Positions 1 to 51,343 of a DNA stretch of 51,343 nucleotides are shown one piece after another. The DNA lies in contig JAITWM010000092.1 in assembly GCA_031285265.1 (NCBI GenBank), positions 1 to 51,343 on the forward strand, in the 5' to 3' direction. The notes under the pieces are model-generated. The model was given only the letters and a program-made list of their open reading frames with translations, had not been told where the DNA came from and ran no database searches. Every line of letters begins with the position of its first letter. Positions within the stretch are counted from its first letter, which is position 1. Position numbers and translations under genes: made by a program. The DNA is from Lysobacteraceae bacterium. Its GTDB lineage: Bacteria; Pseudomonadota; Gammaproteobacteria; Xanthomonadales; Xanthomonadaceae.

Positions 1-45
1 ATGCGCCTGTTTGCGGTGGAATGCCGTGCTATCGATCGCCGTCAC
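1..45 (-). CDS. N-terminus of an unidentified protein, cut by the window edge
   Basis: A GTG start (complement of 43-45) opens a frame of fifteen codons that runs off the window; the peptide reads M-T-A-I-D-S-T-A-F-H-R-K-Q-A-H. A perfect AAGGAGG ribosome-binding site (complement of 53-59) lies seven bases upstream, which fixes the start and is why I believe the gene despite its length. Fifteen residues are too few to name a family. It is divergent from the DedA/PAP2 gene at 483, and the AT-rich stretch between them should hold its promoter. Confidence 0.55.
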   Translation of the reverse strand, partial: MTAIDSTAFHRKQAH

Positions 46-482
46 TTTTGTGCCTCCTTGCTCTGTACGTTTAAAAAAACGAATGAATTCCCTACAAGAA
101 CGGACCACATCACAACTGAACAACTAAAAGGCGCTATACGTATTTAATAGCGAAAGCCTATTTTTTTATATATCAAATCAATAGTTATTAATTTGTGAAA
201 ATGTGACGCTGTTACTTGAAATTTTTGTCAATACCTGATCTTTCTATTTCATCTGGAATCACCCCGGAGTTTTCATTCGTTAAGGGCCGTCCCAGCCGTC
301 ATGGACTGCAAGGGGAGTATCGAATCGGAGGCTGGACGGGCCTCTTATTGCTTCGGTTTCAGGGAGGGCGCCGCCTGTTTGGTCCGCCACTTTCTTCCAT
401 CCAATGGGTTCGGATTCAGCCATCCTCATCGAGCCGTTCGCTTAAGCCGGGTGAAAGTTTGATGCCCCTATAATCCGTCACT
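46..482. other. AT-rich divergent intergenic region
   Basis: No convincing gene lies here. Roughly 60-250 is much more AT-rich than its surroundings, as expected of a promoter region. It contains a small inverted repeat, CGCTAT (132-137) and ATAGCG (147-152), followed by a run of seven T (161-167). It looks like a weak terminator on the + strand, but no + strand gene precedes it. A perfect TTGACA lies on the - strand (complement of 226-231) but has no good -10 at the right distance. The open frame at 216-473 has no ribosome-binding site and no recognisable sequence. Confidence 0.5.
469..474 (+). promoter_or_regulatory. candidate -10 box (TATAAT) just before the DedA/PAP2 start codon
   Basis: A consensus TATAAT ends only eight bases before the ATG at 483, and no Shine-Dalgarno sequence precedes that ATG. 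If the box is used, transcription would begin about two bases before the start codon, giving a leaderless message. There is no good -35 hexamer at 16-18 bases (446-451 reads GCCGGG), so the assignment is tentative. Confidence 0.3.
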
Positions 483-2564
483 ATGAATTCATCCTGGATA
501 GACGTCACGCTGGCTTGGATCGGCAGCCACCCCATTCTCGCGGGCGCCGTTATTTTCGCCATTGCGTTTTGCGATGCCGTCGTCATCCTCGGCTCGCTGG
601 TGCCCGCACTGCCATTGTTGTTCGCAATCGGCGCGTTGATCGGCATGGGCCAGCTTTCCGGTCCGTATGCGGTGATGTCGGCCACGCTCGGAGCCTTTGC
701 CGGAGATGCGACCAGTTTCTGGGTCGGGCACCGCTGGGGAAAGCAACTACGCAGGATCTGGCCATTCAGCCGGTACCCGCAATTATTGGACCGTAGCGAG
801 ACTCTGTTTCGGCGCAATGCCTTCAAATCGATTCTGGTCGCACGCTATGTCGGTCCGATACGGCCCTTCGTCCCGGCCATCGCCGGCATGGCCGGGATGC
901 CGCTGCGGCACTATGCGTTGATCAGCGGCATGGCGGCATTTTCCTGGGCGACATTGTTTCTGCTACCGGGTTGGCTGTTCGGCCGGGCTTACGAAGCCGT
1001 AGCCGCCGTAGCGGGACATTTGTTGATTGTCGTCACGCTGCTGCTTGGCTCGCTGGCGCTGACCTGGTTCCTCGTACTCTATATCTATCGCTGGTTCGCG
1101 GCCCATGCCGATTCATTACTGACGCGCATCTTGGACTGGTCGCACCGCCATCCCAAGCTGAGCCGTTATTCCTTGGCAGTACTGGACCCGAGCGGGCGCG
1201 AATCCGTGCCGTTGGCCATGCTGGCGATCATGTTGCTGGCCATCAGTTGGGCTTGGTTCGCACTGTTGATCATGGTGATCGGGCATGGCGAACCGTTATG
1301 GCTGGATCTGGCGGTGCACGAGTTGATGCTGATGCTGCGCAATCCGCTGGCGGATTACCCGATGGCAGCACTGGCGATGATCGGAAACTGGCCGGTCCTG
1401 GTACCGGCATCGGCGGTAGTGCTGGGCTATTTCATCTGGCGCAAACGCTGGCTGGCGGCGGCGCACTGGCTGGCCGCGCTGGCTTTCGGCCTAGCGTTGA
1501 CCACTTTGTTGGGCGCCACGGTCGAGGTCGTACGGCCCAACGGCGCCAGTAGCGGTTTCGGTTTCCCCTCGATCACAGTCACGATGAGTACCATCGTATT
1601 CGGCTTTTTCGCCGTGCTGATCTCGCGCGAACTGCCCGGCCGTTCGCGCGTATGGCCTTATATGGTGGCTGCGACCATCGTGGCCTGGGTCGGGTTCGCG
1701 CGGCTCTATCTGGGTGCGCACTGGCTCAGCGATATCGTCGGCGGCGTCCTGTTCGGCGTGGTCTGGCTGTTGATCCTCGGAATCGCGTATCGGCGGCGCA
1801 CCGACCGTTCGTTCTGGGTCAAGCCGTTGGCCGGCTTGTTCTACGGCACGTTCGCACTGGCGGCATTGTGGTACGCCCCCCGGCATATCGACGCCAAACT
1901 GATCAAGTTCGAGCCGCCGCCGCCCGCTGTCGTCCGCATCGACGCCCAACAATGGTGGCTTCACGACTGGCAGCAAATGCCGGCGCGGCGCAAGGAATTC
2001 GACAACAACGCGCGGTGGCCGCTCGATGTCCAAGTCAGCGGTCCGCTCGAATCCCTGCGCACGCAACTTGAAACGCATGGTTGGAAAGTGCAAGCGCAAG
2101 CGAATTGGGAGGCCGCGTTGAACACGTTCGATACCGACGCCTCCCCAGAACAGGTACCGGTATTGCCGGCGACCTTGGGCGTTTATCCGGAATCGTTGCT
2201 ATTGCTGCATGAAGGGGAAACGCCGAACGAACTCTATGCATTGCGGCTTTGGAGCACGCCGATCCGATTACAGCCCGGCGATGTCCCATTGTGGATCGGT
2301 ACGGCACAGACGCTGCATTTCCAACGCAAGCTGCGGCTTATCGGCCTCTGGCGGCCGATCAACGACACGCATCCGGCCTTGAATCAACTCGTGCAAGCCA
2401 TCGATCCTTTGGAACATCTGATCGCTCCGCATCCGGAATCCGGGCTGGCCACGTTACGCGTCCGCATTGCTCCGGAAGCGCCGCCTGCGCTGGAAGAATC
2501 ACTGCCTTCGGACCCGGCTTCGCCGACGCAAACGGCCGATATCGTTCCAGGCAACGACGATTAA
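483..2564 (+). CDS. DedA (VTT) / PAP2 / LssY-type membrane fusion protein
   Basis: A 693-residue polytopic membrane protein with three regions. Residues 1-200 are a DedA/VTT-type membrane domain with the F..R..P signature at about 118-130 (VARYVGPIRPFVPAIAG). Residues 240-440 are a PAP2-like acid phosphatase domain with many transmembrane segments. The remainder (about 470-640) is a soluble LssY-like C-terminal domain. DedA proteins are lipid scramblases or transporters, and PAP2 enzymes remove phosphate from lipid phosphates, so a role in recycling undecaprenyl-phosphate or phospholipid head groups is the natural guess. The PAP2 motifs are imperfect: R-P (351-352) and the R407-H413-D417 set of motif 3 are kept, but the usual P-S-G-H of motif 2 reads F-P-S-I-T (361-365), lacking its histidine, and the motif-1 lysine is absent. 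Catalytic activity of that domain is therefore doubtful. Confidence 0.85.
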   Translation: MNSSWIDVTLAWIGSHPILAGAVIFAIAFCDAVVILGSLVPALPLLFAIGALIGMGQLSGPYAVMSATLGAFAGDATSFWVGHRWGKQLRRIWPFSRYPQLLDRSETLFRRNAFKSILVARYVGPIRPFVPAIAGMAGMPLRHYALISGMAAFSWATLFLLPGWLFGRAYEAVAAVAGHLLIVVTLLLGSLALTWFLVLYIYRWFAAHADSLLTRILDWSHRHPKLSRYSLAVLDPSGRESVPLAMLAIMLLAISWAWFALLIMVIGHGEPLWLDLAVHELMLMLRNPLADYPMAALAMIGNWPVLVPASAVVLGYFIWRKRWLAAAHWLAALAFGLALTTLLGATVEVVRPNGASSGFGFPSITVTMSTIVFGFFAVLISRELPGRSRVWPYMVAATIVAWVGFARLYLGAHWLSDIVGGVLFGVVWLLILGIAYRRRTDRSFWVKPLAGLFYGTFALAALWYAPRHIDAKLIKFEPPPPAVVRIDAQQWWLHDWQQMPARRKEFDNNARWPLDVQVSGPLESLRTQLETHGWKVQAQANWEAALNTFDTDASPEQVPVLPATLGVYPESLLLLHEGETPNELYALRLWSTPIRLQPGDVPLWIGTAQTLHFQRKLRLIGLWRPINDTHPALNQLVQAIDPLEHLIAPHPESGLATLRVRIAPEAPPALEESLPSDPASPTQTADIVPGNDD

Positions 2565-2814
2565 AGAAGGAACCTCCTCGCATCTACCACATATCGTCAT
2601 CGGATTCCGACTTTGCTCGTCCAGCGCCTTGACGACATCCGAGCATCGCTCGGACGAAATTGCGTCCTCTTCGATCTCTGGCACGATCGCTCGCCACGAC
2701 ACTCGCTCCCAAAATATCTCATGGAGCAGCAGTCCGAGCGCATCGTTGCCGTATGCACGCATTTCAATAAGCAAAACCGGCCGTGACCATCCATCCGCGC
2801 TGGTCGGCGATCAT
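2499..2814 (-). pseudogene. possible frameshifted small ORF downstream of mpl
   Basis: Just 38 bases after the mpl stop an ATG (complement of 2812-2814) with a GGTGA element upstream starts a frame M-I-A-D-Q-R-G-W-M-V-T-A-G-F that stops after sixteen codons. One frame over, beginning around a TTTT run near 2777, the reading continues for about 90 codons (V-L-L-I-E-M-R-A-Y-G-N-D-A-L-G) with an amphipathic, acidic, protein-like composition, to a stop at 2499 inside the DedA/PAP2 3' end. A single-base shift at the T run would join them. I recognise no family, and it may be chance. A perfect 7-bp hairpin (2638-2654) lies inside it. Confidence 0.25.
2638..2654. other. 7-bp perfect hairpin between convergent genes
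   Basis: TCCGAGC (2638-2644) and GCTCGGA (2648-2654) form a perfect stem with a three-base loop, lying between the convergent ends of the DedA/PAP2 gene and mpl. There is no U run on either side, so it is not a classical intrinsic terminator. It could still assist termination or stabilise 3' ends on both strands. Confidence 0.4.
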
Positions 2815-2852
2815 GCGCCATCACCGCACAGATGCCGCCGAATCGGATTTCA

Positions 2853-4226
2853 TCAATGCATCTCACTGGTCTCCAAGGCGGCGATGAACCGCCTCGGCGC
2901 GTCGTCGAACCCGCCATTCGACATGAACACCACATGGTCGCCAGCCGCGGCAAGCCCCCGCAGCGTCGCCAACAGCGCGTCGGCATCGGTAGCGGCGCAC
3001 GCATCGCCCCGCAACGCGGCAATCACCTTCCCGGCGTCCCAGGGTAATTCCGGCCGGCGCAAAAACACCACCGCATCGGCCTCGTCGAGCGAAGGCGCCA
3101 GCGCGTCGGCATGCGCTCCCAATCGCATCGAGTTGCTGCGCGGCTCCAGCGCCACGATGATGCGTGCAGCTCCGACCCTGGCTCGCAACCCCTGCAATGT
3201 CGTTCTGATGGCGGTCGGATGGTGGGCGAAATCGTCATAGACCGCGATCCCCCGCTCCTCGCCCAACTTTTCCATCCGGCGCTTGACGCTGCGAAACTCC
3301 GCCAACGCCGGCAGCAATACCGCTGTCTCCACGCCAACCGCATGGCTCGCCGCCAACGCCGCCAATGCATTCAACACATTGTGCTGTCCCAATAACGGCC
3401 AATGCACCGTACCGATTTCACGGCCGCGATACCATACGGAAAAAACGCTGCCATCGTCAGCCAATAATCGCGCACACCATTCGTACTCCCGCTCGAAACC
3501 GAAACGCTCCACCGGCGTCCAACACCCCATCGCCAGCACTTCGGCCAAATACGGATCGGCGCCATTGACGATCAATCGTCCGTTGCCCGGCACGGTCCGC
3601 ACCAGATGATGGAACTGCCGCTGGATCGCCGCTATGTCCGGAAAGATATCGGCATGGTCGTATTCGAGATTGTTCAATACCGCAACGTCGGGCCTGTAAT
3701 GGACGAATTTGCTGCGTTTGTCGAAAAACGCCGTGTCGTACTCATCGGCTTCGACCACGAATTCGCGCCCTGTCCCCAGCCGGGCGGATACGCCGAAGTT
3801 CTCCGGCACGCCACCGATCAGAAAACCCGGATCGCGGCCAGCGCTGTCCAGCAGATACGCGAGAATCGTCGACGTCGTCGTTTTCCCGTGCGTGCCGGCA
3901 ACCGCCAAAGTGCGACGTCCGGGCAGAATGTGTTCGGCCAGCCATTGTGCGCCCGAGGTATAGCGCCGGCCATCGGCCAACACGGCCTCGACGGCCGGGT
4001 TGCCGCGCGAAAGCGCGTTACCGATCACGACTTCGTCGCAATCGGCAGCGATATTCTCCGGCAGATAACCTTGTTTCAGCGTCATGCCGAGCCGTTCCAA
4101 CTGCGTGGACATCGGAGGATAAATCGCTTGATCGCTGCCCTCGACCTCGATGCCCGAGGCGCGCGCCAACACCGCGACACCGCCCATGAACGTACCGGCG
4201 ATTCCAAGAATATGTAATTTGCTCAT
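2853..4226 (-). CDS. mpl: UDP-N-acetylmuramate:L-Ala-gamma-D-Glu-meso-DAP ligase
   Basis: Cytoplasmic murein-recycling ligase that joins the recovered tripeptide L-Ala-gamma-D-Glu-meso-diaminopimelate to UDP-MurNAc with ATP, feeding recycled peptide back into peptidoglycan synthesis. The 457 residues match the usual family length. Visible are the N-terminal UDP-binding Rossmann loop (HILGIAGTFMGG, 5-16), the Mur-ligase ATP loop GTHGKTTT (111-118), the EADEYDTAFFDKRSKF block that is typical of Mpl rather than MurC, and the YDDFAHHPTAI motif of the third domain. I chose the ATG at 4226 (MSKLHILGIAG), which starts exactly at the conserved N-terminus. A longer frame to 4292 exists but adds residues unlike the family. 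The upstream AAGG element is some distance from the ATG, so initiation may be modest. Confidence 0.95.
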   Translation of the reverse strand: MSKLHILGIAGTFMGGVAVLARASGIEVEGSDQAIYPPMSTQLERLGMTLKQGYLPENIAADCDEVVIGNALSRGNPAVEAVLADGRRYTSGAQWLAEHILPGRRTLAVAGTHGKTTTSTILAYLLDSAGRDPGFLIGGVPENFGVSARLGTGREFVVEADEYDTAFFDKRSKFVHYRPDVAVLNNLEYDHADIFPDIAAIQRQFHHLVRTVPGNGRLIVNGADPYLAEVLAMGCWTPVERFGFEREYEWCARLLADDGSVFSVWYRGREIGTVHWPLLGQHNVLNALAALAASHAVGVETAVLLPALAEFRSVKRRMEKLGEERGIAVYDDFAHHPTAIRTTLQGLRARVGAARIIVALEPRSNSMRLGAHADALAPSLDEADAVVFLRRPELPWDAGKVIAALRGDACAATDADALLATLRGLAAAGDHVVFMSNGGFDDAPRRFIAALETSEMH

Positions 4227-4547
4227 CACGGGATTGTCGCCTTTTCCCGGTCCGTCGGGCCAGCCGTGATTTCCCAGGCAAAGCCACTGCACTCCCTAGC
4301 TCGCACGGGGCCAACCGCTCAAATGCGCGAATACAGTGACGACGCCCGCCGCATTATCGCTGCCGCTTCGCTACGCATCTCGCAAATGCCGTTGCTTGTC
4401 CACCCCACACCGCAAGAACCAGCCGTCCGACGCCCATCATCACCGTCTACGGACGACACTCCACTCCTTACTCTTACTCGGCAGAATGAGAAGACACGAC
4501 TCGTACACCGCCGCCAAACCGGCAGCGGTGCTTGAGATAAACGGCAT
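4227..4547. other. mpl upstream region, no gene seen
   Basis: The 321 bases between mpl and the next gene on the same strand contain open frames on both strands, but none has a ribosome-binding site plus a protein-like composition. No clear sigma-70 promoter or strong hairpin was found. It presumably holds the mpl promoter and the end of the transcript from 4548-4940. Confidence 0.4.
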
Positions 4548-4940
4548 TCAATCGCTTTTTTTGATCATGCTGCCATCAACGACGCGCCGATCGGCCGGTT
4601 TGACGCATTGTGTCGGATGCGCTTCGATCGCACGTTCCTCAACGATCCATTCCACCTGCGGGTCCTGGGCGATACGTACCGCCTCGGCGAGGAACGCGTC
4701 GGGATTGACCGCGAAATGGCCATCCTCGCGCCTTTTGACGATGGTATCGTCCACCGGTACCGATACGTAGCCATCCTCGTAAACCACTCTTCTGACCCGT
4801 AATACGATCGAATAAGATTGTGGCTCTTCCCCTGCCGCTTGCTCCGGCGGTATCAGCGGTTCTCCAGCGGCTGCGTCGACGACTGGCCGATCTTCCGGCG
4901 GCTTGCTCTTGGATTTTTTACTCTTGGGTTTTTCGCTCAT
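4548..4940 (-). CDS. conserved-looking hypothetical protein with Lys/Ser-rich N-terminus
   Basis: A 130-residue soluble protein of unknown function. Residues 1-15 are a basic K/S/P-rich tail (MSEKPKSKKSKSKPP), then a flexible acidic/proline segment to about 40. A compact region (about 42-110) follows with alternating beta-like stretches (SYSIVLRVRRVVYEDGYVSV) and one helix (PDAFLAEAVRIAQD). There is no signal peptide or membrane segment. The start is supported by GGGAG six to seven bases before the ATG at 4940. It stands alone between two intergenic gaps. I do not recognise the family. Confidence 0.75.
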   Translation of the reverse strand: MSEKPKSKKSKSKPPEDRPVVDAAAGEPLIPPEQAAGEEPQSYSIVLRVRRVVYEDGYVSVPVDDTIVKRREDGHFAVNPDAFLAEAVRIAQDPQVEWIVEERAIEAHPTQCVKPADRRVVDGSMIKKSD

Positions 4941-5018
4941 GTCACTCTCCCGTTTTAAGGCCGATTACTTGCATGACCGGCCGCCATTCGACGCATTTCC
5001 CCGCACCAGATGAATCAC

Positions 5019-5038
5019 CGGCGCCGATCACGGCGCCG
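5019..5038 (-). terminator. GC-rich hairpin after the adk operon
   Basis: CGGCGCCG (5019-5026) and CGGCGCCG (5031-5038) pair as an 8-bp stem with the four-base loop ATCA, 28 bases beyond the stop of the YcxB-like gene. There is no U run after it on the - strand, so it is a hairpin-only terminator candidate or 3'-end stabiliser. Confidence 0.45.
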
Positions 5039-5065
5039 AACCGAAAAATCTCCGGAAGGTATCGC

Positions 5066-5551
5066 TCACGTTGCAGATCCTACATTCCGGATCAACGCAC
5101 CGGTCAATGCCTTGATATCGAACCCTTTTTCCACTACCGATTTCGGCACTACCTGGAATATGTCCGGCGATAGATACACCAGAACACAGCGGCGATTCTC
5201 CCGCCATCGGGATATCGCACTCCATGGCACCTGCCTTTCCCCACCCGGGAAAATAAAACGAATTCCATCGTCAAGCAACTCCACGGAAAAACGCCGCTCC
5301 TGCATTTCCGACGCCCGGTACTGCCGGCGTCTGAATTCCGGCACGACGACATGACGAGAAGCCAGCATACCGACCATCAGAATCAGACAGATGCCCGCCG
5401 TCCAGAAGGTCAGCGGAAATCGTTGCGTGGAAACCAGCATAATGGCCAGCGTGCCTCCGATGATCGCAAGCAGCAGCCACGGCGACCGCCCGGCGTGCAG
5501 CTGCATCGCCGCGACGTAATCGTCCTCCGAGATCAGATAGTCGGCCTTCAT
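5066..5551 (-). CDS. YcxB-like small membrane protein
   Basis: A 161-residue protein with two close hydrophobic helices near residues 24-65 (PWLLLAIIGGTLAIMLV and FWTAGICLILMVGMLA) followed by a cytoplasmic beta-rich domain (about 85-145) containing ELLDDGIRFIFPGGERQVPWSAI. This layout is that of the YcxB-like family, whose function is not established. The start is the ATG at 5551, which overlaps the TGA of the preceding membrane protein gene as ATGA (5548-5551), so the two are almost certainly translationally coupled. A longer frame reaching 5704 lies wholly inside the upstream gene and is rejected. It is the third gene of the adk unit. Confidence 0.8.
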   Translation of the reverse strand: MKADYLISEDDYVAAMQLHAGRSPWLLLAIIGGTLAIMLVSTQRFPLTFWTAGICLILMVGMLASRHVVVPEFRRRQYRASEMQERRFSVELLDDGIRFIFPGGERQVPWSAISRWRENRRCVLVYLSPDIFQVVPKSVVEKGFDIKALTGALIRNVGSAT

Positions 5552-6093
5552 GGGAACGGCATACCCGGATCGTCCGGCGTTAGAAACAGCCAGTCGAACA
5601 AAATCGCCGCCAGCGCCATACCCAGCATGATGGCGCTGGCCAGTCCGTTGGATTGCGTGTCCAGCCCCTGTTTCCACATTCGAATGTAGTACGGAATCAT
5701 CCACAACAGCGGCAAGAATGCGATCGACAGCACGGCCACTGCCAAGGCCATCCCTTCACCAGGCGGCAATGAGGATTTTTTCGCAAGAAACCAGGCCAAC
5801 GGCGAAAACGCGATCAGTCTGACCACATTGCCGAGCGACGATGCCTGCCACAGCTGTGCAAACACTTCGCCACGGCGGAACATGCGCAGCACCGACCATG
5901 TCAACACGACTTCGACCACGGCTTTGATCAATACATCCAGATACCCGAACCGGGCCGGCAACGGTGAGATGATCTCGATCACGATCTGCAATACGAGAGT
6001 AGCGAACCACAAACCGAACGCGATCGACATCGATGGCGGCAACGCCTGCAGCGAGCCCCGCAACAGAAGGAATTGCCACCATGGATTGCGCAA
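5548..6093 (-). CDS. hydrophobic membrane protein, YIP1/unknown type
   Basis: A 181-residue integral membrane protein with about five hydrophobic segments (near residues 20-40, 52-70, 92-108, 112-134 and 154-172). The opening N-P-W-W-Q-F is typical of small Xanthomonad membrane proteins, but I cannot name the function. It starts four bases after the adk stop and ends in an ATGA overlap with the YcxB-like gene, so adk and the two membrane genes form one tight transcript. The only plausible start near adk is a TTG (complement of 6091-6093) with a weak GGA upstream. The next ATG is 21 codons further in, so the exact start is uncertain. Confidence 0.7.
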   Translation of the reverse strand: MRNPWWQFLLLRGSLQALPPSMSIAFGLWFATLVLQIVIEIISPLPARFGYLDVLIKAVVEVVLTWSVLRMFRRGEVFAQLWQASSLGNVVRLIAFSPLAWFLAKKSSLPPGEGMALAVAVLSIAFLPLLWMIPYYIRMWKQGLDTQSNGLASAIMLGMALAAILFDWLFLTPDDPGMPFP

Positions 6094-6097
6094 AGGA

Positions 6098-6682
6098 TCA
6101 ATCCGATTCCGGCGGTTTGACCGAATCTATCGCCGACTGAATATCGTCGGTCACCTTGTCCAGCGTGCCGATACCATTCACCAGCGCCAGTTTTCCTCGC
6201 GCCTCGTAGAACCCGCTGACCGGTGCGGTGGACTCCCGGAATACTTCCAGACGTTTGCGCACCGAGTCGGGATTATCGTCCGTGCGTCCCTGAACCGCCG
6301 ATCGCATCGCAATGCGTTTGTTCAGCGAATCGGCGTCCACTTCCAATTGCACGACGGCATCCAGCGGTTGATTGATCTTGTTGAGCAGTTCTTCCAGCGC
6401 CGCTGCCTGCACCAAATTACGCGGATACCCGTCCAGGATGAAGCCTTTGACGACATCTTCCTGGCTCAGCCGGGCTTCCAGCATGCCCAGCAGAATCTCA
6501 TCGGATACGAGTTCGCCACGGTCCATGACTTCCTTGGCTTTCAAGCCCAACGGAGTTCCCGCCGCCACTTCCGCCCGCAACAGATCGCCGGTCGAAATAT
6601 GTGGAATCCTGAAATGTTTCTGCAGCCGCGCCGCCTGCGTGCCTTTGCCCGAACCCGGCGGCCCCAGTAATACCAGTCGCAT
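6098..6682 (-). CDS. adk: adenylate kinase (short form)
   Basis: Converts ATP + AMP to 2 ADP, balancing adenylate pools in the cytoplasm. It has the Walker A loop GPPGSGKGT (7-15), the AMP-binding TGDLLR segment at about 31-36, the DGYPR motif near 83-87, and a short LID region (GRTDDNPDSVRKRL). The 194 residues agree with the short bacterial form that lacks the long zinc/insert LID of the E. coli enzyme (214 residues). The start is supported by AAGGAG eight bases upstream. Two small membrane proteins follow within four bases and by ATGA overlap. pfp, another energy-metabolism enzyme, is divergent at 6850. Confidence 0.95.
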   Translation of the reverse strand: MRLVLLGPPGSGKGTQAARLQKHFRIPHISTGDLLRAEVAAGTPLGLKAKEVMDRGELVSDEILLGMLEARLSQEDVVKGFILDGYPRNLVQAAALEELLNKINQPLDAVVQLEVDADSLNKRIAMRSAVQGRTDDNPDSVRKRLEVFRESTAPVSGFYEARGKLALVNGIGTLDKVTDDIQSAIDSVKPPESD

Positions 6683-6849
6683 CGATGTGACTCCTTAAAG
6701 ATAGAGATACCCGGTGAACGTCCGCAGCGTTAGACTCCTGTGTTTACGGTTCTCACGGCGCAGCATTCATGCGTGCAGCTTACCGCATCCGGGCACCGTT
6801 CCCAAAAACGTTTCACTCAAAATCCCCCCAGGTATAAGGAAACAGTCGA

Positions 6850-8106
6850 ATGGCTCAAGGCACCCTGCTCTATGCGCAGTCCGGCGGCGTCACCGCCGTC
6901 ATTAACGCGACCGCCTCCGGCGTGATCCGTGAAGCGCGTGCGCGCAAAATCAAGGTACTTGCCGCACGCAACGGCATCCTCGGTGCATTGCGGGAAGAAT
7001 TGATCGATACCAGCAAAGAATCCGCATCCGCGATCCAAGCATTGGCGCACACTCCGGGCGGCGCGTTCGGCTCCTGCCGCTACAAGCTGAAGTCGCTGGA
7101 AATCGATCATGCCAAATACGAACGCCTGCTGGAGGTCTTCAAAGCGCACGATGTCCGCTATTTTCTCTACAACGGCGGCAACGACTCCGCCGATACCGCG
7201 CTCAAGGTGTCACAACTCGCCCAGGCATTCGATTATCCATTGACATGTATCGGCGTCCCCAAAACCATCGACAACGACTTGGCCGTCACCGATGTCTGCC
7301 CCGGCTTCGGTTCGGCCGCCAAATATACGGTGGTCTCCGTGCGCGAGGCGGCGTTGGACGTAGCGGCGATGGCGGAAACTTCGACCAAGGTCTTCGTCTA
7401 CGAAGCCATGGGCCGCCATGCCGGCTGGCTGGCCGCCGCCGCCGGATTGGCCGGACAATCCGCCGATGACGCGCCGCAAATCATTCTGTTCCCGGAACGC
7501 GCCTATGACGAAGCGGCTTTTCTGAAACAAGTCAAGAAAGTCGTAGCCAAAGTCGGTTGGTGCGTCGTCGTCGCCAGCGAAGGCATCCGCTATGCCGACG
7601 GCCGTTTCGTCGCCGACGCCGGTGCCGGCAAGGATGCCTTCGGACATACTCAGCTCGGCGGCGTCGCCTCCTATCTGGCCGGCCGCGTGAAGGACGAATT
7701 GAACCTGAAAGTACATTGGACGTTGCCGGATTATCTGCAGCGATCGGCCCGGCATATTGCCTCGAAGACCGACTGGGAACAGGCGCAAGCCGTCGGCGAA
7801 GCCGCAGTGCGATTCGCATTGAAAGGCCAGAATGCGGTGATGCCGGTGATCGTGCGCAGCTCCGATTCCCCTTACCGCTGGAAGATCGAAGCGGCTCCTC
7901 TGGAAAAAGTCGCCAACCACGAAAAGAAAATGCCGGCGGGCTTTTTACGCAAAGATGGCTTCGGCATTACCGCCGCAGCACGCAAATACATGGAACCGCT
8001 GATACGCGGCGAAGCGCCATTGCCTTATGGCCGCGACGGGCTGCCCAAATACATTGCATTGAAGAATGTCGCGGTGAAGAAAAAGCTACCGGCCTGGAAA
8101 TCATGA
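6850..8106 (+). CDS. pfp: pyrophosphate-dependent 6-phosphofructokinase
   Basis: Phosphorylates fructose 6-phosphate using inorganic pyrophosphate instead of ATP. The reaction is reversible, so the enzyme can serve glycolysis and gluconeogenesis. The 418 residues carry the PFK substrate motifs PKTIDND (137-143) and MGRHAGW (187-193). NGGND (108-112) has an Asp where ATP-dependent enzymes have Gly, and the Lys of PKTIDND replaces the ATP-binding residue. Both are diagnostic of PPi use. AAGGA lies seven to eight bases before the ATG. It is divergent from adk and convergent with glnE. In Xanthomonas-type bacteria this enzyme is known to replace ATP-PFK; that the same holds here is inference. Confidence 0.93.
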   Translation: MAQGTLLYAQSGGVTAVINATASGVIREARARKIKVLAARNGILGALREELIDTSKESASAIQALAHTPGGAFGSCRYKLKSLEIDHAKYERLLEVFKAHDVRYFLYNGGNDSADTALKVSQLAQAFDYPLTCIGVPKTIDNDLAVTDVCPGFGSAAKYTVVSVREAALDVAAMAETSTKVFVYEAMGRHAGWLAAAAGLAGQSADDAPQIILFPERAYDEAAFLKQVKKVVAKVGWCVVVASEGIRYADGRFVADAGAGKDAFGHTQLGGVASYLAGRVKDELNLKVHWTLPDYLQRSARHIASKTDWEQAQAVGEAAVRFALKGQNAVMPVIVRSSDSPYRWKIEAAPLEKVANHEKKMPAGFLRKDGFGITAAARKYMEPLIRGEAPLPYGRDGLPKYIALKNVAVKKKLPAWKS

Positions 8107-8263
8107 AGCGCTGATACGGTCGATCACCGTCGGCGATGCCGTAAGGGTATCGTCGGACAATGCTCCGTTCAATCGCTTGGTTTCAAACGATGGAACGGAT
8201 GCAGTATCCGGCCCCGCGTCCTGCCATGGCTGCGATACATCTCATGATCGGATCGCGGCCCTT

Positions 8264-11059
8264 TCAACACCCATCAGTACCTTCCACGGCGAAATTCAAT
8301 CCGAATTTCGAAACCAGATGGAGAATGGCTTGGCGAGCCGTCGCGATACCCGCCGTTTCCCGTGTCAGCCGCGGGCGACGATCCAGCGCGCATACCAGCC
8401 CTGCTTCCAGCAAGGTCGCATGTGCGAGCGACAACGATTGCGCATCCTCCCCGCCAAGCCAGCCGGAATCGCGCAAACTGGCGATCATGCCAGGCGTATT
8501 GCGCGCCTCCAACAACGCGGTTTGTGATGGAGCGTGGTTCAAGACCCCGTATTGCAACAAAAACTCCAGGTCCACCAAGCCACCTGCCCCTTGTTTCAGG
8601 TCGAATCTCGCCGCATCGCTGCGGTCGAGTTCGGCCCGCATCCGCTGCCGCATGTGGCTGACATCCTCTCGCAGCTTCGATTCATCACGGTGCTGAGTCA
8701 ATGTCTGCCAGCGAATCGCTTCGAAATCCGCCAACAGCGACGCATCGCCCGCTACCGAACGAGCACGTACCAGAGCTTGATGCTCCCAGGTCCAAGCGCG
8801 TTGACGTTGATAGTCGCCATAACTGGCCAGAGACGATACCAACAGACCTTGCGCCCCATCCGGACGCAGGCGCACATCGGTATCGTACAATCGCCCGGCC
8901 CCCGTCACCGTCCCCAGCAACGCCACGACTTTCTGCGCCAATCGCGCATACCAGCGCGATGCCTCCAACGGCCGCTTGCCATCGGACATCAGCGATACGT
9001 CGGCATCGTACAAAAACACTAGATCGAGGTCGGAACCGAAACCCAACTCCTGCCCTCCTAGGCTGCCGTAACCGATCACGGCAAAACGTCCGCCCGGAAT
9101 CCGCCCGTGTGCGGCCGCCACTTCGACCTCGGCCATATCCAGCACCACTTCCACCACGGCGTCGGCCAGGCTTGCCAATTGTCGCGCACTGGAACTGACA
9201 GGCTGACGACGATCCAGCGTCGCCATACCGATACGGAAACTGAGTGCCAGCCGAATCTCGTTGAGCGCGCGCAATGCCGCTTCGGGATCATCGGCTTCAG
9301 ATGCCATCCGGCAATCGGCCAGCATCCGCGCACCATCCGGGATCGGACCGGATACCCGGGCATCGAGCAACTCATCCAACAGAACCGGATAAGCCACCAG
9401 TTGTTCCCCGAGCATCGCGCTACGCGCCAAGACATCGACCAGACGCCGCAACGCGCTGGGCTGTTCGTCCAAGAGCGCCAAATAACTCGTCCGCCGCAAG
9501 ATGGCCTGCAACAGCGCCAACAAGCGCTTGAGCGCCGCATCCGGTTGACTGGAGCGCGCCGCGGATGCCAGCAACGCGGGCAGCACCCGATTCAAACGCG
9601 CGCGCGCATTATCGGACAGTGCCGCGACTCCCGCCGACCGTGCGAAATCGCGCAAGCTGCCATCCGCCGTGTCGGTATCGGCAAAACCCGCTTCGGCCAA
9701 CACTGCCATATCACCGCCCTCCGGCAACCCCGACCAGTATCCGGTCAATGCATCCGGAGCGGCGACATGCTGGCGCACCACCAGCAATGCATCGAATTCG
9801 GTCGAAACATGTTCGCGGCGCATTTCCAGTATCTGGTGGAACGCCTCCCAGTCCGGATAATCCAACCCCTGCGCAATTCGTTCCCGGTCCAAGGTCTCTG
9901 CCGGCAGCATTTGCGTCTGCGCATCGCGCAACATCTGCAATCTGTTTTCGACCAATCGCAAGAAACGATAATCTTCGATCAATGCTTCAGTCGTCTCCGG
10001 TTCGATCTGCCCGCTTTCGGTCAATGCCAGCAATGCCGGCAACAAGCGCCGTTCGCGCAACGCCGGCTCGCGCCCGCCTCGGATCAACTGCAGGCTCTGC
10101 GCCAGGAATTCGATTTCCCGAATCCCGCCGGGTCCGCGTTTGATGTCGTCGCTCAGATCGCGCCGCGCCACTTCGACAGCGATCGAAGCTTTCATGCTGC
10201 GCAAGCCATCCAACGCAGTGAAATCCAGATAACGGCGATAGACGAACGGCCGCAATGTCTGCAACCAACCCTCGCCCGCTTCGATATCTCCGGCAACCGC
10301 TCGAGCCTTGAGCCAGGCATAGCGCTCCCAATCGCGCCCCTCGCGCTGAAAGTATTGATCCATCGCCAGAAACGACCAAGCAATCCGCCCGGCATTACCG
10401 AACGGACGCAAACGCAGGTCAACGCGATGACTGAATCCCTCCGCCGTAACATCATCCAGTAAACGCGCCAAGCGTTGTCCCAGACGTGCGAAATAATCTT
10501 CCGCCGCCATGGAACGGGGACCATCGGATTCGCCGTCGCGCGGATACGCATAGACGAGATCGACATCCGAAGAAAAATTGAGCTCGCCGCCGCCAAGCTT
10601 TCCCAATCCGAACACGACCAAACGCTGCGGCGCGCCATCTTCCGCCCTCACCACGCCATAGCGGGCCGCGAATTCACCCTCCAGCGCGGTCAACGCCACC
10701 GCGAGGCAATTCTCCGCCAGCCTCGTGCACTCCGATAGCGTCGCATCCACGGAATCGATGCCCGTCACATCGCGCCAAATCAGCCTCGTAGACTCGGCGG
10801 TACGATAACGCCGTATCCGCGTAGGCCATTCGGCCGCCGACTCCGGCGCCAATACAGGCAACGGCAACGGCGTCAAATCTCCTCCCGCAAATCGCAGCAG
10901 CAATTCCGGCTGCCGGCGCAAGACATCGATCGCGAAATCGCTGACGATCGCAACCCGCTTCACCACCGCGAGCAAATCCGTATCATCCAACTGCTGTGCA
11001 TATTGCGGCCCCGTCTGCCGCAGCGCATTCACTGCACGCTCACCGATATCTCTCAACAT
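8264..11059 (-). CDS. glnE: bifunctional glutamine synthetase adenylyltransferase/deadenylase
   Basis: Controls nitrogen assimilation by adding AMP to or removing AMP from glutamine synthetase under PII control. The 931 residues contain two copies of the nucleotidyltransferase core. The N-terminal deadenylase core is [20 protein letters not shown] (151-170). The C-terminal adenylylase core is around 662-681, with [20 protein letters not shown]. Each carries the D-x-D metal pair. The length is close to the E. coli enzyme (946). It is downstream of aroG on the same strand, but 321 bases away and without a good ribosome-binding site before the ATG at 11059, so I do not call an operon. It is convergent with pfp. 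Confidence 0.96.
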
Positions 11060-11380
11060 TGTTTGGTCGTCTCATCGATCTATCGTCGAACGATTGTGGC
11101 ACGTGGAAAAGCATCCGTAATCGCGGCAACATCCCGCCGGCTCACATTCGAAAGCCGCGCAGACATCATCGGCACCTCCGGGCACGGCCGAAGCCAACGA
11201 ACGGATCGTCTTCATGCATACACTCCGGAACAGGGGAGTACATCCACTCTCGGCACATATCAGATCACTCGCTCGGAACCGACTCGATCCCCCTATCTCG
11301 GCACTATCGATATACCGCCGGAAACATCCGAAAACCACTGCCGAAAACCGGGTCCACCGGCCGGAACCGCGCACCGCTCA
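11060..11380. other. aroG-glnE intergenic region, no gene seen
   Basis: 321 bases between two - strand genes. Several open frames exist on both strands (for example 11072-11374 on -), but none has a ribosome-binding site or protein-like composition. No hairpin with a U run was found, so the aroG terminator and glnE promoter are not located. Confidence 0.4.
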
Positions 11381-12451
11381 TTACGCCGCCACCGCATGAT
11401 TGCGCCGCTGTATCCGCACTGCCTCTGCCAATCTTTCCAGCACCGACACCGAAGTTTCCCAATCGATACAGCCGTCGGTGATGCTCTGCCCATAGGTCAA
11501 AGCCCGCCCTGCCGCCAATTCCTGGCGACCGCCGACCAAATGACTCTCCACCATCAGTCCGAAAATCCGGTTCTCGCCTGCTTCGATCCGCTGTGCGATG
11601 GCATCGACGACACGCGGCTGATCCTCCGGTTTTTTGTTACTGTTCGCATGGCTGGCATCGACCATGATCCGCGCCGGCAAGCCTACTTTGTGCAGGATCA
11701 GACTGGCTGCCTCTATATTCGGCGCATCGTAATTGGGCTCTTTGCCGCCCCGCAGGATGATATGGCAATCCGGGTTCCCCGCCGTGGCCGCAATGGCCGA
11801 ACGCCCATCCTTTGCCACTGCCAGAAAATGGTGCCGATGCGATGCGGCCATTACGGCATCGGCGGCAATCCGGACGTTGCCATCCGTACCATTCTTGAAT
11901 CCGACCGGACAGGACAATCCGGATGCCATTTCCCGATGGATCTGGCTTTCGGTTGTCCGTGCGCCGATCGCTCCCCAGGACACGAAATCAGAAATGTACT
12001 GAGGCGTCGTCGTATCCAAATATTCACAACCGGCCGGCAGTCCGATCCGATTGATCTCCTGTAGCAATGAACGCGCCAGGCGCAGCCCTTTGTTGATGTT
12101 GAAACTGCCATCCAGGTCCGGGTCATTGATCAGCCCTTTCCAACCGACAGTAGTCCGTGGTTTCTCGAAATACACGCGCATCACGACTTCCAGCCTATCG
12201 CTCAGCTGATCGCGCAACGGCCGCAGCCGCCGGGCATATTCGATCGCAGACTGCCGATCATGTATCGAGCACGGCCCGATGATCACGATTAAACGATCAT
12301 CCTGCTGCTGTAGGATTCGTTGTATCGAACTACGCGCTTTCTCCACGGTCTCCGACGCACGTTCATCGCAAGGTATTTCCTCGATCAACTGCGTAGGGGT
12401 ATGCAACACGTCTATCTTACGTATCCGTAAATCGTCGGTATTAGGTGCCAC
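11381..12451 (-). CDS. aroG: class I DAHP synthase (3-deoxy-7-phosphoheptulonate synthase)
   Basis: Condenses phosphoenolpyruvate and erythrose 4-phosphate, the first committed step to chorismate and the aromatic amino acids. The 356 residues match the AroF/G/H family. Visible are the metal-ligand Cys of GPCSIHD (59-65), the KPRTTVGWKGL phosphate-binding stretch (about 97-107), GFKNGTDG (about 185-192) and the DASHANSNKKPEDQ block near the C-terminus. The start is a GTG (complement of 12449-12451) preceded by AGGAG with a six-base spacer. A peptide leader and intrinsic terminator directly upstream (12498-12640) indicate control by transcription attenuation in addition to the allosteric feedback known for the family. 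Which amino acid inhibits this isozyme cannot be told by eye. Confidence 0.95.
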   Translation of the reverse strand: MAPNTDDLRIRKIDVLHTPTQLIEEIPCDERASETVEKARSSIQRILQQQDDRLIVIIGPCSIHDRQSAIEYARRLRPLRDQLSDRLEVVMRVYFEKPRTTVGWKGLINDPDLDGSFNINKGLRLARSLLQEINRIGLPAGCEYLDTTTPQYISDFVSWGAIGARTTESQIHREMASGLSCPVGFKNGTDGNVRIAADAVMAASHRHHFLAVAKDGRSAIAATAGNPDCHIILRGGKEPNYDAPNIEAASLILHKVGLPARIMVDASHANSNKKPEDQPRVVDAIAQRIEAGENRIFGLMVESHLVGGRQELAAGRALTYGQSITDGCIDWETSVSVLERLAEAVRIQRRNHAVAA

Positions 12452-12497
12452 GGTTTTCTCCTATGTCTAAATCAGTGGAGCCACCGAAACCTGAGCG

Positions 12498-12530
12498 AAA
12501 AAAAACCGCCAGGTTCGCTGGCGGTTTTTT
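12498..12530 (-). terminator. aroG attenuator (rho-independent terminator)
   Basis: On the - strand the RNA forms ACCGCCAG (complement of 12518-12525), the loop CGAAC (complement of 12513-12517) and CTGGCGGT (complement of 12505-12512). A run of A before and eight U after extend the stem further. This perfect 8-bp GC-rich stem ends 46 bases before the aroG start codon and follows the leader peptide stop by 26 bases. It is the strongest intrinsic terminator in the window. Its 5' arm can be captured by the antiterminator segment at 12580-12588. The A run on the other side makes it potentially bidirectional. Confidence 0.9.
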
Positions 12531-12556
12531 GGATAATTCTTTCTGTTCTACGATCT

Positions 12557-12640
12557 TCAGAACGAACTCTGCCCTTCCTCCGCCAGCGGCATAGGAAATC
12601 CGTAATACCAAAAGTAATAGCGGCTACGGGAAAAGTTCAT
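12557..12640 (-). CDS. aromatic amino acid leader peptide of aroG
   Basis: A 27-codon ORF (ATG at the complement of 12638-12640, TGA at 12557-12559) that begins M-N-F-S-R-S-R and then reads Y-Y-F-W-Y-Y-G-F. In total it has four Tyr, four Phe and one Trp, a density no random frame would give. It lies in the right place and orientation to be the sensor of an attenuator: the aromatic codons (about 12602-12619) are followed by an antiterminator segment within the same ORF, then the terminator and aroG. No clear Shine-Dalgarno precedes the ATG. The peptide is expected to have no function beyond being translated. Confidence 0.85.
   Translation of the reverse strand: MNFSRSRYYFWYYGFPMPLAEEGQSSF
12580..12588 (-). 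promoter_or_regulatory. antiterminator segment of the aroG attenuator
   Basis: CGCTGGCGG on the - strand, inside the leader ORF (its Pro-Leu-Ala codons), is exactly complementary over nine bases to CCGCCAGCG of the terminator 5' arm (complement of 12516-12524). When a ribosome stalls on the aromatic codons just upstream, this segment would be free to pair with that arm and block the terminator. When the ribosome moves on, it is either covered by the ribosome or folded into a local hairpin (TTCCT and AGGAA, complements of 12593-12597 and 12575-12579). These are the alternative structures that attenuation needs. Confidence 0.75.
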
Positions 12641-12665
12641 GATCGTTAATTAATAACACATCGCC

Positions 12666-12671
12666 ATTGTA
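12666..12671 (-). promoter_or_regulatory. candidate -10 box (TACAAT) for the aroG leader transcript
   Basis: TACAAT on the - strand is five of six to consensus and lies 25 bases upstream of the leader ATG, which would give a 5' end about 20 bases before the leader peptide. The -35 region at normal spacing is poor (TGTAAT at 17 bases), so the promoter may need an activator or another box may be used. Confidence 0.4.
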
Positions 12672-12814
12672 ACCGCCAGTTGAAGGTGATTACACATTTC
12701 AATCGATAAATTCTATCGAAAACCATGCGATGAACATCCAAATATTTCGGCTCAGCGTAAAGCCGGGACACACTTGAATAACGGACACGCACAGAAATCA
12801 GGTTGGGAACGTAT

Positions 12815-13312
12815 CTATTTCACCTCGACGGAAGAGTCAGCAGCGGCTTCGTCGATGACAGCAGGGCCACGTGCCACCCGGATACCGCGTGCCTTCATCC
12901 ACTCGTCGAATTCATCGGCAGTCATTCGCTTGCCGTTTTGCGTCATGTCGAAACGCCAAGGAGTATTGTCATACTCGGTTTGCGGCTTATACGCAGCAGG
13001 ATCGTTCGGGTTGATCACTGCTCCCGCTGTCGGCGCCGGAACAGATGCCCGCGCGTTATTGCGGCAGTTCTCGATACTGAACCGTAACAATACCCGCTCC
13101 AGAGACTCCGCCGGATCATGACTTTGCGTCAACACGCCACTCGGCATGCCCAACTGAGAAGAACGGGAATGGAGCTCGGAGGCGACCGGCGAAAGCGCCG
13201 TCGCCGGCAGCGACGAAGGCTGAAGTACCGGATTTATTGAACAATCCTGCGCCGCATCAGCGGACGCGACCATAAGCAGACTGAATAAGCCAGCGGCAAC
13301 TATACGATACAT
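12815..13312 (-). CDS. secreted hypothetical protein
   Basis: A 165-residue protein with a clear Sec signal peptide: positive start (MYR), hydrophobic core (IVAAGLFSLLMV) and an A-S-A-D-A-A cleavage region near residue 20. The mature part is polar and low in predicted structure until a C-terminal segment (T-A-D-E-F-D-E-W-M-K-A-R-G-I-R-V, about 134-149). It has two Cys in the mature part, which could pair in the periplasm. The start at 13312 was chosen because it begins at the signal peptide. Longer readings to 13435 add an implausible Cys/Arg-rich extension. A weak hairpin (12748-12765) lies downstream. Function unknown. Confidence 0.75.
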   Translation of the reverse strand: MYRIVAAGLFSLLMVASADAAQDCSINPVLQPSSLPATALSPVASELHSRSSQLGMPSGVLTQSHDPAESLERVLLRFSIENCRNNARASVPAPTAGAVINPNDPAAYKPQTEYDNTPWRFDMTQNGKRMTADEFDEWMKARGIRVARGPAVIDEAAADSSVEVK

Positions 13313-13443
13313 CCCGGCACATCCCCGAAAAGGCAATGATTCGAGTGTAAGCACGCGCTTGCATTGTTTCAAGCGAAAAAATGCCGGACTCCGGACAATA
13401 CCGAAAATCGTCCACTCACAAACCAAGTAATTCAATCATTTTC

Positions 13444-13475
13444 AAAAACAAAGCCCGGCATCGAGCCGGGCTTTG
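13444..13475 (-). terminator. ompA rho-independent terminator
   Basis: CAAAGCCCGGC (13449-13459) and GCCGGGCTTTG (13465-13475) form a perfect 11-bp stem with a five-base loop. Read on the - strand it is followed by TTTTTG, so it is a textbook terminator 31 bases beyond the ompA stop. Confidence 0.92.
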
Positions 13476-13506
13476 CACAACAGGTCTAAAGAGAGAACTC
13501 GACCGA

Positions 13507-14571
13507 TCAGTTGACCGTGTTCAACTCCGTACGACGGTTCTTTGCACGTCCTTCCGGATTATCCGAACCATCCGGATGGGTATTCGGTGCAATCGGACGG
13601 GACTTGCCGTAACCGACCGGTCCGACCAAACGCGAGGACGAAATGCCACGATTGACCAGATACTCATACACCGCCCTGGCACGACGCTCGGACAGCTTCT
13701 GGTTGTACTCCACGCTACCGATCGAGTCGGTGTGACCAGCAACTTCGACGCGCATTTCCGGATAACGCTTCAGAATCTCGATCGCTTCGTTCAGGATCAC
13801 TAGAGCATCCGGACGCAATACCGACTTGTCGAAATCGAAGTTGACACCCTTCAGATCGATCGAAATCTTGACTGGGCAGCCATCCGGTCCCACCAGCGTA
13901 CCCGGCGGTATATCGAGATCGTCACAGGGGCCCTTTGGCGGCTGCGGCCTCGGCGGCGGCGGCGGCGGTGCAACCGGAGCGGCCGGTGCCGGTCCCAGCG
14001 GAATGACAACGCCTACCGAAGCAAGCAAATCGCCGAACCAGTTTTCATCGGGTGCCGTAACGCTCTTGTTGTTGAAATCGCCGCGATAAGCGACTTCCGC
14101 ACGGACCGCTACACGTCTCTCGAACGTGGCCTGCAAACCAACACCGACCTTGGCCGCCGCATCGCCTCTCTTATTCTTAGCCGGAGAATCCGGACGCGGC
14201 ACCACATATTCCTCCTCGGAACGCTGATAGCCTACTCCAAAGAGCAGGTAGGGATTCCAACCCCGGCCATCACGGACGAAATGACGACGCGCATCGAACG
14301 AAATGCCGTACTGGCTCCAATTGAGATCCTTATTGTGGTCGAAATGAGGATTCTGATAGTTCAGTTCACCATCCAACGACCAGTTACGGGTCAGGAACTT
14401 GCCCAAACCCAGCGTCACAAACGGAGCATCGTTCGTATTGCGATCATTGTCCTGGACATTGAAGCCGACCGAGCTCGTCAGGTACCAACGATCATCAAAC
14501 TGCTGCGCGGAAGCCGCCTGTGCCATAGCCAGACCGCCCAACAACGTAGCAGTGAGAAGTTTCTTATTCAT
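13507..14571 (-). CDS. ompA: OmpA-family outer membrane protein
   Basis: Outer membrane protein anchoring the envelope to peptidoglycan. The 354 residues comprise a signal peptide (1-22, ending A-Q-A-A-S-A), an eight-strand type beta-barrel (about 25-190), a Pro/Ala hinge (about 195-215, with P-P-P-P-P-P), a short two-Cys segment (C-D-D-L...D-G-C-P), and an OmpA C-terminal domain (about 240-350) with the diaminopimelate-binding signature H-T-D-S-I-G-S-V-E-Y-N-Q-K-L-S-E-R-R-A. AAAGGAG lies six bases before the ATG and a strong terminator follows, as expected of an abundant, monocistronic gene. The family is certain. The exact orthology to E. coli OmpA is looser because the barrel is divergent. 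Confidence 0.92.
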   Translation of the reverse strand: MNKKLLTATLLGGLAMAQAASAQQFDDRWYLTSSVGFNVQDNDRNTNDAPFVTLGLGKFLTRNWSLDGELNYQNPHFDHNKDLNWSQYGISFDARRHFVRDGRGWNPYLLFGVGYQRSEEEYVVPRPDSPAKNKRGDAAAKVGVGLQATFERRVAVRAEVAYRGDFNNKSVTAPDENWFGDLLASVGVVIPLGPAPAAPVAPPPPPPRPQPPKGPCDDLDIPPGTLVGPDGCPVKISIDLKGVNFDFDKSVLRPDALVILNEAIEILKRYPEMRVEVAGHTDSIGSVEYNQKLSERRARAVYEYLVNRGISSSRLVGPVGYGKSRPIAPNTHPDGSDNPEGRAKNRRTELNTVN

Positions 14572-14765
14572 TTTAACTCCTTTGGGGATATCGAAATCTG
14601 TGTGTTTCTTGATGAAATATACTCTGAACTAATCAAGCAGTCTTATGGTCGTATCGTTGATCTTACAGACGGCTGATCCGAACACGATGCCAGGAAGTCT
14701 AGTCCCGGAAAAGTGAAGATAACGTTAACAGTACCATAACATCTGTTGCGGTGTCAGCGTCGATG

Positions 14766-16223
14766 TTACTTGCCACCCATGGCATACAGATCCATGAATT
14801 CATTGACAGGCAAAGCATCCAGGCTCGCCGGATCGGCTGCAAGCGCCAAAATGCGTTCAGCTTGCGATGCGGGCAACTGCGCTTTCAACGCAGCTTCACA
14901 TTTGGCCATCAGAACCGGAATCCCTTCCGCGCGACGTTTGCGATGTCCGATCGGATAGTCGACCGCAATCCGGTCGGTTTTGCTGCCGTCCTTGAAGAAC
15001 ACTTGTATTGAATTACCGATATAGCGTTTATCCGGATCGAAATAATCCTTGGTGTACTGCGGGTTTTCCTTCACTTCCATTTTATCGCGCAAAGCGTCGA
15101 TACGCGGATCGGCGGCTACATCGTCGTTATAGTCGTCTGCGGTCAAACGACCGAAAATCAACGGAACGGCCACCATATACTGGATGCAGTGATCGCGATC
15201 GGCATAGTTGGCCAAGGGGCCGGTCTTGTCGATGATGCGAACGCCGGCTTCCTGGGTTTCGATAACGATTTTCTCGATCTGGTCGATCTTGTCCTTCACC
15301 TGCGGATGCAGGGTCATCGCGCACTCGACGGCGGTCTGGGCATGGAACTCGGCGGGGAAACTGATCTTGAACAGAACATTTTCCATTACATAGCTGCCAA
15401 ACGGACGCTCGAACTCGAATGCCTTGCCTTTGAAGCCGACATCGTAGAAACCCCAGGTCTTGGCGCTCAACGCACTGGGATAGCCCACTTCACCATTGAC
15501 CGCGTTCAGCGCATGAATGACGGCACGGCGGCATGCGTCACCGGCAGCCCAGCTCTTGCGCGGTCCGGTATTCGGCGCATGACGATAGGTACGCAGCACG
15601 CCGTTGTCGATCCAGCTATGAGAAACGGCATTGACGATCTGCTCCTTACCGCCGCCCAACATTTGCGTGGCGACAGCGGTCGAGGCCAGGCGCACCAAGA
15701 TCACATGATCCTGCCCGACCCGGTTGAACGAATTCTGCAATGCATAAACGCCTTGGATCTCGTGCGCCTTGATCGCATAGGTCAGCACATCGCGAACCGT
15801 CAATGGTTTGCCGCCCTCACGCACCGCTTTACGGCTGAGATAATCCGCCACCGACAGGATCGTACCCAGGTTGTCGGAAGGATGTCCCCATTCAGCCGCC
15901 AACCAAGTGTCATTGAAATCGAGCCAGCGAATCTGCGCACCGATCGCAAACGCACCTTGTACGGGGTCCAGTTCGTTAGTGGTGCCCGGGACACGCACGC
16001 CTCCCGCCATCGTCGCGCCGGGAACCACGGGGCCCAGGTGTTTGACGCAACCGGGGAATTTCATCGCCAGCATGGCACAGGCCAACGAATCCAGCAGCAT
16101 ATAACGTGCCGTATCGTAGGCTTCCTTCGAATCGATTTGGTAATCCGCCACATAATTGGCGATATCCACCATGGGTTGATCGGGATCGGGACGTGCAGCC
16201 GAACGAATATCGTGATGACTCAT
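14766..16223 (-). CDS. prpD: 2-methylcitrate dehydratase (PrpD, MmgE/PrpD family)
   Basis: Dehydrates 2-methylcitrate to 2-methyl-cis-aconitate in the propionate-degrading methylcitrate cycle. The 485 residues are close to E. coli PrpD (483). The sequence is that of the family throughout, including D-S-L-A-C-A-M near 45-51, the W-L-D-F-N-D-T-W-L-A-A-E-W-G-H-P-S-D-N block at about 100-118, and R-H-A-P-N-T-G-P-R-K-S-W-A-A-G-D-A. AGAGG lies eight bases before the ATG. The partner genes prpB, prpC and acnD are not next to it: the neighbours are ompA and a divergent dioxygenase gene, so prpD is isolated here. Whether the rest lies elsewhere cannot be seen. Confidence 0.93.
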   Translation of the reverse strand: MSHHDIRSAARPDPDQPMVDIANYVADYQIDSKEAYDTARYMLLDSLACAMLAMKFPGCVKHLGPVVPGATMAGGVRVPGTTNELDPVQGAFAIGAQIRWLDFNDTWLAAEWGHPSDNLGTILSVADYLSRKAVREGGKPLTVRDVLTYAIKAHEIQGVYALQNSFNRVGQDHVILVRLASTAVATQMLGGGKEQIVNAVSHSWIDNGVLRTYRHAPNTGPRKSWAAGDACRRAVIHALNAVNGEVGYPSALSAKTWGFYDVGFKGKAFEFERPFGSYVMENVLFKISFPAEFHAQTAVECAMTLHPQVKDKIDQIEKIVIETQEAGVRIIDKTGPLANYADRDHCIQYMVAVPLIFGRLTADDYNDDVAADPRIDALRDKMEVKENPQYTKDYFDPDKRYIGNSIQVFFKDGSKTDRIAVDYPIGHRKRRAEGIPVLMAKCEAALKAQLPASQAERILALAADPASLDALPVNEFMDLYAMGGK

Positions 16224-16406
16224 GAAAGCGCCTCTAGTGGGGGGTAAGTAAAAACTCTTCTATTTTGCCAGATTGTTCACAATTCCTGAAATCCGGCCAT
16301 CATCGGCACTTTGCGCTTACTTTCCACTGCCGTCGTTCCATGCTAGCGGTAGCCTGAGCGAGGGCCGACATTACCAGTTCCGCGCATCGTCCCCATATTC
16401 ACCGTC

Positions 16407-17204
16407 ATGACTGCACCATCTACGTTACCGTCATTATTCATCTCACACGGCTCACCGATGCTGGCCATCGAGCCGTCGGCGACATCGGCTTTCCTGGAGC
16501 GGCTCGCCACCCGTCTGCCGCTGCCCCGGGCGATCCTGGTCGCTTCCGCGCATTTCATAGCGCCAACTCCGGTGTTGACCGCGGCGCAACGACCGCGAAC
16601 CCTTCATGATTTCAGTGGATTTCCCGAATCGCTGTACCAAATACGCTATCCAGCGGAAGGATCACCCGACTTGGCCAGACATGCCGCCAAAGCCCTATCG
16701 GCCGCAGGCTTGGAGGCCAGCGTCGATGCCGATCACGGTCTGGATCATGGTGTATGGGTCCCCTTGCTACGCATGTATCCGCAAGCGGATATCCCCGTGG
16801 TCGCTTTGTCGGTCAACCCTTTGCAATCGGCGGAGTGGCATTACCGTGTTGGCCGGGCATTGCGTCCACTGTGTGACGAAGGGGTGCTAGTCATCGGTTC
16901 CGGCGGGTTTTCCCATAATTTACGCGCACTGGACTGGCAACATCCCAATGCTCCGGAATTCTCCTGGGTAACCGCATTTACGTCGGCACTGCGCGAGAAA
17001 CTCACCGAAGGCGCGCTGGAGAGCGCATTGGACTGGGAATCATTGCCGGAAGCCCGGCGCAATCATCCGACTGCGGAACATCTCTATCCTCTCTACATCG
17101 CCTGGGGTGCAGGCGGGGAATCGATCGCCGCGACACCATTGCACCGTGCCGTCGAAATGGGCGGGATGGCATTGGATGCTTTCGCTTTCGGTACTATCGT
17201 ATGA
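16407..17204 (+). CDS. ygiD: class III extradiol ring-cleavage dioxygenase (4,5-DOPA dioxygenase, YgiD type)
   Basis: Non-haem iron or zinc enzyme of the LigB/DODA family that opens catechol rings. YgiD-type members act on 4,5-DOPA in vitro, though their physiological substrate is unclear. The 265 residues hold the family's metal ligands His14 (F-I-S-H-G-S-P), His49 (A-S-A-H-F) and His225 (H-P-T-A-E-H-L), the catalytic His170 region (G-S-G-G-F-S-H-N) and D-H-G-L-D-H-G-V-W-V-P-L at 109-120. There is no Shine-Dalgarno before the ATG at 16407. The gene stands alone, divergent from prpD. It is followed after 27 bases by an imperfect GGTTC/GAACC hairpin (17226-17251). Confidence 0.9.
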   Translation: MTAPSTLPSLFISHGSPMLAIEPSATSAFLERLATRLPLPRAILVASAHFIAPTPVLTAAQRPRTLHDFSGFPESLYQIRYPAEGSPDLARHAAKALSAAGLEASVDADHGLDHGVWVPLLRMYPQADIPVVALSVNPLQSAEWHYRVGRALRPLCDEGVLVIGSGGFSHNLRALDWQHPNAPEFSWVTAFTSALREKLTEGALESALDWESLPEARRNHPTAEHLYPLYIAWGAGGESIAATPLHRAVEMGGMALDAFAFGTIV

Positions 17205-17402
17205 ACGAACGTATCGCATCGCTTCGGTTCTGTTTCCACAGGAACGGAACCCGCCGCGCTTGATTCAGTATCCAGGCGCCAAATGTCACCCCTATTGTGC
17301 ATTGCGTATTCGTTTGTCATCTCTGTAGCGCAATGACACTATCGCACGGCGAACGAACGGATAATCGGGTCGCCATCCCCCATCCTTCCTACCAGGTGCC
17401 CC

Positions 17403-18425
17403 ATGAAAGCCGTCGCGCTCACTCGCTACCTGCCGATAGACGATCCCGGTTCCCTGTTCGATACGGAATTATCTCCGCCGGAAAATCCTGGCGAACACGA
17501 TTTGCTGATTCGCGTCGAAGCCGTCTCGGTCAATCCCGTCGACACCAAGATCCGCGCACCCAAGCCACAAGAGGAGCCTGTCCCCCGAGTTCTGGGCTAT
17601 GACGCCGCCGGCACGGTCGAAGCCGTCGGCAATCGGGTGACGCTGTTCCAACCGGGCGACAAGGTCTACTACGCTGGCGATATCACCCGTCCCGGCAGCA
17701 ATGCGGAATACCAACTGGTTGACGAACGCATCGTCGGCCGCAAACCCGAAACGTTGGACTTCGCGCAAGCCGCCGCCTTGCCGTTGACGGCGATCACTGC
17801 CTGGGAGTTGTTGTTCACGCGCATGCCCTACCGTTTCGAGCAAGGGTGGCGCAGCCAGCATCTGTTGATCATCGGCGCCGCCGGCGGCGTCGGCTCAATC
17901 GCCATCCAACTCGCCAGGCTCGCCGGCTTCACTGTGATCGCGACGGCCTCGCGACCGCAGACCGTCGAATGGGTCAAATCGCTGGGTGCGCACCATGTCA
18001 TCAATCATCGTCAACCGCTGGCAGCGCAACTCAAGGCACTCGATATCGAGCATGTTCAGGCCGTCATCAACTTGGCCGATACCGATGCATACTGGAGCGT
18101 GATCGGCGATATCATCGCACCCGAAGGCCATGTCGGCCTGATCGTGGAACCGCGCACGCCTTTGCACATCGGCGATCCGTACAAAGCCAAATGCATTGGT
18201 ATCCACTGGGAATTCATGTTCGCCCGGCCACGTTTCCGTACAGCGGACATGATCGAGCAACACCATCTGCTCAATCGGGCTGCCGAACTGGTCGATGCCG
18301 GCAAATTGCGCACGACGTTGCGGGAAATACTGGGACCGATCAATGCCGCCAACCTGCGCGAAGCGCATCGCTGCCTGGAAACAGGCAGCGTCATCGGAAA
18401 ATTGGTGCTGGCGGGCTGGCCGTAA
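17403..18425 (+). CDS. zinc-type alcohol dehydrogenase family / quinone oxidoreductase-like protein
   Basis: A medium-chain dehydrogenase/reductase of 340 residues. It has a GroES-like N-terminal domain (about 25-110, with R-V-L-G-Y-D-A-A-G-T-V at 62-72) and a Rossmann NAD(P)-binding domain starting at I-I-G-A-A-G-G-V-G-S (156-165). The cysteine ligands for the structural zinc are absent, as in the NADPH:quinone reductase and YhdH-like branch. It probably reduces an activated double bond or quinone with NADPH, but the substrate cannot be inferred. AGGTG lies about five bases before the ATG. It is followed, after 171 bases, by fadH on the same strand. Confidence 0.88.
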   Translation: MKAVALTRYLPIDDPGSLFDTELSPPENPGEHDLLIRVEAVSVNPVDTKIRAPKPQEEPVPRVLGYDAAGTVEAVGNRVTLFQPGDKVYYAGDITRPGSNAEYQLVDERIVGRKPETLDFAQAAALPLTAITAWELLFTRMPYRFEQGWRSQHLLIIGAAGGVGSIAIQLARLAGFTVIATASRPQTVEWVKSLGAHHVINHRQPLAAQLKALDIEHVQAVINLADTDAYWSVIGDIIAPEGHVGLIVEPRTPLHIGDPYKAKCIGIHWEFMFARPRFRTADMIEQHHLLNRAAELVDAGKLRTTLREILGPINAANLREAHRCLETGSVIGKLVLAGWP

Positions 18426-18581
18426 CGGAACCGGTACGGACGACACTTCCCGGCCGTATTTAGGCTGGTCATTGCGAAGTAGCAGCATGAAGCCGTCACA
18501 GCGAACGCACCGAGCGGCGGCGGCCGGGCCGATTGCGCACTTGTCGCGGGTAAAAATTCGCGGCACCCTGCCATACTTTGA

Positions 18582-20639
<2,058 letters not shown>

Positions 20640-20747
20640 CCGCCAGCACGGACCTGACATCGCTACACTAAAAAATGATGAATGTCAAAAACATTTATTC
20701 ACCCCACATTTAAACAATAGCCCCTATTTTGTGCCGGATTTTAGCGC

Positions 20748-20820
20748 CCCACCCAATATCTGGTGGGTACGTCGGCGGGATATCCCGACTGACGAACGGG
20801 CGGCCAGTAAATAGGTCGCC
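20748..20820 (+). ncRNA. candidate structured 5' leader RNA of the cell-wall hydrolase
   Basis: Three successive hairpins can be drawn between fadH and the hydrolase. First, CCCACC (20748-20753) pairs GGTGGG (20762-20767). Second, GTCGG (20771-20775) pairs CCGAC (20785-20789), enclosing most of a 12-base palindrome CGGGATATCCCG (20776-20787). Third, GGCGGCC (20799-20805) pairs GGTCGCC (20814-20820) with one G-U. They end 40 bases before a small ORF with a strong ribosome-binding site. I compared it mentally with c-di-GMP, manganese, guanidine and SAH riboswitch cores and found no match. It could be a cis-regulatory RNA, an operator (the palindrome), or chance. Confidence 0.35.
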
Positions 20821-20860
20821 TCCCCATGACGCCGAAACCGCTGTCTCGCCAAGGAGAATC

Positions 20861-20929
20861 ATGGTCACGAAGGAAACGATGCATTCGCGGAAAGACGACG
20901 GTAAAGACGGAGCAAGGAGAAACCTATGA
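20861..20929 (+). CDS. 22-residue leader ORF coupled to the cell-wall hydrolase
   Basis: ATG at 20861 is preceded by AAGGAG (20851-20856) with a four-base spacer, and the frame runs 22 codons to a TGA that overlaps the hydrolase ATG as ATGA (20926-20929). The peptide is very polar and basic (starts M-V-T-K-E-T-M-H-S-R-K, ends R-R-N-L), with no signal peptide. Its position suggests a translational-coupling leader that sets hydrolase synthesis. The hydrolase also has its own AAGGAG. It may be purely regulatory. Confidence 0.45.
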   Translation: MVTKETMHSRKDDGKDGARRNL

Positions 20930-21384
20930 AACTGGCTTGGATACTTTGGTTGTCGCAGTTACTGCCGCAACCGGCCGCCGACTCTCTATGTCTGAGCACA
21001 ACCCTTTATCTGGAAGCGCGCGATCAGACCATGCGCGGCCAACAGGCCGTTGCGGAAGTGGCCCTGCGTCGTCTCGACAGCGGCTTATGGGGAGACTCCA
21101 TGTGCGATGTCGTAACTGCCCGCAAGCAGTTCGCGCCCACGCTGGTATCGCCCAGGACCAAACTGAACCACACGGAGGCCTGGAATCAGGCCGTTCTGGT
21201 CGCTTTCGAAGCGGAACGCAATTGGGCGCTGCCGAGAGGGCAGCGTAAAGAGATCGTTCCCGGCGCCAGCCATTTCGCCGCTCATGCCATCGCCAACCCG
21301 AGCTGGAGCAATGCCTACCAAGTTGCAAGAATCGGCGATCACACGTTCTATCAGGTGCAAAAGCTCGTGCCTCCCTCGTCATGA
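20926..21384 (+). CDS. SleB/CwlJ-like cell wall hydrolase
   Basis: A 152-residue exported protein of the Hydrolase_2 family (SleB/CwlJ type), which includes peptidoglycan-lytic enzymes. An N-terminal signal-like segment (MKLAWILWLSQLLPQPAADS) is followed by the family core: C-L-S-T-T-L-Y-L-E-A-R-D-Q with the catalytic-type Glu31, Q-Q-A-V-A-E-V-A-L-R-R (about 39-49), and the C-terminal G-A-S-H-F-A-A-H segment. AAGGAG lies six bases before the ATG. It follows a 22-codon ORF with ATGA overlap and a structured region, and a GC-rich hairpin follows the stop. It may remodel murein during growth, since the organism is not expected to form spores. This role is inferred. Confidence 0.85.
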   Translation: MKLAWILWLSQLLPQPAADSLCLSTTLYLEARDQTMRGQQAVAEVALRRLDSGLWGDSMCDVVTARKQFAPTLVSPRTKLNHTEAWNQAVLVAFEAERNWALPRGQRKEIVPGASHFAAHAIANPSWSNAYQVARIGDHTFYQVQKLVPPSS

Positions 21385-21425
21385 GTGAGGGTCTTTTGAT
21401 CGAAATTGTACCTATGGACAATCTG

Positions 21426-21455
21426 GCGGACCCAGAGACTTCCCGGGTCCGCTTT
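21426..21455 (+). terminator. terminator-like hairpin after the cell-wall hydrolase
   Basis: GCGGACCC (21426-21433) and GGGTCCGC (21445-21452) form a perfect 8-bp stem with an eleven-base loop, followed by only TTT. It lies 42 bases after the hydrolase stop and 24 bases before the GST start, so it should separate the two units. Confidence 0.6.
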
Positions 21456-21478
21456 CCATCTTCCCCTCGGAGATACCG

Positions 21479-22087
21479 ATGAAGCTTTACACCATGCCCG
21501 GTGCCTGTTCTCTGGCCGACCATATCGTGTTGCACTGGTCCCAGCTGCCTTTCGAAGTGCAGGTGATATCGCACGAAAACACCAAGAGCCCCGAATATCT
21601 CAAACTCAACCCGGCCGGTTCGGTTCCCGTATTGATCGACGGCGACTGGGCGCTGACCCAGAATTCCGCCATTTTGCATTACATCGCCGAAATCGCCCCC
21701 GGCGCTCAGCTCAATGGCGACGGCACTCCCCAGGGCCGCGCCGAAGTCAACCGCTGGTTAGGACTGATCAACGCCGATCTCCATCCGGCATACCGGCCTC
21801 TGTTCGGCGGCACCCGGTATCTGCAGGATCCGGATGTCATTGCCAAAACCCAGGACTCGGCCCGCACCAAGCTTCGCGAATATTACGAACGCATCGATAC
21901 GCAGCTGCGTGGCCGCGATTGGCTGACCGGTAAACGTTCGATCGCCGACGCTTATCTGTTCGTCACCCTGCTCTGGGCCAGAGCCCTGAATGTCGATCTG
22001 GGTGGACTGGATAACCTGGAACGATTCTCTCAAAGCATGCTGGCGGACCCGGGAGTGATCGCTGCGATGAAGACCGAAGGCTTGTAA
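21479..22087 (+). CDS. gst: glutathione S-transferase, beta-class-like
   Basis: A 202-residue cytosolic GST. It has a thioredoxin-fold N-terminal domain (1-80) with Cys10 in M-P-G-A-C-S, the position used by the beta-class E. coli GstA, the cis-proline V-P-V-L at about 54-57 and the N-S-A-I glutathione-contact segment near 66-69. An all-helical C-terminal domain contains S-I-A-D-A-Y (about 159-164), the N-capping-box motif. It conjugates or reduces electrophiles with glutathione. CGGAG lies eight bases before the ATG. A long hairpin follows at 22141-22181. Confidence 0.93.
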   Translation: MKLYTMPGACSLADHIVLHWSQLPFEVQVISHENTKSPEYLKLNPAGSVPVLIDGDWALTQNSAILHYIAEIAPGAQLNGDGTPQGRAEVNRWLGLINADLHPAYRPLFGGTRYLQDPDVIAKTQDSARTKLREYYERIDTQLRGRDWLTGKRSIADAYLFVTLLWARALNVDLGGLDNLERFSQSMLADPGVIAAMKTEGL

Positions 22088-22548
22088 TCACCTTCCGATT
22101 GCAGCGCGTCACAGAGGCTCGCTCCGCAAAAACCGATATCTTCTGCGGGTGTCATCGTTTCCCGTCATGACATCCGCAGAATACAGTCTTGTCAAACGAT
22201 CGCGCTCCTGCGCCTGCCTGCCGACAAGGGCGAATTTCCTTCCATCACGGCGCCCTGCAGGCACCACGATGATCGTCGCCAGGAACGTGCAACGGCAACG
22301 GCTCCTCGCCTTCGATCATTCCGTTCCGAAGCATCGGCCCGACTGGCCCGTGCCGGAGTCCGCTCATGCGGACGGAGACGCTCCGATGCAGAGAGCCGTT
22401 CCGACGCGCAACGCCGATTCCCTCCCGAACACCCGCCACATCACACCATTGCGCCGACGACGACATCGTCATCGGCACATGCCCGACCGCTATGGGAATG
22501 ATCGGGTATGCTCCACGGCGTTCGCGTTATTCCGCCGGAAAGAATGCA
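22088..22548. other. 461-base intergenic region before the UDG-family gene
   Basis: Apart from the hairpin at 22141-22181 I see no supported feature. Open frames on both strands (for example 22245-22478 on -) are Arg/Pro/His-rich, as expected of noncoding GC-rich DNA, and lack ribosome-binding sites. It is one of the longest gene-free stretches here and lies next to a gene of apparently foreign type. Confidence 0.4.
22141..22181 (+). terminator. 15-bp hairpin downstream of gst
   Basis: TTCTGCGGGTGTCAT (22141-22155) and ATGACATCCGCAGAA (22167-22181) pair over fifteen positions with a single G-U wobble and an eleven-base loop, 53 bases after the gst stop. No U run follows (TACAGTC), so it is probably a U-less terminator or an RNase-resistant 3' end. 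On DNA level it is also an extended inverted repeat. Confidence 0.55.
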
Positions 22549-23172
22549 ATGAAGCTCAATATCGAAAACCATTTGCGGCAACGTCTGCGCGATCAACCTC
22601 GTTTGGCGGGCCAGGATCTCCGGCTGCCCAAGATCGTCCTCGATCCAAGCAAGGTCAAAGCGGTCATGATCAATGAAGTCGTCCCACCCGATCCGAACGA
22701 CGATTTCTATGGCAATCGCTCCGTATCCGCCTATATGGAAAGCGCCATCCGGTTGTTCCGCAACGCCGGCATCCCCATCACGGAGATCGGGGACATCCTG
22801 AAAATGGGCATTTACCTGACCAATGCCGTAAAAACGCCGAAGACCGGCTATGACATCGAACGCCAGATCATCCAGCAACATGCATCGATCCTGGAATGGG
22901 AACTCGATCTGTTTCCCAATCTGGCCGTCATCGCGTTGATGGGAGACGTCGCGAAGAAATCCTTCAATGGCATCGCCAAGAAAAAGACCGGGAAGAACGC
23001 CATTCCCGCCGGTTCCACCTATAAGCTTCGCGCCGAAGAATTCCATTGCGGAAGAATTCGAATCCTCCCGTCATACATCATGACCGGAAAGAACCTGCTG
23101 ATCGAGAAATCCAAATCCACGATGGTCAGCGACGACATCCGCCGCATGAAAAGGCTGATAACCGGCGATTGA
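22549..23172 (+). CDS. uracil-DNA glycosylase superfamily protein of uncertain function
   Basis: A 207-residue basic protein that I recognise as the 'uracil-DNA glycosylase family' group common in Firmicutes and Bacteroidetes. Typical segments are V-M-I-N-E-V-V-P-P-D-P-N-D-D-F-Y (about 40-55), G-I-Y-L-T-N-A-V-K-T-P-K-T-G-Y (about 86-100), N-L-A-V-I-A-L-M-G-D-V-A-K-K (about 124-137) and the C-terminal I-L-P-S-Y-I-M-T-G-K-N-L-L-I-E-K block. UDG enzymes remove deaminated bases, but this branch has not, to my knowledge, been assigned a substrate. The ATG at 22549 has GGAAAG six bases upstream and starts at the family N-terminus. Longer readings to 22366 are rejected. The Lys-rich composition differs from its neighbours, which suggests acquisition by transfer. 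Confidence 0.75.
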   Translation: MKLNIENHLRQRLRDQPRLAGQDLRLPKIVLDPSKVKAVMINEVVPPDPNDDFYGNRSVSAYMESAIRLFRNAGIPITEIGDILKMGIYLTNAVKTPKTGYDIERQIIQQHASILEWELDLFPNLAVIALMGDVAKKSFNGIAKKKTGKNAIPAGSTYKLRAEEFHCGRIRILPSYIMTGKNLLIEKSKSTMVSDDIRRMKRLITGD

Positions 23173-23266
23173 CGCCGCACGGACGCCTATGCCGTTGCGG
23201 TGCCGGCGGCCGGCTTCCGTTTTCATGCGCCGTTTGCAGGCCCCGCATGGGGAGAATCGTCTCCCG

Positions 23267-23800
23267 TTACATCCGCAGTACGCCGGGCACCGTACAGTTT
23301 TCGATCATCGCATGCGCCGAGGCGGCATTCTCCGTATCGCCGCGCGCCAAGCGCGATTGCTCGACCGTCGCCCAATGCCGGCGGCACAATGGTCCAGTCT
23401 GCGACCCCAACTCGACGGCGCGCAAGGAAAGCGTTTCCGCACGCGTGTATTCCCGTTGCAACAGAGCGATTTCCGCACGCTCCTGCAACAATGCCGGATC
23501 ATCGGCGACAAGCAATAACGCCTGATTCAAATCGTCGGCTGCTTTGCGCAGGTTGCCGAGATCGCGCGCGAGCTTGGCCGATTCGCGCAAATCTTCGACT
23601 TCGGGATCGCGCAAAGGCTGGACATTCAGCTCCGTATCGTCGATCCCGGCGACGGCATCGATCTGCGCCATCCGCTGCTGAGGCGAGGGACCGGATGGAC
23701 CCGCCGGACGGGTCGGCGGCGCATCGGCCAGACAACCGGCCAACGTCATCGTCAACGCGGCAAGCAGCAAACGGGATATCGATTTCATACGAACGGACAT
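23267..23800 (-). CDS. TPR-type lipoprotein co-transcribed with mrcB
   Basis: A 177-residue predicted lipoprotein. Signal sequence M-S-V-R-M-K-S-I-S-R-L-L-L-A-A-L-T-M-T is followed by lipobox L-A-G-C (lipidated Cys23), a Pro/Gly linker, and two or three TPR-like helical hairpins (about 65-150; e.g. A-A-D-D-L-N-Q-A-L-L-L-V-A-D-D-P). The ATG at 23800 overlaps the mrcB stop as TAATG, so translation is coupled; an in-frame Met four codons later is an alternative. Its position directly after PBP1b suggests an outer-membrane partner of that synthase, analogous in idea to the LpoB-PBP1b pairing, but it does not resemble LpoB and this is inference. Confidence 0.8.
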   Translation of the reverse strand: MSVRMKSISRLLLAALTMTLAGCLADAPPTRPAGPSGPSPQQRMAQIDAVAGIDDTELNVQPLRDPEVEDLRESAKLARDLGNLRKAADDLNQALLLVADDPALLQERAEIALLQREYTRAETLSLRAVELGSQTGPLCRRHWATVEQSRLARGDTENAASAHAMIENCTVPGVLRM

Positions 23801-26214
23801 TACGGTACGGGGGATTCGGTTACCGGTGGTGGATCGCGTTCCACTCCCAACCAGCGGCGCCAACGGCTGCCTTCCTGCGATTCATCGCCGGAATCGTTGA
23901 ATGTTCCCTGCTCCGGCAGACAGGATTCATATGCCGGTACGAAGCCGGCCACAAAAGCAAAACGCTCCGCGCCCGGACATATCTCATCGGTACTGTAATT
24001 TCCCCCACCCTGAATCCATCGCCACTCGATACCCGGATTCGTTACCCGCAACGGGGTACTCGGCAGATGCGTGAACAGCCCCGACCAGACCCGCATCGCG
24101 CCGGTCGCCCCGTACAGGCCGGTTTGTTCATTCTGATCGTTGCCCATCCAGACAACCGCCAAATGATCGCCCGTGTATCCGGCAAACCAACTATCACGAC
24201 CATCGTTGCTGGTGCCGGTCTTGCCCGCCGGCGACAGACGGCCCAAGCCATCACGCAACAAACGGCGGCCCGTGCCGGCGGTAACGACTTGCTGCAAAGC
24301 AATGCTGATCAGATTGGCCGCGATCGAATCGCCTTCCTGCGCCGGTGCCGGTACTTTGTCGTAGCGCTTGAGCAAATTACCCTCCGGATCGAGAACGCCG
24401 CGCACGCTGCGCAATGGCTGGATCTCTCCGCCGGATGCGAGAAACTGATACAACTGCGCCATCGCGTACGGGCTCTGATCGGTCGAACCCAGAATCAGTG
24501 ACGGATTGGCATCGGACTTGATACCGGCCAAGGCCTTGATCAGCTCGGACAACCGACCGGGACCAAGCTCCATACCGATCCGCACCGTTGCCTGATTGTA
24601 GGAATGCGCCAGCGCTTCGGCCATGCGCACCGTCCCATGGCTCCGATTATCCGAATTGGACGGCGTCCAATGCCGCCCGCGCGTCAACGGCACGGATACC
24701 GCCGTATCCTCGACCCAACTGGCCAATGAATACCGCTGCGGCTGCGCCAATGCCAGCAAATAGACGAACGGCTTGAGCAACGATCCCACCGGTCGATGCG
24801 CATCGATCACGCGATTGAATCCGGGCAGATCGACATCGCTGCCGCCCACCGCCGCCAGCACTTCGCCGTTATGCACATCCGTCACGATCGCACTCGCTTG
24901 CAGCGGCGGCCGTTTGCCGGTCTGCAATCCTTCGATCGTCTGAGTGATCGCTTCTTCCGTGTAGAACTGCGCCGAAGGCGACATGCCGGTCAATACGGTC
25001 AAGCCGGCTCCGCGCAATGCGCTCTCGGGATAATCGTTGGCCAACTGCCGACGTACCAGATCGACATAAGCCGGGAATCGGTTGGCGACGATCACCCCGG
25101 GAGTACGAGTCACGCCCAGCGGTGCGGCAAGCGCCCGCCGATAGTCCGCGTCATCGATCAATCCGGTTTCATGCAGCATGCCGAGCGCGATGGCACGACG
25201 CTCCTTGGCGCGCTCTGGCCAGCGGCGCGGATCGTAATGGGATGGCCCTTTCACCAGTCCGATCAACAGCGCGACATGCTCGATATCCAGCGAGTTCAAA
25301 TCCCTGCCGAACCAGAACTCGGCACCGGCCGCCACGCCGTGTATCGCTTGACTGCCGCGTTGTCCCAGATAGACCTGATTGAGATAGGTTTCAAGAATCG
25401 TGCGTTTGTCGTAGCGCGCTTCGAGAATCAACGCATATAGAACTTCGTTGAATTTCCGCCAGACCGTGCGCTCCTGACCGATCCCAAGCAAGCCGCTGCG
25501 CGCCAGCTGCTGCGTCAATGTACTGCCTCCCTGCATGGTTTCGCCGCGAGTGCGCGCCATGACCCAAAGCGCACGCAGAACACCGCGAAAATCGACGCCA
25601 TGGTGACGGCTGAAATCGCGGTCCTCGACCGCTTGCAGGCCGGTCACCAGCAACTCGGGCACTTCTTCAATCTGCACCAGGCGCCGTTCTTCCTGCCTTT
25701 GCCCATACAACGTGGCAATACGTGCCGGGTCGAGCCGGACCTTCGTCACCGCACTCCGGGTTTCCGGATCGCGCAACGCAGCCACTCGCTCGCCTGACAG
25801 CATCACTTCGATCCGCCGCGGCGCCACCGGCCCATCGACATCGATATAACCGCGGCTGGAAATCAGAAACCGGCCCTGCTCACGTCTGAAACTCCCACGG
25901 CGAACGCCTTGATCGTCCTCCAGATAGGCCGCGGCATCCAGCTCTTTCCGCAACGTCGAAGCGTCCATGGCCGTTCCGACTTCCAACTGTAACGGCCGCG
26001 CATAAACACGCGTGGGAATCTGCCATTGTAGAGTGCCGAAACGCGCACTGATCTGCTGGTTCAGATACCACATGTAAGGAACCAGGAACCCCAGGCCGAA
26101 TCCGATAACGCACAGCACGAGCACAGGCAATGCCCGCCTCCAGCCGGAACCGGCGACGCCGTCGTCTCGATCGTCGTACTCTTCGCTATCGTCGTAATCG
26201 TGTTGGCGCGGCAC
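23800..26214 (-). CDS. mrcB: penicillin-binding protein 1B (bifunctional transglycosylase/transpeptidase)
   Basis: Inner-membrane enzyme that polymerises lipid II glycan chains and crosslinks peptides in the periplasm. In 804 residues: an acidic cytoplasmic tail (1-25), one transmembrane helix (about 28-52), a UB2H-like region (about 60-150), a GT51 domain with the catalytic Glu in E-D-R-D-F-S-R-H-H-G (197-206) and G-G-S-T-L-T-Q-Q (229-236), and a transpeptidase domain with S478-L-L-K481, S538-Y-N540 and K665-T-G667. Start is a GTG (complement of 26212-26214) without a clear ribosome-binding site. It may be coupled to the short ORF that ends inside its first codons. The lipoprotein follows by TAATG overlap. 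Confidence 0.95.
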   Translation of the reverse strand: MPRQHDYDDSEEYDDRDDGVAGSGWRRALPVLVLCVIGFGLGFLVPYMWYLNQQISARFGTLQWQIPTRVYARPLQLEVGTAMDASTLRKELDAAAYLEDDQGVRRGSFRREQGRFLISSRGYIDVDGPVAPRRIEVMLSGERVAALRDPETRSAVTKVRLDPARIATLYGQRQEERRLVQIEEVPELLVTGLQAVEDRDFSRHHGVDFRGVLRALWVMARTRGETMQGGSTLTQQLARSGLLGIGQERTVWRKFNEVLYALILEARYDKRTILETYLNQVYLGQRGSQAIHGVAAGAEFWFGRDLNSLDIEHVALLIGLVKGPSHYDPRRWPERAKERRAIALGMLHETGLIDDADYRRALAAPLGVTRTPGVIVANRFPAYVDLVRRQLANDYPESALRGAGLTVLTGMSPSAQFYTEEAITQTIEGLQTGKRPPLQASAIVTDVHNGEVLAAVGGSDVDLPGFNRVIDAHRPVGSLLKPFVYLLALAQPQRYSLASWVEDTAVSVPLTRGRHWTPSNSDNRSHGTVRMAEALAHSYNQATVRIGMELGPGRLSELIKALAGIKSDANPSLILGSTDQSPYAMAQLYQFLASGGEIQPLRSVRGVLDPEGNLLKRYDKVPAPAQEGDSIAANLISIALQQVVTAGTGRRLLRDGLGRLSPAGKTGTSNDGRDSWFAGYTGDHLAVVWMGNDQNEQTGLYGATGAMRVWSGLFTHLPSTPLRVTNPGIEWRWIQGGGNYSTDEICPGAERFAFVAGFVPAYESCLPEQGTFNDSGDESQEGSRWRRWLGVERDPPPVTESPVP

Positions 26215-26320
26215 AGGGAAATAGCAAGTGAAACCTGCGGCAGTCTAACTGTTGTTGCAGCCATTCGATGATGCGGGTCGAGACACCGTTGCGCCTGTAT
26301 TGAGGTTCAAGCGACTCCAT
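26186..26320 (-). CDS. possible 44-residue coupled ORF between the glycosyltransferase and mrcB
   Basis: An ATG (complement of 26318-26320) overlaps the glycosyltransferase stop as TGATG and opens 44 codons that end 29 bases inside mrcB. The peptide begins M-E-S-L-E-P-Q-Y-R-R-N-G-V-S-T-R-I-I-E-W-L, which faintly recalls the acetyl-CoA-binding turn of GNAT acetyltransferases, then becomes basic and Cys-containing. It could be a microprotein, a coupling ORF for mrcB (which lacks its own ribosome-binding site), or a remnant. No family recognised. Confidence 0.3.
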   Translation of the reverse strand: MESLEPQYRRNGVSTRIIEWLQQQLDCRRFHLLFPCAAPTRLRR

Positions 26321-27246
26321 CAATCCGGGTAGCGGCCAAGACGCCCACGCACTCCGTGCCAGAGCCCTTGCAACATCCTGCGCGCATTCTCCAATCTCGG
26401 CGTCACGAACAGCGACATCCCGACCAGCTTGAGCAGCAGCCGCGGCACGTCCTGTGCGATCCAGCGCCCGGGAGTCTCCCGGCGCCGGTACAGAATCACC
26501 CGGTTACGCATCATGTAATACAACCGCAATGGGCCATGGACCACGACCGGATGCCGCAACAGCGGCACCTTGCGCAAACGGTCTCCGATCCGATGCCGCA
26601 TCCCCGCATCGCAAATCCCATACAGTCGATAGCCGTGATACTTCGCCCGGAACGACCACTCCAGATCGACGTTATCGATGAACAGACCCGCATCCATGCC
26701 GCCGACCGTCTCCAACACGGTCAACGGAATCAACGACCCCGAGCTGATCAGAAAATCGCAGTCGATCACCTCTCCTGGACTGCCATACAACTTGCGGTTG
26801 AGCGGAAATCCGATCTTCACGAACGGCGCCTGTTCACCGGTACGGACATCACGGAAGCACGCACCCACCGCAGCGACCGGCATTCCGGCCTGTAGCTCGA
26901 CCAACCGCGATCTCAGCGTTTGCACCATATCTGGATCGAGCAGACTGTCTTGATCGAGGATCAACAGGTACGAGAATCCGGCTTCGGCAGCGAATCGGGC
27001 CGCATGATTGATCGCCGCGCCGAGACCGACATTCTCCTCCGAACGCAACACCGTCACATATCCGTCGCCAACCTCCGACAGATACCCGTCGTAATCCACG
27101 CTCATGTCCATGCTGGCATTGTCGAAAATCAGCAGACGACCGACCTGGCCGACGACACACGCCACCACTTCCCGCAACAAAGCCAATTCCGGACGATACG
27201 CGACGATGACCGCGCAAACATCGTCGACACGCATCGCGCTATTCAT
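26320..27246 (-). CDS. family 2 glycosyltransferase (rhamnosyltransferase-like)
   Basis: A 308-residue GT-A fold glycosyltransferase. It shows the N-terminal nucleotide-binding strand (C-A-V-I-V-A-Y-R-P, 11-19), N-V-G-L-G-A-A-I-N (72-80), the metal-binding D98-Q-D100 (L-L-I-L-D-Q-D-S) and acceptor-side motifs G-M-D-A-G-L-F-I-D-N-V-D-L-E-W (about 180-194), where the D-x-E-W is typical of the rhamnosyltransferase (RfbF/RfbN-like) group. It is soluble or peripheral with a basic C-terminal helix region. It probably adds a sugar to a surface polysaccharide or lipid-linked precursor. It lies between an SDR protein and mrcB, with 25- and 44-codon ORFs overlapping its two ends. Confidence 0.85.
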   Translation of the reverse strand: MNSAMRVDDVCAVIVAYRPELALLREVVACVVGQVGRLLIFDNASMDMSVDYDGYLSEVGDGYVTVLRSEENVGLGAAINHAARFAAEAGFSYLLILDQDSLLDPDMVQTLRSRLVELQAGMPVAAVGACFRDVRTGEQAPFVKIGFPLNRKLYGSPGEVIDCDFLISSGSLIPLTVLETVGGMDAGLFIDNVDLEWSFRAKYHGYRLYGICDAGMRHRIGDRLRKVPLLRHPVVVHGPLRLYYMMRNRVILYRRRETPGRWIAQDVPRLLLKLVGMSLFVTPRLENARRMLQGLWHGVRGRLGRYPD

Positions 27247-27316
27247 CGCATTCGCATTCCCGCATGAAAGACTCGGAATCCGCCGCTGCGCTCATCGCTT
27301 CCGACCACCCGATCAT
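27239..27316 (-). CDS. possible 25-residue coupled ORF between the SDR gene and glycosyltransferase
   Basis: ATG (complement of 27314-27316) lies seven bases after the SDR stop, with GAGGA at the end of the SDR gene as ribosome-binding site. The frame runs 25 codons and overlaps the glycosyltransferase start by eight bases. The peptide is acidic with two Cys near its end (ends R-E-C-E-C-D-E). It would carry ribosomes from the SDR gene to the glycosyltransferase, whose own ribosome-binding site is poor. It may be regulatory or chance. Confidence 0.3.
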   Translation of the reverse strand: MIGWSEAMSAAADSESFMRECECDE

Positions 27317-27323
27317 ATGCCAC

Positions 27324-28205
27324 TCATTCCTCGTGCGATTCCACATGCTGTACTCCGCCGGACAATCCGAACATGCTGGCATCCGGACGGAACTCGCGCG
27401 GACGAATGCCAAGAATCCGACCAATTTCGGTATTGTCCGCGATCAAATCCGAACGCAGGCGCGACACGGGACCGCGCGCGAACGGCAACAACGCCGACAG
27501 TAATCGCAATACCGGCATTCCCAGTGTCACCGGCAATGTCCAGACCGGCAGACAGCCACGGACACGCGAGAACATTTCCGCTGCCGGCAGACGCTCGCCG
27601 CCGCCTATCGAAAGTGTTTTTCCGTATGAATCTTCATTTTCCAGGCACCTCAGAACCGCCGTAGCCAAATCGTCCGCGTGTACCGGCTGCCGCATCCCGT
27701 CACCCGCCGGTAATGGGAAGACACGCCAGCGCACCGCTCTTTGGGCAATCGGCGTCAGGCTCTTGTCCAGACCCGCGCCGTAGATCAACGTCGGACGTAA
27801 TAAAGTCCAGGCCATACGCAAACGCTCGCACTGTACGATGACCTCGGCCTCGCCATCGGCCAATTGCTGCACCAATCGCCGTTCCGACTGTACCGTCGAA
27901 GCGCGCTTGCTCAATACGCTCATCGAACTGGTAGCGATCAACCTCGGCGCCGGCGCCGCCGATGCCCGGCTCAACCATTCCGCCAGTCCTTGCAGCGGTC
28001 CGAAACTGACGATTGCCTGCAACGGCAAGGGCAGATCGGATAGCGGCGGCGAGTGCGGCAATTCACCCGCCAGCCAACGCACGCCAACGTTGTCCGTTTC
28101 TTGCATGCGGCGGCTCAGCGCAACGACCGAGAAACCTTTTTCCCGCAGACGGGGGAGCAGGAAATGCCCGATTTGACTGGTGGCGCCGGTAACGAATATG
28201 GACAT
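27324..28205 (-). CDS. atypical NAD(P)-binding epimerase/dehydratase-like SDR
   Basis: A 293-residue extended/atypical short-chain dehydrogenase. The N-terminal Rossmann loop is T-G-A-T-S-Q-I-G (6-13), followed by a strand-helix pattern and L-R-P-T-L-I-Y-G-A-G (about 135-144), the usual extended-SDR substrate-domain signature, and V-H-A-D-D-L-A (about 174-180). The catalytic Tyr-x-x-x-Lys is not present where expected (S-S-M-S-V-L-S-K), so redox catalysis in the classical way is doubtful. It may be a nucleotide-sugar or lipid-modifying enzyme, or a regulatory NmrA-like protein. It is the first gene of the SDR-glycosyltransferase-mrcB-lipoprotein series. Confidence 0.8.
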   Translation of the reverse strand: MSIFVTGATSQIGHFLLPRLREKGFSVVALSRRMQETDNVGVRWLAGELPHSPPLSDLPLPLQAIVSFGPLQGLAEWLSRASAAPAPRLIATSSMSVLSKRASTVQSERRLVQQLADGEAEVIVQCERLRMAWTLLRPTLIYGAGLDKSLTPIAQRAVRWRVFPLPAGDGMRQPVHADDLATAVLRCLENEDSYGKTLSIGGGERLPAAEMFSRVRGCLPVWTLPVTLGMPVLRLLSALLPFARGPVSRLRSDLIADNTEIGRILGIRPREFRPDASMFGLSGGVQHVESHEE

Positions 28206-28405
28206 CGATCAAAAGACGGCAGTGGGGGAAAATCGGAGATGCCGCGATCGCATCCGTTCAGCGCGGACAAATTCAGAAACAAACAGAAGTGGCGATTCTA
28301 ACGCCTTCCGGCACTCGCACCGTCATCAGCCGTGCTTCAACGACGATGCCTCTCTATCCGGCCGCCTTCGAGCGACTCGGCGAATGATATGGGACCGGAA
28401 CGAAT

Positions 28406-29938
28406 TCATTGATTGCCCGTCTGTGCCTGCCTGACTCGTGTCGCAAGATCCTCCAATCCGGCCACACTGGCATCCAGGTTGCGCGCCTCGTGCAATGCCT
28501 GCACCGCCGTCACGATTTCACCTGCCCCCAATCGCTCGTCACCGATCGCCACCCAGCGTTGCGCCAACCGCATTCGCGCTTCCTGCAACGCCGGATCGTT
28601 GGCCGCCATGACACGCCAAGCGTCGTAGCATCCTTGAGCGCGGCGAATACGATTGCTGCGCAATTCACGTTCGAAACAATCGCGTACTGCACGTTGGAAG
28701 CGGACATTTGCCGCGCTCACCTCGGCATTCCCTGGAGCCAATGCCTGCGCGGCGCGCAATTTGTCGTAGACGCTGCCGCCGGGAGGCAGCAACCATTCTC
28801 CGCGCGCTTCGGCTTCGGCCGCTTCCTTCAACAGGACTTGCAGACGTTGCCGTTCCCGTGACGATAAAGGCGCACTCAAATGTGCTTGCGACCGCCGTAA
28901 TCGCTCCACATCGCCCGCCGCCTGAACGACGACCGGCGATGAAGGGAACAATTCCCGGGCGCTCCGCAGCGCCGCATCGGCTTCATCGAAACGGAAATTG
29001 GCCGCACGATTCCTTGCCCGCCGCGCATATTCTCCGGCCAGCAGTTCGAGCCCTTGCTGCGCGCGTGCATCGGTGGTAACCGACCATATTTCCCGATATA
29101 GCTCCGCGGCGGTATCCAAACGACCGCGACGTTTGCGTGCATCGGCCTCCCGCAATTGCCGTTCAACGAACTGCGCAAACGCAGCGCGCGCCTCCGGAAG
29201 TTCAATATGTCCGGCATCGTAATGATGCGCTCGCTCGATCAATGCGGCAGCCCGCTGCAAATCGCCCGCATGCAACGATTCTCGGGCCTGCTGCAACAAG
29301 ATCGACAACGCGTCCTCCCGCCCTTCCAGTGCTTCGGTAAGCCCGGGACGGTAACCCAAAATGCGCTGATACAACGGCAGCGCGGCAGCGGCATCGCCAT
29401 CCAGCCTCCCTTCCCGTAAAGCGGAACCGGCCTGCTGCAACAATGATCCAATCCCGGCCTCACCCGCTTCGCGTTCGCGCAACGCAACGGCGATCCGGTC
29501 GGCATCGGCACGCGGAACCTGTAGTGCGCGCGCCAACGCCAACGCCTCGTGCGCACGTTCGTAACGACGCTCGTCCATCGACAGACGCGCCTGCACCAAC
29601 GCCGCCTGCCCTACACGGGCCAATCCTTTGCGTGCTTCGATGCGATCGGAGTCCAGCGCCTGCGCCGCTTCAAACTTCTGCCGCGCCCCGCTACCATCGG
29701 CTCCGCTCAGATGTCCCTGTTGCAATGCCTGCTCGCCCTCGTCCAGCAAACGCTGGATCCGCGTCTCCGGCCACAGCCACTCTGCCAAAGGTTGCCGGAA
29801 GATCGCCCCGGACAAAAACAGCAACGCTCCGACCAGCAGCACCGCGCCTGACAACCAGACGGACAGGCCCCATCTCATGTGACGCTTCCTGTCCATCGAA
29901 TCATCCACCGAAACAGGCACGCCGTCCTGCATCGGCAT
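28406..29938 (-). CDS. TPR-repeat inner membrane protein
   Basis: A roughly 510-residue protein: a short basic N-terminus, one transmembrane helix (about 24-46, W-G-L-S-V-W-L-S-G-A-V-L-L-V-G-A-L-L-F-L), then a long, entirely alpha-helical Ala/Arg/Glu-rich region made of TPR-like hairpins (e.g. R-Q-K-F-E-A-A-Q-A-L-D-S-D, A-A-L-I-E-R-A-H-H-Y) that would lie in the periplasm. Such proteins act as scaffolds, and no enzyme motif is present. The start is uncertain among ATGs at 29938, 29932 and 29896. The last has the best upstream GGTGGA. An ORF reaching 30001 exists but adds nothing family-like. It lies downstream of, and separated by a terminator from, rpoZ. Confidence 0.75.
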   Translation of the reverse strand: MPMQDGVPVSVDDSMDRKRHMRWGLSVWLSGAVLLVGALLFLSGAIFRQPLAEWLWPETRIQRLLDEGEQALQQGHLSGADGSGARQKFEAAQALDSDRIEARKGLARVGQAALVQARLSMDERRYERAHEALALARALQVPRADADRIAVALREREAGEAGIGSLLQQAGSALREGRLDGDAAAALPLYQRILGYRPGLTEALEGREDALSILLQQARESLHAGDLQRAAALIERAHHYDAGHIELPEARAAFAQFVERQLREADARKRRGRLDTAAELYREIWSVTTDARAQQGLELLAGEYARRARNRAANFRFDEADAALRSARELFPSSPVVVQAAGDVERLRRSQAHLSAPLSSRERQRLQVLLKEAAEAEARGEWLLPPGGSVYDKLRAAQALAPGNAEVSAANVRFQRAVRDCFERELRSNRIRRAQGCYDAWRVMAANDPALQEARMRLAQRWVAIGDERLGAGEIVTAVQALHEARNLDASVAGLEDLATRVRQAQTGNQ

Positions 29939-30067
29939 CCGAGCGTGATGTATCCCCCGTATCTGCACAGCAACACCAGAACGAATCAATTCAAAAATCA
30001 ATACCGATTGTCAGTAGACCACTTTCAACCAGCATTGAACACGACCAACATCATTGATGACGACCAA

Positions 30068-30094
30068 CGAAAACGGCCCGCATTCCGCAGGCCG
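30068..30094 (-). terminator. rpoZ rho-independent terminator
   Basis: On the - strand CGGCCTGC and GCGGGCCG (complements of 30087-30094 and 30074-30081) form an 8-bp stem with one G-U and a five-base loop, followed by TTTTCGTT. It lies 62 bases after the rpoZ stop, so transcription ends here. The spoT gene that follows rpoZ in enterobacteria is not present. Confidence 0.85.
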
Positions 30095-30156
30095 GTCCAA
30101 AATCCACTCTTTTGCGGCCATCCTGATGCCGTCGTCATTGTTCAATCCTCGACCGG

Positions 30157-30456
30157 TCAATCATCGCCCTTGGACAAATCGTCATCGGCGACGACCTCGG
30201 CGGCGGCCCATTCCAGCGCTTCGCGCTCGGCTCGCTCTCGTTCCGCCTTCTCAACTTCATCGATCAGCGCATTGTTAATGGTACGCGCCGCGATCTCCCG
30301 CAACGCCAATACCGTCGGTTTGTCATCGCCTTCGGCATTGTCGATGGTCGACTGCACGCCATTGGACAGTTGGCGCGCACGCTTGGCGGCCATGACAACC
30401 AGTTCGAAACGATTATTGACGACTTTCAGGCAGTCTTCGACGGTGATACGAGCCAT
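30157..30456 (-). CDS. rpoZ: RNA polymerase omega subunit
   Basis: Small RNA polymerase subunit that helps assemble beta-prime and forms part of the ppGpp site. The 99 residues begin with the hallmark [29 protein letters not shown] and continue with the [11 protein letters not shown] conserved helix, then an acidic tail. GGGAA lies about seven bases before the ATG. gmk is upstream on the same strand, as in many gammaproteobacteria, but 118 bases with a small hairpin separate them. Confidence 0.96.
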
Positions 30457-30546
30457 TGCGGATTCCCGGCGGCAACAGGCCGCTTGCTGGATTCAAAATG
30501 AAAGCAGTAAAGCTTATCTCATAATGAAATAGAAAGACAAGTTACC

Positions 30547-30569
30547 GGCGGCTCATGACTATCGCCGCC
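30547..30569 (-). terminator. weak hairpin between gmk and rpoZ
   Basis: GGCGGC (30547-30552) and GCCGCC (30564-30569) form a 6-bp stem with an eleven-base loop just after the gmk stop. There is no U run (GGTAACTTG follows on the - strand), so it would at most attenuate read-through into rpoZ. Confidence 0.35.
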
Positions 30570-30574
30570 CATAG

Positions 30575-31204
30575 TTACCGCCCGTCTTCTTCCAGCAAGG
30601 CCGCGATCAAATCCCCGTAACGGACCTGCTGCCACGCACGGCGCAAACGGCTGGCGGTGAAAATGGCACGCATTTCATCCACCGCCGTCTCGAAACATTC
30701 GTTGATGATGATGTAGTCGAATTCATCGTAATGCGACATCTCTTCGGTCGCGGCGGCAAGCCGCCGTTCGATCACCGCTTCACTATCCTGCCCGCGATGA
30801 CGCATACGCGAGGCCAGATCCCCGCGCGACGGCGGCAGAATGAAAATACTGACCGCGTCGGGAATCCTGGCCCGGACCTGCCGAGCGCCCTGCCAGTCGA
30901 TCTCCAGCAGAACATCCCGGCCCGCCAGCAACTGCGGCTCCACCGACTGCCGCGCGGTACCTTTCCAATCACCATGCACGCGCGCGTATTCGAAGAAATC
31001 GCCCGCATCGATCATGCGCCGGAATGCTTCCTCATCGACGAAATGATAATGCTCTCCGTCTCTTTCCCCGGGACGAGGCGCGCGTGAAGTGAACGAGACC
31101 GACAAATCGACCCGAGAATCCAGCCTGCGCACCGCGTTGACGATGCTGCTTTTCCCCGCACCGGAAGGTGCAGCAACGATAAAGAGGGTTCCTCGCGATT
31201 TCAT
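30575..31204 (-). CDS. gmk: guanylate kinase
   Basis: Phosphorylates GMP to GDP with ATP. In 209 residues: P-loop A-P-S-G-A-G-K-S-S (12-20), the GMP-binding S-V-S-F-T-S-R-A-P-R-P-G-E (about 35-47) with G-E-H-Y-H-F, and V-L-L-E-I-D-W-Q-G-A (about 98-107). The ATG at 31204 overlaps the yicC stop as ATGA, so the two are translated together. rpoZ follows after 118 bases. The gmk-rpoZ neighbourhood links guanine nucleotide supply with transcription, as in E. coli. Confidence 0.97.
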   Translation of the reverse strand: MKSRGTLFIVAAPSGAGKSSIVNAVRRLDSRVDLSVSFTSRAPRPGERDGEHYHFVDEEAFRRMIDAGDFFEYARVHGDWKGTARQSVEPQLLAGRDVLLEIDWQGARQVRARIPDAVSIFILPPSRGDLASRMRHRGQDSEAVIERRLAAATEEMSHYDEFDYIIINECFETAVDEMRAIFTASRLRRAWQQVRYGDLIAALLEEDGR

Positions 31205-32061
31205 TCGATGTTCTGTACCTGTTCACGAACCTGATCGATCAGCACTTTCAATTCGACCGCCGCTGCGGAAGTCCGTGCATCGACCGATTTCGAGCCCAAT
31301 GTATTGGCTTCGCGGTGGAATTCCTGCAAAAGAAAATCCAACCGCCGCCCTGCCGGTTGCGGCTGCCGTAGAATCCTCCGGGTTTCCTGGATATGGCTAT
31401 CCAAGCGGTCCAGTTCCTCATCGACGTCAAGTTTCTGCAACCATAGCGCAAGCTCCTGTTCCATCCGCCCCGGCTCGACCGGGTATGGAAGATCCGCCAG
31501 ACGCGCCGTCAATTTCGCCCGCTGCCCCTCACGAATCGCCGGAATCATCGTTCGCACCTCGGCCGCAATCCGGGCGATCGCATCGACTCGCTCGGCGATC
31601 GCCGCCGCCAGCTTGTCTCCCTCCCGGCTGCGGGCGGCCAACAGGTCGTCCAACAAACTGTCCAGCAACGCCAGGGATTCGCTCTGCAATGTCGCTGCAT
31701 CGACTTCGGACACCCGCAGCACGCCCGGCAATTGCAACAACCGGGTAAATTCGACGGCCATCCCGGGAAACCGGGCGCGCATGCGCGCCGCCAGTTCATC
31801 GAGCCGCGCCAGGTAATCCTCGTCCACGGCCAATGCGGCCGCGTTCGCGACGGCCCGCCGCCGTATGGTCAAATCCAGTTTACCGCGCGCGACGCGCGAC
31901 GCGATGCGCTCGCGCAGCGCCGGTTCCAACGTGCGCAGTTCGTCCGGGAGGTGAATACCGAGTTCCAGAAAACGGTGATTGATCGAACGCAACTCGCCGC
32001 TCAGCGTCCCCCAGTCGGCAGCTCGCTCGCAGCCAGCAAAAGCAGTCATGCTCCGGATCAT
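31201..32061 (-). CDS. yicC: YicC-family endoribonuclease
   Basis: A 286-residue protein of the YicC/YloC family, which in E. coli is an endoribonuclease acting on small RNAs such as RyhB. Family segments are M-I-R-S-M-T-A-F-A (1-9), L-S-G-E-L-R-S-I-N-H-R-F-L-E (about 20-33), and the C-terminal R-L-D-F-L-L-Q-E-F-H-R-E-A-N-T-L-G-S-K-S that ends the family. It ends in an ATGA overlap with gmk and is divergent from the exoribonuclease gene rph, an arrangement found in many proteobacteria. Confidence 0.95.
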   Translation of the reverse strand: MIRSMTAFAGCERAADWGTLSGELRSINHRFLELGIHLPDELRTLEPALRERIASRVARGKLDLTIRRRAVANAAALAVDEDYLARLDELAARMRARFPGMAVEFTRLLQLPGVLRVSEVDAATLQSESLALLDSLLDDLLAARSREGDKLAAAIAERVDAIARIAAEVRTMIPAIREGQRAKLTARLADLPYPVEPGRMEQELALWLQKLDVDEELDRLDSHIQETRRILRQPQPAGRRLDFLLQEFHREANTLGSKSVDARTSAAAVELKVLIDQVREQVQNIE

Positions 32062-32131
32062 GGTCGGCTCGGTTCCGAATGAAACAGCAGGAATGGTAAC
32101 CTAGTGGATTCCCGATCTACTGGATTTTTTC

Positions 32132-32857
32132 ATGCCCGTTGTTCGTCCCAGCGGCCGCCGGCCCGACCAGCTTCGTGAAATCCATATCGAACGCGGCTAC
32201 GTCCGTCACGCCGAGGGCTCGGTGCTGATCAGCTTCGGCGACACCCGAGTCCTATGCAACGCCAGCATCGACAACAAGGTGCCGGCGTTTCTTCGTGGCA
32301 AAGGAGAGGGCTGGGTCACCGCGGAATACGGCATGTTGCCGCGCGCCACCCACAGCCGCAACGACCGCGAAGCGGCACGCGGCAAACAAGGCGGACGCAC
32401 ACTGGAAATCCAGCGGCTGATCGGCCGCGCCTTGCGCGCCTGCGTGGACCGCACCGCTTTGGGCGAACGCACCATCACTCTCGATTGTGACGTTCTGCAA
32501 GCCGATGGCGGTACGCGCACCGCAGCCATCACCGGTGCCTATGTTGCCCTGACCGATGCGGTGCGCTGGTTGCTGGCACGCAAAGAATTGACCAAGAATC
32601 CGATTTTCGGCGCCGTCGCCGCAGTATCGGTCGGAATCTACCACGGCGTACCGGTGCTGGATCTGGACTACGCCGAGGACAGCAACTGCGACACCGATAT
32701 GAACATCGTGATGAATGACGGCGGTGCGTTCATCGAATTACAGGGAACGGCGGAAGGCCATGCCTTTCGTCGCGATGAACTGGACGCGCTGTTGACCCTG
32801 GCGCAACAAGGCATCAAAGAACTGTTTACACTGCAAGATGCAGCGTTATCGCAATGA
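32132..32857 (+). CDS. rph: ribonuclease PH
   Basis: Phosphate-dependent 3'-5' exoribonuclease that trims tRNA 3' ends. The 241 residues match the family length. Visible are [11 protein letters not shown] (4-14), [11 protein letters not shown] (about 28-38), the active-site [12 protein letters not shown] (about 55-66), and [14 protein letters not shown] (about 117-130). It is divergent from yicC with only 70 bases between the start codons. No Shine-Dalgarno is seen before the ATG. rdgB, hemW and DUF1631 follow on the same strand. Confidence 0.97.
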
Positions 32858-32909
32858 CTTTCGATCTTGTTGCCATTCGCATTCTCGTACTGACTGACAT
32901 GAGGTTGAC

Positions 32910-33500
32910 ATGAAATTGGTTCTTGCCAGCAACAACTCCGGCAAACTCGCAGAACTGCGCGCCCTACTCGCCGATACCGGTCTCGAGGTGTTGGCGCAAT
33001 CGGATTTCGGCATCAGCAATGTCGAGGAAACAGGCGCTACTTTCGTCGAGAACGCGTTGATCAAGGCACGTCACGCCGCGCGCCATTCGGGCCTCCCGGC
33101 ACTGGCCGACGACTCCGGACTATGCGTGGACGTACTGAACGGCGCTCCGGGACTGTATTCCGCCAACTACGCAGGCAAACACGGCGACGACACTGCCAAC
33201 AACGCCAAGTTGTTGCGCGTCCTCGACGGAATCCCGGAAGCTGAACGCACTGCACGCTTTTATTGCGTGCTGGTACTGCTGCGGCATGCCGATGATCCGC
33301 AACCCCTGATCGCGGAAGGCCAATGGTATGGCAGTATCCTGGAAGCTCCCCGCGGCCAGGGCGGTTTCGGTTACGACCCGGTCTTTCTTGATCCGGACCA
33401 TAGCCTGACTGCCGCGGAAATGCAGCCGGAGCTGAAAAACCACCTCAGCCATCGCGCACGCGCGCTGATTACCTTGAAAAACAACTTGGGAACGATGTAG
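32910..33500 (+). CDS. rdgB: non-canonical purine NTP pyrophosphatase (RdgB/HAM1)
   Basis: Hydrolyses dITP, ITP and XTP to monophosphates, keeping deaminated purines out of DNA and RNA. In 196 residues: the N-terminal L-A-S-N-N-S-G-K-L-A-E-L (4-15), E-E-T-G-A-T-F-V-E-N-A-L-I-K-A-R (about 38-53), A-D-D-S-G-L-C-V-D (about 66-74) and G-G-F-G-Y-D-P-V-F (about 150-158). GAGGT lies about five bases before the ATG, 52 bases after rph. The rph-rdgB-hemW order is widely conserved in gammaproteobacteria. Confidence 0.97.
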   Translation: MKLVLASNNSGKLAELRALLADTGLEVLAQSDFGISNVEETGATFVENALIKARHAARHSGLPALADDSGLCVDVLNGAPGLYSANYAGKHGDDTANNAKLLRVLDGIPEAERTARFYCVLVLLRHADDPQPLIAEGQWYGSILEAPRGQGGFGYDPVFLDPDHSLTAAEMQPELKNHLSHRARALITLKNNLGTM

Positions 33501-33532
33501 TCCTTCCACGCTGTTTCGGCCGTTACCTCGCA

Positions 33533-34717
33533 ATGTCCGCGCCGATACTGATTCCACCGCCGTTGTCGCTTTACGTACATTTGCCCTGGTGCCTGCGCAA
33601 ATGTCCGTATTGCGATTTCAACTCGTATGTAGCGCGCGGTGGGCTTCCTTTCGATGATTACATCGATGCCTTGATTAGGGATCTTGAATTCGATTCCCAA
33701 TTTGTATTGGAACGTCCGATCCACAGCGTGTTTTTCGGTGGCGGCACCCCCAGTCTGTTTCCTCCAGAAATGCTCGACCGCTTCCTACAGGCGGCCAGCC
33801 GGAGATTGCGCTTCGCACCGGCAATCGAAATCACACTGGAAACCAATCCAGGTACCGCCGAACATGCCCGTTTCGACCGCTACCTGGCGGCCGGCATCAA
33901 TCGCATGAGCATCGGCATTCAGACCTTCGACAATGGCTGCTTGCAGCGCCTGGGCCGTATCCACGACGGCAACGAAGCTGAATACGCTGTAAAACATGCC
34001 CAGGACGCGGGTTTTGACAATATCAATCTCGATCTGATGTACGCGCTGCCTGGCCAGACCCTGTCGATGGCCGAGGCGGATCTGGCTCATGCCTTCGCTC
34101 TGTCTCCGGCCCATATCAGTCATTACCAGTTGACACTGGAACCGAACACACGGTTCTCCGCTCAACCGCCGGAGGGGCTCCCCGATGAAGATTCGGCCTG
34201 GGATATGCAAGAGCATTGCCAGCGCATGCTGGCCGACATGGGCTATATCCATTATGAAATCAGCGCTTATGCCCGTCCGGACCGCCAATGCAGACACAAC
34301 CTCAACTATTGGCGATTCGGCGACTATCTCGGCATCGGTGCGGGGGCGCACGGAAAATTGACGTTAGGCGCGGAGCAGTCCGTACTGCGCCGCTGCAAAG
34401 TCCGGCATCCGGCGGCGTATCTGACCCACGCAGGGAAAGAAAAAGGCATTCACAGCGATGAATATGTCGCTACGATGGATCGTCCGTTCGAATTCATGCT
34501 CAACGCCTTGCGTCTGCACGAAGGCTTCGATCTACGTCATTTCGAGCAACGAACCGGCGTCTCACGATCGGCCATCGCACCGGCCCTGGCAGTGGCATAC
34601 GCGCGCGGCTGGTTGACCACCGCCGAGGAACGAGTGGCGCCTACTGAACACGGACTGCGTTTTGCCAACGATGTCATTGGCCTGTTCAATGGTTCCTTGC
34701 CCGTCTCTAATAATTGA
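33533..34717 (+). CDS. hemW: HemW radical-SAM haem chaperone
   Basis: A 394-residue radical SAM protein of the HemW group, which binds haem and is thought to deliver it to respiratory proteins. Residues C20-x3-C24-x2-C27 (W-C-L-R-K-C-P-Y-C) bind the 4Fe-4S cluster. F-F-G-G-G-T-P-S-L at about 66-74 is the SAM-binding GGTP loop. H-N-x-N-Y-W (about 262-267) is the HemW-specific motif, and the extra cysteine of true HemN coproporphyrinogen oxidase is absent. The C-terminal HemN domain has M-L-N-A-L-R-L. It was often mis-annotated as hemN. It starts 32 bases after rdgB without a clear ribosome-binding site. Confidence 0.93.
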   Translation: MSAPILIPPPLSLYVHLPWCLRKCPYCDFNSYVARGGLPFDDYIDALIRDLEFDSQFVLERPIHSVFFGGGTPSLFPPEMLDRFLQAASRRLRFAPAIEITLETNPGTAEHARFDRYLAAGINRMSIGIQTFDNGCLQRLGRIHDGNEAEYAVKHAQDAGFDNINLDLMYALPGQTLSMAEADLAHAFALSPAHISHYQLTLEPNTRFSAQPPEGLPDEDSAWDMQEHCQRMLADMGYIHYEISAYARPDRQCRHNLNYWRFGDYLGIGAGAHGKLTLGAEQSVLRRCKVRHPAAYLTHAGKEKGIHSDEYVATMDRPFEFMLNALRLHEGFDLRHFEQRTGVSRSAIAPALAVAYARGWLTTAEERVAPTEHGLRFANDVIGLFNGSLPVSNN

Positions 34718-34780
34718 CTGAATTTGTTTGACAATATGCGATCATGGTAGAAGCTAACCGCTACCAGAATCAGATTCCGG

Positions 34781-37171
34781 ATGCCCGTGCCCGCTGACCC
34801 GACATCACCGAACACAGCCAATATGACGCTTGCCACGGCGCAGTTGCCGCAGCGCGTCCGGCATATTCTCCAGGCAGTCAATGCATTGGCGGCGCAAAGT
34901 TTGAGCGCATCGCTGACCGCGACGCTGAATGAATTGGAGCAGCAGCTGTTTCAACAAGCGGAGCGTTCGCATAGCAGCCAGCACCAGACCGATCAATTCG
35001 TCGAGTTGCAACTGCTGCGCCGCCACCGCTCCGATCTGATCCCCCGTTACCTGGCAGGCCTGGAACACGCGTTGGCGCGTATTCGCAGCGCCAGCACGCT
35101 GGAGAAATCCAAGATCGGTGCTTCCGCCGAGCCCATTCATTTTCAAACACTGGCACTGGTCGACAACACCGACCTGGATCGTCATCTGGTCCTGAACGAA
35201 ATCGCGCGCCGCGAAAGCATCCGCCATAACAATGCGCTTCTACTGCTATGTCAGCGCTTCGGCGTCCTGGCCGCCGCGCCCGCTTTCGACAACGAACAGT
35301 TGCCGGTTGGTCCTTATGTGCTGTGCCAGATCCTGAGCGACGCAGGTGAAGCGTTGCAAATGAATCTTAATTCACAATTATTGCTCTATCGGATGTTCGA
35401 GAGTCAGACGCTGAGCCAATACGGCGAATTGGCCGATCAGTTGAATACGCTGCTTGCCGATAATGGCGTACTCCCCGGTTTGGTCTATCAACCTTATCGC
35501 CGGCGCAATCCGTCGCAACCTCTTGAGGAAAAATCCAACAAGAATAAATCCGTTCCACACCCGATGACGGGCTGGTCGGGGCAATCCAGCGGCTCTTCCT
35601 GGAGTAACGAGCTGCTCAATACGCTGGGAATAGGCGGACCGGCCAAAGCGGCGGCCCCCGAAATCAATGGAAACGGCGGAAACGGCACCAATACCGCACG
35701 CAGCCAGCAAAATGCTGCTTTTGAAACACTGCGGGGGATGCTGTCCCAGCGGCACGGCGTCACCCCGGAACATGTGGCCAGTTCCGCAAAAAACATCAAT
35801 CAGCCGGCGCGGCCAAACAATGACTCCGATACCTCGCCGGTGCGCGGATTCATTCTGCCGCCCAATACCATGCTGGACGTATTGAGTACATTGCAGCCAT
35901 TGCCGCCGTCTCCACCCTCCCCGGGGCAGTTGCGCCGCACGTTGGAGGATGTCCGCGAGGCGGCACTGAAGCAAATCCGCGAAAAACACGGCCAGGAAGC
36001 CATCATCCCGCAGGAGCAGAACGACACATTCGAACTGCTTGGCATGTTGTACAACGAGATCGGGCGTGAAGTCCGGCGCGACGCACCCGCACAGGACCTG
36101 TTGGTCCGCTTGCAAGTGCCGGTGGCGCGCGTGGCTATTTCCGACGAAACCTTTTTCGTCCGCGATCAGCACCCTGCACGCGAGTTGCTGAACTCGGTCG
36201 CCGAATCCGGCGCGACCTGGCTTTCCGACGGCGATGCCGATCCGCAACTGGTAAAGAAACTGGAGAATGCCGTCGATCAAGTCGTCAAGGAATACGATGG
36301 CGACGAGCGGACATTCGACCGGGCCAATCGCGAGATACAAAAGCATTACCGTTCACAGATCCACCGCGCGGAACTGAGCGAGCGCCGTCAGGTCGAAGCC
36401 GCGCGCGGACGCGACCGGTTGGAACTCGCCCGGCGCCGCGCCGCCGAAGTGATCCAAAGCCAGCTCGACGGACGGGAGCCGCCGCAATTCGTCCAAATGC
36501 TGCTGAATCTGGCATGGACCGATGTCTTGACATTGACCTTGTTGCGCCAAGGCACGGACTCGGAAGCATGGCGTGAATGCGAACAGACCACTGCAAGCAT
36601 CGTCGATACCATTTTTTCCGAAGCCCCGCTCACCGATCCCAACCTTCAACAGCGGATTGAAGCGGCGCTCACGCAGGTCGGCTATCATGGCGCCGAAGCC
36701 AGTTCGATCGCTCGTCACCTTTCCAGCGCCGCGGAATCGGAGCCTGCCGCGGAGACGGAATTGGAGACACGCCTGAAATCGCGTGCTCAAGCCGACAGCG
36801 GCACCGAAACCAAAAAAACCGTTTTGCCGCCACGCAATTCAAAAGAGCAGGCTTGCTACGAACAGTTGATCACACTGCCATTCGGCACATGGTTCGAATT
36901 CGTCCTCAACCAGCAAGGCGACGTCCGCCGCCAACGGCTGTCCTGGTACAGCCCGCTGACGGGCAATACGTTATTCATCAATCAGCGCGGACAACGAATA
37001 GTAGAACAGTCGCTCGACCACGTCGCCCGCTTGATGGCGCGCGACCAAGCCAGGGTCGTCACTGAGGACAAGAGCCGTCTGATCGACCGCGCTTGGCAGG
37101 CGACATTGCGCACATTACGCAATCTGACCGGCGTCAACACACCGACTACACTCTCGGAGGTCGATGCATAA
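34781..37171 (+). CDS. DUF1631 family protein
   Basis: A 796-residue cytosolic protein, predominantly alpha-helical, with a low-complexity Asn/Gly/Ser/Pro linker at about 270-390. The block R-Q-V-E-A-A-R-G-R-D-R-L-E-L-A-R-R-R-A-A-E-V-I (about 540-562) and the C-terminal L-P-F-G-T-W-F-E-F-V-L-N-Q-Q-G-D...L-S-W-Y-S-P-L-T-G-N are typical of DUF1631 proteins of Xanthomonads and pseudomonads, whose function is unknown. Its stop overlaps the ATG of a PilZ gene (TAATG), so a link to c-di-GMP signalling is plausible. A perfect -35 hexamer TTGACA (34728-34733) precedes it but has no good -10 partner, so a separate promoter is only possible. Confidence 0.88.
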   Translation: MPVPADPTSPNTANMTLATAQLPQRVRHILQAVNALAAQSLSASLTATLNELEQQLFQQAERSHSSQHQTDQFVELQLLRRHRSDLIPRYLAGLEHALARIRSASTLEKSKIGASAEPIHFQTLALVDNTDLDRHLVLNEIARRESIRHNNALLLLCQRFGVLAAAPAFDNEQLPVGPYVLCQILSDAGEALQMNLNSQLLLYRMFESQTLSQYGELADQLNTLLADNGVLPGLVYQPYRRRNPSQPLEEKSNKNKSVPHPMTGWSGQSSGSSWSNELLNTLGIGGPAKAAAPEINGNGGNGTNTARSQQNAAFETLRGMLSQRHGVTPEHVASSAKNINQPARPNNDSDTSPVRGFILPPNTMLDVLSTLQPLPPSPPSPGQLRRTLEDVREAALKQIREKHGQEAIIPQEQNDTFELLGMLYNEIGREVRRDAPAQDLLVRLQVPVARVAISDETFFVRDQHPARELLNSVAESGATWLSDGDADPQLVKKLENAVDQVVKEYDGDERTFDRANREIQKHYRSQIHRAELSERRQVEAARGRDRLELARRRAAEVIQSQLDGREPPQFVQMLLNLAWTDVLTLTLLRQGTDSEAWRECEQTTASIVDTIFSEAPLTDPNLQQRIEAALTQVGYHGAEASSIARHLSSAAESEPAAETELETRLKSRAQADSGTETKKTVLPPRNSKEQACYEQLITLPFGTWFEFVLNQQGDVRRQRLSWYSPLTGNTLFINQRGQRIVEQSLDHVARLMARDQARVVTEDKSRLIDRAWQATLRTLRNLTGVNTPTTLSEVDA

Positions 37172-37503
37172 TGCAGATCGCGCGCCGTTCGTCCCGCCAG
37201 CCAGTTCACGACAACATCTCCGTCGTCGATGTCATGACCACTCAAGTCATCGGCTTTCTGGCCGACTTGTCGGAAAGTGGCATGATGCTGCTCAGCCACG
37301 CCGACTTGCGCAAAGATGCGTTGTATCAATTGCGCTTCTACCTCAATGGACATGACACCGGCACACCGATCAATGTCGGCGTCCACCTGCTTTGGCAGGG
37401 ACAAGCCAATGCATCGGGACAACGTCAATCGGGATTCCGTTTTCTGACCATCTCCGATGAACAGCGCGATCAAATTCGTCGCTGGGTAGAAACGCAGGAA
37501 TAA
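37171..37503 (+). CDS. PilZ domain c-di-GMP-binding protein
   Basis: A 110-residue single-domain protein. The c-di-GMP-binding signatures are R-R-S-S-R (5-9, RxxxR) and D-L-S-E-S-G (about 32-37, D/NxSxxG), followed by the beta-barrel pattern. Both are intact, so ligand binding is expected. The ATG at 37171 overlaps the DUF1631 stop as TAATG, with GGAGG (37156-37160) ten bases upstream; earlier in-frame starts lie inside the DUF1631 gene. Coupled synthesis suggests that the PilZ protein acts with the DUF1631 protein as sensor and effector. The process controlled (motility, adhesion, envelope) cannot be told here. Confidence 0.9.
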   Translation: MQIARRSSRQPVHDNISVVDVMTTQVIGFLADLSESGMMLLSHADLRKDALYQLRFYLNGHDTGTPINVGVHLLWQGQANASGQRQSGFRFLTISDEQRDQIRRWVETQE

Positions 37504-37686
37504 GCACAACCACGTCATCCATGCTCAAGCACGGGCGCGCTGCACGCACCGGGAGCATTCAACGAACCACATTGCTGCAATAGCCAGCAACCGGATGGAC
37601 GGCGTCAAATACCGCCGCCTTACAGCGCTCATGCGATGCTTGCGGCACACTACTTGCCTCCCCATCCTCACCGAGGACCAAATTCG

Positions 37687-39018
37687 ATGACGGCGCCCGA
37701 TTTCAATGCTCTGTACGCCGAACACTTGGCGATCCTGTGTCGGCGCGCCGATGAAGCGCTCATTCGCAGTGCCTGCGATCACCTGCTGATTCCTAGCGGA
37801 TCACCGCATTATCACGTCTTCGATGATCGCGATTACCCCTATGCGGTCAATCCGCACTTCAAGCATTGGCTGCCATTGACCCAAGTACCGGATAGCTGGC
37901 TGCTTTACACGCCGGGACGGCGCCCTCAAGTCATCTACCTGCAACCTTTCGATTACTGGCACGCCGTCCCGCAAGCGCCGCAGGGATGGTGGGTAAACCA
38001 TGTCGACATTCATATCATCCGTAAGCCGGAAGAAGCATTGCCATTACTGCCACGCAATGTCGCGCGTTGCGCCATCCTCGGAGAAGCGCACGGCATCCCG
38101 GAAAACTATCGCCCGAACAATCCAATTCCGGCACTGGAATACCTGCATTACCACCGCGCCTATAAGACTTCCTATGAGCTTGTCCTCATGCGCGAGGCTC
38201 AGCATATCGCGGCACGCGGCCACCACGCCGCCGAACGCGCTTTCCGCGGTGGCGGCAGCGAATTCGATATCCATATGGCTTATTGCACGGCCACCGGACA
38301 GGATGCCGTCGAAGCGCCCTATCGGAATATTGTCGCCCTCAATGCCCATGGCGCCATACTGCATTACACCCGGCTCGACCGCGATGCGTCCTCGCAAGCA
38401 CACAGCTTTCTGATCGATGCCGGCGCCGATCGCTATGGCTACGCCAGCGACATCACCCGCACCTATGCCGCGGACATCGATAACGAATTTCAAGCGATGA
38501 TCGACGCGGTCGATACCGTCCAGATCGCACTAGGACAAGCCGTGCGCAACGGCCTGGACTACCGGCAACTGCATCTCGACGCGCATCTGGCGCTGGCTGG
38601 CGTGTTGAAAGATTTCGGAATACTCGAGGCGTCGCCCGGGGCGGCTTTGGAAACCGGCGTCAGCTCTGTATTTTTCCCGCACGGCATCGGTCATTTGCTG
38701 GGACTGCAGGTTCACGATGTCGCCGGGTTCGCCGCCAACGATCAAGGCGGTACGATCCCTCGCCCGGACGGTCATCCATTCCTGCGCATGACCCGGACGC
38801 TGGAGCCAGGCATGGTGGTCACGATTGAACCCGGTCTTTATTTCATCGACTTGTTGTTGAACGAATTGAGGCAGGGGCCGTACGCCGATAGCGTGAATTG
38901 GAGCCGAATCGAAGCATTCCGCGCCTATGGGGGCATTCGCATAGAAGACAATATCGTCTGTACCACCGGCGCTTCGGAGAACCTGACCCGGTCCGCATTC
39001 GCGGCATTCGGTTCGTAA
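37687..39018 (+). CDS. pepQ: Xaa-Pro dipeptidase (prolidase)
   Basis: Cytosolic metallopeptidase of family M24 that splits X-Pro dipeptides. The 443 residues equal the length of E. coli PepQ. The dinuclear metal site is visible: Asp pair in I-D-A-G-A-D-R-Y-G-Y-A-S-D-I-T-R-T-Y, His in H-G-I-G-H-L-L-G-L-Q-V-H-D, Glu in T-I-E-P-G-L-Y-F and Glu in R-I-E-D-N-I. The ATG at 37687 is chosen because GAGGA lies nine bases upstream and it starts at the family N-terminus. A frame extending to 37636 adds a His/Pro-rich stretch. It stands alone, 183 bases from the PilZ gene. Confidence 0.95.
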   Translation: MTAPDFNALYAEHLAILCRRADEALIRSACDHLLIPSGSPHYHVFDDRDYPYAVNPHFKHWLPLTQVPDSWLLYTPGRRPQVIYLQPFDYWHAVPQAPQGWWVNHVDIHIIRKPEEALPLLPRNVARCAILGEAHGIPENYRPNNPIPALEYLHYHRAYKTSYELVLMREAQHIAARGHHAAERAFRGGGSEFDIHMAYCTATGQDAVEAPYRNIVALNAHGAILHYTRLDRDASSQAHSFLIDAGADRYGYASDITRTYAADIDNEFQAMIDAVDTVQIALGQAVRNGLDYRQLHLDAHLALAGVLKDFGILEASPGAALETGVSSVFFPHGIGHLLGLQVHDVAGFAANDQGGTIPRPDGHPFLRMTRTLEPGMVVTIEPGLYFIDLLLNELRQGPYADSVNWSRIEAFRAYGGIRIEDNIVCTTGASENLTRSAFAAFGS

Positions 39019-39283
39019 TCGGCATCGATGCCTACAGATTGCGCCGAATGCCGTCCGTCACGGCACAAGCCCCACTCAACTCGTACGCAGGCACTATGCG
39101 CTGACCAGCAAAGCATCATGACGCCGACCGTCATCCGGCCGTTCGATCCGAATCCTCGCATGCTCATGCGCAGTCATTCTCGAAAATGCGCGAAAAACAT
39201 CCCCCTCCAGCCGCCGATGACGTGAATCATCAAATCAATCCTTACACCGCCGCCAAGACGACGTTCGACACCGCGTCAGCAAC

Positions 39284-39901
39284 CTACTTCGGAATCAACG
39301 TCGCGGTGACGTGTTCGAGATAGGCGTCGAATTCTTCGTGAGTCAGCTTCGGTTGCTGCCGTAGTTGAAACGACAATTGTAAAAAACCCACATAGGCCGA
39401 ATAGGTCAAACGCGCTCTATACGCCGCCTCGATATCACTGAATCCGACCTCGCGGTATGCGGTCGTCAGAAAAGCCTGCCGCCGCTGCGAAACCCTATCG
39501 ATCACCGGCTGCACGATCGGATGATTCGACACTCTGAGCAGCTCGCCGTAAATGATATGGGGCTTGGCCTCCTGTCCGACGATTTGGAACAGCGTCCGCA
39601 GTCGCTCGCGCGGATCCGGCATTTGTTCGATGCCGCCGAATATACGTTCCTGCTCCAGTGTCTCCCAACACTCCAGCGCCGCCTGCAACAAGGCATCGCG
39701 CGACGGAAAATGCCAATAAAAACTCCCCTTGGTCACCTTCAACCGGCGCGCCAATGGTTCGACCGCGATAGCGGCAACACCTTGTTCGGCGATGACATCC
39801 AACGCCGCTTGCGCCCAGTCGGAAGCGCTCAGCCGCGGTTGCCGCTTGGATAAAGCCATGGGTTTTTCGGAAGACTCGGTAGGGGCAGTTAATGTCGTCA
39901 T
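39284..39901 (-). CDS. TetR-family transcriptional regulator of the hydrolase-fadE operon
   Basis: A 205-residue repressor-type regulator. The TetR DNA-binding domain covers about 25-70, with the recognition helix in A-R-R-L-K-V-T-K-G-S-F-Y-W-H-F. The helical C-terminal ligand domain is of the usual length. It is divergent from an alpha/beta hydrolase and fadE, so it probably represses these genes and responds to an acyl-CoA or fatty acid. This is inferred from position. The start is uncertain between ATGs at 39901 and 39859; neither has a good ribosome-binding site. A CATACC half-site (39915-39920) just upstream matches one in the divergent promoter. Confidence 0.87.
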   Translation of the reverse strand: MTTLTAPTESSEKPMALSKRQPRLSASDWAQAALDVIAEQGVAAIAVEPLARRLKVTKGSFYWHFPSRDALLQAALECWETLEQERIFGGIEQMPDPRERLRTLFQIVGQEAKPHIIYGELLRVSNHPIVQPVIDRVSQRRQAFLTTAYREVGFSDIEAAYRARLTYSAYVGFLQLSFQLRQQPKLTHEEFDAYLEHVTATLIPK

Positions 39902-40082
39902 GCCGAAATTTAAACATACCTGACGCAGGCTTGTCGCCAGAAATGATCCATGCACTGACGGGCCTGATTGATGCATCCATTTTCCGGTCCGAACCGGTCG
40001 TCCGCGCTCTCAAATCACCTTGTCACGGATTCAGGAGTCGAGCATGGCGTCTGCCTCTTCAGCGAAGTCACCTTTAGTCGCA

Positions 40083-40121
40083 TTGACGCTGCCCGGCACT
40101 AAACCATACCATTAAGTATGG
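40083..40121 (+). promoter_or_regulatory. candidate promoter and TetR operator of the hydrolase-fadE operon
   Basis: TTGACG (40083-40088) and TACCAT (40107-40112) form a sigma-70-like pair with an 18-base spacer. The -10 box lies inside a perfect inverted repeat CCATAC - six bases - GTATGG (40104-40121), a shape expected of a TetR-family operator. The repeat also covers the ATG at 40118. A repressor bound here would block RNA polymerase directly. With this promoter, transcription would begin at about the ATG, so either the message is leaderless or translation starts at the next Met (40142). Confidence 0.5.
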
Positions 40122-41047
40122 ATCAATCCCCTCTGTCTTCCATGCCGGAATCGCGTCCCTTGCGATTGCAGACTGCCGATCTGACGCTGGCGGCAAGCGA
40201 AATCCGGATTCCGAATACCACCGACGCGATTCAAGTGTTGTTTGCGCATGGTTTCGGACAGACTCATCGCGCCTGGACGGCCAGCGGCTCGGCGTTGGCG
40301 CGGCACGGCTATCCCAACTTGGCTTTCGACGCGCGCGGTCATGGCGAATCCGATCGCAATCCTTCCGGCACACCCTATTCCTGGGACCAGTTGATCGACG
40401 ACACGATCGTACTCACCGGAAACCTCGCGGCGGCGCCGGTTCTGGTTGGCGCTTCGATGGGCGGCCTGATCGGACTGATGGCCGAAGCGCGCTGGCCAGG
40501 CCTGTTCCGCGCCATCGTGCTGGTCGATGTCACGCCTCGCTGGGAGAGCAGCGGTTTGGAGCGCATCCTCGCCTTCATGAGCGCATTTCCGGAAGGTTTC
40601 GATTCTCTGGAACACGCCGCTGACATCATCGCCGCCTATCTACCGCATCGCCGCGAGCGTAAGTCTCCGCAATCACTGCGTTCTCTGTTGCGCCAGGGCG
40701 AAGATGGACGCTGGCGCTGGCACTGGGATCCCCGCTTGATCGACGAACTGGCGCGCAACAGCGGCGGCCAACAGGACGCACTCGCCGAAGCTGCCAGGAA
40801 AGTACGCAGTCCACTGTTGCTGATCAGCGGTGGTCGCAGCGAGTTGATATCCGAACGCACCACCGATGAGTTCAAATCCCTGGCGCCGCACGCACAGCAT
40901 ATCCATCTTCCCCAAGCCACCCATATGGTCGCCGGCGACGATAATGACGCATTCACTGCCGCCGTGTTGGAATATCTGGCCTGTCTGTCGCTGCCTGGAC
41001 ATCCCCCTCGTTACCTCCCCAAGTCACCTGGATCAATTCCGGAGTAA
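40118..41047 (+). CDS. alpha/beta hydrolase
   Basis: A 309-residue serine hydrolase of the alpha/beta fold. The oxyanion region is F-A-H-G-F-G-Q-T (42-49). Nucleophile Ser113 lies in G-A-S-M-G-G (111-116). A catalytic His lies in A-T-H-M-V-A-G-D-D near 275. The usual acidic residue after strand 6 appears as Glu in G-G-R-S-E-L rather than Asp. Substrate unknown, but pairing with fadE six bases downstream and with a divergent TetR suggests a lipid-derived ester or thioester. The first nine codons may not be translated, because a -10 element and inverted repeat overlap the ATG at 40118. The next Met is at 40142. Confidence 0.88.
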   Translation: MDQSPLSSMPESRPLRLQTADLTLAASEIRIPNTTDAIQVLFAHGFGQTHRAWTASGSALARHGYPNLAFDARGHGESDRNPSGTPYSWDQLIDDTIVLTGNLAAAPVLVGASMGGLIGLMAEARWPGLFRAIVLVDVTPRWESSGLERILAFMSAFPEGFDSLEHAADIIAAYLPHRRERKSPQSLRSLLRQGEDGRWRWHWDPRLIDELARNSGGQQDALAEAARKVRSPLLLISGGRSELISERTTDEFKSLAPHAQHIHLPQATHMVAGDDNDAFTAAVLEYLACLSLPGHPPRYLPKSPGSIPE

Positions 41048-41053
41048 GCCCAT

Positions 41054-43516
41054 ATGAGCATCGTCGTATCCATTCTTGTATTCCTGCTGGCGGGATTGTT
41101 CGCTGCTTACCACCGGTTGCGGCTATCGCTATGGGTGGCTCTCGAGGCCGTCGCGCTGGTGACGTCCTGGTTGCTGGGGGCAAGCGGCGTTGCGACGCTG
41201 CTCTTACTATTCGTCACGGCATTGATCGCAATCCCGCTATTGCTGCCGTCGATTCGCAAACCCTATATCACGGCTCCGTTGCTGGACACGTTCCGTAAAC
41301 TGCTGCCGCCGTTGTCGCAAACCGAGCGGATCGCACTGGAGAGTGGATCAGTCGGCTTCGAGGGCGAGTTCTTTTCCGGAGATCCGGACTGGAAAAAATT
41401 GTTCTCCTTGCCCAAACCGGAATTGACCGCCGAAGAGCGCGCTTTCCTGGAGGGGCCGGTCGAAGAATTGTGCAAGATGACCAATGACTGGGAAATCACT
41501 CATGTACGCGCCGACTTGCCTCCGGAAATATGGGACTTCGTCAAGAAGCACAAATTCTTCGGCATGATCATCCCAAAGGAATACGGCGGGCTGGGTTTCT
41601 CGGCGCTGGCGCACCACAAGGTCATACAGAAACTGTCCTCGATTTCGGCCGTACTCAGCTCGACCGTCGGCGTACCCAACTCGCTGGGGCCGGGTGAATT
41701 ACTGATGCACTACGGCACCAAAGAGCAGAAGGAATACTATCTGCCGCGTCTAGCCGCTGGCGAAGAAATACCCTGTTTCGCGCTGACCGGACCATTCGCT
41801 GGTTCCGATGCGACCTCGATCCCCGACTACGGCATCGTCTGCACGGGTGAATGGAACGGAGCGCAAGTGGTCGGTATCAAACTCACCTTCGACAAGCGCT
41901 ATATCACCCTGGCGCCGGTATCCACGTTGATCGGCTTGGCATTCCGCATGCACGACCCCGAGGGCCTGCTCGGCGACGAGAAGGACATCGGTATTACCTT
42001 GGCGTTGATACCGCGCGATACGCCCGGCATCGAGGTCGGACGCCGGCATCTGCCTTTGAATTCACCATTCCAGAACGGTCCGGTGCGCGGCAAAGAAATA
42101 TTCATTCCGCTCAGTCAACTGATCGGCGGCGAGGAATACGCCGGTAAAGGCTGGCAGATGCTGACCGAATGTCTGGCCATCGGCCGCTCGATCACCTTGC
42201 CTTCCACCGCCAGCGGAAGTGCCAAGATCGGCGCAGTAACCACCGGCGCCTACGCGCGCATCCGCAAGCAATTCGGCCTTTCCATCGGGCGTTTCGAGGG
42301 CGTGGAAGAAGCGCTGGCCAGAATCGGCGGCAAGGCATATACGATCAGCGCCCTATCGCAAGCGACCGCGGCAGCGGTCGATCGCGGCGACAAGCCAGCA
42401 GTACCCTCGGCCATCGCCAAATATCATTGCACCACCCTGGGCCGCGAAATGGTCGCCGATGTCATGGACGTAATCGGCGGCAAGGGCATCGTGCTTGGAC
42501 CGCGCAATTTCGCCGGCCGCGCCTGGCAAGCTGCGCCCATCAGCATCACCGTGGAAGGCGCCAACATCATGACCCGGAGCCTGTTGATCTTCGGCCAGGG
42601 CGCAATCCTTTGTCATCCCTGGGTGCTCAACGAGATGAAGGCCGCACAGAACCCCGACCGGAGGGATGGCGTGGACGAGTTCGATCCCTGTCTGTTCGGG
42701 CATATCCGTTATGGGCTGTCCAACGCGGTGCGTTCGCTATGGTTCGGTCTGACTGCATCCAAAATCGGCGGAGCGCCCGGCGATCATTACACGCGCCGCT
42801 TCTTCCGCAAGCTCGACCGCTACTCCGCCAACTTGGCTCTGATGACCGATGTCTCGATGCTGCTGCTGGGCGGCAAGCTGAAGTTGAAGGAATCCTTGTC
42901 GGGCCGGCTCGGCGACGTACTGAGCCAGTTGTATATCGCCAGTGCCATGCTCAAGCGTTTTCATGATGAAGGCGCTCCCGAATGCGACCGCCCATTTCTG
43001 GCCTGGGCCTTTCACGACGGCATGCACAAGATCGAAACCGCGCTGTCCGGCGCACTGCGGAATTTTCCGATTCGCCCCGTCGGCTGGTTGCTGTGGGTCT
43101 TGATCTTCCCGCTGGGCCGCCGCGCCGAAGCACCGGGCGACCGGCTCAGCCGCCGTGTCGCCTCATTGCTGATGACGCCAGGAGAAGCGCGCGACCGGAT
43201 GGGCGCCGGCACTTTCACCACGCCCTGTGAAAACAATCCGGCCGGACGCATCAACGGCTATTTAGCCAAGACCGTACTGGCCGAACCGGTGGAACGCAAA
43301 TTCCTCAAAGCACTGAAGAACCGTGAAATCGAGGCATTGGACTACTCCACGCAATTACAGGAAGCCCTGAGCAAAGGCGTGCTTACCGATGACGAATACC
43401 GGCTGCTGATCGAATTGCGCGAAATGACGCTCGATGCCATAACGGTCGACGACTTCGACTCCGACGAATTGGCTGTTGGTCGACTCGATACGTCACGCCG
43501 GCGTTCCCGGCATTGA
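41054..43516 (+). CDS. fadE: acyl-CoA dehydrogenase FadE
   Basis: Inner-membrane-associated flavoprotein that introduces the first trans-2 double bond in fatty acid beta-oxidation. Its 820 residues match the long FadE type (E. coli 814). It has a hydrophobic N-terminal segment (1-70), then the acyl-CoA dehydrogenase core with W-D-F-V-K-K-H-K-F-F-G-M-I-I-P-K-E-Y-G-G, F-A-L-T-G-P-F-A-G-S-D-A (about 238-249) and the long C-terminal FadE extension. GGAG overlaps the hydrolase stop, so the two genes form one operon under the TetR-type regulator. A GC-rich hairpin follows. Confidence 0.96.
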   Translation: MSIVVSILVFLLAGLFAAYHRLRLSLWVALEAVALVTSWLLGASGVATLLLLFVTALIAIPLLLPSIRKPYITAPLLDTFRKLLPPLSQTERIALESGSVGFEGEFFSGDPDWKKLFSLPKPELTAEERAFLEGPVEELCKMTNDWEITHVRADLPPEIWDFVKKHKFFGMIIPKEYGGLGFSALAHHKVIQKLSSISAVLSSTVGVPNSLGPGELLMHYGTKEQKEYYLPRLAAGEEIPCFALTGPFAGSDATSIPDYGIVCTGEWNGAQVVGIKLTFDKRYITLAPVSTLIGLAFRMHDPEGLLGDEKDIGITLALIPRDTPGIEVGRRHLPLNSPFQNGPVRGKEIFIPLSQLIGGEEYAGKGWQMLTECLAIGRSITLPSTASGSAKIGAVTTGAYARIRKQFGLSIGRFEGVEEALARIGGKAYTISALSQATAAAVDRGDKPAVPSAIAKYHCTTLGREMVADVMDVIGGKGIVLGPRNFAGRAWQAAPISITVEGANIMTRSLLIFGQGAILCHPWVLNEMKAAQNPDRRDGVDEFDPCLFGHIRYGLSNAVRSLWFGLTASKIGGAPGDHYTRRFFRKLDRYSANLALMTDVSMLLLGGKLKLKESLSGRLGDVLSQLYIASAMLKRFHDEGAPECDRPFLAWAFHDGMHKIETALSGALRNFPIRPVGWLLWVLIFPLGRRAEAPGDRLSRRVASLLMTPGEARDRMGAGTFTTPCENNPAGRINGYLAKTVLAEPVERKFLKALKNREIEALDYSTQLQEALSKGVLTDDEYRLLIELREMTLDAITVDDFDSDELAVGRLDTSRRRSRH

Positions 43517-43542
43517 AAATGCCGCATTCACCAGCACGAGAT

Positions 43543-43574
43543 CGCCGGCGGGCTTTCCCGCCGCCGGCGCTTTC
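43543..43574 (+). terminator. fadE terminator
   Basis: CGGCGGG (43546-43552) and CCCGCCG (43557-43563) form a 7-bp stem with loop CTTT. An overlapping alternative uses the palindromic CGCCGGCG copies at 43543-43550 and 43561-43568. CTTTCC follows. It lies 30 bases after the fadE stop, between convergent fadE and the OsmC gene. Confidence 0.6.
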
Positions 43575-43638
43575 CCGCAGTCGGATCTTCCATCATAGAA
43601 AGTGAATCGATCGGGGCCCGCCTTCGCTTCGGACGTAC

Positions 43639-44106
43639 TCAATTCTGTCCGGAATGATGCAACAGCACGCCATCGGCATCATGCACATCGACGGATATCT
43701 CGACACCATCACGCACGCTTTGAGTGACAACGCAGAAATCTTCGAACTGCTCCAATAGACGTTCCAGATGCTGATATTGCCCCGCTCTCCCGGCCAGGCG
43801 GATATCGGTATGAATATGCGCAACGCGCAGGCGTCCCTGTTCGTTCCTGCCCATCTCGACCATTGCCTTGAGCGTCAACGGTCCCGGCTGATTCTTGAAC
43901 TTTTGCAGCGCAAACAACAGGCTGGCGATAAGACAGTTGCCTACGGCCGCGGCCAGCATCCGTGTCGGATTGGGCCCGGCCGCTGGTCCCGGAGAAAGCA
44001 TGGCATCGGTAATCAAGTCAGGAGCCGTCGTCTCGTCGAAGATGACTCGAAAAACATAATCCGACTCCTGCTGCACGGTGACACTGAAGGGTTGGGATTC
44101 GCTCAT
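43639..44106 (-). CDS. OsmC/Ohr-family peroxiredoxin-like protein
   Basis: A 155-residue protein of the OsmC superfamily, which reduces organic hydroperoxides by two redox cysteines. Cys58 (A-V-G-N-C-L-I-A) and Cys125 (E-D-F-C-V-V-T-Q-S) occupy the two conserved positions. Overall it resembles the YhfA/OsmC-like branch rather than Ohr, so the substrate is open. GAGG lies six to seven bases before the ATG. It is convergent with fadE and divergent from the rhodanese gene. A sulfur/thiol-stress pairing with the latter is possible but they are not in one operon. Confidence 0.88.
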   Translation of the reverse strand: MSESQPFSVTVQQESDYVFRVIFDETTAPDLITDAMLSPGPAAGPNPTRMLAAAVGNCLIASLLFALQKFKNQPGPLTLKAMVEMGRNEQGRLRVAHIHTDIRLAGRAGQYQHLERLLEQFEDFCVVTQSVRDGVEISVDVHDADGVLLHHSGQN

Positions 44107-44269
44107 GACGGCCTCGTCGTAAAACCGATGAATTCGGCCAATAGCTTCTCATGCCGATAGTAGCCGCCATTTTCACACTGGATATCCCGGGCATTCGCAT
44201 ATCCTCCCTGCGGTTGCATGAACTCTATTCAGCCACTACATTGGAAATTCGTAATACGAAGGGCATTCC

Positions 44270-44638
44270 ATGACACGCACCGCCAACGACCTCGTCGCCG
44301 AAGCCAAGACAAGCATCGCCGAAATCAGCGTAAAGGCATTGACCGGCCTCGATAAGAGCGCCCTGGTTTTGATCGATGTCCGTGAACCTGAAGAATATGC
44401 CGCCGGTCACTTGCCGGGTGCGATCAACATACCGCGAGGCGTCCTGGAATTTCGTATCGAATCCCATCCCGCCTTGAATGCCGGAAGGCAATGTCCGATC
44501 GCGGTATATTGCCAGACCGGCGGGCGCTCGGCCTTGGCAGCACTGAGTTTAAAACGGATGGGATTCGAACATATACAATCGCTGGCGGGCGGCTTCCTGG
44601 CGTGGCAGGAAGCAGGATACGCCACTGTCTCCAACTGA
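44270..44638 (+). CDS. single-domain rhodanese-like sulfurtransferase
   Basis: A 122-residue cytosolic rhodanese-fold protein. Substrate-binding D-V-R-E-P-E-E-Y (36-43), G-H-L-P-G-A-I-N-I-P-R (46-56) and the active-site loop C81-Q-T-G-G-R-S give the full family signature, with the catalytic Cys at residue 81. It has no signal peptide. It may transfer sulfane sulfur from thiosulfate, persulfide or a protein donor. AGGG lies shortly before the ATG. It stands alone. Confidence 0.9.
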   Translation: MTRTANDLVAEAKTSIAEISVKALTGLDKSALVLIDVREPEEYAAGHLPGAINIPRGVLEFRIESHPALNAGRQCPIAVYCQTGGRSALAALSLKRMGFEHIQSLAGGFLAWQEAGYATVSN

Positions 44639-45068
44639 TCCGCAGAGGGCGTGGTCAATGATCTGACCCGCCAAATCGCTATCGGGATTGCTCAGTGAAC
44701 ATAATCCCGCCAGAAGCAGCTCTGCGCCGTATCAACCAGAGAACCACTCTGATCGATATGCGTGGAACCGATGCGTTCTCGCGGTCATGCGCCCGCCTCC
44801 TGCCATTGAACTGCCTGCACACCGAAATTTCGCGATCGATGCACTGAATCTCCCAGCCGATACCACCGAGATACGGCTCATCCGTCAAGCAGGCATTCGT
44901 TCCCGAATCGTACAATCACCGGCCATACGACGGCATCGCATCCGTGCAGATGGCAGAATGACCCAGCAGGAAAAAATCGGCTCATCTATTCGGACGCGCC
45001 GGCATGATTCGCACGACGACGGTGGATTTCTCCCGTTGCGAGGGCGGGTATGGCGATAAGCGTCACTA
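44639..45068. other. 430-base convergent intergenic region, no gene seen
   Basis: Open frames exist on both strands (44688-45059 on +, 44679-44915 on -), but neither has a ribosome-binding site and both overlap each other. Their composition is Arg/Pro/Ile mixed, as in noncoding DNA here. No strong hairpin or repeat was found. It may contain decayed coding sequence, but I could not recognise any. Confidence 0.4.
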
Positions 45069-46454
45069 TCACGAATCGATGCGCGGCCCATCGATATCGG
45101 CGTCCGCCGTAGGGAAGACCTGCTCATCCCCGGGTAGCCTGCGTTGCCCTCGAATCACTTGCCAAGCACTGAACGTCATACCGACCGCAACAGCAACCCC
45201 TGCCAGAAAGACCGCTCTGGATCCGAAGACGGACAACGCCTTGTGAAGCCAGACAAAAAACAAATCACCGCCCCGATAAACCACGGTATCGATCGCTGCC
45301 TTGGCTTTATAGCGTGCCTCCCGGCTCACACGCGTATAGATGGTCTCGCGTGCGGGCTTGGCCAGGGAAAACTCCCCGGCCCGCATTGCCACCTGTACCA
45401 CCGCCACGAATAACGGAAACGGCGAAGCGGACAACACGGCGAATCCGAGCAGGATCGCAAGCGCCGGAGCCACGATCAACGGCGCGATGCCGAAACGCTT
45501 CAGTAAAGCACGCGTCAGCAACACCTGCACCAGGATCGCCACGGAGTTCACTGCCAGGTCGATATTCGCGTAATACACCGTGCGCGCCATATCATCGATA
45601 AAAAATCGTCTCACGATCGCGGCCTGTTCGTTGTACAACAATGTTCCGCAGCCGACGCCGAACAGCATCAGGACCGCCAATGCACGCAGCAGCGGATCAC
45701 GGGCGATCAACCGTAGGCCGGCCAGTATCGAACCGCCCATCGCTCGATCGCCGATATCGCCGTCACGCCGTCGCCTACGTTCCCGCGCTTGTGCCCAAGG
45801 CCGTAATCGGACAATGCATAGCAGGCAAACGCTCAGGAATCCTGCCGACACCAACAGTAGATTGCCGACACCGATCTCCTCGACCAGAGTCCGGGTGATG
45901 ATCGGACCCAGCAATGCTCCCGCGGTCCCGCCGGCGCCGATATAGCCATAGACTTTCTTGGCGCTTTCGTTATCGAAAACATCGGCCATGTAACTCCAGA
46001 AGACCGAAACCGCGAACAGGTTGAAAACCGCGGTCCAAACAAAAAACAGAGCGCCTCGCCCTGGAAGTCTGCGATCAAACCCCAGGAAGAAACCCAACAG
46101 ACACACGATGAACACCAGATACACCACCGGCAAGAAAATCCGCCGCGGAAGACGCGCCGCCAGAGCGCCATAAATCGGCTGCAACAACAGCATGCAACCG
46201 AACGTGGCGGTAAACAGCACCTGTAACGTGAACTCCTGCAATCCGATACCAACGCCGGATGCCCAATCGACCAGTGCCTGCGGAAATACCGCAAACATAT
46301 CGTCCGAAGCCCCCATGGCATCGCGTACCGGACGCAATACGTAATACCCGGTCAACAGACAGAAAAAATACAACAATGCCCAGCCCAGCGGCGCGCGTTC
46401 TGATGGGGTCAGCGATTTCACCGGGGGCCAGGAATACGATGGCATGTTCGTCAT
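45069..46454 (-). CDS. MFS-type transporter, ATP/ADP (TLC)-translocase-like
   Basis: A 461-residue membrane protein with about twelve transmembrane segments and a basic central loop (R-E-R-R-R-R-R-D, about 220-230). The opening G-Y-Y-V-L-R-P-V-R-D-A-M-G (36-48) and V-F-W-S-Y-M-A-D-V-F (about 151-160) are like those of the nucleotide-transporter (TLC/NTP-NDP exchange) branch of the major facilitator group. In free-living bacteria these are of unknown substrate. The ATG at 46454 overlaps the stop of a 50-codon ORF as ATGA, which fixes the start and suggests a lemA-htpX-ORF-transporter transcript. Confidence 0.8.
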   Translation of the reverse strand: MTNMPSYSWPPVKSLTPSERAPLGWALLYFFCLLTGYYVLRPVRDAMGASDDMFAVFPQALVDWASGVGIGLQEFTLQVLFTATFGCMLLLQPIYGALAARLPRRIFLPVVYLVFIVCLLGFFLGFDRRLPGRGALFFVWTAVFNLFAVSVFWSYMADVFDNESAKKVYGYIGAGGTAGALLGPIITRTLVEEIGVGNLLLVSAGFLSVCLLCIVRLRPWAQARERRRRRDGDIGDRAMGGSILAGLRLIARDPLLRALAVLMLFGVGCGTLLYNEQAAIVRRFFIDDMARTVYYANIDLAVNSVAILVQVLLTRALLKRFGIAPLIVAPALAILLGFAVLSASPFPLFVAVVQVAMRAGEFSLAKPARETIYTRVSREARYKAKAAIDTVVYRGGDLFFVWLHKALSVFGSRAVFLAGVAVAVGMTFSAWQVIRGQRRLPGDEQVFPTADADIDGPRIDS

Positions 46455-46603
46455 GCTTCAGATAAGCGACAACGGCATGTCAGCATGTATTCCCCGTCCG
46501 GCGCAACCAAAAAACAGCCGGAATTCAAGTAAGACCGTACGGCAATGCGCTCATCATCAGGTGCAGAATCATTTTCCCGCCTCTCCACCCGATCACTCGT
46601 CAT
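46451..46603 (-). CDS. 50-residue hypothetical protein coupled to the transporter
   Basis: ATG (complement of 46601-46603) opens 50 codons ending in a TGA that overlaps the transporter start as ATGA. It begins 32 bases after the htpX-like gene on the same strand. The peptide is polar and acidic/basic mixed at first (M-T-S-D-R-V-E-R-R-E-N-D), then Y-L-N-S-G-C-F-L-V-A-P-D-G-E-Y-M-L and a Cys cluster C-R-C near the end. This looks like a compact beta-type domain. The frame is open back to a TTG overlapping the htpX stop (46639). Unknown family. Short, but position and overlap favour a real gene. Confidence 0.5.
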   Translation of the reverse strand: MTSDRVERRENDSAPDDERIAVRSYLNSGCFLVAPDGEYMLTCRCRLSEA

Positions 46604-46635
46604 ACCGTCAGAAATCCGTTCAGCGCACCCTGTTC

Positions 46636-48612
46636 TCAAACACTCGTATCACGCTGCTCCAACAATGCCGGCAAAGGACAATGCAGCACTCCACAAATCG
46701 TACGCAACAGTTCCGCCTCCTCCACGCTGACACGCTGATCATGGCTCACCACGCTGACCAATGCTTCCAACAAAACCTGCTTGGCCAGCGGATTGAGTGC
46801 ATTCAGCGGTTCCCACACCTCGTCCAATGCGCGCACGCCATCGGCGGGCGGTTGATAAGGCATGTGATCGCGCGTCAACACATGATTCCATCCAGCCAAA
46901 TAGGCGCGCTGCGCCTCGGCGGGATCGGCATGCCCCGCTTGCGCCACAACCGCCAGCAACGTAGCGAACTCCCGTTTCACATTGCCCGGTTTATTGCGGC
47001 CGAACTGCGTGTAACGCGTAGGGTGCAGCACCTCGCGAACCTGGGTCTGCAACAACTGCGACAAACAGTACTCGAACAGTGATATTTCACCATCGATATG
47101 TGCCAGTGCATCGATGGTTTGCAGAAATACCTCAAGCTGCGGCTTGGGCTGCCGCCGCAAAGCGGGAAAGGTCAACGCCGCCAGCGGCAATCGTTGCATC
47201 GGATGTAAACGGACGATGTCTTTCTCATGCAATATACGGGTCCGCTCAGCGACTTGCGCGCCCAAGCACATAGCGACTTCGGAAAGCTGTCCGTCGGAAA
47301 TCGCAGTACGATCATCCAGCAGCAGAGCCAGCAATAACGGCATGGCATCATCGCCACGATACGCCAACTCCCGCAACTCCGGCGATAAATGCCCGATCAA
47401 GTTATGCGCATGCCGGTAAGCATCGCCATCCAGCGCACCGATCCGGCCGGTCACTGTATCCGGAGTCAGCGTCACATTCGTCACCGGCAACGGCGGCGGC
47501 ACGGTCGAAGCGTGCGTACGAGCTGCCGCGGCAGACAGCGATGGTGGTCCGGATGCCGATAGGGAAGATGCGCCATCGACCAACCCCATTGCGACATCTT
47601 CCTGGTAGCCGTTGGGCGGCGCCGCTGCCCAGCGCATTCGCAAGGTTTCCAGTGCGCGCGCATTGAATCCCGGCTCCAGTTCCTGGATTCGTTTCAGTAT
47701 GGGCGGATGCGTCGAAAACATGCTCGACAACGACAATCCCTGCCCGAACAGCATATGGCTGACTTCCTCCGCTCCTGCTTGATTGGTCAATTGCGCCCCT
47801 GTCGGAACCCCGGCGATTTTTTTCAGCGCCCCCGCCAGGCCGCTCGTTTGCCGGGTGAACTGCACTGCCGAAGCGTCAGCCAAAAGCTCCCGTTGACGGC
47901 TGATTCCGGCTTTGATGATCCGCCCGAACAGGACACCGACATAGCCGATGACCATCACCGCCAAAGCGACCAATAGCAACAAGCCACGATCCTTGCCGCG
48001 CCCTCTTCCTCCCGCCTGCAACAGATACCGGGCGACGATACTGAGCACCATGATGCCGAACAGAACGCCGATCAGACGAACATTCAGACGCATGTCGCCA
48101 TTCAGAATATGACTGAATTCGTGCGCGATCACGCCCTGCAGCTCCTCGCGATTGAGCTGATCCAACGCGCCGCGCGTCACCGCCACCGCAGCATCGGCGG
48201 GAGAATATCCCGCCGCGAACGCATTGATGCCGGGTTCGTTCTCGAGCACATACAGCCTCGGAACCGGCACTCCCGATGCGATCGCGATTTCCTCGACCAC
48301 ATTGCGCAATCGGCGCAGGGCGAAGTCGCGTGTATTCTCAGGCACCTCTACCCCGCCCATTTGCTCCGCCACCACTGCGCCGCCGCCGCGCAACGACGAA
48401 ATCCGGTACAACGATGCGCCGCCGATGATCGACAGCGTCAGCAACGTTCCCCATACCAGCATCATCGTCAGATTCTTGCTTCCATTCAGCCCCAACAGCA
48501 GCACGATCGCGATATTCACCGCGATCACGATACCCAGCACCGCCAGCGCAAACAAAATCGACAGCCGCAACGAAACGCGCCGCGCCTTAGCCTGATGTTC
48601 AAAAAAATTCAT
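46636..48612 (-). CDS. HtpX-like M48 membrane metalloprotease with long C-terminal domain
   Basis: A 658-residue protein. There are two N-terminal membrane helices (about 14-40 and 48-66). The M48 zinc site is H164-E-F-S-H168, with Glu242 in R-E-L-L-A-D-A-S-A-V. Two further helices lie between them (about 181-200 and 208-230). After residue 360 comes a roughly 300-residue cytosolic region not present in HtpX (about 290 residues in all), which is helical and TerB-like in places (D-A-L-A-H-I-D-G-E-I-S-L-F-E; S-H-D-Q-R-V-S-V-E-E-A-E-L-L). It is probably membrane protein quality control, with the extra part as a regulatory or substrate domain. Start chosen at the HtpX N-terminus (M-N-F-F-E-H-Q), with GAGGG nine bases upstream. 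lemA lies 118 bases upstream. Confidence 0.88.
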   Translation of the reverse strand: MNFFEHQAKARRVSLRLSILFALAVLGIVIAVNIAIVLLLGLNGSKNLTMMLVWGTLLTLSIIGGASLYRISSLRGGGAVVAEQMGGVEVPENTRDFALRRLRNVVEEIAIASGVPVPRLYVLENEPGINAFAAGYSPADAAVAVTRGALDQLNREELQGVIAHEFSHILNGDMRLNVRLIGVLFGIMVLSIVARYLLQAGGRGRGKDRGLLLLVALAVMVIGYVGVLFGRIIKAGISRQRELLADASAVQFTRQTSGLAGALKKIAGVPTGAQLTNQAGAEEVSHMLFGQGLSLSSMFSTHPPILKRIQELEPGFNARALETLRMRWAAAPPNGYQEDVAMGLVDGASSLSASGPPSLSAAAARTHASTVPPPLPVTNVTLTPDTVTGRIGALDGDAYRHAHNLIGHLSPELRELAYRGDDAMPLLLALLLDDRTAISDGQLSEVAMCLGAQVAERTRILHEKDIVRLHPMQRLPLAALTFPALRRQPKPQLEVFLQTIDALAHIDGEISLFEYCLSQLLQTQVREVLHPTRYTQFGRNKPGNVKREFATLLAVVAQAGHADPAEAQRAYLAGWNHVLTRDHMPYQPPADGVRALDEVWEPLNALNPLAKQVLLEALVSVVSHDQRVSVEEAELLRTICGVLHCPLPALLEQRDTSV

Positions 48613-48730
48613 CGCCGAAGCCCTCTCCCTTTTTCCACTTCGGATGGAATCATTCATCGATACCGGCACTTCTATAGAGCCGCCGACTCACCATTGCCCG
48701 AATAGTCCCATCACCGCTGTCGCGCCGGCT

Positions 48731-49345
48731 TCAGAATTGTACTTTTGGCGCCTCCCGCACCTGCTCCTGTTTCTCGGCCGGGATTTCCAATAACGACGCG
48801 ACATTGAAACCAAAATTCCGAGCAATCAGACTCGATGGAAATATTTCGCACTTGGTGTTGTAAACCATCACTGCATCGTTGAATGCTTGCCGTGCGAAAG
48901 CCACCTTGTTTTCGGTACTGGTCAACTCTTCGCTCAACTGCATCATGTTCTGATTCGCCTTCAGATCGGGATAGGCTTCTGCCACTGCCAGCAGCCGTCC
49001 CAGGACACCATTCAATTGCCCCTGCGACGCGGCCAACTGTGCCATGGCGCTTGGATCGCCCGGATTGGCCTTGGCCGCCGCCAATCCCGATTGCGCTGCC
49101 GAGCGCGCAGCGACGACGGCCTCAAGCGTTTCACGCTCATGACTCATATAGCGCTTGACAGTCTCGACCAGGTTGGGAATCAAATCGAAACGCCGTTGCA
49201 ACTGCACATCGATCTGTGCAAATGCGTTCCTGAACGTATTGCGGGTCGCTACCAGACCGTTATACGTCGTGATGCCCCATACGACAACACCAATCACTAC
49301 AACGATCACCAAAAGCAACAACGCGGTCAGTATCATAGCCAACAT
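48731..49345 (-). CDS. lemA: LemA family protein
   Basis: A 204-residue protein with one N-terminal membrane helix (about 4-25) and a long helical bundle. The family signature Y-N-G-L-V-A-T-R-N-T-F-R-N-A-F-A-Q-I-D-V-Q-L-Q-R-R-F-D-L-I-P-N-L-V-E-T-V is complete (about 28-63), as is the C-terminal F-P-S-S-L-I-A-R-N-F-G-F. The biochemical role of LemA is unknown. It is often found, as here, beside an HtpX-type protease or TPM-domain protein, which suggests a shared envelope function. GGAG lies nine bases before the ATG at 49345. It is divergent from the beta-lactamase-fold gene with 81 bases between. Confidence 0.93.
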   Translation of the reverse strand: MLAMILTALLLLVIVVVIGVVVWGITTYNGLVATRNTFRNAFAQIDVQLQRRFDLIPNLVETVKRYMSHERETLEAVVAARSAAQSGLAAAKANPGDPSAMAQLAASQGQLNGVLGRLLAVAEAYPDLKANQNMMQLSEELTSTENKVAFARQAFNDAVMVYNTKCEIFPSSLIARNFGFNVASLLEIPAEKQEQVREAPKVQF

Positions 49346-49426
49346 CTACACTTTCTCCATTTGTGCATTTTTGAAAACGAGCGATAGAATCACTCTCAAG
49401 AGTGTAAGCATACAGGGGTTACCGCC

Positions 49427-50815
49427 ATGACAAAAAAGCGCGGATACCGTTCGGGATGGTGGATTCGGACCGGGTCGGTCGCTGTCCTATCTGCAACGGT
49501 CCTATCCTTTACGGCGCAGACACCTGCGCTCGAGGCACCTGGAACCTCCTTCCATCCGGTCTCACCGACACAACCGATGCCGTACCGGACCACGTTTCAT
49601 GGCTCCGATCCGCTGCCGCTTGCACAAGGTTTCGATATTGCCGCGCTCGAATCGATGGCCGAGCAGCTGACGTATGGACAGCGCGTACCGGGCCTGGCGA
49701 TGGTGGTCGTACAAAATGGCCGGGTACTCAGCGCGCGTGGTTATGGCATCACCGACGTCAACATGCCGCAACCGGTCGATGCGCATACGGTATTCCGTCT
49801 GGCATCGCTGTCTAAAGCCTTCGCCGGCACGCTGACCGGCGTACTGATCAATGACGGCAATCTGCGCTGGGATAGCAAAGTCGTTGACTATGTCCCCAGT
49901 TTCAATCTCAGCGACCCCGTGGCGACCCGGCATCTGACCGTGGCCGATCTGCTCAGCCATCGGGTCGGTCTCAGGTCTTATAACGCTTACGACCGCGACA
50001 TCGAGGCCAATGCCAGCTATGTCGATGCCACCCAAAAACTGGCATCCGCCCCCCTGCGTTGCTCACCAGGAGAGTGTTACGCCTATCAGAATGTCGCCTT
50101 CAGTCTGATCGGCGATGTGATATTTGCCGCTTCCGGCAAGTTCTACGAACAGGAGATGCAACGCCGCATTTTCAAACCGCTCGGAATGAACGATGCTAGT
50201 CTCGGGTTATCCGGGATCGAAAGCAGTATCGCCTGGGCTCGACCTCATGTCCGTACCCGCGACGGCTGGGTCTCAGTAGCGCCCAAACCCACTTATTACC
50301 GCTTGCCGCCGGCAGCCGGCGTCAACGCCAGCGCCAGCGATATGGCGCAATGGCTGCTTGCGCAAACCGGGCATCGTCCTGATGTGCTTCCGGCACCGCT
50401 GCTGGCCACCCTGCACGCACCCATCATCGCCACCCCAGGAGAAATGCGCTCCGGTTGGCGCCGCGAGCGCATAGGATCGGCTAGCTATGCGCTTGGTTGG
50501 CGCGTATTCGATTATGCCGGCCGCCAATTGCTGTTTCATGCAGGCGCAGTCCAAGGCTATCGCGGCATGGTAGCTCTATTACCCGAACGCGATCTCGGCG
50601 TCGCTATTCTTTGGAATAGCGAAAGCAACGTGCCGACCGGATTGCTGCCAACCGTCATCGATCGTGCGCTCGGCCTGCCGCCGCAGCGCTGGCTGGACGT
50701 GGATACGACGCTGGGCAGCGATTCCATCTTTGTCGAAAACAGCAACTCTGCACCGGCAATCGATCAGAATACCGGGGGCGCCTCATCGGTAAATGCCACG
50801 GCATCGCCCAGATAG
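49427..50815 (+). CDS. serine beta-lactamase-fold hydrolase (class C / esterase EstB type)
   Basis: A 462-residue exported penicillin-binding-like protein. Its N-terminal signal sequence has a basic start (M-T-K-K-R) and hydrophobic core (about 16-30). The core holds S127-L-S-K130 (SxxK), Y220-Q-N222 (YxN) and H371-A-G373 in place of K-T-G, which is the pattern of class C-like esterases and D-aminopeptidases as well as some beta-lactamases. It therefore may hydrolyse beta-lactams, peptides or esters, and resistance should not be assumed. The C-terminal 60 residues are Ser/Asn/Thr-rich and not part of the fold. GGGG lies eight bases before the ATG. Confidence 0.9.
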   Translation: MTKKRGYRSGWWIRTGSVAVLSATVLSFTAQTPALEAPGTSFHPVSPTQPMPYRTTFHGSDPLPLAQGFDIAALESMAEQLTYGQRVPGLAMVVVQNGRVLSARGYGITDVNMPQPVDAHTVFRLASLSKAFAGTLTGVLINDGNLRWDSKVVDYVPSFNLSDPVATRHLTVADLLSHRVGLRSYNAYDRDIEANASYVDATQKLASAPLRCSPGECYAYQNVAFSLIGDVIFAASGKFYEQEMQRRIFKPLGMNDASLGLSGIESSIAWARPHVRTRDGWVSVAPKPTYYRLPPAAGVNASASDMAQWLLAQTGHRPDVLPAPLLATLHAPIIATPGEMRSGWRRERIGSASYALGWRVFDYAGRQLLFHAGAVQGYRGMVALLPERDLGVAILWNSESNVPTGLLPTVIDRALGLPPQRWLDVDTTLGSDSIFVENSNSAPAIDQNTGGASSVNATASPR

Positions 50816-51182
50816 ATGCCACGTGGAGTACCGCTTTCCATCCCCTCGGGCGGACAATGTTCCATCGTGCGTCGTTGCGCTACCCGCACACGTCGATCAC
50901 CGTCACGGATAGACGGCGAAACCTGTATTTGAGTACCGCGAGATTCCAGCTGGCCGAACAAACTAGCGAGCGTTCACACAACGAAATAACCTCCTTCCCG
51001 CTGAGCTCGGGAAGGAGGCCGTATATCGATAATCGGGATATTTTTCTAAAGTCGCCGCTCTGATATGGGTGAGCGGAATATTGCACGGTTTCGGCGAATC
51101 TTCACTTCAAACCACACCGCCACCATGCCTGCTCCATGCAAATGGGAATCCAAAATCCGTCAGGACTCCCACGGTATCGACG
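50816..51182. other. convergent intergenic region with one strong hairpin
   Basis: The gap between the beta-lactamase-fold gene and the histone-like gene contains the perfect 11-bp hairpin at 50990-51018. A - strand frame of 65 codons (50764-50961, TTG start) has a protein-like composition but no ribosome-binding site and overlaps the upstream gene, so I do not call it. Nothing else is supported. Confidence 0.4.
50990..51018 (-). terminator. 11-bp hairpin, probable terminator of the histone-like gene
   Basis: CCTCCTTCCCG (50990-51000) and CGGGAAGGAGG (51008-51018) pair perfectly with a seven-base loop. On the - strand TTATTTCG follows, a partial U run, so it fits termination of the gene ending at 51183. 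On the + strand it could end the beta-lactamase-fold transcript. The arms contain AAGGAGG and its complement. Confidence 0.65.
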
Positions 51183-51343
51183 TCAAATCAACGGCGTCGG
51201 AGTCATCGGCAATGTAACCGGAGCCGGCTTCTTCTTGGCCGGTTTCTTCTTGGCCGGCTTTTTAGCCACAGCTTTTTTCGCCGCAGGCTTCTTGGCCGCA
51301 GGTTTCTTAATCGCAGGCTTCTTGGCCGCCACCTTCTTGACTG
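51183..51343 (-). CDS. C-terminal tail of a histone H1-like Lys/Ala/Pro-rich protein (cut by window edge)
   Basis: The last 52 codons of a protein made almost wholly of Lys, Ala and Pro in short repeats (A-A-K-K-P-A, A-K-K-A-V-A-K-K-P-A-K-K-K-P), ending with a hydrophobic-Pro tail (P-V-T-L-P-M-T-P-T-P-L-I). This is the composition of bacterial histone H1-like / AlgP-type DNA-binding tails, which bind DNA non-specifically and compact it. Only the tail is in the window; the N-terminal part and start are missing. A hairpin terminator lies about 165 bases downstream. Confidence 0.85.
   Translation of the reverse strand, partial: VKKVAAKKPAIKKPAAKKPAAKKAVAKKPAKKKPAKKKPAPVTLPMTPTPLI

Follow-up and report, generated by a model that had tools for sequence, protein, structure and literature searches.

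The aroG gene of the window (the whole stretch of 51,343 nt analysed here) is very likely controlled by a ribosome-mediated transcription attenuator, a reading to which we assign a probability of roughly 0.88. DAHP synthase acts as the valve that controls aromatic biosynthesis, and the textbook account of how its genes are regulated is built on the TyrR and TrpR proteins of E. coli. The initial annotation had proposed ribosome stalling in front of this gene, and the comparative evidence supports that proposal strongly through aromatic codons, partly covarying stems, a fixed geometry and association with aroG. The parts at the locus are as follows.

11381-12451, minus strand: aroG, the putatively regulated gene, encoding a class I-alpha DAHP synthase of 356 aa (GTG start at 12451).
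12498-12530, minus strand: the whole terminator, CCGCCAG-CGAAC-CTGGCGG, with A6 before and U8 after.
12498-12512, minus strand: terminator 3′ arm CUGGCGG and U8 tract (U-run at 12498-12505), from the fold, a dedicated scan and alignment pairing.
12518-12530, minus strand: terminator 5′ arm AAAAAACCGCCAG, from the same three sources.
12516-12524, minus strand: segment 3, CCGCCAGCG, the antiterminator 3′ strand; its initial seven bases make up the GC portion of the terminator 5′ arm.
12557-12640, minus strand: leader peptide ORF of 27 aa and a stop codon, running from the ATG at 12640 to the end of the stop at 12557: MNFSRSRYYFWYYGFPMPLAEEGQSSF.
12574-12598, minus strand: candidate protector (anti-antiterminator) hairpin UUUCC...GGAAG enclosing segment 2, from the predicted fold.
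12580-12588, minus strand: segment 2, CGCUGGCGG, the antiterminator 5′ strand, within the leader ORF and complementary to segment 3 in most loci.
12596-12619, minus strand: putative regulatory aromatic codons Y8 Y9 F10 W11 Y12 Y13 (G14) F15, whose position relative to the antiterminator core is kept in 81 distinct leaders.
12649-12655, minus strand: predicted -10 element TATTAAT, from a conserved ungapped block upstream of the leader ATG; relatives have TGTGYTATCA(A/C)T at an equal distance from their ATG.

The aroG product matches the NCBIfam model TIGR00034 (aroFGH) with 523 bits against a cut-off of 173, and PF00793 is also matched. Direct reading bears out three elements of the initial annotation: a 27-codon ORF with four Tyr, four Phe and one Trp, its core YYFWYY being followed by G-F; a perfect 9-nt complementarity between segments 2 and 3; and a GC-stem terminator with eight U located 46 nt before aroG. 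Two details change. The gap between the aromatic codons and segment 2, given as about 14 nt, is 13 nt when measured from the last tandem Tyr, and a further Phe codon that had been missed, F15, ends 7 nt before segment 2. The leader is the sole ORF of at most 60 aa with at least 6 aromatics in 7 residues in the whole window, and no such ORF occurred in 30 shuffled windows. The leader-terminator region has a folding z-score of -3.9. The terminator hairpin is present in the fold and in the dedicated scan; a generic terminator scan listed no site at these positions, probably because the A/U pairs were counted into the stem. The hairpin is also nearly symmetrical (A6/U8) and receives a weak model score on the plus strand (12502-12530). 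Termination in both directions is therefore possible, and the hairpin could serve as a bidirectional terminator.

Conservation was assessed at AroG loci picked by AroG sequence alone, of which 80 came from named genomes and a further 8 from the same family. The leader ORF and the alternative pairing are conserved: an aromatic leader ORF with the same kind of terminator is present at 56 of these 88 other loci, including 8/8 of the same family. The gammaproteobacterial carriers include members of the Xanthomonadaceae and Rhodanobacteraceae (Xanthomonas, Stenotrophomonas, Pseudoxanthomonas, Dyella, Rhodanobacter). Alphaproteobacterial carriers are found in Bradyrhizobium, Mesorhizobium, Devosia, Methylosinus and Leisingera, and betaproteobacterial ones in families that include the Burkholderiaceae and Oxalobacteraceae (Burkholderia, Paraburkholderia, Caballeronia, Cupriavidus, Massilia, Janthinobacterium, Oxalobacter). 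Within the 88-locus set the attenuator is absent from enteric, Vibrio, Halieaceae and Rhodocyclaceae homologues. A search with the type I AroG of the window gave no match in 27 of the 35 other genomes of the family. When carriers are labelled on an AroG tree of 134 rows, the label needs 7 changes, against 29.7 with shuffled labels, a contrast inflated by the rows fetched with the covariance model, which are carriers by selection. The window falls in a well-supported group of 56 rows, all of them carriers, and the enteric-Vibrio group holds none. An aroG of 65% identity that has no leader stands on a contig of a Candidatus Melainabacteria MAG (L041), perhaps a binning error or a transfer. Upstream of aroG in an Anaerolineae MAG (Chloroflexota; L063), an ORF beginning MSRYFSFFSWYGYFAAGQVERAV lies about 190 nt from the gene and is followed by a GC-rich hairpin. 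Its sequence is unrelated to the proteobacterial leader and a U-run is absent; it is possibly an independent aromatic leader.

A covariance model of the element gave matches in 11 of 369 genomes of the class and 62 of 398 of the phylum. Among the loci inspected, all full-length matches with E below 1e-6 stand before an AroG homologue, as do most of the weaker full-length ones. Those that do not are weak (G573 at 4e-5; G765, the second match in G654, and G606 at 2e-4 or above), and the remaining matches are partial, mainly over the terminator end. In the genome of the window itself the model finds a single significant whole-length element.

The aromatic codons are conserved as a class and in position. 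Among the 81 distinct leaders, 96% have aromatic codons at 18-20 and at 21-23 nt ahead of the GGCGG core, and the final 8 nt before the core contain no aromatic codon. Phe, Tyr and Trp interchange at both positions, with counts of 49, 24 and 5 at 18-20 nt and of 22, 43 and 13 at 21-23 nt. A check suggested at the outset, whether aromatic codons are conserved and not the order of the residues, therefore came out in favour of the codons. Phe and Tyr are each present in all 81 leaders and Trp is absent from 15, among them that of the only same-genus relative (L083), in which the Trp codon TGG has become GGG (Gly) and the core reads RYYFGYY. The terminator of this relative contains a G-U pair (CCGUCAG). 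From these leaders we take Phe and Tyr to be the signal and Trp to be an optional addition, a narrower reading than the OR-gate for three amino acids first proposed: the Phe and Tyr inputs would stand throughout and the Trp input would not.

Both helices are conserved at the RNA level as well, as the other suggested check, co-variation of the two stems in related aroG upstream regions, brought out. In a 41-row alignment the terminator is 95.3% paired and the antiterminator 86.4% paired, and in each helix 3 pairs show compensatory changes. For both helices the percentage paired and the covariation score lie above those of every shuffle and every slid control, a test to which the caveat of relatedness among the rows applies. 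In the AGGCGG and CCGGCGG lineages a change in the terminator arm is mirrored in segment 2. Measured against the leader ORF, the GGCGG core falls in each of the three reading frames (82, 9 and 3 of 94 leaders), so what is conserved is the RNA sequence and not a peptide. In a few loci (Devosia, some Rhodanobacteraceae) the strict antiterminator helix has no more than 5-6 bp.

The sequences upstream of the leader suggest how translation begins. At 18 loci of Xanthomonadaceae and Rhodanobacteraceae a TGTGYTATCA(A/C)T block ends about 8-9 nt before the leader ATG, and in most rhizobia the pair GTGACA and CTATAT, about 17 nt apart, stops some 8 nt short of it. A Shine-Dalgarno sequence is missing before the leader (mean duplex energies of -0.1 and -1.8 kcal/mol) and clear before aroG (-5.6 and -6.6 kcal/mol). 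Because promoter-like blocks sit so close to the ATG and a Shine-Dalgarno sequence is absent, we infer that xanthomonads and rhizobia probably make a leaderless leader mRNA, whose 5′ end would coincide with the AUG or lie a few bases from it. The promoter is a prediction, and a sigma-70 consensus scan found none in the leader region. In Burkholderia a likely -10 element (TATAAA) lies about 40 nt upstream, and the leader mRNA would have a short 5′ end, again without a Shine-Dalgarno sequence. Rhizobial trpL mRNA has been reported to be leaderless (PMC10117765).

In the mechanism that we propose, RNA polymerase would begin transcription on the leader AUG or a few bases away from it, and a ribosome would trail the polymerase through the aromatic codons. 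Where charged tRNA-Phe or tRNA-Tyr is scarce (or tRNA-Trp, where the codon is present), the ribosome would stall on these codons, which lie at a fixed 4-9 codons before the segment 2 core. Segment 2 would then be free to pair with the emerging terminator 5′ arm, and transcription would read through into aroG. With adequate charging the ribosome would reach the stop codon, which in the alpha- and gammaproteobacterial leaders begins about 20 nt after segment 2; at this spacing the back edge of the terminating ribosome would just clear the segment. Segment 2 would at first be covered and then probably be held in a local hairpin, so the terminator would form and transcription would stop ahead of aroG.

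This local hairpin, the candidate protector, is predicted by folding in most lineages, and in a cross-lineage swap test its covariation is not above chance (P = 0.25). A purine-rich, Shine-Dalgarno-like GAGGAAGGG lies at 12571-12580, at the 3′ end of segment 2, and G/A-rich runs are kept after segment 2 in relatives (GGGAGG, GAGAGGG, GGUGGAG). Such a run may slow the ribosome or serve as the 3′ arm of the protector. Equilibrium folding with a ribosome footprint placed at each codon (22 loci, three footprint lengths) did not distinguish antiterminating stalls. For the full leader the terminator is favoured in most species wherever the ribosome is placed, and antitermination would therefore have to be kinetic. 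The idea that only stalls at Y12 and Y13 antiterminate was considered and found no support in the footprint folding.

Other explanations for these parts have to be weighed. The terminator might end the upstream gene or be constitutive, the aromatic ORF being a chance frame, and a same-strand ORF at 12815-13435 does end about 175 nt before the leader ATG. However, many unrelated neighbourhoods show this leader and terminator in front of aroG, and the largest frame upstream of them may lie on one strand or the other. The aromatic codons are kept with F/Y/W substitution, and the chance expectation of such an ORF is near zero; we give this explanation almost no credence. Arrest peptides keep specific residues. 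A response to the nascent peptide or to a free ligand, such as a TnaC-like arrest peptide with an aromatic compound, would not depend on tRNA charging and would fit the peptide tail PLAEEG-RSP conserved within Xanthomonadaceae, but the core residues interchange freely, the tails vary by lineage (PLADREG, SLAAGGSRSI, NSNPKAVE), and the RNA segment is retained in other reading frames despite the differing tail, all of which makes such a response very unlikely.

A repressor, be it TrpR or a protein like TyrR, might exert the main control on aroG and leave the attenuator as a minor or relic layer, a view that would agree with the TrpR homologue encoded in the genome. It is nevertheless very unlikely, as no TrpR-operator-like or TyrR-box-like site lies near aroG at up to 3 mismatches and the attenuator is strongly maintained across classes. 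A repressor may still add a layer of control. The contrast that the initial annotation drew with the repressors of E. coli accordingly holds for the sites near aroG and is weakened by the TrpR homologue. Besides aroG the genome carries a gene for a type II DAHP synthase (G000:C81:8185-9489), near which no aromatic leader was found, and one for a further protein of the DAHP-synthase superfamily, a 283-aa frame (G000:C156:13023-13805) that is probably KdsA. It is also conceivable that the main action of the leader, as RNA or as peptide, is in trans, like that of rnTrpL and peTrpL of Sinorhizobium, and that attenuation is a side effect. Termination at aroG would release small RNAs of about 145 nt, and rhizobial trpL, itself leaderless, has trans roles (PMC10117765, PMC7298713), yet at the loci inspected every strong full-length match places the element in cis to aroG, and we consider a mainly trans-acting leader highly improbable.

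Beyond attenuation of aroG by a translating ribosome, we tentatively suggest, at somewhat less than even odds, that the element represents an old and undescribed attenuator family in the class I-alpha aroG lineage of Proteobacteria. Such a family would use a leaderless mRNA with direct ribosome loading and would integrate the charging states of two or three aromatic tRNAs where the pathway begins, at its entry enzyme; the enteric lineage would lack such a family and use repressors instead. By implication of the comparative data, many Proteobacteria of plant-associated, soil and opportunistic habit would depart from the TyrR and TrpR scheme and sense the charging of several aromatic tRNAs together. 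This is of relevance to strain engineering of aromatics. The leaders also offer about 80 natural variants for studying how codon position relates to attenuator sensitivity and a possible test case for attenuation from a leaderless mRNA.

The principle is a classic one and attenuators of DAHP synthase genes are already known or predicted, but as far as our sources show the proteobacterial aroG element has not been described before. The literature searched holds no description of it; the classic proteobacterial surveys of 2001 and 2004 lay outside that search, and an earlier prediction is possible. The E. coli aroF-tyrA genes are an early parallel, in that tRNA-dependent control of a DAHP synthase gene was proposed in an attenuation hypothesis (Camakaris et al., 1980, as cited in PMC2659441; mentioned in PMC8632094), but the enteric homologues examined here have no leader of the proteobacterial aroG type. 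The aroR-aroF attenuator of Corynebacterium glutamicum (Neshat et al., 2014), going by its summary in a review (PMC11802643), likewise places an aromatic leader peptide before a DAHP synthase gene under ribosome-mediated attenuation. As described there, aroR is actinobacterial, has a short Phe-Tyr-Phe run and responds to Phe and not to Tyr, which sets it apart from the proteobacterial aroG leader with its approximately 4-8 aromatics, comprising Phe, Tyr and usually Trp. In Acholeplasma, uORFC-13-1 before aroF is a predicted Phe-codon uORF with a terminator, also at a DAHP synthase gene (PMC8632094). By its description it is a prediction confined to Acholeplasma and environmental sequences, and is thereby distinct. 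The E. coli pheA leader (Phe_leader, RF01859) works on the same principle and gives a weak match over the whole element, which at 24.3 bits on the window, against a gathering threshold of 55, is no match by the Rfam criterion; it precedes pheA and uses Phe codons only. Rfam contains no family for the element, and none of its families reached the gathering threshold in six relatives. The rhizobial trpL-trpE(G) attenuator (rnTrpL) is alphaproteobacterial and has a leaderless leader mRNA, as predicted for the aroG leader, and differs from it in reading Trp codons and in serving another operon.
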